From contig PBCY01000020.1 in NCBI GenBank assembly GCA_002717245.1, forward strand, positions 13,482-77,481: a stretch of DNA of 64,000 nt, in the 5' to 3' direction. The stretch comes from Pelagibacteraceae bacterium (GTDB lineage: Bacteria > Pseudomonadota > Alphaproteobacteria > GCA-002720895). The position numbers and the translations under genes were made by a program. The notes below the pieces were generated by a model that saw nothing but the letters and a program-made list of their open reading frames with translations, was not told the origin of the DNA and did no database searches. Position 1 is the stretch's first letter; each line of letters starts with the position of its first letter. Positions 1 to 64,000 of this stretch are shown here, in pieces.

Positions 1-347
1 ATCCCTTTTAAAGTACCCCCTTCGGCACTGTCTTTTGTTTTTTTTTCAACAGATTTTTCTTGAGGCAAAACTTTTTTTACATCAATTTTTTTTTTAATTT
101 TTTTTTTAGCTTTTTTTTTAAGTTCTTTAATTTCAGGTATTTGTTTTTTTATAATTTTTTCTTTTTTAATAGATTCTTTAGGTGCCTCTTCGATATTTCC
201 AATAGCAGATAAGGTTATTGTAATTCGCTCTTCTTTTTTAAAAAGATTAATGTCAAAATCATTAAGAAAAAAAACAATGTAAACATGTAATAAAATTGAT
301 AAAAAGAAAGCAAAATTTAACGTCCAAATACTTGTTTTTTTTTCCAT
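1..347 (-). CDS. TonB/TolA-like periplasm-spanning protein, partial (C-terminus outside window)
   Basis: Own translation from ATG at 347: MEKKTSIWTLNFAFFLSILLHVYIVFFLND... then a Lys/Pro/Glu-rich linker; follows exbB-exbD-exbD on the same strand. Confidence 0.7.
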   Translation of the reverse strand, partial: MEKKTSIWTLNFAFFLSILLHVYIVFFLNDFDINLFKKEERITITLSAIGNIEEAPKESIKKEKIIKKQIPEIKELKKKAKKKIKKKIDVKKVLPQEKSVEKKTKDSAEGGTLKG

Positions 348-348
348 T

Positions 349-744
349 TTATTTTTTTACGTAATTAGTTTCTACCACTACTTTTTTTATTTTTTCAGTT
401 TCTAATATTTTTAAAACTTTTAAAAAGTATTCTGAAGGTGTTTCAGCATCTATTTTTAAAGATATTTCGCTTGGTTTTCTTGCTCTAATAATTTCTAAAT
501 AGTTACTCTTTTTTAGTTCTTTTTTTCTATTTTGACTGTCGATAAAAACTTCTCCATTTTTTTTTACAATAATTGTTAAAAAAGGCGTTAAAGGATCATT
601 TTTAATTATAGATTCTGGTATATTAATTTTATGTGGGTCAATTTTAGTTATTGTTCCTGCTAACATAAAAAAAATTAACATTAAAAAAATAATGTTAATT
701 AGTGGAATCAAATTGATTTGTTTAATTTTTTTTTTTGTAGACAT
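349..744 (-). CDS. exbD: ExbD/TolR family protein (first paralog; TM Asp replaced by Asn)
   Basis: INLIPLINIIFLMLIFFMLAGTI aligns with the ExbD TM segment; tandem with a second ExbD and ExbB. Confidence 0.85.
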   Translation of the reverse strand: MSTKKKIKQINLIPLINIIFLMLIFFMLAGTITKIDPHKINIPESIIKNDPLTPFLTIIVKKNGEVFIDSQNRKKELKKSNYLEIIRARKPSEISLKIDAETPSEYFLKVLKILETEKIKKVVVETNYVKK

Positions 745-746
745 TA

Positions 747-1154
747 TTATATATTTACCAATTTAATATTATCTGTACCAGCAAGCCTAACTTCTTCTAT
801 AAGTCTTATTACATTTTGTACAGGAATTTTTTTATGACTTTTAATTAAAATAGTTTTTTTTGAATCGTTTTTAATACTATTAATTATTTTTCCTCTAATA
901 TTATCAATATCAATTTTTTTATTATTTAAATAAATAAAACCTTTTTCATTTAAAATTATTACAATTGTATTTTTTTTACTTTCTATCTGTATAGACTCAC
1001 TGCTATCTAAATTAACTTCTATTGTGCTTTTTTGAATAAATGAGGTTGCTAGCATAAAAAAAACAAGTAAAAGAAAAACTATATCAATTAAAGGAGTAAT
1101 ATTAATTGATATTAATTCCTTTTCTTCTTTTTGATAAAAATTATGGGTTTTCAA
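747..1154 (-). CDS. exbD: ExbD/TolR family protein (second paralog, Asp retained)
   Basis: ISINITPLIDIVFLLLVFFMLATSF, canonical ExbD/TolR TM motif. Confidence 0.9.
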   Translation of the reverse strand: MKTHNFYQKEEKELISINITPLIDIVFLLLVFFMLATSFIQKSTIEVNLDSSESIQIESKKNTIVIILNEKGFIYLNNKKIDIDNIRGKIINSIKNDSKKTILIKSHKKIPVQNVIRLIEEVRLAGTDNIKLVNI

Positions 1155-1157
1155 TTT

Positions 1158-1814
1158 TTATTTTTTAAAATTTAGCAGAGTATTAGTTCTTACAACGGTA
1201 TCATTTATTTTATCTCTTGTATTACTAATTTTATTTTCGAAAAGATGATACGCAGCTAAAGCTGGTATAGCAATTGCAAGTCCAAATGCAGTTGTTAAAA
1301 GAGCTTCCCATATTCCCCCAGCTAGTAATGCTGGATCTATTTGTGAACCAGCTTTTTCTAAATTTAGGAAAGCTTTTATCATTCCAAGAACAGTTCCGAA
1401 TAAACCTAAAAGTGGGCTAATACTTGCTACAACTTCCAACCCTCCAAGGTAATTTTCTAAATTTCTTATTTCTTGAGAAATGATTCTTGAAATTTCAGCT
1501 TCTCTTGATTCTTTATCAAATCTTCTATCATTTTTTGTAATAATAACTACTTCTATAATTCTTGCTAAAGGGTTTTTAATTTTTTGTATATCGGTTAAAA
1601 GTTTTTTCGCATTACTACCATTTAATTTAGTTAAAATTTCTTCAATTTTATTTGTTCTTGATAAAGCCGCAGCAAAAAATTGTATTAATTTAATGAAAAT
1701 TATTGCAAAAGCAAATATAGAAAAGCCAAGCAAAATAAACATTACAGGACCTCCCTTTGCTAAAAGATCTAAATTGTTTAGGTTATCTAAATTTATGAAT
1801 TCTAATATATCCAT
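1158..1814 (-). CDS. exbB: MotA/TolQ/ExbB family proton channel
   Basis: SPLLGLFGTVLGMIKAF and EALLTTAFGLAIAIPALAAYH motifs. Confidence 0.92.
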   Translation of the reverse strand: MDILEFINLDNLNNLDLLAKGGPVMFILLGFSIFAFAIIFIKLIQFFAAALSRTNKIEEILTKLNGSNAKKLLTDIQKIKNPLARIIEVVIITKNDRRFDKESREAEISRIISQEIRNLENYLGGLEVVASISPLLGLFGTVLGMIKAFLNLEKAGSQIDPALLAGGIWEALLTTAFGLAIAIPALAAYHLFENKISNTRDKINDTVVRTNTLLNFKK

Positions 1815-1842
1815 TAATAAAAATAATAATTAAACCATTACC

Positions 1843-2121
1843 TTATTTCATACAATCTTCAATCATCTTTGATCTACTTTTAGATAGTTTTATTTCATCA
1901 ATCTCATTTTCGATATTATAAAAGTCAATCATTGTATCATCAGTTTGAAGCATTTCATTTCTATCTTGATTGATATTTAACTTTGTTTCAATATTACGAT
2001 TAGCATCTTTAAGACAAATTTTATATTTTTTACTTTGTTGATTATATTGCAAAGTATTAAAATTTTGTCCGCATGATACAATTAAAAAAGATAAAGATAT
2101 AATAAAAATACTTTTTTTCAT
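1843..2121 (-). CDS. Small putative lipoprotein, unknown function
   Basis: Signal peptide and lipobox (LIVSCGQ); 28 bp upstream of exbB, same strand. Confidence 0.6.
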   Translation of the reverse strand: MKKSIFIISLSFLIVSCGQNFNTLQYNQQSKKYKICLKDANRNIETKLNINQDRNEMLQTDDTMIDFYNIENEIDEIKLSKSRSKMIEDCMK

Positions 2122-2206
2122 AGGGTTTGTGTTGTTTAAAAATTAATTAAATATAATATTACATTAATTTTAAAAAAATAGTTTTAATAATTTTCTTTTT
2201 CTATTA

Positions 2207-2626
2207 ATGGTAAAAAAAACATATTTTAACAATTTAAAGGTAAATCAATCTTATACAGAAAGTATAAAAGTTACAGAAACTATCATTAAAAGATTTGCCA
2301 GTGCTTCAAAAGATAAAAATCCAATACATTTAAATGAAAAATTTGCAAAAAAAACAATTTTTAAAACTAGAATTGCACATGGTATGTTAATAGCTTCATT
2401 TATTTCTTCGGTTATCGGAAATAAATTCCCAGGCCAAGGTACAATATATGTCTCTCAAAATTTAGAATTTAAACGACCAGTTAAAATTAACGATATTGTT
2501 AAAATTAAAGTGGTTTTAGAAAAAAAAATAGAAAAAAAAAGATGGTGTCAACTTAAAACAATCTGTTTTGTAAAAAATAAAATTGTTTTAGAGGGAATAG
2601 CTGTTGTTATACCTCCTAACAAATAG
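2207..2626 (+). CDS. MaoC-like (R)-specific enoyl-CoA hydratase
   Basis: KDKNPIHLNEKFAKKTIFKTRIAHGMLIASFIS hotdog hydratase motif. Confidence 0.88.
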   Translation: MVKKTYFNNLKVNQSYTESIKVTETIIKRFASASKDKNPIHLNEKFAKKTIFKTRIAHGMLIASFISSVIGNKFPGQGTIYVSQNLEFKRPVKINDIVKIKVVLEKKIEKKRWCQLKTICFVKNKIVLEGIAVVIPPNK

Positions 2627-2636
2627 ATAAACTGAT

Positions 2637-3563
2637 ATGAAAGTCCTAAATGGATATTCAAAAATAAAAAAAGATACTGTTTTAACAATTGGAAATTTTG
2701 ATGGAGTTCATAAAGGACATAAAAAAATTATTAAACAAACGGTTCAGCTTTCAAAAAAAAATAATTTAAAATCTGTTGTTGTAACCTTTAATCCGCATCC
2801 AATAGAGTTTTTTAAAAAAAATCACGAACCATTTAAATTAACAAATAATATAACTAAAATTGATGAAATTAAAAAATTAGGAGTTGATTATATAGTTTTT
2901 TTAAAATTTAATAGAAAGCTAAACAAATTACCACCTGAGGACTTTATAAAGAAACTTATAAAATTTAAGCCAAAATTTATTGTAGTTGGATATAATTTTC
3001 ACTTTGGATATAAAAGAAAAGGAAATACAAGTTTATTAAGAAAATTTGCATTAAAATACTGCTACTCACTTAAAGTCGTTAAACCAATTGTAAATAAAAA
3101 TAAAAAAGTATTTAATTCCACATTTATTAGAAAAAAATTAAAATATGGAGAATATAATGTTGCAAAAGAAATGTTAGGACGAAATTGGCTAATAGAAGGT
3201 ACAATTATTAAGGGTAGCGGTAGAGGACAAAAAATAGGTTATAGAACAGCAAATTTTCTATTAAAAGACTACATTGTGCCAATGAAAGGTGTGTATTTAA
3301 CACAAAGTTATTTTGAAAAAAATAAAAAAAAAAAATATTTTGGATTAGCAAATATAGGAACTAGACCAACATTTAAAGGAAAAAAAATTTTTTTTGAAAA
3401 TCATTTTTTTAACTCTAAAAAATTTTTGTATGGAAAAAAAATATTTGTTGAATTATTAGAGTTTTTACGTAAAGAAAAGAAATTTGCTAATATTATTAAA
3501 TTGAAAGAACAAATAGAAAAAGATATTTTACTTGCAAAAAAAATTATAAAAGGAAATAAATGA
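2637..3563 (+). CDS. ribF: Bifunctional riboflavin kinase/FAD synthetase
   Basis: TIGNFDGVHKGHKKII, FNPHP, and C-terminal flavokinase GRGQKIGYRTANF. Confidence 0.95.
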   Translation: MKVLNGYSKIKKDTVLTIGNFDGVHKGHKKIIKQTVQLSKKNNLKSVVVTFNPHPIEFFKKNHEPFKLTNNITKIDEIKKLGVDYIVFLKFNRKLNKLPPEDFIKKLIKFKPKFIVVGYNFHFGYKRKGNTSLLRKFALKYCYSLKVVKPIVNKNKKVFNSTFIRKKLKYGEYNVAKEMLGRNWLIEGTIIKGSGRGQKIGYRTANFLLKDYIVPMKGVYLTQSYFEKNKKKKYFGLANIGTRPTFKGKKIFFENHFFNSKKFLYGKKIFVELLEFLRKEKKFANIIKLKEQIEKDILLAKKIIKGNK

Positions 3564-6331
3564 ATTATAAAGATACGCTATTTTTACCTGAAACAGAGTT
3601 TAGTATGAAGGCTAGCTTGCCAACTAATGAACCTAAGATTTTACAAAAATGGAAAAAAGAAAATCTTTATGAGAAGTTAAGAAAGAAACTAAAAAAAAAT
3701 AAAAAATTTACTTTACATGACGGACCACCTTATGCAAATGGACATTTGCACATGGGTCATGCGTTAAATAAAATTCTGAAAGATATAATTGTTAGATCAA
3801 AACAAATGCAGGGTTTAGACGCAGCTTTTGTTCCAGGATGGGATTGCCATGGCTTGCCTATTGAATGGGAAGTCGAACAGGAAATAAGAAAAAAAGGAGA
3901 AAATAAAAAAAAAACTTCAATTAAAGAATTTAGAAACAAATGCAGAGTGTTTGCAGAAAACTGGATAAAAGTTCAAAAAGAAGAATTTGAACGTTTTGGA
4001 GTTTTAGGCGATTGGAATAATTTTTATTCAACTATGTCGTATAAAGCTGAGGCGCAAATAGTTAGAGAATTAGGAAAATTTTTATTAAATGGGTCTTTAT
4101 ACAGAGGGTCTAGACCAGTAATGTGGTCAGTGGTTGAAAAAACAGCTTTAGCTGATGCAGAAGTTGAATATAAAGATAAAACCGATAATGCTATTTATGT
4201 TTTATTTCCAATTGATAAAACAAATCTAAAAATTAAAAATATAGAAAATACAAATATTTTAATTTGGACAACAACTCCATGGACCATACCAGGAAATAGA
4301 GCTTTAGCTTTTAATAAAAATTTTTCATATAGTTTAGTAAATGAAAAAAAATCTAATAATAAGTTTATAGTTGCAAGTGATTTAATTGATAAATTAAAAA
4401 AAGAAACTGAACTAGAAATCGAAGAAATTGAAAAATTTTCTGGCATTGAACTTGAAAAAACTATATGCAAACACCCTTTGCATGGCGACGGTTACAAATT
4501 TCAAGTACCTTTATTAGCTGCAGAATTCGTTACAAAAGAAGAAGGAACGGGAATTGTTCATATAGCACCTGGACACGGTATTGATGATTTTAATCTTGCA
4601 AAAAAAAATAATATATCAGTCCCAAAAACTGTAGATGAAAGGGGAATTTATTATAATGATGTTCCTTTATTAAACGGAACACATGTTTTTAAAGCTGATG
4701 ATAAGGTTATAGAATTATTAAGTAAAAATAAGAAACTTCTTTATAAAACAAACATTTTTCATAGTTACCCCCATTCATGGAGATCTAAAAAACCTTTAAT
4801 ATACAGAAATACAACTCAGTGGTTTATTTCTTTAGAAAAAAAAAAATTAAGAGAAAAAGCTTTAGAAGCTCTTAAAAATATAAAATTTTTTCCTGAGAAA
4901 GGAAAAAATAGAATTACTTCAATGATAAAAGATAGGCCTGATTGGTGTATTTCCAGGCAAAGATTTTGGGGAGTACCAATTCCAATATTTGTAAATAAAA
5001 AAACAAACGAACCATTAATTGACGAAAATATAATAGAAAATGTTGCAAAAATTTTCGAAAAAAAAGGGAGCGACTCATGGTTTGAATTAGATAATAGCGA
5101 GTTTCTTGGTAATAAATATGATAAAAATAATTTTGATAAAATTAATGATGTTATAGAAGTTTGGTTTGATAGTGGATCAAGTCATTCATATGTGCTAGAG
5201 AAGAGAAAAGATTTAGAATGGCCAGCAGATTTATATTTAGAAGGGTCTGATCAGCATAGAGGTTGGTTTCATTCATCTTTATTAGAATCTTGTGGAACAA
5301 GGAATAAAGCTCCTTATAAAAGTATTTTATCTCATGGATTTGTTGTTGACGGAAAAGGAAAAAAAATGTCGAAATCTGAAGGTAATGTGTTTTCCCCTAA
5401 AGAAATTATAAATAAATATGGAACAGATATCTTGAGATTATGGACTGTTGCCTCAGACTATTTTGAAGATATTAAAATTGATGAGAATATAATTAAATCA
5501 CAAGTTGATTCATATAGAAGAATTAGAAATACATTTCGCTTTTTAATTGGAAATCTTAGAGACTATAAGGAAACAGAAAAAATAAGTTATGAAGATCTTC
5601 CTGATATAGAAAAATATATATTATTTAGAATATGGGAAATTGATGAAATAATAGAAAAATCTATCAAAGAAAATAATTATCATAAAATATATAAAGTATT
5701 ACTTGTTTTTTGTTCAAATGATTTATCTTCATTCTATTTTGATATTAGAAAAGATTGTTTATATTGCGATGATTATAAAAGTAAAAAAAGAAAAGCTTGT
5801 AGATATACTTTAAAAATAATTTTTGATTTTTTAACTGCTTGGTTTGCACCAATATTATGCTTTACTGCAGAAGAAGCATGGCTTTCTAATAATTTTAATA
5901 ATAAAGAAAGTGTGCATTTAAGACTATTTCCTAAAGCTGAAAAAAATTGGGGAAAAAAAGATATAGGAAATAAATGGAAGGCAATAATTAGTTTAAGAAA
6001 AGTTGTTACAAGTGCAATTGAAATTCAAAGAGAAAAAAAAATCATTGGTTCCAGTTTAGAAGCATCAACTGAGTTAAAAGTTTCAGAAAAAATAAATAAA
6101 TATTTGAATGATATTAACTTAAATGATCTTTTAATAGTTTCTTCAGCAAAAATAGTAAACAAATTATCTGGAGAAACCTTTACTTTAGAAGATGTAAAAG
6201 ATATACATGTAAAAATAAAAAAAGCGGATGGAGAAAAATGTGAAAGATGTTGGGTTATATCTCCTGATGTTAAAAATAATCAAAATTTGTGTAATAGATG
6301 TAAAAAAGTAGTTCAAAATGAGCAAGATTAA
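3560..6331 (+). CDS. ileS: Isoleucyl-tRNA synthetase
   Basis: HGPPYANGHLHMGHALNK, KMSKSEGN, C-terminal zinc motif CERCW...CNRC. Confidence 0.98.
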   Translation: MNYKDTLFLPETEFSMKASLPTNEPKILQKWKKENLYEKLRKKLKKNKKFTLHDGPPYANGHLHMGHALNKILKDIIVRSKQMQGLDAAFVPGWDCHGLPIEWEVEQEIRKKGENKKKTSIKEFRNKCRVFAENWIKVQKEEFERFGVLGDWNNFYSTMSYKAEAQIVRELGKFLLNGSLYRGSRPVMWSVVEKTALADAEVEYKDKTDNAIYVLFPIDKTNLKIKNIENTNILIWTTTPWTIPGNRALAFNKNFSYSLVNEKKSNNKFIVASDLIDKLKKETELEIEEIEKFSGIELEKTICKHPLHGDGYKFQVPLLAAEFVTKEEGTGIVHIAPGHGIDDFNLAKKNNISVPKTVDERGIYYNDVPLLNGTHVFKADDKVIELLSKNKKLLYKTNIFHSYPHSWRSKKPLIYRNTTQWFISLEKKKLREKALEALKNIKFFPEKGKNRITSMIKDRPDWCISRQRFWGVPIPIFVNKKTNEPLIDENIIENVAKIFEKKGSDSWFELDNSEFLGNKYDKNNFDKINDVIEVWFDSGSSHSYVLEKRKDLEWPADLYLEGSDQHRGWFHSSLLESCGTRNKAPYKSILSHGFVVDGKGKKMSKSEGNVFSPKEIINKYGTDILRLWTVASDYFEDIKIDENIIKSQVDSYRRIRNTFRFLIGNLRDYKETEKISYEDLPDIEKYILFRIWEIDEIIEKSIKENNYHKIYKVLLVFCSNDLSSFYFDIRKDCLYCDDYKSKKRKACRYTLKIIFDFLTAWFAPILCFTAEEAWLSNNFNNKESVHLRLFPKAEKNWGKKDIGNKWKAIISLRKVVTSAIEIQREKKIIGSSLEASTELKVSEKINKYLNDINLNDLLIVSSAKIVNKLSGETFTLEDVKDIHVKIKKADGEKCERCWVISPDVKNNQNLCNRCKKVVQNEQD

Positions 6332-6794
6332 AATATTATTTTTTATATTAATACCTGTTTTTGTTTTTTTTGATCAACTGAGCAAAAGATGGGCATTAGA
6401 AAATGTTTTCAAACCAAATACAGTCATAGAAATTAATGAATATTTAAATTTTGTTCCAGTGTGGAATGAAGGAATTACTTTTGGTTTATTATCAAATATC
6501 GTAAATATAAATTTTTTCATGATCATAATAACCACAATTATCATCTTGTTTCTTTTTTTATGGTTTATAAAAACAAAAAAAATAAACTTAAATATTTCTT
6601 TAACATTTATAATTTCAGGAGCATTAGGAAATCTTTTTGATCGGTTCAATCACCAAGCTGTAGTTGATTTTATAGATATTCATATTGGGAAATACCATTG
6701 GCCAGCATTCAATTTAGCAGATAGTTGTATAACAATAGGCGCATTTATATATATTTTTATTATTTTTACTAGCCAAAAAGATAATATTGCTTAA
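6318..6794 (+). CDS. lspA: Lipoprotein signal peptidase
   Basis: FDQLSKRW, GNLFDR, VVDFIDIH, FNLADSCI motifs; 14-bp overlap with ileS. Confidence 0.96.
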   Translation: MSKIKILFFILIPVFVFFDQLSKRWALENVFKPNTVIEINEYLNFVPVWNEGITFGLLSNIVNINFFMIIITTIIILFLFLWFIKTKKINLNISLTFIISGALGNLFDRFNHQAVVDFIDIHIGKYHWPAFNLADSCITIGAFIYIFIIFTSQKDNIA

Positions 6795-6805
6795 GTTTAT
6801 AAGTA

Positions 6806-7468
6806 ATGAGATATTTAAAAAAATTTTATTTTATCGTAATTTCAGTAATTTTACTTTCTTCTTGCGGATTAGTAGGAGGAGGAGATGAAGTAGAAGTAAG
6901 CGAAAATTCTGTTTTATCTGGCCCGCCTCTCGCAATTCCACCAGAGTTTGATATTGATGGACAAAATGCACAGCAACAATCGTCACCTAATTATGATCTA
7001 CAAAATTCAAATGAATTAGAAGAAACTGAAAATTTTGAGAATATACCAACATACCAAGAAAATGAAAATGAAGATGTTTATTTTGAAAATGTTCCAAATG
7101 TTGCAAACATTGATAATGATGTACAAAGTAATGATGTACAAAGTTTTGAAAATTACAATCCAAACTTAAACCAAGTCTCAAAACAGACACAAGTTAATAA
7201 TAATGTTAGAGTACAAAGAGTTAATAGGTCATCTGTTCCTTCGGATGCTTATAATTTTGGAAAAGTCATAACAAATAAAAGAAAAACTTATGCGCAAAAA
7301 AAAGAAAGTTTTTCAGGTTTTGGAGTGCAAAATTTTGAGCAAACACAAGGTATAGGAAATAATAATAATTTATCAAAAGAAGAAGAATTTTTGTTAGAAG
7401 ATCTTATTAATCAACAAAATACGATATCTGAACCCGATGAATTTGATACTAGGGGAGACTCTGAATAA
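6806..7468 (+). CDS. DUF3035-type lipoprotein
   Basis: Lipobox LLSSCGLVGG and LSGPPLAIPPEFDI segment typical of alphaproteobacterial DUF3035 proteins. Confidence 0.7.
   Translation: MRYLKKFYFIVISVILLSSCGLVGGGDEVEVSENSVLSGPPLAIPPEFDIDGQNAQQQSSPNYDLQNSNELEETENFENIPTYQENENEDVYFENVPNVANIDNDVQSNDVQSFENYNPNLNQVSKQTQVNNNVRVQRVNRSSVPSDAYNFGKVITNKRKTYAQKKESFSGFGVQNFEQTQGIGNNNNLSKEEEFLLEDLINQQNTISEPDEFDTRGDSE
7115..7144 (+). repeat. Perfect 15-bp tandem duplication (AATGATGTACAAAGT x2)
   Basis: Read directly; encodes NDVQS-NDVQS in frame. Confidence 0.95.
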
Positions 7469-7527
7469 ATCTTTTTTTTTTTTAAAAAAAAATTAACTTA
7501 TTATTCAATCTTTTTATATTTTTAAAA

Positions 7528-8841
7528 ATGAGAATTTTTTTATTATTGATAATATTCTTTTTTTCAAAGCAGGTTTCTGCTGAATTTAACCCTAAAACTT
7601 ACACTTTAAAAAATGGATTAGAAATTGTTGTACTGGAGAATCATAAAGTACCTGCAATAGCTCATTCTATTTGGTACAAAGTTGGTTCAGCTGATGAACC
7701 AAATGGTAAGTCTGGTATAGCTCATTTTTTAGAGCATCTTTTATTTAAGGGAACTGAAAAATTAAAACCTGGTGAATTTTCTCAAATAATTGCAAAAAAC
7801 GGTGGAAAAGAAAATGCTTTTACAAGTAAAAATTATACTGGTTACTTTCAACTAATTCATAAATCTAAACTAGATTTAGTTATGTCTTTAGAGGCAGATA
7901 GAATGAAAAATATAAAATTAATTGAAAAAGAATTTGAAAGTGAAAAAACCGTTGTATTAGAAGAAAGATATTCAAGAGTAGATAACAATCCATCTGCTTT
8001 ACTTTCAGAGCAGATTAATGCTTCTTTATTTATGAATCATCCATATCGAAAACCAATTATAGGATGGGAGCATGAAATAAAAACTCTAAGCTTGAAGGAT
8101 GTTATGAGCTTTTATAAAAAATATTATGCACCTAATAATGCTATTATTGTTATTTGTGGCGATGTCTACTTAAAAGATGTTGTTAAAGTTGCAAAAAAAC
8201 ATTTTGGATCAATTAAACCATCAAAAATTGAAGAGAGATTATGGACAAAAGAACCAACACAACATGCCCCGAGAGCAGTTTTTTTAAAATCTGAAAATAC
8301 CGCTATACCAGTTTTTAAAAGATATTATTTAGCTCCAACTTATACTAAATCAAAAAAAGAATCTATTGCTTTAGAGGTTTTCACTGAAATCTTTGGCAAT
8401 CCCTCAACAGGAATGTTGTTTGAAGAATTTGTGAAAAATAAGAAAATAGCAACTAGTGCATCTGCTTATTATTATCCAGATGGTTTCGGTGAAACTAGTT
8501 TTACTATAAGTATTGTCCCAAAAAAGGGAATTACTTTAAATAAGATAGAATCCGAATTAAACAGATATCTAAAAGAAATTAAAAAAAATTCTATTAGTGA
8601 TATTGAATTAAAAAGTACTAAGAAAAGATTGGTTAATGAAACTATTTTTGCACAAGATAGTTTATATATGGGTATGAGAATATTTGGATCGTCACTGTCT
8701 ACGGGATATTCTTTAAAAGATATAATTAATTGGCCTAATGATATCCAAAAAGTTTCTCAAAAAGATTTACAAAATATTTTTTTAAGTTTTTTTGATTTAA
8801 ATAAGTCGGTTACAGGACTTTTATTGCCGAAGGATAAATAA
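7528..8841 (+). CDS. M16 family zinc protease (HXXEH present)
   Basis: SGIAHFLEHLLFKGTEKLKPGEFS. Confidence 0.95.
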   Translation: MRIFLLLIIFFFSKQVSAEFNPKTYTLKNGLEIVVLENHKVPAIAHSIWYKVGSADEPNGKSGIAHFLEHLLFKGTEKLKPGEFSQIIAKNGGKENAFTSKNYTGYFQLIHKSKLDLVMSLEADRMKNIKLIEKEFESEKTVVLEERYSRVDNNPSALLSEQINASLFMNHPYRKPIIGWEHEIKTLSLKDVMSFYKKYYAPNNAIIVICGDVYLKDVVKVAKKHFGSIKPSKIEERLWTKEPTQHAPRAVFLKSENTAIPVFKRYYLAPTYTKSKKESIALEVFTEIFGNPSTGMLFEEFVKNKKIATSASAYYYPDGFGETSFTISIVPKKGITLNKIESELNRYLKEIKKNSISDIELKSTKKRLVNETIFAQDSLYMGMRIFGSSLSTGYSLKDIINWPNDIQKVSQKDLQNIFLSFFDLNKSVTGLLLPKDK

Positions 8842-8844
8842 TAT

Positions 8845-10167
8845 ATGAGAAAATTATTTTTTTTATTATTTTTTTTTATTTTAGTTAATTTTAATTATTT
8901 GCATGCCTTAGATGTTAAAGAAATTAATTATTATAAAGACAAAAAAGCATGGCTTGTAAATGATAATAATTTACCAATCATAGCTATTAAATTAGCATTT
9001 AAAGCAGGATCGGGGCTTGATCCTATAGGAAAAAAAGGATTAGCTAACATGACAGTATCTCTTTTAGATGAAGGAGCAGGAAATTATTCTGCAAAAGAAT
9101 TTAAAAGAATTTTAGCTGATAACTCAATAACTCTTAATTTTAATGTAAGTCACGATAATTTTTATATAAATTTATACACTTTAAAAGAAAATTTAGATCT
9201 TTCATTTCAACTTTTAGATTTAGCATTAACAAAACCAACGTTTAAATTACAAGAAATTGATAGAATTAAAGGTAATATAAAATTAATACTAGAACAATCT
9301 TATAAAGATCCTAATGAGATAGGCACAAGATTGTTTAGAGAAATTCTTTTTGAAGGTCATCCGTATCAATATGATACATTAGGCATAAGAGAGGATATTG
9401 ATAAAATAGAAAAAAAAGACTTAGAATCTTTTTTAAATAATAATTTAACGTTAGAAAATTTATTTGTAGCAGCTTCTGGCGATATCAATGAATCTGAACT
9501 AAAAAAATATTTAGAAAAATATTTTATAAAATTTGATAAAGAAAAAAAAGTAAATAAAGTTCCAATACATAAAAAAAATATTAAACCAAATATTTTCTTA
9601 CACAAAAAAGATTTAAGACAAAGTAGCATTCTATTTGCTGGCGAAGGTATTTCAAAAACAGATCCTTATTTTTATCCCGCATATGTTATGAATTATATTC
9701 TAGGAGGAGGAGGTTTTTTTTCTCGTTTGACTACAGAAGTAAGAGAAAAAAGAGGATTAGTTTATTCCGTGTATTCTTATTTATATAGGTATGATAAATA
9801 TAATTTTTTTTCAGGAGGAGCGCAGACAAGTAATGAAAATGTTAATAAAGTTATTAAAATTATAAAAGAAGAATTAGTTAAAATTAAGAATCAAGGAGTT
9901 ACTGAGAGCGAACTAAATGATGCAAAAAATTATTTAATTAATTCATATGTTTTAAGATTAGATAGCAATAAGAAAGTAGCATCTATACTTTTAAATACAC
10001 AGATGGATGGTTTAAATACAGATTTTTTTAAAAAAAGAAATGATTATATTAATTCGGTTTCTTTAGAGGATATAAAAGTAGTTGCTAAAAAAATTTTAGA
10101 TGAAAATCAAATATTCTTTCTTATTATAGGAAATCCATCTAATTTAAAAAATATAAATGAAATATAA
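8845..10167 (+). CDS. M16 family peptidase-like subunit (no HXXEH)
   Basis: M16-like GLANMTVSLLDEGAG in place of zinc motif; LGGGGFFSRLTTEVREKRGLVYSVYS. Confidence 0.93.
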   Translation: MRKLFFLLFFFILVNFNYLHALDVKEINYYKDKKAWLVNDNNLPIIAIKLAFKAGSGLDPIGKKGLANMTVSLLDEGAGNYSAKEFKRILADNSITLNFNVSHDNFYINLYTLKENLDLSFQLLDLALTKPTFKLQEIDRIKGNIKLILEQSYKDPNEIGTRLFREILFEGHPYQYDTLGIREDIDKIEKKDLESFLNNNLTLENLFVAASGDINESELKKYLEKYFIKFDKEKKVNKVPIHKKNIKPNIFLHKKDLRQSSILFAGEGISKTDPYFYPAYVMNYILGGGGFFSRLTTEVREKRGLVYSVYSYLYRYDKYNFFSGGAQTSNENVNKVIKIIKEELVKIKNQGVTESELNDAKNYLINSYVLRLDSNKKVASILLNTQMDGLNTDFFKKRNDYINSVSLEDIKVVAKKILDENQIFFLIIGNPSNLKNINEI

Positions 10168-10185
10168 AAAATTTATTATTTCTTT

Positions 10186-11439
10186 ATGAAACATAATATA
10201 AACAACTGTTTTCTTGATCCTGTTATAAAAAAAGATTTATTTAAATCGACTTTAAATAATATTGTAAAAATAATAGATAAAATTAAAAATCCCAAGGATC
10301 CTTTATTACTATCTTTTTTAAATCAATTTAATAGTTATGAAAAAAAAATAATTAATAAATTAGCTTTATACCATCAAAAAAATTTTAAAGATGTGATTGT
10401 TTTAGGAACCGGAGGTTCGAGTAAAGCAGGTCGAACTTTTGTGCAAATAGCTTATAGGACTTTTGGAAGAAATCCTAAATTTCCTAAAATTACTTTTTTA
10501 GAAAATATAGATTTTCAAGATTTTAATGATTTATTTAAAAAAATTAATTTAAAAAAAACTGGTGTAATTGTTATTTCAAAATCTGGTGAAACAAACGAAA
10601 CATTAGTCCAATTTTTAATATTTTTATCAAAATATAATTTGAATTTTAAAAAAGGAGATATCAAAAAACATTTTACAGTAATAACTAAAAAAGAAAATAA
10701 TTCATTAAGAAGTTTAGCAAAAAACTTCTCAATAAATGTTATTGATATTGATATTAATTTATCAGGAAGATTTTCAGCATTCTCACCAGTTGGACTTTTA
10801 CCAGCTGCAATTTCTGGATTAAATATTAAAAAAATAATTGATGGAGCTTTATTTATATTAAGTGAATCTTTAAATAAAAAACAAAAAATTCCATTTGAAG
10901 GAGCCATTTTACATTATGTTGCTCAAAATTCTAAGATTAATATATCTGTTTTGTTAACATATACTGAACGTTTAAGAAATTTTGGCTATTGGCATGAGCA
11001 ATTAATGGCAGAAAGTTTAGGAAAAAAAAACTTAGGTTTTACACCTATACATTCTATGGGAGCTACTGATCAACATTCATTATTACAATTATTTTTAGAA
11101 GGTCCTAAAGATAAGTTAATAACATTTGTTACTTTAAAAAAACAAAAAGATAAAATAAAAATTAGTAGTAGTTTAATTTCAAAGATAAAAAAATTATCTT
11201 TTTTAAAGAAGAAATCTTTAAATAAACTTTTAGATTTTGAAATGGATAAAGTTTGTAAAATGCTTAAAGATTACAAAAGACCTTTTAGAATAATTACACT
11301 TAAAAAATGCGATGAATTTGAAATAGGATGCTTGATGATGAATTTTATGTTAGAAACTATTACTTTAGCTTATTTAAATAATTTAAATCCCTTTGATCAA
11401 CCAGCCATTGATAAAGGTAAATCAATTAATTTAAAATAG
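10186..11439 (+). CDS. pgi: Glucose-6-phosphate isomerase
   Basis: VLGTGGSSKAGRTF, ISKSGETNETL, GATDQHSLLQLFLEGPKD. Confidence 0.93.
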   Translation: MKHNINNCFLDPVIKKDLFKSTLNNIVKIIDKIKNPKDPLLLSFLNQFNSYEKKIINKLALYHQKNFKDVIVLGTGGSSKAGRTFVQIAYRTFGRNPKFPKITFLENIDFQDFNDLFKKINLKKTGVIVISKSGETNETLVQFLIFLSKYNLNFKKGDIKKHFTVITKKENNSLRSLAKNFSINVIDIDINLSGRFSAFSPVGLLPAAISGLNIKKIIDGALFILSESLNKKQKIPFEGAILHYVAQNSKINISVLLTYTERLRNFGYWHEQLMAESLGKKNLGFTPIHSMGATDQHSLLQLFLEGPKDKLITFVTLKKQKDKIKISSSLISKIKKLSFLKKKSLNKLLDFEMDKVCKMLKDYKRPFRIITLKKCDEFEIGCLMMNFMLETITLAYLNNLNPFDQPAIDKGKSINLK

Positions 11440-11445
11440 AATCTT

Positions 11446-12627
11446 ATGCATGCTTTATTTTTGGTTGTTTTCTCAAATCTTTTAGGATTTGGAATTATAA
11501 TTCCATTACTCCCTTATTATGCTGAAAAATTTGGTGCAGAGCCAAATGAAGTAACTTTATTAATGGCCAGTTATTCACTTATGCAACTTATTTTTAGTCC
11601 AATACTAGGTAGAATAAGCGACATTTATGGAAGAAAAAGAGTGTTAATTTTATGTTTAATTGGATCTGCAGCTTCTTATGCTTTTTTATTTTTAGCTAAT
11701 AGTTTTGTATTAGTTTTACTTGCTAGATCTTTAGCGGGTATATTTGGATCAACCACTGCTATAGCAAATGCTTATGTTACTGAAACTACTTCACCTGAAA
11801 ACAGATCAAAAGGAATGGGTTTAATAGGAGCTGCTTTTGGGTTAGGTTTAGTTTTTGGACCAGTTATAGGAGGTTTTTTTGGAGGAGGAGATATAAACAA
11901 TATTGATTTTCAAACACCTTTTTTATTTGCTTTAATAGTATCTATAATCTCTTTTATTCTTGCTTATTTTTTATTAAATGAACCAAAAAAAAGAAATAAA
12001 CAATTTATTTCTATGAACTTTTTTAATTCTTTCAAAGATCTTCTAGGCTTATTTAAAATCAATGCAATTTTATTTTTAACTACAGCCTTTTTTCTAGTTA
12101 CATTTTCTTTTGCAGGTTTTGAAACAACTTTTGCCTTATGGACTGAAAGATCAATGGATTGGGCATCTAAACAAACAGGCTATGCTTTTACTTTTACTGC
12201 TTTATTAGTAGCAATTATACAAGGTATGTTGATAGGAAAATTAACTAAAGTTTTTGGTGAATTAAAACTTTTAATTATAAGTTGTTTTTTAATGTTAGTA
12301 GGTTTGTTTTTTATTACTTTATCAGTACAAAATTTATTTAATCTTATAATTGCTTTAAGTATTTTAGGTGTTTCAGTTGGATTAGGGAACCCGTCAATAA
12401 ATAGTTTATTATCAAAAAATTTAAATAAAAAAATTATAGGATCTTCTTTTGGAGTTTTTCAATCTGTTGGTAGTTTAGCTAGAATATTAAGTCCATTAAT
12501 AATGGGGAATTTTTTCTATTTTTTTGGAATTAATTCGCCATATAAACTGGGATCTTTTTTAATGTTTTTTTTACTTTTATTATTTATTTATTATTTTGTT
12601 TTTTTAAAAAAAAGTATAAAAACTTAA
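11446..12627 (+). CDS. MFS transporter, TetA-like
   Basis: 12-TM pattern; GRISDIYGRKRVL; LLGFGIIIPLLPYYAEKFGA. Confidence 0.9.
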   Translation: MHALFLVVFSNLLGFGIIIPLLPYYAEKFGAEPNEVTLLMASYSLMQLIFSPILGRISDIYGRKRVLILCLIGSAASYAFLFLANSFVLVLLARSLAGIFGSTTAIANAYVTETTSPENRSKGMGLIGAAFGLGLVFGPVIGGFFGGGDINNIDFQTPFLFALIVSIISFILAYFLLNEPKKRNKQFISMNFFNSFKDLLGLFKINAILFLTTAFFLVTFSFAGFETTFALWTERSMDWASKQTGYAFTFTALLVAIIQGMLIGKLTKVFGELKLLIISCFLMLVGLFFITLSVQNLFNLIIALSILGVSVGLGNPSINSLLSKNLNKKIIGSSFGVFQSVGSLARILSPLIMGNFFYFFGINSPYKLGSFLMFFLLLLFIYYFVFLKKSIKT

Positions 12628-12628
12628 T

Positions 12629-13201
12629 TTATTTTAATTTAACTAAAGTAAGCCCACTATTTCCATAATATTTTTCTTTAATTATTTCAAAGTCTTTTGG
12701 GATTGGTATTTTTTTTTTATTTGAATGTTCTAAAACAATTAAAGTTTTTTTTTTTATAATTTTAAAATCTAAAATTTTCTTTAGTGTTTTTTTAATAATT
12801 AAATTCATTTGATATGGGGGATCAATAAAAATTAAATCAAATTTTTCTTCTATTTTTTTTACTTTTCTTATGCTTCTTTTAATAATTTTTACATTTTCGT
12901 TAACTTTCAAATGATCTACGTTTTTATATAGTACACGCAAATTATCTCGAGATTTTTCAATAAATGTTACATTTTTAGCACCTCTTGATATTGCTTCTAA
13001 ACCTAACGCCCCTGTTCCTGCAAATACGTCTAATATATTAAATCCTTCAAATTGATTTTCTCCATTCTTCCCATTAATTTTTAAATAACTTATAATAATA
13101 TTAAATACAGATTCACGGATTTTGTCAGTTGTAGGTTTTATACCTTTTTGATTAAATTTTGTTAATTTTTTTCCTCTGAATTTTCCAGAAATTATTCTCA
13201 T
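12629..13201 (-). CDS. rsmD: 16S rRNA (guanine966-N2)-methyltransferase
   Basis: RIISGKFRGKKL, DVFAGTGALGLEAISRGA, FIDPPY. Confidence 0.95.
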   Translation of the reverse strand: MRIISGKFRGKKLTKFNQKGIKPTTDKIRESVFNIIISYLKINGKNGENQFEGFNILDVFAGTGALGLEAISRGAKNVTFIEKSRDNLRVLYKNVDHLKVNENVKIIKRSIRKVKKIEEKFDLIFIDPPYQMNLIIKKTLKKILDFKIIKKKTLIVLEHSNKKKIPIPKDFEIIKEKYYGNSGLTLVKLK

Positions 13202-13912
13202 TTTATTTTTTTAAAATATTTGTTTACATTTATTTCTTTAATTTCATTTTTTTTAAGATTTTTTAATTGAATCGGACCATAACTTATTCTTTGTAATTTA
13301 ATTACAAAATATTTAAAAAAACTCATTATTTTTCTAATTTCTCTATTTTTTCCTTCTACCAACTTCATTTTTATTATCGCAGTATCTTTTTTTTTTTTCT
13401 AATATACTAGTTTTTATACTTTTATATTTAATACCTTTAATTTTTATACCATTTTCTAAATTTCTTAATTTTTGTTTATCTATATTTCCTTTAATTTTTA
13501 CTTTGTATTCTCTAGTAAATGAATTTTTTGGTAACTCAAGATATCTAGCTAAAGTTCCAGAGTTTGTAAGTAATAATAAACCTTCAGAATTAAAATCAAG
13601 TCTTCCTACAGTTACAACCCTAGGTAATTCCTTAGGTAAATCTTCAAAGATTGTTTTTCTACTTAAAGGGTCATAGTTAGTAGTTAATTTTCCAATTGGT
13701 TTATTATATTTCCATAATCTTATTTTTTTATCTAATTTTATTTTTTTATTATCAACTTTAATTAAATCTTCAGTGGTAGCTCTTTCTGGTACAGACTTAA
13801 GTACTTTATTATTTAGTTGAACTCTACCTTCTTTTATTAGTGTTTCTGCTTTTCTTCTAGAACATATTCCAGCATCAGCTATAAGCTTTGAAACTTTATA
13901 AGTTTTTTTCAC
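13198..13912 (-). CDS. rluB: RsuA/RluB-family 23S/16S pseudouridine synthase, interrupted by a 1-nt frameshift in an A12 tract (13387-13398)
   Basis: S4 domain and GRLDFNSEGLLLLTNSG; deleting one A restores DTAIIKMKLVEGKNREIRKIMSFFKYFVIKLQRISYGPIQLKNLKKNEIKEINVNKYFKKIK*, the family C-terminus, ending in an ATGA overlap with rsmD. Confidence 0.88.
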
Positions 13913-13915
13913 TTT

Positions 13916-14629
13916 TTATTTTTGACAGGCCTTAATAAATGCTTTAAAAATTTTTTTATCGTAATTGCTTATAAAAAATTCAGGATGCCATTGAATTCCT
14001 AAAAAAAATTTATGACTATCTGATTCTATTCCTTCAATTATACCATCATCAGCTATTGCATTTATACTTAAATTTTTACCAACTTTTTTAACCGCTTGGT
14101 GATGAGCACTATTAACTTTAAATTCTTTTTTTTTTACAATTTTAAATAATTTACTTTTTAAATTTATTTTAACTTTATGACTAGCCTTATTTCTTGGTTC
14201 GGGCTGTTCATGTTTTATAAAAGTTTTTTTAATATGTTGAATAAGAGAGCCATTTGATGCAACATTTAAAAGTTGTTGACCTCCACAAATACCTAAAATC
14301 GGTTTATTTTTTTTTAAAGCAAGTTTAGCTATTTTAATTTCAAATTTTGTTCTTGGAATATCTAAATGGTTTACTTTTTTTTCTTTTTTTTCTCCATAAA
14401 TTTTTGGATCAATATCAAAATCCCCTCCCGTAAGTAATATTCCATCAATTATATTAAAATAATGATTTGCTAACTCTGGTTTAGAGGGTAGCATCAAAGG
14501 AACCCCATTTGCACTTATAATACTATTAATATAATTTATTCGTACTGCGTACCATGGAAACTTTGAGTAGGTTTTATTTGATCCTGTATCAATTGAAATT
14601 CCAATAATAGGTTTTTTGTATTTTTTCAT
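13916..14629 (-). CDS. Class I glutamine amidotransferase, gamma-glutamyl-GABA hydrolase (PuuD-like)
   Basis: LTGGDFDIDPKIYGE, PILGICGGQQLLNV, GIQWHPE. Confidence 0.9.
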   Translation of the reverse strand: MKKYKKPIIGISIDTGSNKTYSKFPWYAVRINYINSIISANGVPLMLPSKPELANHYFNIIDGILLTGGDFDIDPKIYGEKKEKKVNHLDIPRTKFEIKIAKLALKKNKPILGICGGQQLLNVASNGSLIQHIKKTFIKHEQPEPRNKASHKVKINLKSKLFKIVKKKEFKVNSAHHQAVKKVGKNLSINAIADDGIIEGIESDSHKFFLGIQWHPEFFISNYDKKIFKAFIKACQK

Positions 14630-14683
14630 TTTTTTTATTTTATGTATTTATAATAGTTCTTAAATAATTTTTTTTGTAAAATT

Positions 14684-15133
14684 TTGTTACCAAATAAAAA
14701 AATAATAGATGAATTAAAAAAATTAGCTATAAAAGCAAAGAATAATAACGAAGTACCTATTTCTGCAATTATAGCTAAAAAAAACAAAATATTTTTTTCT
14801 GCTTATAATACATGCCATAAGACTAATAATCCATTAAACCATGCAGAAATGATTGTTATCAATCATGCATTAAAAGAAACAAAACAAAAATTTTTAAATG
14901 AATTTGATATTTATTCTTCTTTAGAACCATGCGCATTATGTGCTAGCGCAATATCCTTTTGTAGGATTAAAAGAATTTTTTTCTGCGCCTACGATAAAAA
15001 ATTTGGCTCTATTATTAATGGTGCAAAAATATTTAAAATTAAAAATGCAATGTATAAGCCAAAAATATTTGGCGGTATAGAAGAAAAGTTTTTTTCTCAA
15101 ATACTTAAAGATTTTTTTAAAAATAAAAGATAA
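14684..15133 (+). CDS. tadA: tRNA-specific adenosine deaminase / CMP-dCMP deaminase family (TTG start)
   Basis: NHAEMIVI and SLEPCALCASAI zinc motifs. Confidence 0.9.
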   Translation: MLPNKKIIDELKKLAIKAKNNNEVPISAIIAKKNKIFFSAYNTCHKTNNPLNHAEMIVINHALKETKQKFLNEFDIYSSLEPCALCASAISFCRIKRIFFCAYDKKFGSIINGAKIFKIKNAMYKPKIFGGIEEKFFSQILKDFFKNKR

Positions 15134-16411
15134 TTATTTTAATTTTTTTGCCCTATATCCAATATCTTTTCTAAAAAAACTATTTTTCCACTTTAATCTT
15201 CTTACAACTTCATAAACTTTTTTTTTTGCTATATTAAAATTTTTATTTTTTGAGGTTACTGATAAGACTCTACCTCCAGTTGCAATAATATTATTTTTTG
15301 TATCAAGACTTGTGCCAGAATGAAAAATTTTTGTATTCATATCTTCTTTTATTAAATTTAAATTTTTAATTATATTATTTTTTTTGTACTTACCTGGGTA
15401 GCCTTTATTAACCATAACAACGGTTAATGCATATTCTTTTTTCCATTTAATTATTGTTTTATTTAATTTTTTGTTTACACAGTTAATTAAAATTTTTAGT
15501 AAATCTGATTTTAATAAAAAAATTAAAGGCTGACATTCTGGGTCACCAAAACGAACATTATATTCAATTAAATAAATTTTTTCTTTAACTAACATTAGTC
15601 CAGCATAAAGAATTCCATTAAAATATATTTTTTCCTTATCTAATGCTTTAATTGTTGGCTCAATTATTTCTTTTTTAATTTTATTGGTAATATTTTTTTT
15701 TAAATATGGAAGAGGGCAATATGCTCCCATTCCTCCTGTATTTGGGCCTTTGTCTTTTTCATAAATTTTTTTATGATCTTGAGATAATAAAAGTGGAATA
15801 TAGTTTTTTCCATCTACTAAAGATAAACAACTTATTTCTTCTCCTTCAAGATAATCTTCAATAACAACTTCTTTTCCAGAATTACCTAAATTCTTTTTTA
15901 ACATTAAGTTTTTTAATACTTTTTCTGCTTCAAGTTTTTTTTTTACTATAAAAACTCCTTTTCCTGCTGCAAGGCCACTTGCTTTAATTACTATTGGATA
16001 TTTAATTTTTTGAATGTAACTAATGGCATTAGTAAAATTTTTAAATTTTTTATATTCTGCTGTAGGAATATTATGCTTTTTACAAAAATCTTTTGTAAAG
16101 CTTTTCGAAGATTCTAAAATTGAAGCTTTTTTATTTGGGCCGAAAGCTTTTATTTTTATTTTATTAAGTTTATCAACAATACCATTTACTAAGGGATCTT
16201 CAGGACCTACAATTACAAAATCAATTTTTTCTTTTTTTATAAATTGCTTTATAGAATTAAAATTATTTATATTAATATCTATACATTCAGCTACGTCTTT
16301 AATACCTGCGTTACCAGGAATACAAAATAATTTTTTACATAAAGGTGACTTTGATATTGCCCAACTTAAAGCATGTTCTCTTCCACCTGATCCTAAAATT
16401 AAAATTTTCAA
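15134..16411 (-). CDS. purD: Phosphoribosylamine-glycine ligase
   Basis: ILGSGGREHALSWAI, IKASGLAAGKGV, GPNTGGMGAY. Confidence 0.97.
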   Translation of the reverse strand: MKILILGSGGREHALSWAISKSPLCKKLFCIPGNAGIKDVAECIDININNFNSIKQFIKKEKIDFVIVGPEDPLVNGIVDKLNKIKIKAFGPNKKASILESSKSFTKDFCKKHNIPTAEYKKFKNFTNAISYIQKIKYPIVIKASGLAAGKGVFIVKKKLEAEKVLKNLMLKKNLGNSGKEVVIEDYLEGEEISCLSLVDGKNYIPLLLSQDHKKIYEKDKGPNTGGMGAYCPLPYLKKNITNKIKKEIIEPTIKALDKEKIYFNGILYAGLMLVKEKIYLIEYNVRFGDPECQPLIFLLKSDLLKILINCVNKKLNKTIIKWKKEYALTVVMVNKGYPGKYKKNNIIKNLNLIKEDMNTKIFHSGTSLDTKNNIIATGGRVLSVTSKNKNFNIAKKKVYEVVRRLKWKNSFFRKDIGYRAKKLK

Positions 16412-16465
16412 TTGAATTTTTTTATATTAATTTTTTTTAATAAATTTATCATAATTATAAATAAA

Positions 16466-17698
16466 ATGACTGACAATAAATTAATAGATAAAATTGATAA
16501 TGACAACATCCCAACTTTTAGTGTATCTGAAATAACTAAAGAAATAACAGATTTACTTGAAGATAAATATAGTTATGTGAAGATAAAAGGAGAAATTTCA
16601 GGAGAAACCGGAAATAAATACCCTGAAATTTATTTTACACTTAAAGATGAAGAAAATGTTATTAGTGCAATAATAAAAAGAAATAAAATTCCTAATTTAA
16701 AATTCTTACCTGAAGATGGATTAGAGGTTGTTTGTATAGGAAAAATAACAGCTTACACAAAAAGAGATTCTAAATTTCAAATTGATGTTGATTTTATTTC
16801 TATAGAAGGAGAAGGCCAGCTCCTCAAAATGAAAGAAAAGTTACGAAAAAAATTAGAAATTGAGGGTCTTTTCGATAGTAAATACAAAAGAGATATCCCG
16901 CTTATTCCTGATAAAATAGGGATAATAACTTCACCTTCAGGATCAGTTATTAAAGATATGCAAAGAATTATTTTTGAAAGATTTTCTGTTCCTATAGATT
17001 TATTTAGAGCAACTGTCCAAGGTGACAAAGCAGTTAAAGATATTATTTCAGGAATAGAATATTTTAATAGTCAGAAAATTAATTTAAAACCTAATGTTAT
17101 TATAATTGCTCGGGGAGGAGGTAGTATAGAAGATTTATGGTGTTTTAATAATGAAGAATTAGCAAGATCAGTGTTTAATTCAAAAATACCTATTATTTCT
17201 GCTATTGGGCACGAGCCTGACATTAACATAATTGATTATGTTGCTGATTTAAGTTTAGCAACACCTTCGCATGCTGCTAAAAGGGTTGTTCCAGAAAGAA
17301 AAGAATTATTATTAAGAATAAAAAATATTGTTAATATTTTTGTAAATAATTCTTCAAATTATTTTTCTAATAAAAATAAAAAATTAGATTTATTGTTTAG
17401 TAAGTTAAAAAAACCTGATGTTTTATTAAATTTAGCTTTTAGTACTTTAAACAAAATTGAAAAAAAATTTATTGATTCAGAAAAAAAATTTTTTTGTTTA
17501 TTAAGTGATAAATTAAAAAATGAAGTAGGGAAATTAGAGATCGGTTCTCATCAAAATACATTAAAAAGGGGTTATACTTATATTAAAGATTCTAAAAATA
17601 ATTTATTCTTAAAGAGAGTTAAAAATATTAAAAACGAAACTAATTTAAAAATTACATTTTATGACGGAACTATTGATGCAATACCTAAAAAAAAATAG
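16466..17698 (+). CDS. xseA: Exodeoxyribonuclease VII large subunit (start placed at internal Met)
   Basis: TFSVSEITKEITDLLE, IITSPSGSVIKDM, IARGGGSIEDLWCFNNE, SAIGHEPD. Confidence 0.95.
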   Translation: MTDNKLIDKIDNDNIPTFSVSEITKEITDLLEDKYSYVKIKGEISGETGNKYPEIYFTLKDEENVISAIIKRNKIPNLKFLPEDGLEVVCIGKITAYTKRDSKFQIDVDFISIEGEGQLLKMKEKLRKKLEIEGLFDSKYKRDIPLIPDKIGIITSPSGSVIKDMQRIIFERFSVPIDLFRATVQGDKAVKDIISGIEYFNSQKINLKPNVIIIARGGGSIEDLWCFNNEELARSVFNSKIPIISAIGHEPDINIIDYVADLSLATPSHAAKRVVPERKELLLRIKNIVNIFVNNSSNYFSNKNKKLDLLFSKLKKPDVLLNLAFSTLNKIEKKFIDSEKKFFCLLSDKLKNEVGKLEIGSHQNTLKRGYTYIKDSKNNLFLKRVKNIKNETNLKITFYDGTIDAIPKKK

Positions 17699-18527
17699 TT
17701 TTTTTAAATATTTTTTCTTTTTAATTATTTTTTTTTGTAATACGCAAGTTTCTTACGCAAAAGTTTATTCAGATTTTTTAGATCTTGAAGGTAGCTTTAT
17801 GCAAGGAGGACTTTTATTTGGAAAAACTAAGCCAAAAAATAAAGTTTTTTTTAATGATAATAATATTTTTGTTAATCAAGAAGGAGATTTTGTTTTAGCT
17901 ATAGGAAGAGATCATAAATTAGAAAATTTAATTACAGTTCAAGGGTTAGAAAAAAAGGAAGTTCATAAAATAAAAATTTCTAAAAGAAAATATAAAATTC
18001 AAAGAATAGATGGGTTGCCAAAAAATAAAGTTACACCTAGCGAAGAGGAAATGAGAAGAATAAAGAAGGAATCTAAAAAGATTATAAAATCTAAGAATGT
18101 ATTTATTAATCAAACTTTATATAAAAGTGGATTTATTTGGCCAGTAAAAGGGATAGTAACAGGTGAATATGGTAATCAAAGAATTTTAAATGGAAAACCA
18201 CGTAGACCTCACTATGGATTAGATATAGCTGCTCCATCAGGAACAAAAATAGTTTCTCCTTCAGATGCAGAAGTTGTATTAACTTTAGAAGATAGCTTTT
18301 TTAATGGAAAAATGATTATTTTAAATCATGGATTGGGATTAAATTCAATATATTCACATTTAAAAAATATTCATGTAAAAGAAGGTGATAAAATTAAAAA
18401 AGGTAGCGTAATTGCAGAGGTAGGAAGTACTGGAAGATCTACAGGCCCTCATTTAGATTGGCGTATAAACGTTTATAGTAAAGCAGTTGACCCTCAGTTA
18501 TTATTATTAAATCAGCCAAAGTTTTAA
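17661..18527 (+). CDS. M23 family metallopeptidase / murein hydrolase activator
   Basis: RPHYGLDIAAPSGTKIVSPSDAEV, GLNSIYSHL, STGRSTGPHLDWRI. Confidence 0.93.
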   Translation: MTELLMQYLKKNSFFKYFFFLIIFFCNTQVSYAKVYSDFLDLEGSFMQGGLLFGKTKPKNKVFFNDNNIFVNQEGDFVLAIGRDHKLENLITVQGLEKKEVHKIKISKRKYKIQRIDGLPKNKVTPSEEEMRRIKKESKKIIKSKNVFINQTLYKSGFIWPVKGIVTGEYGNQRILNGKPRRPHYGLDIAAPSGTKIVSPSDAEVVLTLEDSFFNGKMIILNHGLGLNSIYSHLKNIHVKEGDKIKKGSVIAEVGSTGRSTGPHLDWRINVYSKAVDPQLLLLNQPKF

Positions 18528-18528
18528 T

Positions 18529-19395
18529 TTACCATCTTTTATGTAACCAAAGCCACTGGCCAGGATTTTTTCTTATCCACTTCTCCATTATTAAATTTAC
18601 TTCAGTCATTATTTCTAAAGGTGTTTTTTTTTTACCTTTTTTTATAATTTTTAGCGGATTATGAAAAGTAATTTTAAAGTTTGTGTTTTTTATTCTTTCA
18701 ACTTCAACAGGAACAACTAATGATTTTATTCTAAGGCATAATTGAGCTAAAGCATCAGATGTCATAGCAGGTTTATTAAAAAAAGGCACTTTAATCCCAT
18801 CATTCATTTTTTGGTCTATAACCAAACCAATGCTTCTTCCTTTTCTTAAAGAGTAAATTAGTTGTTTTGCTCCTTCTTTACCTTTAGGAGCCATAGGTAA
18901 ATTTGATCTTAAATATTTTATAAGAAAATTTACAATTGGATTATTTGGTCTTCTAAATATTGATAAAACTGGAACACCATTTTTAATAGATGCAATTGGT
19001 GAAATTTCCCAGTTTGCTAAATGACCTGAAAAAAAAATTGCAGGAGTTTTAGTTCTTTTAATTAGTAATAAATTCTTTTTTCCATAAACTTGGATTTTAT
19101 TATTTTTTTCTGGATCTAATTTTGATAAATGAGGATATTCTCCTAAAACTTTACCTAAATTTTCCCACATATCTTTTATAATATTTTTTATTTCTTGTTC
19201 ATTTTTTTCTGGCATTACTTTTTTTATATTATTGTATGCTTTTTTTGTAACTCCTAGTTTAGGCCCGATTAAAGATGCAAATTTTCCCATTAAAAAAGAT
19301 GAAACATTTAATGGTAATATTTTTAAAATAATAAATAAAAATAAAAGTAAAAAACCTTCTATAAAGTAGAGAAATATTTTAAATAGTTTATACAA
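18529..19395 (-). CDS. lpxL: Lipid A biosynthesis lauroyl acyltransferase-like
   Basis: SGHLANWEISP, FRRPNNP, RKNPGQWLWLHKRW. Confidence 0.92.
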   Translation of the reverse strand: MYKLFKIFLYFIEGFLLLFLFIILKILPLNVSSFLMGKFASLIGPKLGVTKKAYNNIKKVMPEKNEQEIKNIIKDMWENLGKVLGEYPHLSKLDPEKNNKIQVYGKKNLLLIKRTKTPAIFFSGHLANWEISPIASIKNGVPVLSIFRRPNNPIVNFLIKYLRSNLPMAPKGKEGAKQLIYSLRKGRSIGLVIDQKMNDGIKVPFFNKPAMTSDALAQLCLRIKSLVVPVEVERIKNTNFKITFHNPLKIIKKGKKKTPLEIMTEVNLIMEKWIRKNPGQWLWLHKRW

Positions 19396-20392
19396 TTTTT
19401 TTTTTCTTTAAAAAATTAATAAAAAAATCTTTTTCTTTTAATTTTAGTTCTAAATTAAGAAATAATATTTTTTTTCTTTGTTTTGCATCAATTCTTTGTT
19501 CATCTTTTAATGTAGAAACAAGTATTGAATTGTTTTTTTTTGCATAATTTATTAAGTAATTAATTTTTTCTTTACTAAAATTATAATGATCTGGGAAAGG
19601 GAAAAATTTTATAATATTTAATTTTTTTTTGCGTAAAGAATCTAGAAATTTTTCAGGTCTTCCTATACCAGAAAAACCTATTATTTTTTTATTTTTTACT
19701 TTTTCGTATTTGTTTATTTCAGAATTGATATGAAAAACAGGAATTTTTTTTTTTATTTTTTCTTTTATATTATTTTCATCTTTGTTAAATAAAATTAATA
19801 CATCTGATTTTTTTAATCCTGAATTAATAGATTCTCTTAAAGGCCCTGCTGGTAAAATTAATTCATTACCAAATCCAAAGCCACCATCAACAATCATAAT
19901 TTTTAAATCTTGATAAAGAGAATTATTTTGTAAACCATCATCAAGTATAATTAAATCAGCACCATCTAAAGTGGCCATAAGAGCTCCTTCATATTTATTT
20001 TTCGATACCCATGTTGTTGCTGATTGAGAAAGGATTAATGCTTCATCTCCCACATCTTTAAAAGTGTGTTTATTTTTATCTACTTTTATTGGCCCATTTA
20101 ATTTACCTAAGTAACCCCTAGTAACGATATGAATGTTTATTTTTTTTTTTAATAAATTAGTTAAATATATTACAAAAGGTGTCTTGCCAGATCCTCCAGC
20201 ATTTATATTACCAACACAAATAACAGGTATACCAACTTTTTTTTTATTTTTTTTGATAACTTTAGAAATAATTAAATATAAAAAACTTAGAGGTAATAAA
20301 AAAATAATAATAATCTTTCCAAATATATTATTATTTTTTTTCCAAAAATTTGGATAGCCTGATTTAAATAATATTAAAAATTTTTGTAACAA
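19388..20392 (-). CDS. lpxK: Tetraacyldisaccharide 4'-kinase
   Basis: VGNINAGGSGKTPFVIYL, LDDGLQN, PAGPLRE. Confidence 0.95.
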   Translation of the reverse strand: MLQKFLILFKSGYPNFWKKNNNIFGKIIIIFLLPLSFLYLIISKVIKKNKKKVGIPVICVGNINAGGSGKTPFVIYLTNLLKKKINIHIVTRGYLGKLNGPIKVDKNKHTFKDVGDEALILSQSATTWVSKNKYEGALMATLDGADLIILDDGLQNNSLYQDLKIMIVDGGFGFGNELILPAGPLRESINSGLKKSDVLILFNKDENNIKEKIKKKIPVFHINSEINKYEKVKNKKIIGFSGIGRPEKFLDSLRKKKLNIIKFFPFPDHYNFSKEKINYLINYAKKNNSILVSTLKDEQRIDAKQRKKILFLNLELKLKEKDFFINFLKKKKIV

Positions 20393-20407
20393 TGTAAATT
20401 TTATATT

Positions 20408-21079
20408 TTAATTACAGTAATGATCTGCTTCTTTAGTTAATTTTAAAAGAATTTTTTCTAATTTATTAGATAATTTTAAGTCCTCTTCTTTAGTAATTTT
20501 TTTCTTTATTTTTAATGGTTCGCCCCAAGCAAAACATCCTTTTCCAAATGGTAAAGCAACTAAGAATTTATCCCAACTTTTTAAAAAGAATTTATTTTTT
20601 ACTGAACATGATAAAGGAAGAATTTTAAAACCTGTTAAGCTGGCAATTTTTATTATTGCAGAATTTATTTTCATTTTTGGTCCTCTTGGCCCATCTGGAG
20701 TAATTCCTACTGATTGACCTGATTTTAAACTTTCAATAATATTTCTAATTGCTTTAGTTCCCCCTTTAGACGTTGAACCGTGAATAGTATTAATACCAAA
20801 ATATTTAACAGTTTTTGAAATTAATTGCCCATCTGGATGTTCACTAATTAACATATTTATTTTTTTTTCTTTTTTCCATGATAATGGCATCATTAATAAT
20901 CTTCCATGCCAAAAGCATAAAATAAAATTTTCATTATTTTTCCAAAGTGTATCAGCATGTTTTTTATTTAAATACTTCCATTTTAAAGTTAATGATACAA
21001 ATTTTATATATTTTGAAGCTATCCAGCATATAAAACTATATGCTAATTTTGTTCTAAGAATTTTTTTATAGCTAAACAC
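20408..21079 (-). CDS. DUF374 / lysophospholipid acyltransferase family protein
   Basis: FWHGRLLMMPL, GSTSKGGTKAIRNII, GITPDGPRGP. Confidence 0.92.
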   Translation of the reverse strand: MFSYKKILRTKLAYSFICWIASKYIKFVSLTLKWKYLNKKHADTLWKNNENFILCFWHGRLLMMPLSWKKEKKINMLISEHPDGQLISKTVKYFGINTIHGSTSKGGTKAIRNIIESLKSGQSVGITPDGPRGPKMKINSAIIKIASLTGFKILPLSCSVKNKFFLKSWDKFLVALPFGKGCFAWGEPLKIKKKITKEEDLKLSNKLEKILLKLTKEADHYCN

Positions 21080-21086
21080 TTATAAA

Positions 21087-22895
21087 CTAAATTTTTTTGT
21101 CTATATAATCTTTTAAATTTACGATTTTATTTGTTGAACTTTTTTGGCCAGCAAATTGAAGTTTATATAATTTTGAATATAGGCCTTTATTTTTCATTAA
21201 GGCTTTATGATTCCCTTTTTCTAATACTTTTCCATTATCAATAACATAAATTAAATTAGCATCTAAGATTGTTGAGAGTCTATGAGCTATAACTAAGGTA
21301 GTTTTATTTCTCATTAATTTTTTTAAACTTTTTTGTATATCTTTTTCTGAATTTGAATCCAATGATGCAGTAGCTTCATCTAACAATAAAATTGGGGCAT
21401 CTTTTAAAATAGCTCTAGCAATTGCTATTTTTTGTCTTTGACCTCCTGATAATTGTATTCCATGTTCTCCAACTATAGATCTATATCCGTTTTTAAAAGA
21501 AATTATAAATTCATGTGCATCAGCTTTTTTTGCTGCTTCTATTAATTGTTTTTCTGAACAATTTGGATTTCCATAAGCTATATTAGCGCGTATAGTATCA
21601 TCAAACAAAGTTACTTCTTGACTAACTAAAGCTATTTTTTCTCTTAAACTTTGTATTTTGTAATTTTTTATATCTTTTTTATCAACTAAAATTAAGCCTT
21701 TTTGTGTATCATAAAATCTTGGAATTAAATTAAGAATAGTAGATTTACCTGCCCCTGTTTTTCCTACTAAGGCTACAGTTTTTCCTCCAGGAATTTTTAA
21801 ATTAATATTATTTAATGCATGAGATGATTTAGAACCATATGAAAACCTGACTTTTTTAAATTCTATTTCACCTTTTTTATGTATGTATTTTTTTGAATTA
21901 GGTTTGTCAGATATTTCAGGTTTTTGATCAAGTAGTTGAAAAATTCTATCAGCAGCAGCTAAGCCATCTTGTATATTTACATTAAAATTTGCTAATCTTT
22001 TTAATGGCTGATATGCCATTAAAAGAGCAGTTATAAATGAAAAAAATGTACCTGGAGTTGTAGTTCCACTTATTACTTTTGAACCACCATAAAAAATTAC
22101 TAATGCTATAGCAATTCCTCCAAGAGATTCTAAAATAGGACGAGTTCTTGATCTAACTCTTACAGATTTGTATATTAAATTAAATAAGTCTTCAACAATT
22201 TTTTTTGCTCTCTTTTTTTCATATTTTTGCATTGTATATGCTTTAACATATCTAGCGCTTTGAAAAATTTGACTAAGAAGGCTAGCAAAAGATCCGATTT
22301 CATGTTGTGTAGATGTTGAAATTTTTCTTATTTTTCTTCCAATATAAAGTATTGGCAGTACTGCAGCTGGAAAAACAAAAAAAGCAATAATTGCTAGAAA
22401 CCAATCTTGATAAAACATTAATGCAACTAAAAAAGTTAATGTCATAGTATCTTTAGCAATTCCTGTAAGTGCTGTAGATACTGAAGCTCTTAATAATCCT
22501 ACATCATAAGTAAATCGTGATATTAATTTTCCTGATGAGGTGTTATGAAAAAAATTTAAATCTGCATTCATTAAATGAGAGAATAATCTGTATCTTACAT
22601 CTGAAATAATTCTTTCTCCCGAGTATTCCATAAAGATAGATTCGCCATATGACGCTACTCCTTTAACTATCGCTATTGTCATAACTGCAATTGGTACTAG
22701 AAGCAGTAATTGAGCATTTTTATTTAAGAAAACTTCATCTAAAACAGGCTGCATTAACCAAGCATTAGTAGCAGTTGCTGCTGAAACTACAGCCATACAT
22801 AGTGCAGCAAGTAATAATTTGCCAAAATAAGGTCTTACATGTTCTTTTATTAATCTTTTAATGAGTTTAATACTTTTTTCGCTTTTAATTTGCAT
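21087..22895 (-). CDS. msbA: ABC transporter, lipid A export ATPase/permease
   Basis: Six-TM ABC exporter; ALVGKTGAGKSTILNLIPRFYD, LSGGQRQKIAIARAIL, ILLLDEATASLD. Confidence 0.95.
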   Translation of the reverse strand: MQIKSEKSIKLIKRLIKEHVRPYFGKLLLAALCMAVVSAATATNAWLMQPVLDEVFLNKNAQLLLLVPIAVMTIAIVKGVASYGESIFMEYSGERIISDVRYRLFSHLMNADLNFFHNTSSGKLISRFTYDVGLLRASVSTALTGIAKDTMTLTFLVALMFYQDWFLAIIAFFVFPAAVLPILYIGRKIRKISTSTQHEIGSFASLLSQIFQSARYVKAYTMQKYEKKRAKKIVEDLFNLIYKSVRVRSRTRPILESLGGIAIALVIFYGGSKVISGTTTPGTFFSFITALLMAYQPLKRLANFNVNIQDGLAAADRIFQLLDQKPEISDKPNSKKYIHKKGEIEFKKVRFSYGSKSSHALNNINLKIPGGKTVALVGKTGAGKSTILNLIPRFYDTQKGLILVDKKDIKNYKIQSLREKIALVSQEVTLFDDTIRANIAYGNPNCSEKQLIEAAKKADAHEFIISFKNGYRSIVGEHGIQLSGGQRQKIAIARAILKDAPILLLDEATASLDSNSEKDIQKSLKKLMRNKTTLVIAHRLSTILDANLIYVIDNGKVLEKGNHKALMKNKGLYSKLYKLQFAGQKSSTNKIVNLKDYIDKKI

Positions 22896-22900
22896 AAATA

Positions 22901-24238
22901 TTATCCAGCTACTGTCATATTTTCAATAAGCATAGTTGGTGAATTTAATCCTTGTTTAAATTCAAGATCATCAGCTAAAATAATTCTTTTAAACATTTCA
23001 TTAAGATTGTCTGCAATTGTTATTTCGTTTATAGGATATGTTATTTCACCTTTATCTATCCAAAATCCTGAGCCACCTCTACTGTAATCACCGTTTATTA
23101 AATTAACACTTGACCCCATTAATTCTGTTAAATAGATACCTTTTTTAATATTACCAATTAAATTTTTTTTTGAAATATTTCCTGGTTCAAAATAAAGGTT
23201 AGTTGGATTTGGTGAAGGAGGGCTAGATATGCCTCTTGATGCATGTCCAGTTGATTTTAATTTTAATTGTTTAGCGGTAGATAAATCTAAAATCCATGTT
23301 TTTAATTCACCATTTTTTACAATTTCTGTTTTTTTAGTTTCTAAACCTTCACCATCAAATGGTTTAGATTGCAAACCACCTTTTTTTAAAGGGTTATCAA
23401 CTATATTAATATTTTCTGAAAATATTTTTTTATTTAATTTTTTTTTTAAAAAACTCGTACCTCTAGCAATAGAATTTCCATTTATAGAACTTGATAAATA
23501 TCTTAAAAAGCTATTAGCAACTCTAGGAGAAAAAATAACTGGAATTTTAGAAGTTTTAATTTTTCTTGGTTTAAGTCTTTTTACAGCTTTTTCGCCAGCT
23601 TTTTTTCCAACTATTGATGGTTTTATTAAATCTTTTTCAGAAACACTACTTGCAAATTCATATTCTCTTTCCATAGATGTACCTTTTCCAGCAATCAATA
23701 CTACATAAATGCTATAATTAGAGGATTGATAATTTACATTTAAACCATTGCTATTGAATAAATGTATTTTTGATTTGTTCCAACCAATCTCTGATCCTTC
23801 TGAGTTAGTTACACCATTAACATTTAATCCAGCTTTCTCAGCTTCAATTACTTTATTTTTTAAAGAATTAATTGATGGTTCTTTATTTTCTAAAATATTA
23901 AGATTTGGTATTTTTTTTATCAAATCTTTTTTTTCAGCAATTGAGCAGTAAGGGTCTTTAGGTACAGCTTTTACCATATTTGAAGCTTTATAAACTAATT
24001 CTTCAAGACTTTTATTACTTAAATCATTTGACGAAACAATAACTTGTTTTTTATTTTTTATAAATCTTAAACCCAAGTCATTACTTTCTGATCTTTCTAA
24101 TTTTTCTATTTTTTTTAATCTACAACCAACGTCAATATTTGTATTTTCAACATAAACAACATCTACATCTTCAGCCCCAGCTTTTTTTGATTTTTTAATT
24201 AAATAATCAGCTTTTTCATTTATTTGTGTTTTGTTCAT
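22901..24238 (-). CDS. pmbA: TldE/PmbA metalloprotease subunit
   Basis: SPRVANSFLRYLSSSINGNSIARGTSFL; C-terminal GDYSRGGSGFWIDKGE. Confidence 0.95.
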   Translation of the reverse strand: MNKTQINEKADYLIKKSKKAGAEDVDVVYVENTNIDVGCRLKKIEKLERSESNDLGLRFIKNKKQVIVSSNDLSNKSLEELVYKASNMVKAVPKDPYCSIAEKKDLIKKIPNLNILENKEPSINSLKNKVIEAEKAGLNVNGVTNSEGSEIGWNKSKIHLFNSNGLNVNYQSSNYSIYVVLIAGKGTSMEREYEFASSVSEKDLIKPSIVGKKAGEKAVKRLKPRKIKTSKIPVIFSPRVANSFLRYLSSSINGNSIARGTSFLKKKLNKKIFSENINIVDNPLKKGGLQSKPFDGEGLETKKTEIVKNGELKTWILDLSTAKQLKLKSTGHASRGISSPPSPNPTNLYFEPGNISKKNLIGNIKKGIYLTELMGSSVNLINGDYSRGGSGFWIDKGEITYPINEITIADNLNEMFKRIILADDLEFKQGLNSPTMLIENMTVAG

Positions 24239-24256
24239 TTTAAAAATATATAAATA

Positions 24257-25117
24257 TTATATATAGTTAAATAATAATCCAATTGTTATAAAAAAACCGT
24301 ACCATGAGTTCATTTTAAAAATTTTCATAAAATTATTAGATTTTGATTTTTTTATTTTATGAAATTCATTTAAAATAATTAGTGCATATAATATTACTAT
24401 AAAGTAAAAAATTTTATCAAAATCATTTAATATTCCTATAAATGTAAACATACAGACAAAAAGTATATAAAAAACCATTATCCAAAAAGTTATATTATTT
24501 TCTAAATATATTGCTAGCGATTTTATTCCAATTTTTTTATCATCTTTTAAATCTTGATAAGCGTAAATTGTGTCGTAACCTAAAGTCCAAAAAATACAAG
24601 TTAAATATAATAATAAACATTTATAATCAAATTCTCCATTAGCAGCTGTCCATGAGATTAGAACACTAAAATTAAAAACAATAGCAAGAAAAACTTGAGG
24701 AAAATAAGTATATCTTTTCATAAAAGGGTAAAGTAAGACTAAAGGAAAAGCGGCAAAACCTAGTAAAATACATATTGGATTTAAGGTTAATAATATTGAA
24801 AGGCCAATAGATATAAAAATTATAAATAATATTATTGCATCAGTGACTTCTAAATCTTCAGATGCTAAAGGTCTAAATTTTGTTCTTTTAACATTTTTGT
24901 CAAATTTTTTATCTATTATATCGTTTATTATACATCCTGCAGATCTCATTATAAAAGAACCGTATGAAAATAAAAAAATTAGATAAATATTAATTTCTTT
25001 TAATACAATTAATATTGACCAAATTGCTGGAAACATTAATAACATAATTCCAGTTGGTTGATTTATTCTTATTAGAATAAGAAACTTTTTTAAGTAATAT
25101 AAAATATATTTAAACAT
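24257..25117 (-). CDS. ubiA: 4-hydroxybenzoate octaprenyltransferase
   Basis: RSAGCIINDIIDKKFDKNVKRTKFRPLAS, YQDLKDDKKIGIKSLA. Confidence 0.94.
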   Translation of the reverse strand: MFKYILYYLKKFLILIRINQPTGIMLLMFPAIWSILIVLKEINIYLIFLFSYGSFIMRSAGCIINDIIDKKFDKNVKRTKFRPLASEDLEVTDAIILFIIFISIGLSILLTLNPICILLGFAAFPLVLLYPFMKRYTYFPQVFLAIVFNFSVLISWTAANGEFDYKCLLLYLTCIFWTLGYDTIYAYQDLKDDKKIGIKSLAIYLENNITFWIMVFYILFVCMFTFIGILNDFDKIFYFIVILYALIILNEFHKIKKSKSNNFMKIFKMNSWYGFFITIGLLFNYI

Positions 25118-25123
25118 AAAAAT

Positions 25124-25861
25124 TTGAAAGATATTCTGCCATTAAAACGATTATTTATAAAGACTGAACTTAAAGAGAAATCTTTAGTTAATCTATCAAC
25201 TTCTAATACACATTATATATCAAATGTTTTAAGAATAAGAGAAAAACAAAAAATTTCTGTTTTTAATGGAATTCAAGGAGAATGGGAAGGAATTATAAAA
25301 AGTTTAAATAAAAAGAAAGGGGAAATAATAATTGAAAAACAAATAGAAAAACAAGAAAAAGAAAATTTAATTAATTTGATTTATACTCCAATAAAAGGTC
25401 AAAGAAATTATTATTTAATAGAAAAAATAACCGAGCTTGGTGTTACAAATATCTATCCAGTTATTTCAGAACGATCTGTTATTAAAAAATTTAATTATAA
25501 GAAAGCTGTTGCGTGTTCAATAGCTGCCTCTCAGCAATCTGGAAGACTGTCTGTTCCAAAAATACATGAAATTAAAGATTTAAAAAAATTATTAAATATT
25601 TGGAATAAAAAAGATCAAATTATATTTTGCGATGAAACAGAAGAAAAAAAATTATTTGTTGATTTATTTAAATCAGAAAGAGAAAAACAAATAAATAGTT
25701 TACTTATTGGACCAGAAGGAGGATTCTCCATAACTGAAAAAAATTTTTTAGAAAAATTAAATTATATTTATGGAGTAAGTTTAGGTAAAAGAATTTTAAG
25801 AGCTGATACAGCTGCAATAACTGCTTTATCTTTATTAATAGGTGAAAAATATTTGAAATGA
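25124..25861 (+). CDS. rsmE: 16S rRNA (uracil1498-N3)-methyltransferase
   Basis: LIGPEGGFSITEKNFL, SLGKRILRADTAAITALSLL. Confidence 0.95.
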   Translation: MKDILPLKRLFIKTELKEKSLVNLSTSNTHYISNVLRIREKQKISVFNGIQGEWEGIIKSLNKKKGEIIIEKQIEKQEKENLINLIYTPIKGQRNYYLIEKITELGVTNIYPVISERSVIKKFNYKKAVACSIAASQQSGRLSVPKIHEIKDLKKLLNIWNKKDQIIFCDETEEKKLFVDLFKSEREKQINSLLIGPEGGFSITEKNFLEKLNYIYGVSLGKRILRADTAAITALSLLIGEKYLK

Positions 25862-27201
25862 AAAAATTTTTAGAAAATAAAAATGATTTAATTAAATATT
25901 TTGAAAAAGGTTCTAAACAAAAAAAATTTTGGAAAATTGGAACAGAACATGAAAAATTTATTTATGATTTAAACACTTTAAACCCAATTGATTATAATGG
26001 AAGAAATGGGATTAAATCATTATTCAAATTGTTTAAAAAAAAAGGTTGGAAAGAAATTAGTGAAAATAAAAACCCAATAGCACTAAAAAAAAGTGGATCA
26101 ACAATTTCTCTTGAGCCTAGATGTCAAATCGAACTTTCTGGTGGCACAGTTAAATCAGTCCATGAGACATGTAAACAAGCAAAAAATTATTTAGATGAAC
26201 TTAAAAAGATTTGCATTAAAAAAAAATTAGGAATTCTTGGTCTTGGTTATTATCCAAAAAATTTCAAAAAATATACTGGATGGGTTCCAAAAAAAAGATA
26301 CACAATTATGAGGAAAAGAATGAAATCAACAGGGTCACACGGTTTAGAAATGATGTCTTCAACTTGTTGTATACAAACTAACTTAGATTATTCAAATGAA
26401 AATGATATGTTTAAAAAAGTAAGAGTAGGATTTGCTTTACAACCATTTGTTACAGCTTTATTTGCTAATTCTTCCATTATAAACAAAAAAAAATCTAAAT
26501 ATTTAAGTTATAGAAGTTATATTTGGTCTAAAACAGATAAGAATAGATGCGGGATAATTTCTGATGTTTTTTCAGAAAAATTTACATTTGAGAAATACGT
26601 TAACTATTTACTTAAAGTTCCAATGTATTTTGTTTATAGAAATGGAAAATATTTTGAAATAAATAACCAAAATTTTGAAGATTTTTTAAATGGAAAATTA
26701 AAAAAACTTCCTAATCAATTACCAACTTTAAATGATTTGGAAAATCATATTAGTACTATCTTTACCGATGTAAGAATAAAGCAATACATTGAAATGAGAG
26801 GAGCTGATAGTGGATCATGGAATAAAATATGTGCTCTGCCAGCTTTTTGGGTAGGTCTTTTATATAGTGAAAAAATTTTAGATGAAGTTTTTTTTATGAT
26901 TAAAGATTGGAATTTAGATGAAATTTATGAATTAAATAAAGATGTTCAAAAATATGGATTAAGATCTCAATTAAGAAAAAAAAAAATTCAAAGTATTTGT
27001 ATTGAAATTTTAAAATTATCAAAAAAAGGCTTAAATATTAGGAATTATTTAAATAAAAAAAAAGAAACAGAAGAACATTTTTTAAATATTTTGTTTGAAA
27101 TAGCAAATTCCGGAAAAACTCCTGCTGAAGAATTGATAAATAATTATGTTGATAAAAATAATAATTGTTCTGATGACATATTTAGTGATAATTCTTATTA
27201 A
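25858..27201 (+). CDS. gshA: Glutamate-cysteine ligase (plant/alphaproteobacterial type)
   Basis: GTEHEKFIYDL, SLEPRCQIELSG, MMSSTCCIQTNLDY, MRGADSGSWNKICALPAFWVGLLY. Confidence 0.94.
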   Translation: MKKFLENKNDLIKYFEKGSKQKKFWKIGTEHEKFIYDLNTLNPIDYNGRNGIKSLFKLFKKKGWKEISENKNPIALKKSGSTISLEPRCQIELSGGTVKSVHETCKQAKNYLDELKKICIKKKLGILGLGYYPKNFKKYTGWVPKKRYTIMRKRMKSTGSHGLEMMSSTCCIQTNLDYSNENDMFKKVRVGFALQPFVTALFANSSIINKKKSKYLSYRSYIWSKTDKNRCGIISDVFSEKFTFEKYVNYLLKVPMYFVYRNGKYFEINNQNFEDFLNGKLKKLPNQLPTLNDLENHISTIFTDVRIKQYIEMRGADSGSWNKICALPAFWVGLLYSEKILDEVFFMIKDWNLDEIYELNKDVQKYGLRSQLRKKKIQSICIEILKLSKKGLNIRNYLNKKKETEEHFLNILFEIANSGKTPAEELINNYVDKNNNCSDDIFSDNSY

Positions 27202-27230
27202 AAAAAATTAATACTTATTTTAAAAAATAT

Positions 27231-27518
27231 ATGAAAAAAAAATTCAAAAATTTAAAAGATGTTAGAAAAAGTATAGATAATGTTGATGCTCGTTTAGTAA
27301 AATTAATTGGTGAAAGAGAATTTTACGTTAGAGAAGCACTTAAATTTAAAACAAATAAAAAACAAATTATTGATCGAAAAAGAATAAGTATGGTCTTAAA
27401 GAAAACAAAGAATTTATCAAAAAAATATAAAGCAAATAATTTAATTGTAGAAAGAATCTGGAAATTAATGATTAAGAATTTTATTATTCTAGAAAATAAA
27501 TTATTTAAAAAAAATTAA
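27231..27518 (+). CDS. Chorismate mutase (AroQ type)
   Basis: Short all-helical protein, IDNVDARLVKLIGEREFYVREALKFK. Confidence 0.85.
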   Translation: MKKKFKNLKDVRKSIDNVDARLVKLIGEREFYVREALKFKTNKKQIIDRKRISMVLKKTKNLSKKYKANNLIVERIWKLMIKNFIILENKLFKKN

Positions 27519-27527
27519 ATAATAATT

Positions 27528-28970
27528 TTATACGTCTGTGCCGCCAACCAAAATTTCATCTACTAAAATAGTGGGTTGTCCTACTCCTACAGGTACACCC
27601 TGTCCTTCTTTGCCACAAGTGCCAATTCCACCATCAAGAGACATATTATTTCCGACTAATGAAATTTTTTTTAAAACTTCTTCACCCTTTCCAATTAATG
27701 TTGCTCCTTTAACTGGGTTTGTAACTTTGCCATTTTCTATCATATATGCTTCAGAAGCTGAAAATTCAAATTGTCCAGAAGTTATATCAACGCTTCCACC
27801 TGAGAAATTTACCGCGTATAAACCTTTTTTTACAGATTTAAATATATCTTCTTCTGGAACATCTCCACCAAGCATGTATGTATTTGTCATTCTCGGCATA
27901 GGTAAGTATTCATAACTTTCTCTTCTACCGTTACCAGTTGATTTTGTTTTCATTAAATTTGCGTTTAATCTATCTTGCATATGACCAACCATTATTCCAT
28001 TTTCAATTAATGTAGTACATTGACTAGGCGTACCTTCATCGTCAACAGTTATAGATCCTCTTCTATTATCAATAGTTCCATCATCAACTACAGTCACATT
28101 TTTAGAAGCAATTTTTTTTCCTAAAAGTTCTGAAAAAACAGATATTTTTTTTCTATTAAAATCTCCTTCTAGTCCATGCCCTATTGCTTCATGAAGAATT
28201 ATACCAGGCCAACCAGGGCCTAAAACAATTGGCATTTTTCCTGCAGGAGCTGATTTAGATTTTAAATTAGTTAGAGCCTGCCTTAAAGCATCTTCAGTTT
28301 GTTGTTTCCAAATTTTTTCATTAAAAAAATCTACATAATTTCTTCTTCCTCCTGCTCCGCTAGAACCTGTTTCCATTCTTTTTCCATCATCAACTGTTAT
28401 AGAAATATTTAATCTAACTAAAGGTCTAATGTCACCACAATGATATCCACCTTTTCTTAATATATGTACAGCTTGCCATTCTCCATGAAGCGAGGCTGAA
28501 ACTTGTTTAACTTTTTTGTTTAATTTTCTTGCATATTCATCAATTGATTTTAAAAGTTTTGTTTTTTCATTAGATGAAAAACCATTTAAAGGGTTTATAT
28601 TTGAGTAGTGTTTTTTGTTTGTTCTTACAGGATTAATAATTTTTGATTTAGAAGAAGTTGATAATATTGATTGAACTACTTTGCTAGCATTTTTAATACT
28701 AGTTTCGTTTATATTAGAAGAATGAGAATATGCTGAAGTTTCATCTTTTACTGATCTAAGGCCAAAGCCTTTATCAGTTGATATGCTTGCATTTTTTATT
28801 TTTTTATCATCATAAACAAAACTTTCTGATTGTTTAAATTCTAAGAAAAGTTCTCCGTCATCAGCTTTTTTTAGGGAATCATTAACTATTTTTTCAGTTT
28901 TATTAAAATCTAAATTTTCTTTTTTAAAAAAAAGATCGTATGAATTATTGATTTTATTCATATTATTCAT
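27528..28970 (-). CDS. tldD: TldD metalloprotease
   Basis: LHEAIGHGLEGDFNRK (HEXXXH), SGQFEFSASEAYMIENGK. Confidence 0.97.
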   Translation of the reverse strand: MNNMNKINNSYDLFFKKENLDFNKTEKIVNDSLKKADDGELFLEFKQSESFVYDDKKIKNASISTDKGFGLRSVKDETSAYSHSSNINETSIKNASKVVQSILSTSSKSKIINPVRTNKKHYSNINPLNGFSSNEKTKLLKSIDEYARKLNKKVKQVSASLHGEWQAVHILRKGGYHCGDIRPLVRLNISITVDDGKRMETGSSGAGGRRNYVDFFNEKIWKQQTEDALRQALTNLKSKSAPAGKMPIVLGPGWPGIILHEAIGHGLEGDFNRKKISVFSELLGKKIASKNVTVVDDGTIDNRRGSITVDDEGTPSQCTTLIENGIMVGHMQDRLNANLMKTKSTGNGRRESYEYLPMPRMTNTYMLGGDVPEEDIFKSVKKGLYAVNFSGGSVDITSGQFEFSASEAYMIENGKVTNPVKGATLIGKGEEVLKKISLVGNNMSLDGGIGTCGKEGQGVPVGVGQPTILVDEILVGGTDV

Positions 28971-29063
28971 TTAATTAATATAGTTTAAATAATATAATTT
29001 GCTTAATTTTTTTTGTTGATAAAGTTATATTTTCTTTTACTTTATTTGTGTAAGGGAGTAAAT

Positions 29064-29894
29064 GTGAAAAAAGTATTATTGTTTTTAGCATGTTTTTTTG
29101 GTTTTTACAGTAGCGTATTAGCTAATGGGGGTCCAAAACCTTGGCAAATGGATTTTAGACCAGCTGCTACTCCAACAATGGAAAAGGTTGTTGCCTTTCA
29201 TAATTTTGTAAACCCAATAATTATTGCAATTGCAGTATTTGTTATAGTATTAATGGCCTATATAGCTATAAGATTTAGTGCTAAAAATAATCCTAAACCA
29301 TCGAAAACTACACATAACACATTTTTAGAAATAATTTGGACAGTTATTCCAGTTTTAATATTAGTTGTTATATCTGTGCCAGCATTTAAATTGTTATATT
29401 TTTCTCATTCTAATCCTAATACTGAAATGACGATTAAAGCAATAGGAAACCAGTGGTACTGGTCTTATGAGTACCCAGATCACGGGATCGTATTTGATAG
29501 CAATATGCTTTGTGGAACAAAAGAAGAATGCGATGCTTTAACTGAAGAAACAGGAAAAAAATATGTAAGACTTCTTGATGTCGATGAACCTATAGTAGTT
29601 CCTGTTAATAAAAAAATTAAAATTATTTCAACTGCATCTGATGTTATCCATAGTTTTGCGGTACCATCATTTGGTATAAAAATAGATGGTGTGCCTGGTA
29701 GGGCCCAAGATACTTGGTTTGAAGTTAATAATGAAGGAACATATTATGGTCAATGTTCTGAATTGTGCGGAATGTTACATGGTTTTATGCCGATTGCTGT
29801 AAAAGCAGTATCTGAATCTGAATTTAATACATGGGTTGAAGCAAAAAAAGCAGCCGCAAGTAAAGATAAAGAAATAGAAAAAGCAGAATTTTAA
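29064..29894 (+). CDS. coxB: Cytochrome c oxidase subunit II (GTG start after GGGAG ribosome-binding site)
   Basis: CuA motif YGQCSELCGMLHGFMP; two N-terminal TMs. Confidence 0.96.
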   Translation: MKKVLLFLACFFGFYSSVLANGGPKPWQMDFRPAATPTMEKVVAFHNFVNPIIIAIAVFVIVLMAYIAIRFSAKNNPKPSKTTHNTFLEIIWTVIPVLILVVISVPAFKLLYFSHSNPNTEMTIKAIGNQWYWSYEYPDHGIVFDSNMLCGTKEECDALTEETGKKYVRLLDVDEPIVVPVNKKIKIISTASDVIHSFAVPSFGIKIDGVPGRAQDTWFEVNNEGTYYGQCSELCGMLHGFMPIAVKAVSESEFNTWVEAKKAAASKDKEIEKAEF

Positions 29895-29907
29895 ATAATT
29901 AAATTTT

Positions 29908-30768
29908 ATGAAATTTGAAAAACATAATTATCATTTAGTAGATCCTAGCCCATGGCCTTTTTTGGGATCAATTGCAACTATCATACTAGCTTTTGGAGCA
30001 GTTCATTATTTTGGTAGTGGAAATTCATTTGTGTCACCAGGATTAGATCCTAATGAAGTTGCACGTGGCTCAATGACCCCGATGCTTGTTGGTTTAGGCC
30101 TAGTAGTACTTACAATGATTCTTTGGTGGAGAGATGTTATAAAAGAGTCTCATGGAGGGTTTCATAATGAGATAGTTCAAATTGGTTTAAAATATGGAAT
30201 GGTTTTATTTATCGCATCAGAAGTATGTTTTTTTGTAGCTTTTTTCTGGGCTTTTTTTGATGTTAGTCTCCCAGGGCAACATGAATGGAGAGCAGCTATT
30301 GGCGGTGCGTGGCCTCCACAAGGAGAAGGTTATTTAAAACCAGAAACAATGCATGCTATGGGAGTGCCACTTTTAAATACTATTATTTTGCTTACATCAG
30401 GAGCAACGCTCACATGGGCGCATCATGGGCTTAGAGAAAATAATAGAAAAAAACTTATTGTTGGTTTAATAGTAACTTTAATTTTAGGTTTTACTTTTAC
30501 TTTTTTTCAAGCTTATGAATATCATGAAGCAAAATTTGGATTTACTGAAGGCATTTACTCATCAACATTTTATATGGCAACAGGATTTCATGGTTTTCAT
30601 GTTTTAGTTGGATCTGTTTTTTTATTAGTTTGTTTAATTAGATCTATTCAAGGTCATTTTTCAGCAGATCATCATGTAGGTTTTGAAGCAGCTGCATGGT
30701 ATTGGCATTTTGTTGATGTAGTATGGATTTTTTTATTTACTGTTGTATATTGGTGGGGGACTTTATAA
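29908..30768 (+). CDS. coxC: Cytochrome c oxidase subunit III
   Basis: HNYHLVDPSPWPFLGS, SEVCFFVAFFWAFF, GFHGFHVLVGS, AAWYWHFVDVVWIFLF. Confidence 0.97.
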   Translation: MKFEKHNYHLVDPSPWPFLGSIATIILAFGAVHYFGSGNSFVSPGLDPNEVARGSMTPMLVGLGLVVLTMILWWRDVIKESHGGFHNEIVQIGLKYGMVLFIASEVCFFVAFFWAFFDVSLPGQHEWRAAIGGAWPPQGEGYLKPETMHAMGVPLLNTIILLTSGATLTWAHHGLRENNRKKLIVGLIVTLILGFTFTFFQAYEYHEAKFGFTEGIYSSTFYMATGFHGFHVLVGSVFLLVCLIRSIQGHFSADHHVGFEAAAWYWHFVDVVWIFLFTVVYWWGTL

Positions 30769-30771
30769 CAA

Positions 30772-32358
30772 ATGGCATATTCAGCAACAGCAGAACATCA
30801 TGATCATGGACATCCTACAGGATGGAAGAGATGGGTATTTTCAACAAATCATAAAGATATAGGCACAATGTATATAATTTTTGCAATTGTTGCAGGATTA
30901 ACTGGTTTAGCAATGTCTTTGGGAATGAGATCTGAGTTAGCAGAGCCAGGCTTACAAGTTTTAGGAGGAGATCATCAGCTTTATAATACACTCGTGTCAA
31001 TGCATGGATTAATCATGATATTTGCAATGGTTATGCCTGCAATGATAGGAGGCTTTGGAAATTGGTTTGTCCCTATTATGATCGGAGCGCCTGATATGGC
31101 ATTTCCAAGAATGAATAATGTAAGTTTTTGGTTATTGATACCAGGATTTTTATGTTTATTAATGGCATATAAAACTGGCATGGGTTCTGGTTGGACATTT
31201 TATCCGCCACTTAGTTCTAAGATTGGACACCCTGGCAATTCTGTAGATTATTTAATTTTAGGAGTTCATATTTTAGGAGCTTCCTCGATATTAGGTGCAA
31301 TTAATTTTATTACTACAATTTTTAATATGCGAGCGCCTGGAATGACATTACATAAAATGCCATTATTTGTATGGGCTATTTTAGTTACTGTATTTTTATT
31401 ACTTTTATCATTACCAGTACTAGCTGGAGCAATAACTATGCTTTTAACAGACAGAAATTTTGGAACCAGTTTCTTTGACCCAGCCGGTGGAGGAGACCCA
31501 GTTTTATTTCAACATCTTTTTTGGTTTTTTGGACATCCTGAAGTTTATGTGTTAATCATTCCTGGCTTTGGTGTAATTAGTCATATAGTTTCAACTTTCT
31601 CAAAAAAACCAATATTTGGTTATTTAGGAATGGCATATGCGATGGTTGCAATTGGAGTTGTTGGTTTCGCTGTTTGGGCACATCACATGTATACAGCTGG
31701 TATGGATATAGATACGAGAGCTTATTTTAACGCAGCTACTTTGGTTATAGCTGTACCAACAGGAATTAAAATTTTTAGCTGGCTCGCAACTATGTGGGGC
31801 GGTTCGATTAGTTTTAAGACACCAATGTTATGGGCACTAGGTTTTATCTTTTTATTTACTGTTGGTGGTGTAACAGGAGTTGTTTTAGCAAATGCTGGTT
31901 TAGATTTTGCTTTACATGACACTTATTATGTTGTTGGTCACTTTCACTACACAATGTCTATCGCAGCATTATTTGGAATTTTTGCATCATTTTATTATTG
32001 GTTTTCTAAAATGTTTGGAAAAGAATATTCTGAAAGTTTAGGAAAGCTTCATTTTTGGATAACTTTTATTGGTGTAAACGTTACTTTTTTTCCAATGCAT
32101 TTTTTAGGTTTAGCTGGAATGCCTAGAAGAATTCCGGATTATCCAGACGCATACGCAGGTTGGCATGGGATATCAACAATAGGATCTTATATTAGCGCTG
32201 TAGGTGTTGTCGTATTTTTATATTTAGTTTTTAAAGCTCTAGCAAGTGGTAAAAAAGCTGTAGCAAACCCTTGGGGTGAAGGAGCTACAACTTTAGAATG
32301 GACTGTAAGTTCGCCTCCACCTTTTCATACATTTGGCGATAAAGTTCCAAAAACTTAA
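30772..32358 (+). CDS. coxA: Cytochrome c oxidase subunit I (aa3 type)
   Basis: [53 protein letters not shown]. Confidence 0.99.
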
Positions 32359-32389
32359 ACATTAATGCTAAAATTAATTGAGGTTATAA

Positions 32390-33310
32390 ATGATAGCAAA
32401 AACTGCTTCTATCTATAAAAAAACTTCTACTGATTCTGATTATATTTTTTTTATAAAAGAATATTTTAGTTTAGTTAAACCAAAAGTAATGACTTTGGTT
32501 GTTTTTACAGCATTTACTGGTATTTTTATTGCGCCTGTAACAATACACCCATGGATTGCATTTATATCTATATTTTGCATAGCTTTAGGTTCTGGTGCAG
32601 CTGGAGCATTTAATATGTGGTATGAAAAAGAATTAGATTTAAAAATGCTTAGAACACGCAAACGACCTTTGCCTTCAAAAGTAATAAAAAAGAATGAAGC
32701 ATTGGGTATAGCAATTTTTTTATCTTTTATTTCTGTGTATGTTATGGCTTTAACCGTCAGTTATTATGCTGCTGCTTTTTTAGCTTTTTCAATTTTTTTT
32801 TATGTAGTTATATACACTATGTGGCTTAAACCAAGAACAAAATATAATATAGTAATTGGCGGAGCTGCAGGAGCATTTCCTCCTGCAATTGGGTGGCTCT
32901 CAGTTACAGGAAGTTTAGATGTATTACCATTTTTAATGTTTTTAATAATTTTTATGTGGACTCCACCACATTTTTGGGCTTTATCTCTTTATTGTTTAAA
33001 AGATTATAAAACTGCCGGATTTCCGATGCTACCTGTTGTGTCAGGTATAAAAAAAACGAAAGAGCAAATAGTAATTTATTCTATTTTAATGTTTTTAATC
33101 ACTTTAATTCCTTTTATTTTAGGTTATTTCGGAATGGTTTATTTGTTTTCATCTTTAATACTGGGCTTATATTTTATTTTTCATTCTTTTAAAGTTTATT
33201 TTGATAAAGGCGCAGAAAACAAATCAATAAAAATGTTTCTTTATTCTATAATTTATTTATATTTTTTATTTTTAAGCATGATTATTGATCATTTAGGATT
33301 ATTTAATTAA
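32390..33310 (+). CDS. ctaB: Protoheme IX farnesyltransferase (heme O synthase)
   Basis: AGAFNMWYEKELDLKMLRTRKRPLPS, WTPPHFWALSLY. Confidence 0.97.
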   Translation: MIAKTASIYKKTSTDSDYIFFIKEYFSLVKPKVMTLVVFTAFTGIFIAPVTIHPWIAFISIFCIALGSGAAGAFNMWYEKELDLKMLRTRKRPLPSKVIKKNEALGIAIFLSFISVYVMALTVSYYAAAFLAFSIFFYVVIYTMWLKPRTKYNIVIGGAAGAFPPAIGWLSVTGSLDVLPFLMFLIIFMWTPPHFWALSLYCLKDYKTAGFPMLPVVSGIKKTKEQIVIYSILMFLITLIPFILGYFGMVYLFSSLILGLYFIFHSFKVYFDKGAENKSIKMFLYSIIYLYFLFLSMIIDHLGLFN

Positions 33311-33312
33311 TT

Positions 33313-33435
33313 ATGAGTAATAAATTTAATAATAATGATTTAAAAAAAAGGAAGGCAAAAAATTTAGCTTTATTAATAATATTATTGATATTAGTTATTA
33401 TTTTTTATGTCTTAACTTTTATAAAGTTGTCATAG
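33313..33435 (+). CDS. 40-aa single-TM protein between ctaB and ctaG (CoxF-like small ORF)
   Basis: Own translation MSNKFNNNDLKKRKAKNLALLIILLILVIIFYVLTFIKLS; absent from ORF track, probably below its size cutoff; position matches small cox-cluster ORFs of alphaproteobacteria. Confidence 0.7.
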   Translation: MSNKFNNNDLKKRKAKNLALLIILLILVIIFYVLTFIKLS

Positions 33436-33441
33436 TATAAA

Positions 33442-33999
33442 ATGAAAAGTAATAATCTAAGAATTACATTAGGATTAGTTTTTTTAATAAGCTTTATGCT
33501 TTTTTTATCCTTTGCAGCTGTTCCATTATATAAACTATTTTGTCAAGTTACTGGCTATGGAGGAACACCTAAAATAGTTAACATTGAAGATGAAATAAAA
33601 ATTTCTGAAAAAAAAATAAAAATTGAATTTAATTCAGACATAAATAAGAGTTTAAATTGGAGTTTCAAACCGGAACAAAGAAGCATAGAGTCTAATATTG
33701 GAGATTCAGTTCTAGCTTTTTATAAAGTAAAAAATAATGAAAAAAAAAGCATAACAGGCATTGCTACTTATAATATTTTGCCTTTTGAAGCAGGACAATA
33801 TTTTAATAAAGTAGATTGTTTTTGTTTTGAAAATCAAACATTAGAACCTGGTGAAGAGGTTTTATTACCTGTTAATTTTTATATAGATCCGAAAATTTTA
33901 GATGATCCTAATGTAAAACATTTAAATAGCATTGTCTTATCATATACTTTTTTTCAATCAGATGAAAATTTGGAAAAAATTTCAAAGAACGATAATTAA
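33442..33999 (+). CDS. ctaG: Cytochrome c oxidase assembly protein CtaG/Cox11
   Basis: FAAVPLYKLFCQVTGYGGT, DCFCFENQTLEPGEEVLLPVNFYIDP. Confidence 0.96.
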   Translation: MKSNNLRITLGLVFLISFMLFLSFAAVPLYKLFCQVTGYGGTPKIVNIEDEIKISEKKIKIEFNSDINKSLNWSFKPEQRSIESNIGDSVLAFYKVKNNEKKSITGIATYNILPFEAGQYFNKVDCFCFENQTLEPGEEVLLPVNFYIDPKILDDPNVKHLNSIVLSYTFFQSDENLEKISKNDN

Positions 34000-34002
34000 A
34001 TT

Positions 34003-34344
34003 TTGAAAAAAAAACTATCACTTTTGTATATTTTAAGAAATTCCTGTTGTCCTAAATGTGGTAATTATTCTATTTTTAAAAGTTTTTTGGAGATAAAAAA
34101 AAAATGTAATTGCGGTTTTAAATTATCTAACCATGATATTGGTGATGGCCCTAGTTTTTTTGCTATTTTTTTTTTAAATATTCTTATAATTTTTTTTGCA
34201 CTAATAGTTGAAATAAAATTTTCTCCATCATTATGGGTACATTTAATTTTATGGACTCCTTTAGTAATAGTTTTTTCGATTTTATTAATAAAATATTTAA
34301 AAATAATTTTTTTGTTTTTAAATTTTAAATATAGAAATAAATAA
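34003..34344 (+). CDS. DUF983 family protein
   Basis: CPKCG..SIFKSFLEIKKKCNCGFKL zinc-ribbon, two TMs, in cox cluster. Confidence 0.88.
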   Translation: MKKKLSLLYILRNSCCPKCGNYSIFKSFLEIKKKCNCGFKLSNHDIGDGPSFFAIFFLNILIIFFALIVEIKFSPSLWVHLILWTPLVIVFSILLIKYLKIIFLFLNFKYRNK

Positions 34345-35019
34345 GTGTCACCAAAAACAAGAAATATTACCTTAATGTCAATATTAGTTTTTTTCATATG
34401 CTCATCATTAAGTATTTGGCAAATTAAAAGACTTAAGTGGAAAGAAGATTTAATAAATAATATTACAGAAGCTTATAATTCAGATTCAATTAATATAAAT
34501 AAATTAACTGGTGATTTAAGTAATTTTAATTTCAAGAAAGTTTATATAGAAGGTTTTTTTATTAATAATAAAAGTATGTTTTTAGGCCCTAGAGTTCATA
34601 AAGAAAGAGTAGGGTATAATTTAATTACACCTTTTTTATTAAAAGATGAAAGATATATTTTAATTAATAGAGGGTGGATTAAAGAAAAAAAAATAATTCA
34701 AGATGTAAAAAATAAATATGAAATTGAAGGAATTTTAAAAGAAGGTAACATAAAAAATTTTTTTACACCAAAAAATTCAATTAAAAATAATTTATGGTTT
34801 TATATTAATACTTACCAAATGTCAGAATTTTCAGGTTTAAAACTTTCTGATAATATTTTTTTAGATTTAATAAGAAGCAAGCCAAATGATAATATAACAA
34901 TTATAAATTCTTCAATGCCAAAAATAGTAAATAATCATTTACAATATGCATTAACTTGGGCAATACTTGCAGTGCTATTTTTAGTCATGAATTATATTTA
35001 TTATAGAAAATATAGATGA
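34345..35019 (+). CDS. SURF1 family cytochrome oxidase assembly protein
   Basis: SIWQIKRLKWKEDLI, GYNLITPFLL, ILINRGWI, NHLQYALTWAILA. Confidence 0.93.
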   Translation: MSPKTRNITLMSILVFFICSSLSIWQIKRLKWKEDLINNITEAYNSDSININKLTGDLSNFNFKKVYIEGFFINNKSMFLGPRVHKERVGYNLITPFLLKDERYILINRGWIKEKKIIQDVKNKYEIEGILKEGNIKNFFTPKNSIKNNLWFYINTYQMSEFSGLKLSDNIFLDLIRSKPNDNITIINSSMPKIVNNHLQYALTWAILAVLFLVMNYIYYRKYR

Positions 35020-36509
35020 AAAGAGAATTTTATAAAGATTTAGAGAATAAGTATAAAGAAGTATCTTTACTCTATGAAATAATGGGAATTTTGCATTGGG
35101 ATCGATCAACAGTCATGCCTGAAAGTAGTGTTGTAGGAAGGACAGATCAACTAACTAATTTATATGTTTTATCTCATAAAATGTTAAAAGATAAAAAAAT
35201 TTATAATTGTATAAAACAATCTGAAAAGATTAAAAAATTAAATATTTGGGAGAAAAAAAATTTAAAATTAATAAAGAAAGAATTTATTATTAATAATTCT
35301 TTAGATAAAAAGTTATTGGAGAAGATATCACTAGCAACATCAAAATGTGAAATGCAGTGGAGAATTTCAAAAGAAAATAATGATTTTAAGTCTATAATTC
35401 CATATTTAGAAGAAGTAATAAAATTAAGAAAGATTGAAGCAAAAATAAAAAGTAAAGTTTTAAAATGTAGTTTATATGATGCTTTGTTAAATGATCATGA
35501 AGATGGGTTAAGTTCAAAAAAAATAGATAAAATATTTGATCAACTAATTTTGTTTTTACCTAAATTTTTAGAAGAAGTTTTAGATTTTCAAAAAAAAAAT
35601 AAAAAAATAATACCTATTAAAGATAAAATTGAAATACAAAAACAAGAGAAACTTGGGAGACTTTTAATGCAAAAAATTGGCTTCGATTTTTCCTATGGTA
35701 GATTAGATGTAAGTATGCATCCTTTTTGTGGCGGGGCTTACAAAGATTCAAGAATAACAACTAGATATAATGAAAAAAATTTTATTGAAAGCCTTATGGG
35801 CGTTCTTCATGAAACAGGACATGCGTTATATAATTTAGGTTTACCAGAAAAATGGAAATACCAACCAGTTGGTGATGCTCTAGGAACAGTTGTGCATGAA
35901 AGTCAGTCTCTTTTTATGGAAATGCAAATTTGTAGGAGTTTTGAATTTTTAAAATTTGCTTCACCTTTTATGAGAAAAGTTTTTAATAAAAAAGGAAAAC
36001 AATGGGAAGCTAATAATTTATATAATATTTATACTTTAGTTAAACCAAGTTTTATTAGAGTTGATGCAGATGAAGTTACTTATCCATTGCATGTAATTAT
36101 TAGATATAAAATTGAAAAAGATCTTATTGAAGGAAATATTAAAGTTAAAGAAATACCAAATGTGTGGAATATGTATATGAATGATTTTTTAAATATTAAG
36201 CCTAAAAATAACAAAGAAGGGTGTTTGCAAGACATTCATTGGTTTGATGGGACATTTGGTTATTTTCCTACATATACATTAGGTGCTATTTATGCATCTC
36301 AATTATTTTCTAAAATTAAAAAAGAATTACCAAATTTAAATATTCAAATTGCTAATGGTAAATTTAATCATTTAATAAATTGGTTAAGAAGTAATGTTCA
36401 TTCAAAAGGATCATTATCAAATAGCGAAGATTTAGTTAAAAAAGTTACAGGAGAAGAATTAAATATTGAATATTTTAAAAAACATTTAATAAATAGATAT
36501 CTTAATTAA
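35016..36509 (+). CDS. M32 carboxypeptidase
   Basis: HETGHALYNLGLP; SMHPFCGGAYKDSRITTRY; HESQSLFMEMQI. Confidence 0.95.
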   Translation: MKREFYKDLENKYKEVSLLYEIMGILHWDRSTVMPESSVVGRTDQLTNLYVLSHKMLKDKKIYNCIKQSEKIKKLNIWEKKNLKLIKKEFIINNSLDKKLLEKISLATSKCEMQWRISKENNDFKSIIPYLEEVIKLRKIEAKIKSKVLKCSLYDALLNDHEDGLSSKKIDKIFDQLILFLPKFLEEVLDFQKKNKKIIPIKDKIEIQKQEKLGRLLMQKIGFDFSYGRLDVSMHPFCGGAYKDSRITTRYNEKNFIESLMGVLHETGHALYNLGLPEKWKYQPVGDALGTVVHESQSLFMEMQICRSFEFLKFASPFMRKVFNKKGKQWEANNLYNIYTLVKPSFIRVDADEVTYPLHVIIRYKIEKDLIEGNIKVKEIPNVWNMYMNDFLNIKPKNNKEGCLQDIHWFDGTFGYFPTYTLGAIYASQLFSKIKKELPNLNIQIANGKFNHLINWLRSNVHSKGSLSNSEDLVKKVTGEELNIEYFKKHLINRYLN

Positions 36510-36532
36510 AAAATTTTTTAACAATAATAATT

Positions 36533-37936
36533 TTGCATTACGAAAGCACTAGAAATAATAAAATAAAAAAGACTTTTTCTGAAGTTTTACTTTTAGGCCT
36601 TGCGGAAGACGGAGGTTTATTTGTTCCAAAGAAATGGCCTAAAATTTCTAAAAATGAAATATATAAATTTAAAACTATGAGTTATCAACAAATAGCTTTT
36701 CATGTATCAAAAAAGTTTATAAATGGCGAAATAGATGATAAAAATTTAAAAAAAATTATAAAAAAATCGTTTAAAAGTTTTTCAAAGAAAGAAATAGCAT
36801 ATCCAAAAAAATTTGATGAAAATAAATGGCTTTTAGAATTATATCATGGGCCAACGCTTGCTTTTAAAGATTATGCATTACAAGTTGTAGGAAATTTATT
36901 TCAGTATGTTTTGAAAAGGGAAAAAAAAAAAATTACTATAATAGGAGCAACTTCTGGAGATACTGGATCCGCAGCTATAGATGCCTGTAAAAATAAAAAT
37001 ACAATGGAGCTATTTGTATTTCATCCATATAAAAAAATTTCAAATATTCAAAGAAGATTAATGACAACGGTTAAGTCAAAAAATATATATAATATTGCAA
37101 TTAAAGGAAATTTTGATGATTGTCAGAAAATAGTAAAAAAATTATTTGTTGATGTTGATTTAAAAAAAAAGTTTTCTTTTTCTGCAATTAATTCTATTAA
37201 TTGGGCAAGAATTTTATTTCAAATTATTTATTATTTTTATTCTGTATCAAAAATTAAATCAAAAAATAAAAAATTTATTTTTTCAGTACCTTCTGGAAAT
37301 TTTGGTAACGTATATTCAGGCTATGTTGCAAAAAAAATTGGATTACCTATAGATAAATTGATTATTGGAACAAATAAAAATGATGTTTTATCTACTTTTA
37401 CAAATAAAGGTTTTATTAAATTAAAAAATGTAAAACAAACAATTTCTCCTAGTATGGATATACAATTACCAAGCAATTTAGAAAGGTATATGTATGATTT
37501 ATTTAGTAAAAACAATGATTTGGTAAAGATTAAATTAAATGAATTAAATAAAAATAAAAAAGTTTTTATAGATAAAAATAAGATTAAGGAAATACAAAAT
37601 TATTTTAAATCATCTAAAGTAAGTGAAAAAGATACTTTAAAAACAATAAAAGTTTTTTTTAATAAATACGATATCATACTTGACCCACATACAGCTATTG
37701 GAATTGCTGCAGATAAAGATAAAAAACTATCAAATAGATCAGTTGTGTATATATCAACAGCGCATCCATCAAAATTTTCAGAAACAATAAAGAAAGTTAT
37801 TAAAAGAAAGGTAAACCTACCAACAAAACATAAAGATTTATTAAAATTTAAAGAAAATTATAAGATTTTAAATTTAAATTATAATAAAATAAAAAATTAT
37901 TTAATAAATAAATCTAAATTTGTAAAAAATGTATAA
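36533..37936 (+). CDS. thrC: Threonine synthase (TTG start)
   Basis: ELYHGPTLAFKDYALQ, GATSGDTGSAAIDA, VPSGNFGNVYSGY. Confidence 0.96.
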   Translation: MHYESTRNNKIKKTFSEVLLLGLAEDGGLFVPKKWPKISKNEIYKFKTMSYQQIAFHVSKKFINGEIDDKNLKKIIKKSFKSFSKKEIAYPKKFDENKWLLELYHGPTLAFKDYALQVVGNLFQYVLKREKKKITIIGATSGDTGSAAIDACKNKNTMELFVFHPYKKISNIQRRLMTTVKSKNIYNIAIKGNFDDCQKIVKKLFVDVDLKKKFSFSAINSINWARILFQIIYYFYSVSKIKSKNKKFIFSVPSGNFGNVYSGYVAKKIGLPIDKLIIGTNKNDVLSTFTNKGFIKLKNVKQTISPSMDIQLPSNLERYMYDLFSKNNDLVKIKLNELNKNKKVFIDKNKIKEIQNYFKSSKVSEKDTLKTIKVFFNKYDIILDPHTAIGIAADKDKKLSNRSVVYISTAHPSKFSETIKKVIKRKVNLPTKHKDLLKFKENYKILNLNYNKIKNYLINKSKFVKNV

Positions 37937-38501
37937 TATTTTTTTACTAAAAAAAGAAAAAAAGCTAATTGGTGAAAAAGTTCTATTGAGGAAGCCAAAA
38001 ATAGATAATTGGAAAGAGTGGGCAGAATTAAGACAAAGATCAAGGAACTTTTTACAACCCTGGGAACCAAAATGGCCAGATAATTTTTTAACTCGTGAAT
38101 CTTTTACAAGTTTTGTAAACATTTCCAATATTTCATTAAAAAAAAAAGATAATTACAACTATTTTATTTTTAATAAAGAAACAAATAGTTTAATGGGAGG
38201 CATTAGTTTAACTAACTATAAATCTGAGGCATATAAAAGTATAACTATTGGATATTGGATGGGAAAAGAATATGCAGGAAAAGGATATATGAGAGATGCG
38301 CTTAATTTAATATGCGAGTATTGTTTTAATGATTTAAATTTAAATAGAATTGAAGCAGCCTGTTTGCCAAAAAATTTAGTTAGTAAAAAAGTGTTACTTA
38401 ATGTTGGTTTTAAAGTTGAAGGATACGCAAAAAAATATTTAAATATAAATGGAAAATTAGAAGATCATTTACTTTTAGCAAAAATTAAAAAAAGCATTTA
38501 G
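37929..38501 (+). CDS. GNAT N-acetyltransferase (RimJ-like)
   Basis: RQRSRNFLQPWEPKWP, IGYWMGKEYAGKGYMRDAL, NLVSKKVLLNVGFKVEG. Confidence 0.9.
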   Translation: MYNIFLLKKEKKLIGEKVLLRKPKIDNWKEWAELRQRSRNFLQPWEPKWPDNFLTRESFTSFVNISNISLKKKDNYNYFIFNKETNSLMGGISLTNYKSEAYKSITIGYWMGKEYAGKGYMRDALNLICEYCFNDLNLNRIEAACLPKNLVSKKVLLNVGFKVEGYAKKYLNINGKLEDHLLLAKIKKSI

Positions 38502-39064
38502 CATTTGCCAGAGCTAGAGTTAAGAAAGTCAGGATTTATACCAATAGATTTAATTGCTTCTTCCCATTTCTTTTCTGCTTTACATTCAAAAATTAAATTA
38601 GAATCTCCTGGAGCAACTAACCATCCATCTTGGGTAAGTTCTTCTTCTAATTGTCCAGCAAACCAACCAGCATATCCTAAAGCAAAAAGAGTTTTTTTTG
38701 GTCCATGACCTTTTACTATCGATTTAAGAATGTTGATATTAGATGTTAAAAAAATTTTATCAGCAACTTCTATTGTGGTTTCATCTTTAAATTCTTTTGT
38801 ATGCAATATAAATCCTTTTTTTGTATCAACAGGACCCCCGTATGTTATTGGAATATTATCAATATTAGAATTATTTTTTAATTCTTCATTATCAATTATA
38901 TTTTTTATTTTAGTTTCTATTATTGGCTGATTTATAACAATTCCCATTGCTCCTTCATTTTTATGTGTAATCATATAAATGACTGATTTATGGAATCTCG
39001 GATCCATCATTGCAGGGGAAGCAATTAAGAATTTTCCAGATAAAAATTTTTTTTTTCTTTTCAT
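38498..39064 (-). CDS. YqgE/AlgH family protein
   Basis: GKFLIASPAMMDPRFHKSVIYMITHKNEGAMGIVINQP, YGGPV, ALGYAGWFAGQLEEEL. Confidence 0.95.
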   Translation of the reverse strand: MKRKKKFLSGKFLIASPAMMDPRFHKSVIYMITHKNEGAMGIVINQPIIETKIKNIIDNEELKNNSNIDNIPITYGGPVDTKKGFILHTKEFKDETTIEVADKIFLTSNINILKSIVKGHGPKKTLFALGYAGWFAGQLEEELTQDGWLVAPGDSNLIFECKAEKKWEEAIKSIGINPDFLNSSSGKC

Positions 39065-39142
39065 AAGTAATTAATATGAAATATATCATTTATTATAATA
39101 AAAATTAATACATATTGTTTATAGTTAATTTAAATTATTAAA

Positions 39143-40783
39143 ATGTTATTAACTTTTGTTAGAAATATTACTTTACTAGTTTTTTTTATTTTGAATTTTA
39201 CAGCTTTAGGTTTGGCTAAAAATCAAAATTATGTAGAACACGAACATGTGTCTATAAAACTTATTTCTTCAATAGAATCAATATCGACTAATAAAGAAAT
39301 TTATTTAGGTCTTCATTTTAAATTAAAACCTGATTGGAAAATATATTGGAAATATCCTGGAAAAGCAGGATATCCGCCTGAAATAAATTCAAGTAATTCA
39401 AAAAATATTAAAAATATTGAAATATTGTGGCCAAAACCTAAGAAGTTTGAGATTTTAGGGATGGAAAGTATAGGTTATTCCAATGAAGTAGTTTTGCCAA
39501 TTAAAACTAATTTAGAAACAATTAATAATGAAGTTTTAGTAAATTTTAATATTGATTATTTAACATGCAAAAAAATTTGTGTTCCATTTAATGATAATTT
39601 AAAACTAATAATACCTGTTGGAGACGGACAAAGTTCAGAATATGAAAAAATTATTAATAAATATATAGATAAATCTAATTATTTAACCTATTCAAGTTTT
39701 TTTAATCAAGATAGTATTTTTTTCTTTTTATTTATTGCTTTTATTGGCGGGCTTATATTAAATTTTATGCCATGTGTATTCCCTGTTCTATCTATAAAAA
39801 TCTATAATATCCTATCTCAAAAACAAAAAAATATAAATTATAGAAAAATTAAGAATAATTTTTTAGCTACAGTACTAGGAATAATATTTTCTTTTTTAGT
39901 TTTATCATTTGTAACAGTTATTTTAAAAAACTTAGGTCAGAATATTGGGTGGGGATTTCAATTTCAGTCACCTTATTTTCTTACTTTTATGATTTTTATA
40001 CTAATTATTTTTTCATTAAATTTAATGGATGTATTTTTAATTGATATACCAAACTCTTTTAAAACCCATTTAATTAAAGTTATTAATATTAGTAAAAAAA
40101 ATTCAGATTTTTTTCATAATTTTTTTTTAGGAACTCTTGTAACAGTTTTATCTACTCCATGCTCTGCACCTTTTTTAGGTACAGCATTGGGATTTGCATT
40201 TTTAAGTTCAAATCTAACAATTTTTTTAATTTTTTTTTGTATTAGTTTAGGATTATCTTTTCCTTATATCATTCTAGCTACTAGCCCAAAAATTTTATCT
40301 TATTTACCTAAACCAGGCATATGGATGAAAAAATTAAAATATTTCTTAAGTTTTTTATTAATTTCAACTGCATTTTGGTTATTTACTGTTTTATTAATTC
40401 AAATCAATATTACAAACAATAAGTTTAAAAATGATTCATGGGAAAAGTTTGATCAATTAAAATTAAATAAATTAATAAATGAAAAAAATATTATATTTGT
40501 CGATATTACAGCAGATTGGTGTCTAACTTGTTTTTATAATAAAACTACTGTAATAAACAGAAAAAAAATCAAAATGATTTTTAATGAAAATAAAGTGATA
40601 AAAATGCGCGGTGATATAACTAAACCAAATAAAAAAATAACCGAATATATAAATTCTTTTGGTAGATATGGCATACCTGTAAATATTTTATATAGTTCTT
40701 CTTCTCCACAAGGAATTTTATTATCTGAAGTCTTGACTGTTAGTGAACTTTTAAGTACCTTCGAGAGTATAAAAAATGATTAA
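39143..40783 (+). CDS. DsbD-family thiol:disulfide interchange protein
   Basis: NFMPCVFPVLSIKI, STPCSAPFLGTALGFAF, C-terminal thioredoxin DITADWCLTC. Confidence 0.93.
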   Translation: MLLTFVRNITLLVFFILNFTALGLAKNQNYVEHEHVSIKLISSIESISTNKEIYLGLHFKLKPDWKIYWKYPGKAGYPPEINSSNSKNIKNIEILWPKPKKFEILGMESIGYSNEVVLPIKTNLETINNEVLVNFNIDYLTCKKICVPFNDNLKLIIPVGDGQSSEYEKIINKYIDKSNYLTYSSFFNQDSIFFFLFIAFIGGLILNFMPCVFPVLSIKIYNILSQKQKNINYRKIKNNFLATVLGIIFSFLVLSFVTVILKNLGQNIGWGFQFQSPYFLTFMIFILIIFSLNLMDVFLIDIPNSFKTHLIKVINISKKNSDFFHNFFLGTLVTVLSTPCSAPFLGTALGFAFLSSNLTIFLIFFCISLGLSFPYIILATSPKILSYLPKPGIWMKKLKYFLSFLLISTAFWLFTVLLIQINITNNKFKNDSWEKFDQLKLNKLINEKNIIFVDITADWCLTCFYNKTTVINRKKIKMIFNENKVIKMRGDITKPNKKITEYINSFGRYGIPVNILYSSSSPQGILLSEVLTVSELLSTFESIKND

Positions 40784-41255
40784 AGAAGAAGAAACATTTC
40801 CTAATAATAAAGTAGTTTTAGTTGGCAATGATTTTAAAGAAATTGATACTGATCAATTTTTTACTGGAAAAAAAGTTCTTTTATTTGCTGTTCCTGGAGC
40901 TTACACGCCAACTTGTAACAATTCTCATTTGCCTTCATTTATTGATAAATATGATGAAATAAAAGAAAAAGGAATAGATAATATAATTTGTTTATCAGTA
41001 AACGACCAGTTTGTTTCCAAAGCTTGGAGGGATAGTAAATCTATAAAAGATGATTTTTTATTTCTAGCTGATGGTAACGGTAAAGTAACTGAATCTATTG
41101 GCATGACCTTAGATTGTTCAGGTTTTGGTATGGGGAATAGATCAAATAGATATGTAATGCTTATAGAAGACAAAGTGGTAAAAAAATTAATTTTAGAAGA
41201 TAATCCTGGTGTTTGTGAATTAACAAATGCAACAGAAATCTTAAAATCACTCTAA
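40776..41255 (+). CDS. Peroxiredoxin (Prx5-like)
   Basis: FAVPGAYTPTCNNSHLPSF. Confidence 0.94.
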   Translation: MIKEEETFPNNKVVLVGNDFKEIDTDQFFTGKKVLLFAVPGAYTPTCNNSHLPSFIDKYDEIKEKGIDNIICLSVNDQFVSKAWRDSKSIKDDFLFLADGNGKVTESIGMTLDCSGFGMGNRSNRYVMLIEDKVVKKLILEDNPGVCELTNATEILKSL

Positions 41256-41683
41256 ATACCTATAGCTTTTTTTGCTAGCTTATCTGCCTTTTCATTTAAA
41301 GTATCATCATTATGTGCTTTTACCCAGCTCCATTTTATAAAATGATTTTTTGTTTCATTTTCTAGTAATTTCCATAAATCAGAATTTTTTACATCTTTTT
41401 TATTTGATGTTTTCCAATTATTTATTTTCCACTTTTTTATCCATATAGTTATTCCATTTTCAAGATATTTGCTATCCGTATAAATATTTATTTTTGTTTT
41501 CTTTTTAAAATATTTAATAGCTTCTATAGCGGCTATTAATTCCATTCTATTATTTGTTGTATTTTTTTTTGAACCACTTGATTCTTTTATTTTTCCATTT
41601 TTATAACGAATAATAAAAGACCAACCTCCAGGACCAGGATTTCCTAAGCAAGAACCATCTGTATAAATATCAACCGTTTCCAT
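41252..41683 (-). CDS. rnhA: Ribonuclease HI
   Basis: IYTDGSCLGNPGPGGW, NNRMELIAAIEA, WVKAHNDDTLNEKADKLA. Confidence 0.97.
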   Translation of the reverse strand: METVDIYTDGSCLGNPGPGGWSFIIRYKNGKIKESSGSKKNTTNNRMELIAAIEAIKYFKKKTKINIYTDSKYLENGITIWIKKWKINNWKTSNKKDVKNSDLWKLLENETKNHFIKWSWVKAHNDDTLNEKADKLAKKAIGI

Positions 41684-41684
41684 T

Positions 41685-42626
41685 TTAAAAATAATTTTTT
41701 AAATCATTTATTTGAAAAAATTTTAGTTTATTTAGGTATTCTTTTGGATTTTTTTTATATTTTAATGGAATTTTTTTATTTTGAAGGTCCATTAATCTTG
41801 ATAAATAAAATCTTAAACTACTTGCTCTTAAGAATAAATTAAGATTTTTAATTTCTTGAGTACTTATTTTTCTAATAGAATTATAGCCTTTAATCAATAA
41901 TTTCATCTTTCTTATATTTATTTTTTTTTCAAAACACCAAGCATTTATACATATTGCAATGTCATAACAAAAGAAATCACAACAAGCGTTAGATAGATCT
42001 ATTATTCCAATAATTTTTTTGTTTTTAAAAAAAACATTATCTGGAAAAAGATCACCATGAATAATTCCAGAAGGTAGTTTTTTTGGCCAATTTCTTTTTA
42101 AAAACTTAATTTCATTATTAAGAAAATTAATTTCTTCTTTTTTTAATTTTATTTTTTTTAATAACTTACTCCATTCATTTAAAGAAAAGTCATTTCTTCT
42201 TTTTTTTTTAAAATTCTTAGTTTTAATATGAAGTAAGCCTAATTCTTTACCTAATTGATAGCAATCATTTGCGGTATTTTTTTTTTTTATCTTTCCATTT
42301 ACGAAGTTAGTTATTGTGTATTGTTTTTTTTTATAAGAACTTAATTGTTTTTCATAGTTATTATAAATTATATTTGGACAAGGAAATTTTTTTTTGATTA
42401 AAAAATTTATTAATTCTATAAAAAAAGATAAATTTTTATTTTTAATTCTTTCAGTAATTTTATTCTCGAATATTGTTAGAATAAATTTATTATTTTTTAT
42501 TTTAAATAAATAATTTGTGTTTTCTATTCCTTCATTTATTCCTTTAAAATAATCTATTTTTCCAAGAGAATAATTATTTAAATAATTCTTAAAATCATTT
42601 TTGTTAATTTTTGTATAATATGCCAA
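41685..42626 (-). CDS. thrB: Homoserine kinase type II (ThrB/aminoglycoside phosphotransferase fold)
   Basis: GINEGIENTNYLFK, PSGIIHGDLFPDNVFF, GIIDLSNACCDFFCYDIAI. Confidence 0.94.
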   Translation of the reverse strand: MAYYTKINKNDFKNYLNNYSLGKIDYFKGINEGIENTNYLFKIKNNKFILTIFENKITERIKNKNLSFFIELINFLIKKKFPCPNIIYNNYEKQLSSYKKKQYTITNFVNGKIKKKNTANDCYQLGKELGLLHIKTKNFKKKRRNDFSLNEWSKLLKKIKLKKEEINFLNNEIKFLKRNWPKKLPSGIIHGDLFPDNVFFKNKKIIGIIDLSNACCDFFCYDIAICINAWCFEKKINIRKMKLLIKGYNSIRKISTQEIKNLNLFLRASSLRFYLSRLMDLQNKKIPLKYKKNPKEYLNKLKFFQINDLKNYF

Positions 42627-42633
42627 TTTAATA

Positions 42634-42670
42634 TTTATAAATTGTGACGAAAGTCATAGTTATTTATAAA
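42634..42670. other. Intercistronic inverted repeat between atpF and thrB
   Basis: TTTATAAAT (42634-42642) is the exact reverse complement of ATTTATAAA (42662-42670), enclosing TGAC-GAAA-GTCA. Confidence 0.65.
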
Positions 42671-43188
42671 CTTTTACTTTTTTTTTTATTGAATAAATTT
42701 GTTACAGATTGAGCAATAAGATTTGTTTGATCTATATCTTTTTCTTTTTCAAACAACTCAAGAATACTCTTCATTGATACTTTTAATGCCATTTTTTTTA
42801 TATCTAAAATAGCTTGATTTCTTGATTGTTCAATTCTATCTATAATTTTTTTATTTGATCTTTGTTTATTAATTTTTTCGTCATCTAAAAGTTTTTTTTT
42901 AATTAGCTCAGCTTCCTCATTGGCATTTTTTATAATTTTTTCTTTATCATTTATTAGTTTTTTTAGATTTTTTTTTGCTTCTATTAAATTTATTTCAGCT
43001 TCTTCTTTTAATTTTTTTGCTTCATCAATTCTTTTTTTAATTTCTTCAATTCTTTTATCTAATGATTTTATAATTATTTCTTTACTTTTTTTATAAGATA
43101 GAGCTATAAAAATAGCAAAAGCTACTGCGACCCAAAAAGATTCGCTATGAAGAAGACTGGAAATTATACTATTATCAGGAACTTTCAT
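42664..43188 (-). CDS. atpF: ATP synthase Fo subunit b
   Basis: N-terminal TM (SFWVAVAFAIFIALSYK) then long charged helix; operon position. Confidence 0.92.
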   Translation of the reverse strand: MKVPDNSIISSLLHSESFWVAVAFAIFIALSYKKSKEIIIKSLDKRIEEIKKRIDEAKKLKEEAEINLIEAKKNLKKLINDKEKIIKNANEEAELIKKKLLDDEKINKQRSNKKIIDRIEQSRNQAILDIKKMALKVSMKSILELFEKEKDIDQTNLIAQSVTNLFNKKKSKSL

Positions 43189-43681
43189 TTCTAATATTTT
43201 TTAAATTATTCTTTATTATTTGTTTCAGTTTATTTTTTTTTACATTTTTGTTATTTGATATTTTTTTGATAATTTCTTGCGATAAATTAAATGCAATCTT
43301 ATTGATTTCTTTTAAAACCTTTTCTTTTTTTTTAAAAATATTTTTTTCATCTTTTTCTAATTTTTTTTCAAGTTTATTTTTTAGAATTTGGTTATTTTCA
43401 TTTATTTTTTTATTTATATTAATTCTTAAATTGTTTATTATTTCTCTTGCTTCTGTTTCTGTATCATTTTTAATCTTTTCTATTTCATCGTTAATGATTT
43501 CTGTATCTCTATAAAGTTGTTCTGAAATATGAATATTATTTTTAATTTCATTTTCTCTATTTTTAATTACAGAGGATATCCTTGGAACTATTACTTTAGC
43601 CATTATTATGTAAAGTATTAAAAAACTTACAACAAGCCAAAAGATTTGACTTGGAAAAGTTGAAATTTCCAATTGCGGCAT
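43175..43681 (-). CDS. ATP synthase Fo subunit b'
   Basis: MPQLEISTFPSQIFWLVVSFLILYIIMAKVIVPRI typical b'. Confidence 0.93.
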   Translation of the reverse strand: MPQLEISTFPSQIFWLVVSFLILYIIMAKVIVPRISSVIKNRENEIKNNIHISEQLYRDTEIINDEIEKIKNDTETEAREIINNLRININKKINENNQILKNKLEKKLEKDEKNIFKKKEKVLKEINKIAFNLSQEIIKKISNNKNVKKNKLKQIIKNNLKNIRNESS

Positions 43682-43699
43682 TTTTTAAATCCTAAAAAA

Positions 43700-43924
43700 T
43701 TATAAAAATAGAACTAAAAATGCAATTAATAAAGCATATAAGGCCACTGCTTCTACCAATGCAAATCCTAACATCCCCATTGGAAATACTTGTGGTCTAG
43801 CAGACGGGTTTCTTGCGATAGCAGATATAAGTGATGCAAAAATATGCCCAATACCCGCTCCTACTCCTCCAAGTCCTATAACCGCAAGTCCTGCTCCGAT
43901 TAATTTAGCTGCTTCTACTTCCAT
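43700..43924 (-). CDS. atpE: ATP synthase Fo subunit c
   Basis: GAGIGHIFASLISAIARNPS...GFALVEAVALYALLIAFLVLF. Confidence 0.98.
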   Translation of the reverse strand: MEVEAAKLIGAGLAVIGLGGVGAGIGHIFASLISAIARNPSARPQVFPMGMLGFALVEAVALYALLIAFLVLFL

Positions 43925-43930
43925 ATTTTA

Positions 43931-43940
43931 TTCCTCCTAA
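43931..43940 (-). promoter_or_regulatory. Strong Shine-Dalgarno for atpE (TTAGGAGGAA on minus strand)
   Basis: Near-complete anti-SD complement upstream of atpE ATG. Confidence 0.85.
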
Positions 43941-43941
43941 G

Positions 43942-44664
43942 TTAATGTAGATTAATAGCGTCATTTAAATATAAACAAGTTAATACAGTAAATACATAAG
44001 CTTGTAAAAAAGCAACAAGAACTTCAAAAGCGGTTAAAGCAACATCAACAAATAATGGCGCAATACCAAACACTCCTAAAGAGAATATAAATCCTGCAAA
44101 AACTTTTAACATTGTATGTCCAGCCATCATATTGGCAAATAATCTTATAGATAAGCTAACTGGTCTAGATAAATAAGATATTACTTCAATTGGTATCATT
44201 AATGGCAACATTACCATCGGTACACCTTTTGGAACAAATAGTCCAAAAAATTTAAAGCCGTGCATTAATATTCCAATTATAGTTACAAACAAAAAAATGA
44301 ACATTGCTAATACAAAAGTAACAATTATATGGCTAGTAAAAGTAAAACTATAAGGTAATAAACCTAATAAATTTCCAAACAAAATAAATGTGAATAATGT
44401 AAATATAAGTGAAAAAAATTTTTGACCTTTATTTCCAATATTATCATTAATCATATTAGCGATAAATTCATAAAAAATTTCAGAAATACTTTGTAACCGG
44501 CTAGGGATAATACTTTTTTTTTTAATAGATGAAATTAATAAAATTGAAATAACAGAAATTGTTAAAATCATAAACATTGACGAATTAGTGAATGAAATAT
44601 CAATATTATTTAAATTAATAGGAAATATTTCTTTTATTTCAAATTGATGTATTGGATCTGCCAT
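43942..44664 (-). CDS. atpB: ATP synthase Fo subunit a
   Basis: IGILMHGFKFFGLFVPKGVP, RPVSLSIRLFANMMAGH, LQAYVFTVLTCLYLNDA. Confidence 0.98.
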   Translation of the reverse strand: MADPIHQFEIKEIFPINLNNIDISFTNSSMFMILTISVISILLISSIKKKSIIPSRLQSISEIFYEFIANMINDNIGNKGQKFFSLIFTLFTFILFGNLLGLLPYSFTFTSHIIVTFVLAMFIFLFVTIIGILMHGFKFFGLFVPKGVPMVMLPLMIPIEVISYLSRPVSLSIRLFANMMAGHTMLKVFAGFIFSLGVFGIAPLFVDVALTAFEVLVAFLQAYVFTVLTCLYLNDAINLH

Positions 44665-44683
44665 AATAAAAAAAAAAAATTAT

Positions 44684-44992
44684 TTAATGCAATTTATCAT
44701 TTTTTTTTTTAAAACCAACCTCAAATCCTAATCTTTTTACAGATCTAAAAACATTAAAAATTCCTGATGCAAAACCAAGAATTAAAAAAATTATTAAAAA
44801 AATTGGTTTAGTTTGAAAATAGTTATCAAGAATAATTCCAATAACAACACCCACTATGATTGCTGAAATTAGTTCTACTCCTGATTTTAAAAAGATTCCT
44901 AAATCTTTAAAACTATTCTTTTTTTTAATTTTTTTATTTGAAAGCTTTAGGGTTTCAAGTTTTTTACCAAAATCTTTAAGTTTTTTCTTCAA
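44684..44992 (-). CDS. atpI: ATP synthase protein I / AtpZ-like
   Basis: Two TMs, GVELISAIIVGVVIGIILDNYFQTKPIFLIIFLILGFASGIFNVFR. Confidence 0.9.
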   Translation of the reverse strand: MKKKLKDFGKKLETLKLSNKKIKKKNSFKDLGIFLKSGVELISAIIVGVVIGIILDNYFQTKPIFLIIFLILGFASGIFNVFRSVKRLGFEVGFKKKNDKLH

Positions 44993-44997
44993 TATTT

Positions 44998-47451
44998 TTA
45001 ACTAACTTCTCTAAGTTTTTGAGCTTCTTCTAGTTTAACAGAAATTAATTTTGAAATGCCAGTTTCTGCCATTGTTACACCGTATAGCCTATCCATATGC
45101 GCCATTGTAATAGGATTATGTGTAATTAGAATAAACTTTGTTAAGGTTTCTTGATTAATTTTTTTTATTACTTTACAGTATTTTTCTATATTTATATCAT
45201 CTAATGGAGCATCAACCTCGTCTAAAACACAAATCGGAGAAGGGTTCTGTAAAAAAACTGCTAAAATTAAAGCTGTTGCTGCCATTGTTTTTTCTCCACC
45301 AGATAATAGCGATAAAGTATTCATTTTTTTTCCTGGAGGTGAAGCAAAAACTTCTAGTCCAGATAACAACGGATCTGATGATCCAACCATTTTTAAATAA
45401 GCTTTTCCACCATTAAAGAACTGTGTAAAAAGTTCTATAAAATTTTTATTTACACCATCGAAACATTTGTGGATTTTTTCACGGCCTTCTTTATTTATAT
45501 TGGAGATGGTTTCTCTTAATTTTAATATTGCTTTTTCTACATCAATTTTATCATTAATCATTTTTTCAATTTTTTTATTTGTTTCTTTAGCTTCATTCTC
45601 TGCAGCAAAATTTATTGGTCCAATATTATCAAATTTTCTTTTTTCTGAATTAAGGTCATTTTGTAAAATATTTTTTGCAGGCAAGTCTTCGATTTTAATA
45701 TCTTCTTTTTTTAAAATCTCTTCATTTAATTTTAATGAAAAATTATTTTCACTTTCTTCATAAGCATTAACTAGATCATTTTTTAAATATTCTAAATCTG
45801 TTTCTAGTCTAGTTTTCTCTTCATGGCTTTTTATTTTTTTTTCAGAATTAATTTTTATTTTCTCATCTATTTCTTTAGTTTGTTCTGGGTCAACTATAAC
45901 TTCTTTACTTAAACTATTAATTTTTTCATCTAATAATATTATTTTTGATTCTAGGTTAGAATTTTTTTTTTTTATTTCTTCTGGTTTATTTTTAAGATTT
46001 TCTAATTCATTATTTGTAAATTTTTCTCTTTCCATTAAATCATTCATATGTTTTTTAGTATCTTCAATTCTTTTGCTCCATTTGGCGTGCTCTTCTTCAA
46101 AATCAAATATTTTATCTAAATTAGTTAATTTAGAAAAATTATTCTTTATACCTGTAAAGGATGTAAATATATTATTAATTTTTTCAGAAATTATATCGAA
46201 AGTATTTTTGATTGGGTTTATTAATTCTTTATTTTTACTTATTAAGTCATTAATTTTAGAATTTAATTCATTCGATTTTGAAATAATAAATTCAATTTTT
46301 TTTATTTCATTTTCTATATCTTTTTTTAAATTAATAAAATTTTCTTTATCACTATTTTTTTCCGTATTTGATATTTTCATATCTAATTCTTTTGTTTCAT
46401 TAAATATATTTTTTTGAAGTTTAGATAATGAAAAATTTGCATCTTCAAGAAATTTTTTCTCTCTTAAAATATCTTCAGATAGTTGTGTTAATCTATTTTT
46501 TAAATTATCTTTTTGAATAGAAATTCTATTGATTTCATCTAAATTCTTTTGTTTTTCTATAAGGTGATTTTGTTTTTCAATTTTTAAATCATTTAATTCT
46601 TTATTTTTTTCAGTATTTTTACTTAAAAATTTGTTTTTTTCATTTTTATAATTTTCTAATAAGTCATCAATTTCATTTATTTCGGAATTTATTTTTTCAA
46701 GTTTTTCACTTTTTTTATTTATTTTATCTATATTGCTAATGCATCTAATTTTTATAAGTGTAATTTCTAAATTATTTATTTTATCTTTTACTGTTTTATA
46801 TTTTTCCGCTTCTTTTACTTGTTTTGAAAGTATTTTGTATTGGTCTTTATGTGTCTTAATAATATCATCCAATCTTGAAAGATTAACTTCAGCAGATTTT
46901 AATTTTAATTCAGCTTCGTGCCTTCTTGCATGTAGACCAGTAATTCCAGCTGCTTCTTCTAAAAGAATTCTTCTTTCTTCTGGTTTTGATGATATTAACC
47001 TATGCACTTGCCCTTGTGCCACAATAGAAGTTGTATCAGGGCCTGAAGACGCATCTGCAAATAATAAATGCACGTCTTTAGCTCTCACTGTTTTGTTATT
47101 TATGTAGTAGGTTGACCCTTTTTCTCTTTCAATTTTTCTTTTAATTTCTATTGTTTCGTAACTATTAAATAATTCAGGAGCTTTTTTTTTTTTATTATCT
47201 ATTGTTATTTCAATTTCAGCTAAATCATTTTGTGGTCTTATTGATGTTCCATTGAATATAACATCATCCATTCCTTTTCCTCGCATTTCTTTAGGTGATG
47301 TTTCACCCATTATCCATTTAAGAGCATCTACTATGTTTGATTTTCCACATCCATTTGGTCCAACAATACCAGTTAAGCCTTTTTCTATATTTAATTCAGT
47401 TTTATCAACAAATGATTTAAAGCCAGTTATTTTTAGTTTTGTAAAATCCAT
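44998..47451 (-). CDS. smc: SMC-family chromosome segregation ATPase, short form (817 aa), hinge not recognisable
   Basis: GPNGCGKSNIVDALKWIMGE Walker A, LSLLSGGEKTMAATAL signature, CVLDEVDAPLDD Walker B. Confidence 0.95.
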   Translation of the reverse strand: MDFTKLKITGFKSFVDKTELNIEKGLTGIVGPNGCGKSNIVDALKWIMGETSPKEMRGKGMDDVIFNGTSIRPQNDLAEIEITIDNKKKKAPELFNSYETIEIKRKIEREKGSTYYINNKTVRAKDVHLLFADASSGPDTTSIVAQGQVHRLISSKPEERRILLEEAAGITGLHARRHEAELKLKSAEVNLSRLDDIIKTHKDQYKILSKQVKEAEKYKTVKDKINNLEITLIKIRCISNIDKINKKSEKLEKINSEINEIDDLLENYKNEKNKFLSKNTEKNKELNDLKIEKQNHLIEKQKNLDEINRISIQKDNLKNRLTQLSEDILREKKFLEDANFSLSKLQKNIFNETKELDMKISNTEKNSDKENFINLKKDIENEIKKIEFIISKSNELNSKINDLISKNKELINPIKNTFDIISEKINNIFTSFTGIKNNFSKLTNLDKIFDFEEEHAKWSKRIEDTKKHMNDLMEREKFTNNELENLKNKPEEIKKKNSNLESKIILLDEKINSLSKEVIVDPEQTKEIDEKIKINSEKKIKSHEEKTRLETDLEYLKNDLVNAYEESENNFSLKLNEEILKKEDIKIEDLPAKNILQNDLNSEKRKFDNIGPINFAAENEAKETNKKIEKMINDKIDVEKAILKLRETISNINKEGREKIHKCFDGVNKNFIELFTQFFNGGKAYLKMVGSSDPLLSGLEVFASPPGKKMNTLSLLSGGEKTMAATALILAVFLQNPSPICVLDEVDAPLDDINIEKYCKVIKKINQETLTKFILITHNPITMAHMDRLYGVTMAETGISKLISVKLEEAQKLREVS

Positions 47452-47452
47452 A

Positions 47453-48046
47453 TTAATTAATTAATTTTATAATAATTTTTTCAAAATTTTCATAACTCAT
47501 TGCACTATATTTTTTTTCATTAATTATAAATGAAGGAGTAGAATTTATATTATATTTTTCTTCAGCTAGAGTTCTTGTTTTTATTATCTCATCAACTAAT
47601 TTCTCATCTGTGAAGCATGAGTTAATTTTATCTTCCTTTAACCCTGCAAGCTTGCCAATATTTGTAAGTTTTTCTATAAATGAGTCATCATTTGATATCC
47701 ATTTTTTTTGAGTATTTAGAATCAATTTAACAAAATCAAAATATTTTTCTTTAGGAGCACATTTAGCAAGAACCGATGCAAATAACGCTTGTTTATCTAA
47801 AGGAAAATCTCTATAAATAAATTTAATTTTATTTGTATCAATAAAATTCTTTTTTATTTCTGGATAAATTTCTTTATGAAAAGTAGCACAATGATTACAT
47901 GTCATTGACGCATATTCAATTATTATTACTTTTGCTTCTGCGTTTCCTACAAATGCTTCATTTTCTGTTTTTGCATTAGAAATTTGTGATTTTGAGAAAA
48001 CAATTAAAATTAATATAATTAAATATTTGCAAATATTGTATTTCAT
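47453..48046 (-). CDS. DsbA-like thioredoxin-fold protein (CNHC active site)
   Basis: IIEYASMTCNHCATFHKEIYP; signal peptide. Confidence 0.93.
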   Translation of the reverse strand: MKYNICKYLIILILIVFSKSQISNAKTENEAFVGNAEAKVIIIEYASMTCNHCATFHKEIYPEIKKNFIDTNKIKFIYRDFPLDKQALFASVLAKCAPKEKYFDFVKLILNTQKKWISNDDSFIEKLTNIGKLAGLKEDKINSCFTDEKLVDEIIKTRTLAEEKYNINSTPSFIINEKKYSAMSYENFEKIIIKLIN

Positions 48047-48112
48047 TTATTTTTTACCACTATATATAGTATAATTATAAAATTAATATCTTTGTGGGCA
48101 AGTTTTAATTTA

Positions 48113-48574
48113 CTAATCAAATAAAGTTTTGTTTAGTCTTTTCAAAGCATTTTTTAAAGAATTTTTTTTTAATTTATTAACTTCTTTTAAGTCTATTTTT
48201 TTTTTATTTTTTTTTACAAATTCTTTTTTTTTATAGTTATTTTCTACTTTAAAATCTTGTACTATGCTAATTTTGCTTATGGCTTTGTAACCAAAGTACT
48301 GGTTTAACTTTTCAATAATTTCTTCATTTTTAAACTCGATTTCCATTGATTTACCACGAGATGTTTTTAAGAAGATAATTCCATTTGAATTATTAATATT
48401 TTGAAAAGAAACTTTAATTGGCCAACAAAATTCTGCAATGTTATTTCCAATAATTTTTTTCCAATTTTTTATTAATGAAATTTCAATAAAATTTTTTTCT
48501 TTAACTTTTTTATCAATAATTTTAGGAAGACTACTACTAATTTTTTTAAAATAACTTTGTTTTCTTTCTTTCAT
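48113..48574 (-). CDS. DUF721 (DciA-like) family protein
   Basis: LIKNWKKIIGNNIAEFCWPIKVSF...GIIFLKTSRGKSMEIEF; between dsbA and ccrM genes. Confidence 0.8.
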   Translation of the reverse strand: MKERKQSYFKKISSSLPKIIDKKVKEKNFIEISLIKNWKKIIGNNIAEFCWPIKVSFQNINNSNGIIFLKTSRGKSMEIEFKNEEIIEKLNQYFGYKAISKISIVQDFKVENNYKKKEFVKKNKKKIDLKEVNKLKKNSLKNALKRLNKTLFD

Positions 48575-48579
48575 TTAAC

Positions 48580-49665
48580 CTAAGTTAATTGCAATTCTGA
48601 TCTAATTTTTTCTCTTAGAATATCTATACTTATAGAATTATTTTTTTCATTCTTATACCAAAATGTCCAACCGTTACATGATGGTAAATTTAATAAGTTA
48701 GCTGCAACACTATGTATTGACCCCTTAAAATTTTCTGCAATTAATGAGCCGTCAACTCTTACTTTTGCATACCACTTTTTATTTATATCATGAAGTAAAT
48801 CACCTGGTTTTATTAAATTAAATTCTATTAAATTTCCAAAAGGAATTCTTTTTTGTTGTCTTTTTTCATTAACTTTAAGCATATTTTTATTTTTTAAAGG
48901 TTTAATTAAATCAATTCTTTTTTTTGCGAATTTAATATATTTTTTTTCACTTTCTATTCCTATGAATTTTCTATTATATTTTTTTGCCACAGAGCCAATA
49001 GTTCCAGTTCCAAAAAAAGGATCTAAAACTACATCTCCAGGATTAGTTACAGATAATAAAATTCTAGCAATTAAAGATTCAGGTTTTTGTGTAGGGTGTA
49101 CTTTTTTGCCTTTATATTTTAATCTTTCAGAACCATTACATATTGGAAAAGTCCAGTCACTTCTCATTTGTAAGTCATCATTGAGAGATTTCATAAGATT
49201 ATAATTAAATGTATATTTTGAATTTTTATTTTTTGAACACCAAATTAAAGTTTCATGAGCATTTGAGAATCTAGTACCTCTAAAATTTGGCATAGGATTA
49301 GTTTTTATCCAAACAATGTCATTTAAAATCCAGAAATTTAAGTCCTGCAATATTTTTCCAATTCTAAAAATATTGTGGTATGTTCCTATTACCCATATTG
49401 TTCCATTATCTTTTAGTAATCTTTTTGCTGAAGATAACCATTCTTTTGTAAAATTATCATATTTTTCAAAACTTTCGAATTTATCCCATTTATTTCTTAC
49501 ACCATTTACTTTAGATTGGTCAGGCCTTTTTAAATCTTTTTCTAATTGAAGATTATATGGAGGGTCAGCAAATATTAAATCAACTGATTTATCAGGTAAT
49601 TTTTTCATTTCTTTAATACAATTACCTAAATATATTTTATTAAGTGCTAGATTTTTAATTTTCAT
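48580..49665 (-). CDS. ccrM: CcrM-type adenine DNA methyltransferase
   Basis: FADPPYNLQL, DPFFGTGTIGSVAKK, C-terminal GDLLHDINKKWYAKVRVDGSL...GSIHSVAANLLNLPSCNGWTFW RAMA-like domain. Confidence 0.95.
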   Translation of the reverse strand: MKIKNLALNKIYLGNCIKEMKKLPDKSVDLIFADPPYNLQLEKDLKRPDQSKVNGVRNKWDKFESFEKYDNFTKEWLSSAKRLLKDNGTIWVIGTYHNIFRIGKILQDLNFWILNDIVWIKTNPMPNFRGTRFSNAHETLIWCSKNKNSKYTFNYNLMKSLNDDLQMRSDWTFPICNGSERLKYKGKKVHPTQKPESLIARILLSVTNPGDVVLDPFFGTGTIGSVAKKYNRKFIGIESEKKYIKFAKKRIDLIKPLKNKNMLKVNEKRQQKRIPFGNLIEFNLIKPGDLLHDINKKWYAKVRVDGSLIAENFKGSIHSVAANLLNLPSCNGWTFWYKNEKNNSISIDILREKIRSELQLT

Positions 49666-49683
49666 TTTGATCCCGATTGTTAA

Positions 49684-50298
49684 TTATCTTATCATTTTTA
49701 TTATTGGTTTAAAAGATTTTCTATGATGAGGGGTTATCCCTAATAATTTAATTTTGTTTATATGTATTTTTGTTCCGTAACCTGAATTTTTATGCCAAAA
49801 AAAATTTGGGTATTTGTAAGATAATTTTTTCATTAAATTATCTCTTACAACTTTAGCAATTATTGAAGCAGATGCTATAGATATAGATTTATTATCACCA
49901 TTTTTTATAGCTTCGACTTTTGCTTTTATTTTTGGCTTGTAAATACCATCAACTAATACAAAATCAGCATCAATTTTTAAAGAAGAATATGCTCTTTCCA
50001 TAGCTATTAAAGATGCTTGTAGAATATTCTTTTCTTCAATTTCTTTAACACTTGCCGCACCAATTCCAAAATTAATAATTTTTATTAGGATTTTATATAA
50101 TTTTTCTCTAACTTTTTTTGAGATTTTTTTTGAGTCATTAATTTTTATTATATCTGGGTATTTTTCTAAAAAATTTTTCCATAAAGATCTTTTTATATAT
50201 ACGGCAACAGCTACTACAGGCCCAGCAAGAGTTCCTCTCCCAACTTCATCGATTCCAACAATAATTTCTCCAAACTTTTTTTCTATATCGAAATTCAT
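49684..50298 (-). CDS. rnhB: Ribonuclease HII
   Basis: IVGIDEVGRGTLAGPVVAVAV, NDSKKIS, SIASASIIAKV. Confidence 0.97.
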   Translation of the reverse strand: MNFDIEKKFGEIIVGIDEVGRGTLAGPVVAVAVYIKRSLWKNFLEKYPDIIKINDSKKISKKVREKLYKILIKIINFGIGAASVKEIEEKNILQASLIAMERAYSSLKIDADFVLVDGIYKPKIKAKVEAIKNGDNKSISIASASIIAKVVRDNLMKKLSYKYPNFFWHKNSGYGTKIHINKIKLLGITPHHRKSFKPIIKMIR

Positions 50299-50300
50299 TA

Positions 50301-50834
50301 TTATAATTTTGGAAGAATTTCAACTAAATTACATGGTTTAAAAGATGAATCTAATTGATACTTTATAATTTCATCCCAAGCATCTTTGCATGCACCTGGA
50401 GACCCAGGCAATGAAAATAAAAATTTTCCTTTTGAAATTCCTGCACAAGTTCTAGATTGGATAGTAGAGGTTTTAATTTTTTTATAGCTAATCATTCTAA
50501 ATATTTCTCCAAAACCTGGTATATCTTTTTCAAAAAAAAATTTAAATGCTTCAGGAGTTACATCTCTTTTTGTTAAACCAGTACCCCCAGTTGCAATGAT
50601 AACATTTATTTTTTTTATTTTTAACCACCCATTAATAACTTTTTTTATTTCTATTACACTATCTTTGCAGATTTTTTTTTCGAATAAATTATGATGTGAA
50701 CTCATTATCTTTTTTTTTAATAATTCACCTGATTTATCAGTTTTTGAATTTCTAGTATCTGACACTGTAAGAAGTGCTATATTTAATTTTTTTTTTTTCA
50801 TATCGATTTTTTTTGTTATGTTATGATACAACAA
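50301..50834 (-). CDS. moaB: MoaB/Mog-type molybdenum cofactor protein
   Basis: VSDTRNSKTDKSGELL, ATGGTGLTKRDVTPEA, LPGSPGACKDAWDEII. Confidence 0.94.
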   Translation of the reverse strand: MLYHNITKKIDMKKKKLNIALLTVSDTRNSKTDKSGELLKKKIMSSHHNLFEKKICKDSVIEIKKVINGWLKIKKINVIIATGGTGLTKRDVTPEAFKFFFEKDIPGFGEIFRMISYKKIKTSTIQSRTCAGISKGKFLFSLPGSPGACKDAWDEIIKYQLDSSFKPCNLVEILPKL

Positions 50835-50895
50835 TTTATTTATGACTAAAGAAACAAATTTGATAAGTTAAATATTTTGCTTATATCTTTACTAT

Positions 50896-52527
50896 ATGAC
50901 TAGAGAATCAATGAATTTTGATGTTTTAATAATAGGCGCAGGCCCTTCTGGACTTGCAGCTAGTATTAGGCTATCGCAACTTGCAAAAAAAAATAATAAA
51001 GAATTAAATATCGGCGTTGTTGAAAAAGGTTCAGAAGTCGGAGCACATATACTTTCTGGAGCAGTTTTAGAAACAAAAGCGTTAGATGAATTAATACCAG
51101 ATTGGAAACAAAAAGATTCTCCATTAAAAACTGAAGCTAAAAAAGATAATTTTTTATTGTTAACAAAAAATAAATCTTTTAAATTACCAACCCCTCCACA
51201 GATGAAAAATGATGGAAATTATATTATTAGTTTAGGAAATTTTTGTAGATGGTTAGCTAAACAGGCAGAAGAATTGGGTGTTAATATTTTTCCCGGATTT
51301 GCTGCTTCAGAAATTATTTATGATAATGATCAAAACAAAGTTGCTGGTATAAGAACTGGAGATCAAGGAATTGATAAAAATGGAGAGAAGTTGGAAAATT
51401 TTCAACAGGGATATGATTTATTAGCTAAGCAAACAATTTTTGCAGAAGGTTGCCATGGTTCTTTAACAAAAAAATTAATTAAAAAATATGATTTAAGAAA
51501 AGATAAAGATCCTCAAACATACGGTATTGGTTTAAAAGAATTATGGGAGATTAAACCAGAGAATCATAGGCAGGGAGAAGTAATTCATTCTATAGGATGG
51601 CCTTTAGATAATAAAACTTACGGAGGTTCATTTTTATATTATTTAGAAAATAACCAAGTTTCAGTTGGATTTGTTATTGGTTTAGATTATAAAAATCCAT
51701 ATTTAAGTCCATTTGATGAATTTCAAAGATTTAAAACTCATCCAAAAATAAAGAAAATTTTTGAAGGAGGTAAGAGAATATCTTATGGTGCAAGAGCTTT
51801 AAATGAAGGAGGTTTTCAATCAATTCCAAAATTGACTGTACCAGGAGGGTTATTGGTTGGTTGTACAGCAGGATTCATGAATGTGCCTAAAATTAAGGGT
51901 ACACACACAGCTATGAAATCAGGAATGATTGCAGCAGATGAAATATTCAAAAATATTTTTGATAGTAAAAAAATAGAAATTTCTTCATATGAAGATGAAA
52001 TTAAAAAATCTTGGGTTTGGAAAGAACTTTATAGTGTTAGAAATATAAGACCGGCTTTTCAATGGGGATTTTGGCCTGGTTTAATATATAGTGCTATTGA
52101 TACTTTTCTATTAAGAGGTAAAGCCCCTTGGACATTAAAACATCATTATGATCATAAATCTTTAAAGGAAGCAAATAAATGTAAAAAAATTGAATATCCA
52201 AAACCAGATGGAGTAATTACATTTGATAAATTATCTTCAGTTTTTATTTCAAATACTAATCACGCAGAAAATCAACCTTGCCATTTAAAATTAAAAGATA
52301 TTTCAATACCTATTAAATATAATTTAGAGAATTATGATGCTCCTGAACAAAGATATTGTCCTGCAGGAGTTTATGAAATAATAGATGTTGAAAAAAATTC
52401 ACCAAAATTGCAAATTAATGCTCAGAATTGTGTACATTGCAAAACTTGCGATATAAAAGATCCAAGCCAAAATATTAACTGGGTAACTCCTGAAGGAGGA
52501 GGCGGCCCTAGATATCCTAATATGTAA
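50896..52527 (+). CDS. Electron transfer flavoprotein-ubiquinone oxidoreductase
   Basis: FDVLIIGAGPSGLAASIRL, GLKELWEI, 4Fe-4S region CPAGVYE...NCVHCKTCDIKDPSQNINWVTPEGGGGPRYPNM. Confidence 0.97.
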   Translation: MTRESMNFDVLIIGAGPSGLAASIRLSQLAKKNNKELNIGVVEKGSEVGAHILSGAVLETKALDELIPDWKQKDSPLKTEAKKDNFLLLTKNKSFKLPTPPQMKNDGNYIISLGNFCRWLAKQAEELGVNIFPGFAASEIIYDNDQNKVAGIRTGDQGIDKNGEKLENFQQGYDLLAKQTIFAEGCHGSLTKKLIKKYDLRKDKDPQTYGIGLKELWEIKPENHRQGEVIHSIGWPLDNKTYGGSFLYYLENNQVSVGFVIGLDYKNPYLSPFDEFQRFKTHPKIKKIFEGGKRISYGARALNEGGFQSIPKLTVPGGLLVGCTAGFMNVPKIKGTHTAMKSGMIAADEIFKNIFDSKKIEISSYEDEIKKSWVWKELYSVRNIRPAFQWGFWPGLIYSAIDTFLLRGKAPWTLKHHYDHKSLKEANKCKKIEYPKPDGVITFDKLSSVFISNTNHAENQPCHLKLKDISIPIKYNLENYDAPEQRYCPAGVYEIIDVEKNSPKLQINAQNCVHCKTCDIKDPSQNINWVTPEGGGGPRYPNM

Positions 52528-54222
52528 ATGTTTTTAATGAAAAAAATTTTAATTTTATTTTTCTTTGTTTTTTCTTGTTTCAATAAGCCCTTGTTATCTA
52601 TAGATTTTGGAAGTTATTTAGCTGGGGAAAGTGCATATGTGAATAAAGATAATAAGGCTGCCATTTATCATTTTAATAAAGCGTTAAATTTAAATGAAAT
52701 TAATACAGAATACGGACGCGATATTGCAGAAAAATTATGTTCTTTATATCTTTTAGAAGGAAAGATTGAAGAATGCGTTTTATTAGCTGAAAGGATTGAG
52801 AGAGATTTAGAATCTGAATCTATTGATAGTACTAATATTAGGATGGCTTTAGTAGTTAGTGATATAAAAAAAAAAAAATATAATTCGGCTTTAAACAGAT
52901 TAAAAAAAATAAAAAAAAGTTCTTATGAAAGATTTTCTGTTCCAATTATTGAAGCATGGTTAATTGCCGAAGAAAAAAATAATTTTAATTTAGCAGAACA
53001 AAAATTAAATGAATTAGAGGCTGACATTGTTGTAAGTGGTTTAAGAAATTTAAATTTAGCTTTAATTCATGATTATTTTGATAAAAATCAAGAAGCATTA
53101 AAATTTTATCAAAAATCTGTTAATGCATTCAATAAGCCTTCATATAGATTGGTTGAGATTACAGCTAATGCGTTTCAAAGGAACAAAGATTTCGAAAAGG
53201 CAAAAAATATTTTTGATAAATTTCTATCTGATTCTAATGATTATTTATTAGTAAAAAAACACTTAAATCAAATAGAAAAAAGAGAAATACCTAAAAAATT
53301 AATTTTAGATTTAAATGATGCTGTTGCTGAATTATTTAGCACAATTGCAAGTACTTTTAGTTCTGACTTTACAAATAATTTTTCTATTATTTATTCTAAT
53401 TTTTCTATTTATTTAAAAAAAGATTTTGAAGTAGCAGAATTATATTTAGCGGAGTTATTAGAAGATAATAATAGATATGAAGAAGCAAATAATTTGTATA
53501 AAAAAGTTCAACCATCATCAAGTTTTTTTTGGCATTCAAAATTAAAAACTGCAAGAAATTTAGAATTATTAGGAGATACTGATAATGCAATTTCAATTTT
53601 AAAAAAAATGAGTAATGAAGAAAAAGGGAGATATGATTCTTTAAAGCTCTTAGGAGATATATATAGGAATTACGAAAAATATGATGAAGCTATAAAATCT
53701 TATAATGAAGGAGTAAATAGAATAGATAACATTGAAATCAGACATTGGGATTTACTTTATTCAAGAGGAATGGCTTATGAAAGAGATAATCAATGGAAAT
53801 TAGCAGAGGAAGATTTTTTAAAGATTCTAGAACTTGTTCCTGACCAGCCTGATGTTTTAAATTATCTGGGGTATTCATGGATAGAAAAAGACATTAATTT
53901 AGAAAAAGCCAAAACATTTATTCTTAAAGCTGTAGAGTTAAGACCTCGAGATCCTTATATAGTAGATAGTTTAGGTTGGGCTTATTATAATTTACAAGAA
54001 TATGATAATGCTGTTGAAGAACTTGAAAGAGCCATTAGTTTGAAACCTACCGACCCTATAATTAATGACCATCTTGGAGATGCTTATCTAAAAGTGAATA
54101 GAGAACTTGAAGCTATATATCAATGGAAAAAGGCTATAGAATTTAAAGCTGATGATAAGTTAAAGAAAAAAATAAAAAAAAAACTAAAAAAATATAATAA
54201 TAACGATTTAGATATTCTGTAA
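52528..54222 (+). CDS. TPR-repeat protein
   Basis: Repeated TPR signatures e.g. PDVLNYLGYSWIEKDINLEKAKTFILKAVELRPRDPYIVDSLGWAYYNLQEYDNAVEELERAI. Confidence 0.9.
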   Translation: MFLMKKILILFFFVFSCFNKPLLSIDFGSYLAGESAYVNKDNKAAIYHFNKALNLNEINTEYGRDIAEKLCSLYLLEGKIEECVLLAERIERDLESESIDSTNIRMALVVSDIKKKKYNSALNRLKKIKKSSYERFSVPIIEAWLIAEEKNNFNLAEQKLNELEADIVVSGLRNLNLALIHDYFDKNQEALKFYQKSVNAFNKPSYRLVEITANAFQRNKDFEKAKNIFDKFLSDSNDYLLVKKHLNQIEKREIPKKLILDLNDAVAELFSTIASTFSSDFTNNFSIIYSNFSIYLKKDFEVAELYLAELLEDNNRYEEANNLYKKVQPSSSFFWHSKLKTARNLELLGDTDNAISILKKMSNEEKGRYDSLKLLGDIYRNYEKYDEAIKSYNEGVNRIDNIEIRHWDLLYSRGMAYERDNQWKLAEEDFLKILELVPDQPDVLNYLGYSWIEKDINLEKAKTFILKAVELRPRDPYIVDSLGWAYYNLQEYDNAVEELERAISLKPTDPIINDHLGDAYLKVNRELEAIYQWKKAIEFKADDKLKKKIKKKLKKYNNNDLDIL

Positions 54223-54226
54223 ATTT

Positions 54227-55081
54227 ATGGTTAAAGCGAAAATCTTTAAATCTAAAGCTTACGCTAAAATAAATTTGTTTTTAAATGTTTTAGGAAAAAC
54301 AAATGAAAATATGCACAAATTAAAAAGCTTGGTTTGTTTTATTAATTTGTATGACGAAATTGTTATCTCTGAGAATAATAAATTTTCAATTAGTATTAAA
54401 GGCCCTTTTAAAAAATTAATAAAAAAAAAAAATATTATAGAAAAAACATTTTCAATTTATTCAAATTTTTTAAATATAAAGAATAATTATAAAATTTCTT
54501 TAAATAAAAAAATCCCTGTTTCGGCAGGTCTAGGAGGTGGTTCTGCAGATGCGGCAATTGTGTTAAAAGGATTAAATTATTTAAATAATAATAAAATAAA
54601 ACAAAAAGATTTATTTAGTATTGCCGCGCAAATTGGATCAGATGTTCCTGCCTGTTTATATAATAAAAATGTTTTTTTTTCTGGTTATGGAGAAATTTTA
54701 AAAAAATCTCCAAGAATTCCTAAATTTTTTTTATTATTAATTAATCCAAGAAAAGAACTTTCTACTAAAAAAATTTTTGAAATGTTCAAAGAAAAACAAA
54801 AATCAAATAAAAAAAATATTTTTAATTATAAAAATTTTTTTCCATGGGCTGCAAAGCAAAACAATGATTTGCAAAAATATTCTGAAAAAGTTATGCCAGA
54901 TATTAGAAAAATGCTTTTTTTTTTAAATTCTTTAGATACCTGTTTCTTTTCAAGAATGACAGGTAGCGGACCAACAGTTTTTGGTTTATTTAAAAGAAGA
55001 ATTGATGCAGAAAAGGCTTTTCATTTATTAAAAAAACAAAATTCTAATTGGTGGGCAGGCGTTTATTCAATTAAAACTTAA
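54227..55081 (+). CDS. ispE: 4-diphosphocytidyl-2-C-methyl-D-erythritol kinase
   Basis: KAYAKINLFLNVLGK, VSAGLGGGSADAAIVLKGL, MTGSGPTVFGLF. Confidence 0.96.
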   Translation: MVKAKIFKSKAYAKINLFLNVLGKTNENMHKLKSLVCFINLYDEIVISENNKFSISIKGPFKKLIKKKNIIEKTFSIYSNFLNIKNNYKISLNKKIPVSAGLGGGSADAAIVLKGLNYLNNNKIKQKDLFSIAAQIGSDVPACLYNKNVFFSGYGEILKKSPRIPKFFLLLINPRKELSTKKIFEMFKEKQKSNKKNIFNYKNFFPWAAKQNNDLQKYSEKVMPDIRKMLFFLNSLDTCFFSRMTGSGPTVFGLFKRRIDAEKAFHLLKKQNSNWWAGVYSIKT

Positions 55082-55130
55082 TCTTTGAATAAATTTACTT
55101 TTTAAGATAAGTTTATATAAAGAATAATTT

Positions 55131-55205
55131 TGGGGCGTCGCCAAGTGGTAAGGCACGAGTTTTTGGTACTCGCATTCGCAGGTTCGAATCCTGCCGCCCC
55201 AGCCA
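55131..55205 (+). tRNA. tRNA-Gln (anticodon TTG), CCA encoded
   Basis: TGGGGCG/CGCCCCA 7-bp acceptor stem, CGAGT-TTTTGGT-ACTCG anticodon arm, GGTTCGAATCC T-arm, 3' GCCA. Confidence 0.95.
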
Positions 55206-55694
55206 TTAATTCAAAATCCAAATATTAAAAGTAAGTATAGAAGCGTAAATAACCCATAAAAGGTAGGGAACTAATAGGTAACTTGCAATTTTATTCGTTT
55301 TAAAAAAATAATTTATATTTAAAATAATTAAAAAAATTAAAATTATTATCTCAAAGAAACTTGCCCCAATTTTTTGAATACCAAAAAATAAATATGTCCA
55401 AAAAATATTAAAAAAAAATTGTAAACAAAATATTATAATTCCTAAAGTTCTGTTTTTACTTGAGTTACTTTTCCAAATTAACCAAATAGAGATACCCATA
55501 AAAATATAAAGAGTAGTCCACACAGGTGCGAATATCCAATCTGGAGGGTTAAAATTTGGTTTATTTATTGTTTGGTACCATGTTTCAACGGAAATAAATG
55601 TAAAATATCCACCTAGCCCATTACCAAGAAGAAGGCATAAAATTACAAAAAGAAATAAATAAATAATATTTTTTTTATCTAAATTTTCCATCAA
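55206..55694 (-). CDS. TspO/MBR family protein
   Basis: WYQTINKPNFNPPDWIFAPVWTTLYIFMGISIWLIW. Confidence 0.95.
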   Translation of the reverse strand: MMENLDKKNIIYLFLFVILCLLLGNGLGGYFTFISVETWYQTINKPNFNPPDWIFAPVWTTLYIFMGISIWLIWKSNSSKNRTLGIIIFCLQFFFNIFWTYLFFGIQKIGASFFEIIILIFLIILNINYFFKTNKIASYLLVPYLLWVIYASILTFNIWILN

Positions 55695-56112
55695 GAGATA
55701 AATTTCCTGAACCTTTAAGAAGTATTGCGAAAGTAACTACCCCCCACATTAAAGGGTATTCATATCCTTGTTTTGTCCAAAAAAAACCTTGTTCTAAATG
55801 TTGTTCAACAGCAAAAGCCATAAATATAGTTATTGAAAGCGCTGCTATTCTTGTAAAAAATCCTAAAGCTATACATATACCTCCTAAAAATTCAGTTAAA
55901 GCAATTAAATATGCTAAAAAAACACCGGTAAAAACAGGATTTGAATATTCTTTATCTAAAAAATTGATAAATCCGTCAAGATTGCCATTAAAACCTTTAT
56001 GTAGTTTTCCATATCCATGTGGAATTAATAAAATTCCAGTTATAAATCTTATTAAAGGATATGAAAGGTACTCTCCAATTGAGTCTAAATTTCTTAAAAA
56101 TGGATTTATCAT
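55675..56112 (-). CDS. DoxX family membrane protein
   Basis: RFITGILLIPHGYGKL, YLIALTEFLGGICIALGFFTRIAAL. Confidence 0.92.
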   Translation of the reverse strand: MINPFLRNLDSIGEYLSYPLIRFITGILLIPHGYGKLHKGFNGNLDGFINFLDKEYSNPVFTGVFLAYLIALTEFLGGICIALGFFTRIAALSITIFMAFAVEQHLEQGFFWTKQGYEYPLMWGVVTFAILLKGSGNLSLDGKFR

Positions 56113-56159
56113 AAAATTTATTTTACTTTATAATTATATTTAATTTCATATTAAGTGTA

Positions 56160-56633
56160 TTGAATCAAAAAAAAAATATAATAAAAAAATTTCCTATAAA
56201 AATCAAATCTAATGGTGATTGGTTATATAAAAATAATTTAATAAAAAAAGAAGCTTTAATAAAATTATTTTCTTCTGTGTTAGTTGTAGATAAAAAAAAT
56301 AATTTTTATTTAGAAACACCAGCAGAAAAAGGCCAGATTGAGGTAGAAGACGCTCCTTTTGTTATAAAAAATTTTGAAATCAAAAATGTAAATAATAAAC
56401 AAGAAATTAGTTTTAAAACAAATATTGGTGAAGAAATTATTTTAAGTAAAGTTAATCCATTAATTTTTAAAAAAAATAAAAAAAACACTGTTCCTTATGT
56501 TGTTATTAAAAAAAATATAAATGCTAAGATATTAAGATCTGTTTATTATCAATTAATAAATAAATTTATTAATAAAAATACGAAAAAAAAATTAAAAATT
56601 AAAAGTAAAGGGTATGAGGTAACATTAAAATAG
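56160..56633 (+). CDS. DUF1285 family protein (TTG start)
   Basis: IKSNGDWLYKNNLIKKEALIKLFSSVLVVDKKNNFYLETPAEKGQIEVEDAPFVI. Confidence 0.87.
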   Translation: MNQKKNIIKKFPIKIKSNGDWLYKNNLIKKEALIKLFSSVLVVDKKNNFYLETPAEKGQIEVEDAPFVIKNFEIKNVNNKQEISFKTNIGEEIILSKVNPLIFKKNKKNTVPYVVIKKNINAKILRSVYYQLINKFINKNTKKKLKIKSKGYEVTLK

Positions 56634-56638
56634 AAAAT

Positions 56639-57850
56639 ATGAATATTGATATAAAAAAATGGCAAAGAAATAAGGATATTAAATTAATATTTAATCTTTT
56701 AAAAAAAAAAAATGAAGAAACCAGGTTTATTGGCGGATGTTTAAGAAATTTATTATTAAATAAAGATACAGATGATATAGATATTGCAACAAGCATTGAG
56801 CCAAGAATAGTATTAGGAATATTAAAAAAAAGAAAAATAAAAACAGTTATAACCGGCATTAGTCACGGAACAATTATTGCAATAATAAATAATAAAAAGA
56901 TTGAGGTTACAACTTTAAGAAAGGATATAAAAACTGACGGAAGATATGCTAAAGTAAAATTTACAAAAGACTGGGTTGTTGATTCTAACAGAAGAGATTT
57001 AACTATAAATGCATTATCATGTAATTTTAAAGGGGAATTATTCGATTATCATAATGGTCTCGATGATCTCAAAAAAGGTAATATTCAATTTATTGGCGAT
57101 ACAGAAAAAAGAATTAAGGAAGATTATTTAAGAATTCTTAGATATTTTAGATTTTATGGTCTTTACGGAAGAAAAAAAATTAATGAAAAAGATATAAAAA
57201 TTTTTAAAAAATTTTCTGCTAATTTAAAAAAATTATCATCTGAAAGAATTTATTCTGAATTTAAAAAAATTTTATTGTCAAAGAATTTATATGAAGTTTT
57301 AGTTTTATTAAAAAAATCAAAGTTATTAAAATACATTATATTTGAACACAATGATTTAAAAAGAATAAAAAATTTAGAAAAAATTTCTAAATCTTCTAAT
57401 TCTATTGATTTTTCTACATTATTATCATTAATAATTAAGGAAAAAAATTTATTAAAAGTTTTTAATAATTTAAAATTATCTAATTCTGAGAAAGAAAAAA
57501 TTAAAAATATTATTAATTATCAAAAAAAAATTAATATTAAGGAAATAGAAAGTAATTTATTAAAATTTATTCATAAATATGGAAATGATTTATGTTTTAG
57601 TTTATTAATTTATGATTTTGTTAAATCACCAAATAATTCAAAAAAAAAAAAATATTTAAAATTTTTTTCTTTTATTAAAAATAATGAAGTTCCTAAACTA
57701 CCTGTTTTTGGTAAAGATGTAATTAATATGGGCGTTAAAAGTGGTCCAATTATAGGAAAAATATTGAAATCTGTAGAGGATTGGTGGATTAATAATAAGG
57801 CCAAACCCAATAGACAACAATGTTTAAAAAAATTAAAAGAGTTGTGTTAG
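56639..57850 (+). CDS. CCA-adding/poly(A) polymerase family nucleotidyltransferase
   Basis: FIGGCLRNLLLNKDTDDIDIATSIEP, DSNRRDLTINALSCN, RIKEDYLRILRYFRF. Confidence 0.95.
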   Translation: MNIDIKKWQRNKDIKLIFNLLKKKNEETRFIGGCLRNLLLNKDTDDIDIATSIEPRIVLGILKKRKIKTVITGISHGTIIAIINNKKIEVTTLRKDIKTDGRYAKVKFTKDWVVDSNRRDLTINALSCNFKGELFDYHNGLDDLKKGNIQFIGDTEKRIKEDYLRILRYFRFYGLYGRKKINEKDIKIFKKFSANLKKLSSERIYSEFKKILLSKNLYEVLVLLKKSKLLKYIIFEHNDLKRIKNLEKISKSSNSIDFSTLLSLIIKEKNLLKVFNNLKLSNSEKEKIKNIINYQKKINIKEIESNLLKFIHKYGNDLCFSLLIYDFVKSPNNSKKKKYLKFFSFIKNNEVPKLPVFGKDVINMGVKSGPIIGKILKSVEDWWINNKAKPNRQQCLKKLKELC

Positions 57851-58697
57851 TCCCATTTAGCTTTAGGAGGCATAGACATTAATATTGCTTCTATATTACC
57901 ATCTGTTTTAAGCCCAAATTTAGTACCTCTATCATATAACAAATTAAATTCAGCATATCTTCCTCTTTTTATGAGCAATTTTTCTCTATCATCCTTTGTC
58001 CAAGTTTTATTAATATTATTTTTTATTATTATTGGATAATTTTTTAAAAAACATTCTCCTATATCTTTAATAAAATCAAAGTCTTTCTCCCAATTATTTG
58101 TATCAAGGTAGTCAAAGAAAATTCCTCCTGCTCCTCTAGTTTCTTTTCTATGTTTTAAATAAAAATATTCATCACACCATTTTTTAAATTTTGGATAATA
58201 TTTTTTATTGTGATGATCGCATGACTTTTTTAAAGAATTATGAAAAAAATTAATATTTTTTTTATCATTAAATGTTGGCGTTATATCAGTTCCTCCACCA
58301 AACCAAGATTTTGAAGTTATTATATGTCTTGTATTAAAATGTACTGCAGTTATATGAGGCGAGTGTAAATGAGCGACTATTGAAATGCCACTTGCCCAGA
58401 ATTTTGGACTTTTTTCACAACCAGGTATTTGATTTCTAAATTCTTTTGAGAAATTGCCGTAAACAGTTGAAATATTTACCCCAACTTTTTCAAAGATTCT
58501 TCCTTTCATAATAGAAATTTCACCACCACCACCTTTATTATTTTTTAATCTTTTCCATTTTTTTTTGTAGAATTTTCCGGGTTTACTATTAACTAATTTG
58601 TGCCTATGTTTTTTTTCAATCTCTTCAAAAGAACTACAGATCTTGTTTCTTAATAATTTAAACCATTCTTCAACTATTTTTTTTTTTTTATATCCAT
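57847..58697 (-). CDS. hemF: Coproporphyrinogen III oxidase (oxygen-dependent), interrupted by a 1-nt frameshift in an A13 tract (58677-58689) just after the start codon
   Basis: GRIFEKVGVNISTVYG, SWFGGGTDITPTF, RGAGGIFFDYLD; frame is open upstream of the listed Met and gives IVEEWFKLLRNKICSSFEEIEKKHRHKLVNSKPGKFYKKKWKRLKNNKGGGGEISIMKGRIFEKVG; adding one A joins it to ATG-GAT-ATA. Confidence 0.88.
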
Positions 58698-58803
58698 TTA
58701 TTTTCTAAAAATATTAAACTTAGAATTGATTAATTAAAAAAAAGAAATATTTTCATTATTATTACTTATAATTTATTATTGAACTATTCTATATTAAAAA
58801 TAT

Positions 58804-59346
58804 TTGATTAATAAAAATAAAATATTCAAAATAAAGAAAGATAGAAGAAGTTTCTTAAAGCTTACGACCACTTCAATGGCGGCAGTAGGTTCAGCTTTTG
58901 CTATATGGCCTTTTATTGATTCTATGAATCCTTCAGCTGACGTTTTGGCTTTAGGATCTAAAGAAGTTGATCTTAATGATATTGATAAAGGATCTACAAA
59001 AACTATTAAATGGAGGGGTAAACCAGTATTTATTAAGCATAGAACTGATGAAGAAATTAGTCAGGCTAGAGAAGTAAATTTAGAAAATTTAAAAGATCCT
59101 CAAAAAGATGAAGACAGAGTAATTAAGCCAGAATGGTTAGTTGTTGTAGGAGTGTGTAGTCATTTAGGATGCATTCCTCTTGGACAAAAAGAAACAGATG
59201 TAAAAGGTGATTTCAATGGATGGTTTTGCCCTTGCCATGGATCACATTATGATTCATCAGGAAGAGTTAGAAAAGGTCCGGCTCCAAAAAATTTAGAAAT
59301 TCCTAAATATAAATTTGTTGATAAAAATAAAATTAAAATAGGTTAA
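58804..59346 (+). CDS. petA: Ubiquinol-cytochrome c reductase Rieske iron-sulfur subunit (TTG start)
   Basis: Tat-like [35 protein letters not shown]...CPCHGSHYD. Confidence 0.97.
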
Positions 59347-60561
59347 ATGGTTAAAAAATTTAAAAATAAAACTTTATCTTGGTTAGATTATAGACTTCCA
59401 GTTTTTAGCGTTCTAAGAGAAGCGTTAGTTGATCATCCAACACCAAGAAATTTAAATTATTGGTGGAATTTTGGATCATTAGCAGGAATTACTTTAATAA
59501 TTATGATTGTTTCTGGCTTATTATTATCAATGCATTACGTGGCTCATGTAGATTTAGCTTTTGATAGCGTAGAACATATAATGCGAGATGTGAATTATGG
59601 TTGGCTAATAAGATATATTCATAGTGTTGGAGCATCAATGTTTTTTCTTATAGTTTATATTCATATATCTAGAGGGCTATATTACGGATCTTATAAATAT
59701 CCCCGAGAAGTATTATGGTGGCTAGGAATCATAATTTTTCTTTTAATGATTGCTACAGCTTTTTTAGGTTATACACTTCCTTGGGGACAAATGAGTTTTT
59801 GGGGCGCAACTGTAATCACAAATTTATTTTCTGCTATTCCATTAGTAGGCGATAATATAGTTACATGGTTATGGGGAGGATTTTCTGTAGACAATCCTAC
59901 TCTAAATAGGTTCTATTCTTTACATTTTTTATTACCTTTTATAATAGTTGCTGTTGTTTTTTTGCATATAGTGGCATTACATAAATTTGGTTCTAATAAT
60001 CCAATTGGCATTGATTTAACTTCAAAAAAAGAAAAAATACCTTTTCATCCATATTATACAATTAAAGATTTTTTTGGCTTTGGAGTTTTTTTTATTATTT
60101 TTGGAGTTTTTGTTTTTTTTATGCCAAATACTTTAGGTCATCCAGATAATTATATTCCGGCAGATCCTCTTGTAACACCAGAACATATTGTTCCTGAATG
60201 GTATTTTTTACCTTTTTATGCAATTTTGAGGGCCATACCATTTAAACTATTAGGTGTTCTAGCAATGCTAAGTTCTATTTTTATTTTATTTTTATTACCT
60301 TGGCTAGATACATCCAAAGTTAGAAGTTGCAGATTCAGACCTATTTATAAACAATTTTATTGGATTTTTATTTTTAATTTTATAGTTTTAGGTTGGGTTG
60401 GTTCAAAGGTTCCAGAAGGTCATTATTTAATAATTAGTAGAATATCCACAGCATATTATTTTTTACATTTTTTATTTATTTTACCTATTCTTGGTTTTTT
60501 TGAAAAAACTTCTCCTTTGCCATTAAATATTTTTGAAAATTCAAAAGTAAAAAAAAGTTAA
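59347..60561 (+). CDS. petB: Cytochrome b of bc1 complex
   Basis: [65 protein letters not shown]. Confidence 0.99.
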
Positions 60562-60569
60562 TATTAAAA

Positions 60570-61331
60570 ATGTTAAAAAAAATTTTTTTTATAGTATTTT
60601 TCTTCTTTTTCTCAAATCCAAATTTATTTGCTGTAGATGAAATTTCATTAAAAGAACAAAATTGGACTTTTGATGGAGTATTTGGAAGATATGACAAAGA
60701 AACTTTACAAAGAGGGTTGCAGGTTTATCAAGAAGTTTGTTCTGTTTGTCACGGAATGAAAAGACTTCGTTTTAGAGAACTAAAAGATTTAGGTTTTAAT
60801 GAAGAGCAGATAAAAGCATATGCAGAAACTTTTGAAATTCAAGATGGACCAAATGATGAAGGAGAGATGTTTTTGCGTCCAGGAGAGCCTAGCGATTCTT
60901 TCGTATCTCCTTATAGAAATAAGGAAGAAGCTAAAGCTGCTTTTGGAGGCGCATATCCTCCTGATTTATCACTATTAACTAAAGCCTATAAAAATGGGCC
61001 TGATTATATATATTCTTTACTCACAGGCTATGAAGAAAATCCTCCAAAAGATTTTGATTTACCTGAGGGGCTATATTACAATCCTTATCATGATGGCAAT
61101 GTTATAGCAATGCCACCACCATTATATGATGATGCAATAGAGTATATTGACGGGACAGATGCAAATTTACATCAACTCTCTTATGACATTGTAAGTTTTT
61201 TAAATTGGGCTGCAGAACCTGAATTACAAAAAAGAAAATCTTTAGGATTAAAAGTTTTACTTTTCTTAATTGTTCTAACCTTACTTCTTTATGTTACAAT
61301 GAAAGAAATATGGGCTAGAATTGAAAAATAA
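60570..61331 (+). CDS. petC: Cytochrome c1
   Basis: Signal peptide, CSVCHGMKRLRFREL heme site, NPYHDGNVIAMPPPL, C-terminal TM. Confidence 0.97.
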   Translation: MLKKIFFIVFFFFFSNPNLFAVDEISLKEQNWTFDGVFGRYDKETLQRGLQVYQEVCSVCHGMKRLRFRELKDLGFNEEQIKAYAETFEIQDGPNDEGEMFLRPGEPSDSFVSPYRNKEEAKAAFGGAYPPDLSLLTKAYKNGPDYIYSLLTGYEENPPKDFDLPEGLYYNPYHDGNVIAMPPPLYDDAIEYIDGTDANLHQLSYDIVSFLNWAAEPELQKRKSLGLKVLLFLIVLTLLLYVTMKEIWARIEK

Positions 61332-62212
61332 TGAAAAAAAGTTTTTTATTAGCTTTTATTGGTGGTAGCGGCATTTATCAAATTGAAGACTTAAAAAATA
61401 AAAAATGGATAAATGTTAATACCCCTTGGGGAAAACCTTCAGATAAAATTTTAACCGGCATAGTTAATAACAGAAAAGTTTTATTTCTTCCAAGACATGG
61501 AAGAAATCATATTTATAATCCTAGTGAAATAAATTACAGAGCTAATATATATGCTTTAAAAAAATTAGGTGCAACAGACATTATATCACTTTCAGCTTGT
61601 GGATCTTTAAAAGAAAGATTGTCACCAGGCACATTTGTACTTGTTGATCAATTTATTGACAAAACATTAATAAGAAAAAAAACATTTTTTGAAGAAGGAA
61701 TAGTAGCCCATGTTTCTATGGCTAATCCAACAAGTGAAATATTAAGAAATGCTTGTGAAGAAGTATTAAAAAAATTGAAAATAAAATATCAGAGAAGAGG
61801 AACTTATCTTGCTATGGAAGGTCCGCAATTTTCATCAAAAGCAGAATCTGAAAATTATAGAAAGCAAAAAATAGATGTAATAGGTATGACAAATATGCCT
61901 GAAGCTAAATTAGCAAGAGAGGCAGAAATTAGATATGCGACAGTTGCAATGGTTACAGATTATGATTGTTGGCATAAAAAACATGATGATGTTGATGTTG
62001 AACAAATTATTAATACATTAAATAAAAATTCTAATAATGCTAAAGCTTTAGTTAAAAATATAATTGATGTTGTGTCAAAGCATATAACAAGAAAAAAAGA
62101 TTTTACAGAAAATATCCTTGATAAATCAATAATAACTCAAAAAAAGCATTGGAATAAAAAAAGTAAAAAAAAATTAAATGAAATTTTAAAAAGATATTTG
62201 GAGAAAAATTGA
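61331..62212 (+). CDS. mtnP: 5'-methylthioadenosine phosphorylase
   Basis: FIGGSGIYQIEDL, LPRHGRNHIYNPSEINYRANIYALK, MEGPQFSSKAES, IGMTNMPEAKLAREAEI. Confidence 0.95.
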   Translation: MKKSFLLAFIGGSGIYQIEDLKNKKWINVNTPWGKPSDKILTGIVNNRKVLFLPRHGRNHIYNPSEINYRANIYALKKLGATDIISLSACGSLKERLSPGTFVLVDQFIDKTLIRKKTFFEEGIVAHVSMANPTSEILRNACEEVLKKLKIKYQRRGTYLAMEGPQFSSKAESENYRKQKIDVIGMTNMPEAKLAREAEIRYATVAMVTDYDCWHKKHDDVDVEQIINTLNKNSNNAKALVKNIIDVVSKHITRKKDFTENILDKSIITQKKHWNKKSKKKLNEILKRYLEKN

Positions 62213-63291
62213 AAGTTAAAGGGAAAAATTATAAATCAATATGGTTAGATAAAAAGAAACTGGTTGTAGTCGTAATTGACCAAAGACTTTTACCTCATAA
62301 ATTTAAATTATTATATTTAAGAAATATTAAAGATGTAAAAAAAGCTATTAAAAATATGGTTGTTAGAGGAGCGCCTCTTATAGGGGTAACAGCAGCATAT
62401 GGTATATACTTATCAATGAAAAAAGATTCAAGTGATAGAAATTTAAATAATTCTATTAATTTCTTAAGAAATGCTAGACCTACGGCGGTTAATTTATCTT
62501 GGGCATTAGAATTTGTTAAGAAAAGATTATTAAAAGCAGGGGCTTTAAACAGAGTTGAATTATCAAAACAAATTGCAGATGAAATAAGTGATAATGACAT
62601 AAAGTGTTGTAAAAGAATTGCTGAAAATGGATTGAAAATAATTCTTGGTATAAAAAAAAGAAAAAAAAATAAAACCATTAATATTTTAACTCATTGTAAC
62701 GCTGGATGGCTTGCCACAGTTGATTGGGGAACTGCTTTATCTCCAATTTTTTTAGCACATAGAAAAAAAATAAAAATTCATGTTTGGGTGGATGAGACAA
62801 GACCTAGAAATCAAGGATCATCATTAACTGCATGGGAGCTTTTGCAAGAAAAAATACCTCATACAATTATTACTGATAATGCCGGAGGTCATATTATGCA
62901 ACATGGAATGGTAGACATGTGTATTACAGGATCTGATAGAACTACTTCTAATGGTGATGTCTGTAATAAAATAGGAACTTATTTAAAAGCACTCTCAGCT
63001 TTTGATAATAAAATTCCTTTTTATGTTGCTTTGCCATCAAATACAATTGATTTGAATTCAAAAAATTATTTAAAAGATATTCCAATTGAACAAAGAAATT
63101 CTGATGAATTAACTCATATTAAAGGTATAAATTCTAAAGGAAACAATATAAAAATTAGAATAACACCGAAAGGAAGTAAGGTAAAAAATTATTCATTTGA
63201 TGTTACTCCTGCAAAGTATGTTACTAGATTAATAACAGAAAAAGGTATTTTTAAAGCAAAGAAAAGTGAAATAAAAAAAATTTTTTCTTAA
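62209..63291 (+). CDS. mtnA: S-methyl-5-thioribose-1-phosphate isomerase (TTG start)
   Basis: MVVRGAPLIGVTAAYGIYL, LTHCNAGWLATVDWGTALSPI, VDETRPRNQGSSLTAWEL, ITGSDRTTSNGDVCNKIGTY. Confidence 0.95.
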   Translation: MKVKGKNYKSIWLDKKKLVVVVIDQRLLPHKFKLLYLRNIKDVKKAIKNMVVRGAPLIGVTAAYGIYLSMKKDSSDRNLNNSINFLRNARPTAVNLSWALEFVKKRLLKAGALNRVELSKQIADEISDNDIKCCKRIAENGLKIILGIKKRKKNKTINILTHCNAGWLATVDWGTALSPIFLAHRKKIKIHVWVDETRPRNQGSSLTAWELLQEKIPHTIITDNAGGHIMQHGMVDMCITGSDRTTSNGDVCNKIGTYLKALSAFDNKIPFYVALPSNTIDLNSKNYLKDIPIEQRNSDELTHIKGINSKGNNIKIRITPKGSKVKNYSFDVTPAKYVTRLITEKGIFKAKKSEIKKIFS

Positions 63292-63295
63292 AAAA

Positions 63296-63928
63296 ATGAA
63301 TAGAAAAGAATTAGTTAAAACTACTAGATATTTAAATGATAAAAATATAAATCGTGGCTCATCTGGTAATTTAAGTTATCGAATAAATAATGGTTTTGTT
63401 ATTACTCCATCTTCAGTTCCTAACAATAAATTAAATATAAAAGATTGTGTTCAAATGGATTTTAAGGGAGTTTTTAAAAACAAATTAAAACCATCAACTG
63501 AATGGAGAATACATAGGGATATTTATAGAAAAAGAAAAGATATTTTTGCAATAATTCATACTCATCCAACATTCTCTACAGCTATTGCGTGTATGAATAT
63601 AAAAATTCCTTCTTTTCATTATATGATTGCAATGGCAGGTGGAGATGATATTAAATGTGCAAAATATGCTACTTTTGGGACAGAACAACTTTCAAAAAAT
63701 GTAATAAAAGCATTAGAAAATAGAAATGCTTGCTTAATGGCTAATCATGGACTTATTGTAGGCGCTAAAAATCTAAAAATTGCTACAAAATTAACTGAAG
63801 AAGTAGAAAATATATCAAAACAGTATTTACAAATATTAAAGTCTGGAAAAAAACCAGTTATCTTATCAAAAAAAGAAATGGTAAAAAATATAAGAAAAAT
63901 AAAAGATTATAATTATGGGAAAATTTAA
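63296..63928 (+). CDS. Class II aldolase/adducin family protein (candidate 5-deoxy/methylthio-ribulose-1-phosphate aldolase)
   Basis: RGSSGNLSYRI, STEWRIHRDIY, IIHTHPTFSTAIA, ANHGLIVGA metal-binding motifs. Confidence 0.92.
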   Translation: MNRKELVKTTRYLNDKNINRGSSGNLSYRINNGFVITPSSVPNNKLNIKDCVQMDFKGVFKNKLKPSTEWRIHRDIYRKRKDIFAIIHTHPTFSTAIACMNIKIPSFHYMIAMAGGDDIKCAKYATFGTEQLSKNVIKALENRNACLMANHGLIVGAKNLKIATKLTEEVENISKQYLQILKSGKKPVILSKKEMVKNIRKIKDYNYGKI

Positions 63929-64000
63929 TTAAATATTAAATAAAAAATGTACTACATCTCCGTCTTTTATTAAATATTCCTTTCCTTCTTGTCTAATTTT
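63929..64000 (-). CDS. ychF: YchF/Ola1-like GTPase, C-terminal fragment (partial)
   Basis: Own translation KIRQEGKEYLIKDGDVVHFLFNI*, the conserved YchF TGS-domain tail. Confidence 0.85.
   Translation of the reverse strand, partial: KIRQEGKEYLIKDGDVVHFLFNI

Follow-up and report, generated by a model that had tools for sequence, protein, structure and literature searches.

Close to one end of the window, by which is meant the whole 64,000-nucleotide stretch of DNA that was analysed, four minus-strand genes lie in the order exbB-exbD(D)-exbD(N)-tonB, with 2 bases separating the two exbD genes. The features are as follows.

3..347, minus strand: TonB, N-terminal part; the gene runs past the window end
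349..744, minus strand: ExbD-1 (exbD-N, the Asn-type second ExbD), 131 aa; PF02472, 67.2 bits
448..450, minus strand: codon of ExbD-1 Asp99, the counterpart of Asp107 in the periplasmic RAD motif of E. coli ExbD
694..696, minus strand: Asn17 codon (AAC) of ExbD-1, aligned with E. coli ExbD Asp25 and TolR Asp23
747..1154, minus strand: ExbD-2 (exbD-D, the Asp-type first ExbD), 135 aa, TTG start; PF02472, 103 bits
816..818, minus strand: codon of Gln113 in ExbD-2, a position at which 95% of first copies have Gln
834..836, minus strand: codon of His107 in ExbD-2, at the site of the periplasmic Asp of classic ExbD/TolR and second copies
1083..1085, minus strand: Asp24 codon (GAT) of ExbD-2, equivalent to E. 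coli ExbD Asp25
1158..1814, minus strand: ExbB, MotA/TolQ/ExbB family (PF01618), with the motif GGIWEALLTTA

The products of exbB, both exbD genes and tonB all score above Pfam cut-offs, and both ExbDs are full-length members of PF02472, for which the curated cut-off is 25.4 bits. The ExbD-1 reading frame reads MSTKKKIKQINLIPLINIIFLMLIFFMLAG, with AAC as the codon of Asn17, and that of ExbD-2 contains ISINITPLIDIVFLLLVFFML, with GAT as the codon of Asp24; both residues align to Asp25 of E. coli ExbD by HMMER comparison with solved ExbD proteins (6tyi, 7ajq). The coordinates and residues given for the pair in the preliminary description held up on re-reading. The conserved transmembrane Asp of this family (Asp25 in E. 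coli ExbD, Asp23 in TolR) is needed for function. ExbD-2 has this residue and ExbD-1 lacks it, such that ExbD-1 is an ExbD homologue and not a canonical proton-carrying ExbD. A transmembrane helix is predicted at residues 12-31 of ExbD-1, followed by an ExbD-like periplasmic domain, and single-chain models of both copies, of moderate confidence (pLDDT 68 and 73), combine a transmembrane helix with an alpha/beta periplasmic domain of the ExbD type. The best PDB matches of both models are ExbD periplasmic domains (E 5e-3 and probability 1.0 for ExbD-1; E 3e-6 for ExbD-2).

Judged by its gene content, the operon is a Ton motor. ExbB, ExbD and TonB are encoded together, the window ExbB retains both channel Thr residues and the equivalent of Glu176, and the gene downstream of the pair is a true TonB (PF03544, 44.8 bits), the C-terminus of which was read beyond the window, at locus L005. 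The genome also encodes TonB-dependent receptors (TBDTs), with three TBDT Plug domains, none of them beside the operon; no TBDT adjoins the operon in the window genus copies, unlike in many gammaproteobacterial relatives. A gliding motor of the AglRQS type does not fit this arrangement, as tonB follows the ExbDs and a TBDT follows in many relatives. Directly upstream of exbB, a small putative lipoprotein with a lipobox-like ..SCGQNFNT.. is encoded at 1843..2121 on the minus strand; it is found in all four genus copies (the window, L003, L011 and L012) at 91-97 aa, and the window copy has no Pfam match. On the other side, a convergent MFS-like transporter gene (L005, 1..825), which by eye resembles the oxalate/formate antiporter group, ends beside tonB in the genus copies.

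The window genome is a metagenome-assembled genome (MAG) of 1.14 Mb, 90% complete and 6% contaminated. The same region occurs in it a second time, on the short contig C13 (L003, L004), which likewise encodes an Asp/Asn pair and whose ExbD proteins are 73-79% identical to those of the window, in line with contamination of that extent by a related strain. Two further genomes of the genus carry the Asp/Asn pair, as do an ALOHA MAG and the single-cell genome AG-464-G09 (L015), which may duplicate those two. Four genomes or strains of the genus have thus kept Asn where E. coli has Asp25, with its codon varying synonymously between AAC and AAT. Among the genus copies dN/dS is 0.09-0.14 for ExbD-1, 0.10-0.22 for ExbD-2 and 0.06-0.10 for ExbB; ExbD-1 is under purifying selection, with a dN/dS of about 0.1.

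The pair had been treated in the preliminary description as a local feature, and it instead proves to be a widespread operon type. The surveys covered Pseudomonadota and counts were taken from matches listed by score, so the prevalence is a lower bound. Beyond the genus, a contig scan with its ExbD-1 turned up Asp/Asn pairs in Methylophaga, Thiomicrorhabdus, Zhongshania, Paraglaciecola, Ectothiorhodospira, Nitrincola, Thalassolituus, Thiocapsa, Methyloligella, Filomicrobium and others. That scan used the peptide NLIPLINI, which itself includes the Asn, and its 31 loci, being biased towards Asn, were left out of the fixation count. In 96 genomes of the class, ExbD matches were grouped into tandem pairs with coordinates as the sole criterion; of the 19 pairs fetched, 8 were Asp/Asp and 11 Asp/Asn, with the Asn always in the second gene. 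A search of the phylum with a second-gene profile added at least five Asn and at least two Asp second genes, and a gammaproteobacterial search with a first-gene profile added at least seven Asn and at least one Ser. Taking the coordinate-paired set, the two profile searches and the four genus copies together, the N-type lineage has Asn in 27 of 30 residue-unselected loci of Alpha- and Gammaproteobacteria among the matches listed, the remainder being two Asp and one Ser. The proposed check, whether orthologs of ExbD-1 mostly carry Asp, was thus run and answered in the negative: across a deep subfamily, Asn is close to fixation. One of the Asp exceptions (L097) is nested inside the Asn clade and is probably a reversal, the other (L113) is sister to that clade, and the Ser-bearing second ExbD (L128, 1094..1495, minus strand) is nested within it. 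With such members of the N clade carrying Asp or Ser, Asn cannot be an absolute requirement. Asp occupies this position in the first copy of every pair with a readable column, and neither an orphan first copy nor an unpaired non-Asp ExbD was seen among the matches listed in the Pseudomonadota surveys. Tandem ExbDs are in themselves common and often Asp/Asp; that a tandem ExbD always means Asp/Asn was rejected, the eight Asp/Asp pairs surveyed being unrelated to this type.

The ancestry of the two copies was examined with a tree of 139 ExbD domains built from 122 columns, from which the Asp/Asn column had been removed; with only about 120 columns, deep support is limited and many forks are open. 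All but one of the 46 second genes fall in a single clade (SH-aLRT 94). The exception, that of L086, lies outside this clade in the free tree, and the likelihood rises when all 46 are constrained to one group (AU p 0.77). The first genes form a separate cluster (support 90), from which the first gene of the window genus is excluded, on a long AT-rich branch. Ordinary ExbD, TolR and the Asp/Asp tandem pairs fall elsewhere in the tree. The ExbBs that partner Asp/Asn pairs have the motif GGIWxALLTTA in common, and placing them in a single clade is compatible with the data (AU p 0.877). A recent duplication in the window lineage was rejected, as in the window genus the second gene falls among second genes of distant taxa and not with its neighbour. 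In the tree, the nearest single ExbDs are LDIAPLID-type genes with Asp, which probably belong to Vibrio-type TonB2 systems (TtpC-ExbB-ExbD-TonB).

Comparison of 46 first, 46 second and 47 classic sequences, column by column, points to complementary changes in the two copies. The transmembrane Asp is present in 100% of first copies and 100% of classic sequences, and in 4% of second copies, 93% of which have Asn. Conversely, the periplasmic Asp equivalent to E. coli Asp107 is present in only 15% of first copies, along with 95% of second copies and 87% of classic ExbD/TolR. At the position of E. coli Glu113, 95% of first copies have Gln and second copies show a scatter of residues; at that of Tyr112, the centre of the ExbD homodimer interface (PMC10771500), first copies have Val or Leu and most second copies Ala. 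On this alignment, each copy has lost a conserved residue that its partner retained, a reciprocal loss that would be expected of subfunctionalised heterodimer partners and that separate homodimers would find hard to explain. The gene arrangement is similarly constrained. The exbB gene lies 5' of the pair and tonB directly 3', and among 59 pairs of the Asp/Asn type, the two genes are separated by 10 nt or less in 55 and overlap or abut in 33, typically as ATGA, a spacing that suggests coupled translation and a near 1:1 ratio of the products. Natural exbD-D/exbD-N fusions were not found among the surveyed loci; a candidate two-domain reading frame at L043 was rejected, since at 155 aa it is only as long as one ExbD.

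The reading favoured here, with a probability of roughly two in three, is that ExbD-D and ExbD-N form an obligate heterodimer within an ExbB pentamer, with ExbD-D supplying the only proton-binding carboxylate, and that this complex drives TonB. The preliminary description had proposed such a heterodimer. Co-occurrence of the two copies, their near-invariant order and coupling, and the reciprocal loss of residues now argue for it; its assembly, placement in the pore, rotation, single proton site and proton count, as well as the asymmetry of the motor, we infer. One ExbD-D and one ExbD-N would sit in the pore and together power TonB, and hence the TonB-dependent receptors. The neutral Asn of ExbD-N would face the ExbB Thr ring much as a permanently protonated Asp, and ExbD-N would contribute the canonical periplasmic Asp that ExbD-D has lost. 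Both Thr residues, equivalent to Thr148 and Thr181, are present in every alignable ExbB of an Asp/Asn operon. In accepted models the pentamer or the dimer turns 36 degrees per proton, with two Asps alternating (PMC12215075, PMC12905483), a cycle that cannot apply unchanged because the pair has one Asp. Under 5:2 rotation, the single Asp might instead bind and release a proton at every one of the five Thr sites of ExbB, such that one turn would cost five protons, not ten, and driven half-steps would be interspersed with passive ones. A single TonB D-box strand is bound asymmetrically by two ExbDs, in a 2:1 arrangement (PMC10907165); therefore the two ExbD positions differ from each other even in a homodimer, in keeping with specialisation of the two copies. 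For the wider proposition, that widespread Ton motors contain an obligate Asp/Asn heterodimer with one proton site per pore and divide proton work from periplasmic work on TonB or peptidoglycan, the odds appear about even.

The most serious alternative, although an unlikely one, is that homodimers of ExbD-D constitute the motor, with ExbD-N in an accessory or regulatory role, its exchange into the complex giving idle or throttled motors and so setting, for example, the active fraction. ExbD-D does have all the residues of a proton-carrying transmembrane helix, and E. coli complexes with subunits of the D25N type are inactive, so D/N or N/N assemblies could represent an off state (PMC11658791). 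In those experiments ExbD(D25N) was inactive and failed to cross-link, but only the homodimer was examined (PMC11658791), and the result is no test of a heterodimer. Against ExbD-D as a self-sufficient motor stand its loss of the periplasmic Asp that classic ExbD and ExbD-N keep, the lack of orphan first copies among the matches listed, and the near-universal adjacency of the genes with translational-coupling spacing, which favours a constant ratio over regulation.

It is considerably less probable that each ExbD homodimerises in its own ExbB pentamers, with the Asn version as a static anchor. The periplasmic domains of ExbD do homodimerise in E. coli and Serratia (PMC10771500, PMC10907165), but each operon has one exbB, an N/N homodimer would have no proton site, and the interface position is complementary in most pairs (Val/Leu with Ala) and not duplicated.

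A relocated proton site, in which an acid at E. coli position 18 or altered ExbB residues restore a second site, is more doubtful still. Most second copies carry an acidic pair (DDN or EEN) about two helical turns cytoplasmic to the Asn, at position 18 (L016-L044), where classic ExbD is hydrophobic (Ile, Val or Leu). ExbB Glu176 is moreover replaced in over half of the systems, by Gln, Val, Leu, Thr or Lys, and nearly all systems with Gln or Val there also have the acidic residue before the second-copy Asn; in most systems the acidic pair goes together with loss of Glu176. This co-occurrence is best regarded as a lead, not a result. Neighbouring lineages are not independent. The window lineage reads QIN, without the acid, and keeps Glu176, yet has Asn, and Glu176 varies in single-ExbD systems too, which weakens its loss as a specific companion change. 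Lastly, sequencing error, a strain-specific mutation or gene decay has next to no chance of explaining the Asn despite the MAG origin of the window genome, because three other genus copies (with a synonymous codon change), a single-cell genome and many distant relatives have it too, and the dN/dS values and ortholog surveys turn the earlier judgement that decay was unlikely into its exclusion.

Like ExbB5-ExbD2-TonB of E. coli and Serratia, the window system has an ExbB with both channel Thr residues, ExbDs with a transmembrane helix and periplasmic domain, TonB and TBDTs; unlike them, it has two non-identical ExbDs, one without the transmembrane Asp and the other without the periplasmic Asp. 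Tandem ExbDs are known in Sphingobium, Xanthomonas and Riemerella. The tonB1-exbB1-exbD1-exbD2 cluster of Sphingobium SYK-6 similarly combines two tandem exbD genes with exbB and tonB, and neither exbD could be deleted, but both of its ExbDs keep Asp25 (PMC8599685). The Asp/Asp pairs surveyed here are unrelated duplications located elsewhere in the tree. Two-TolR motors occur in AglRQS and in PVC bacteria (PMC3169522, PMC12204202), and also combine one TolQ-like subunit with two different TolR-like partners; these act on gliding or unknown transducers and not on TonB, and are not known to carry Asn at the Asp position. Within the open-access literature, to which the search was confined, no description was found of an Asn ExbD or an Asp/Asn pair, nor of a MotB heterodimer with a single Asp.

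As a natural and conserved one-Asp pair, the operon offers a test of whether Asp alternation is needed in rotary motors of the MotAB/ExbBD/TolQR family; if the heterodimer reading is true, two alternating Asps would not be needed in a 5:2 rotary motor. The pair would further allow labels and mutations to be placed in one ExbD of the pore at a time, and it settles the role of each copy, a distinction hidden in homodimers. For annotation, a PLIN-type ExbD beside a PLID-type ExbD should be treated as a real motor subunit and not as a pseudogene.

The neighbourhoods of the operon in relatives show some further regularities. Among about 20 flanked loci, a related neighbour lies at a median of about +2.6 kb, on the same strand in 19, and is a TonB-dependent receptor in the two members scanned; in ten loci an FMN-dependent dehydrogenase-type gene follows further on. 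Five loci (L034, L037, L038, L040 and L043) share a conserved gene 5' of exbB, the L034 copy of which encodes 165 aa with no Pfam match, and in L038, L040 and L043 a conserved gene after tonB encodes an ABC solute-binding protein of family 5, as judged from the L043 copy, which was the one scanned.
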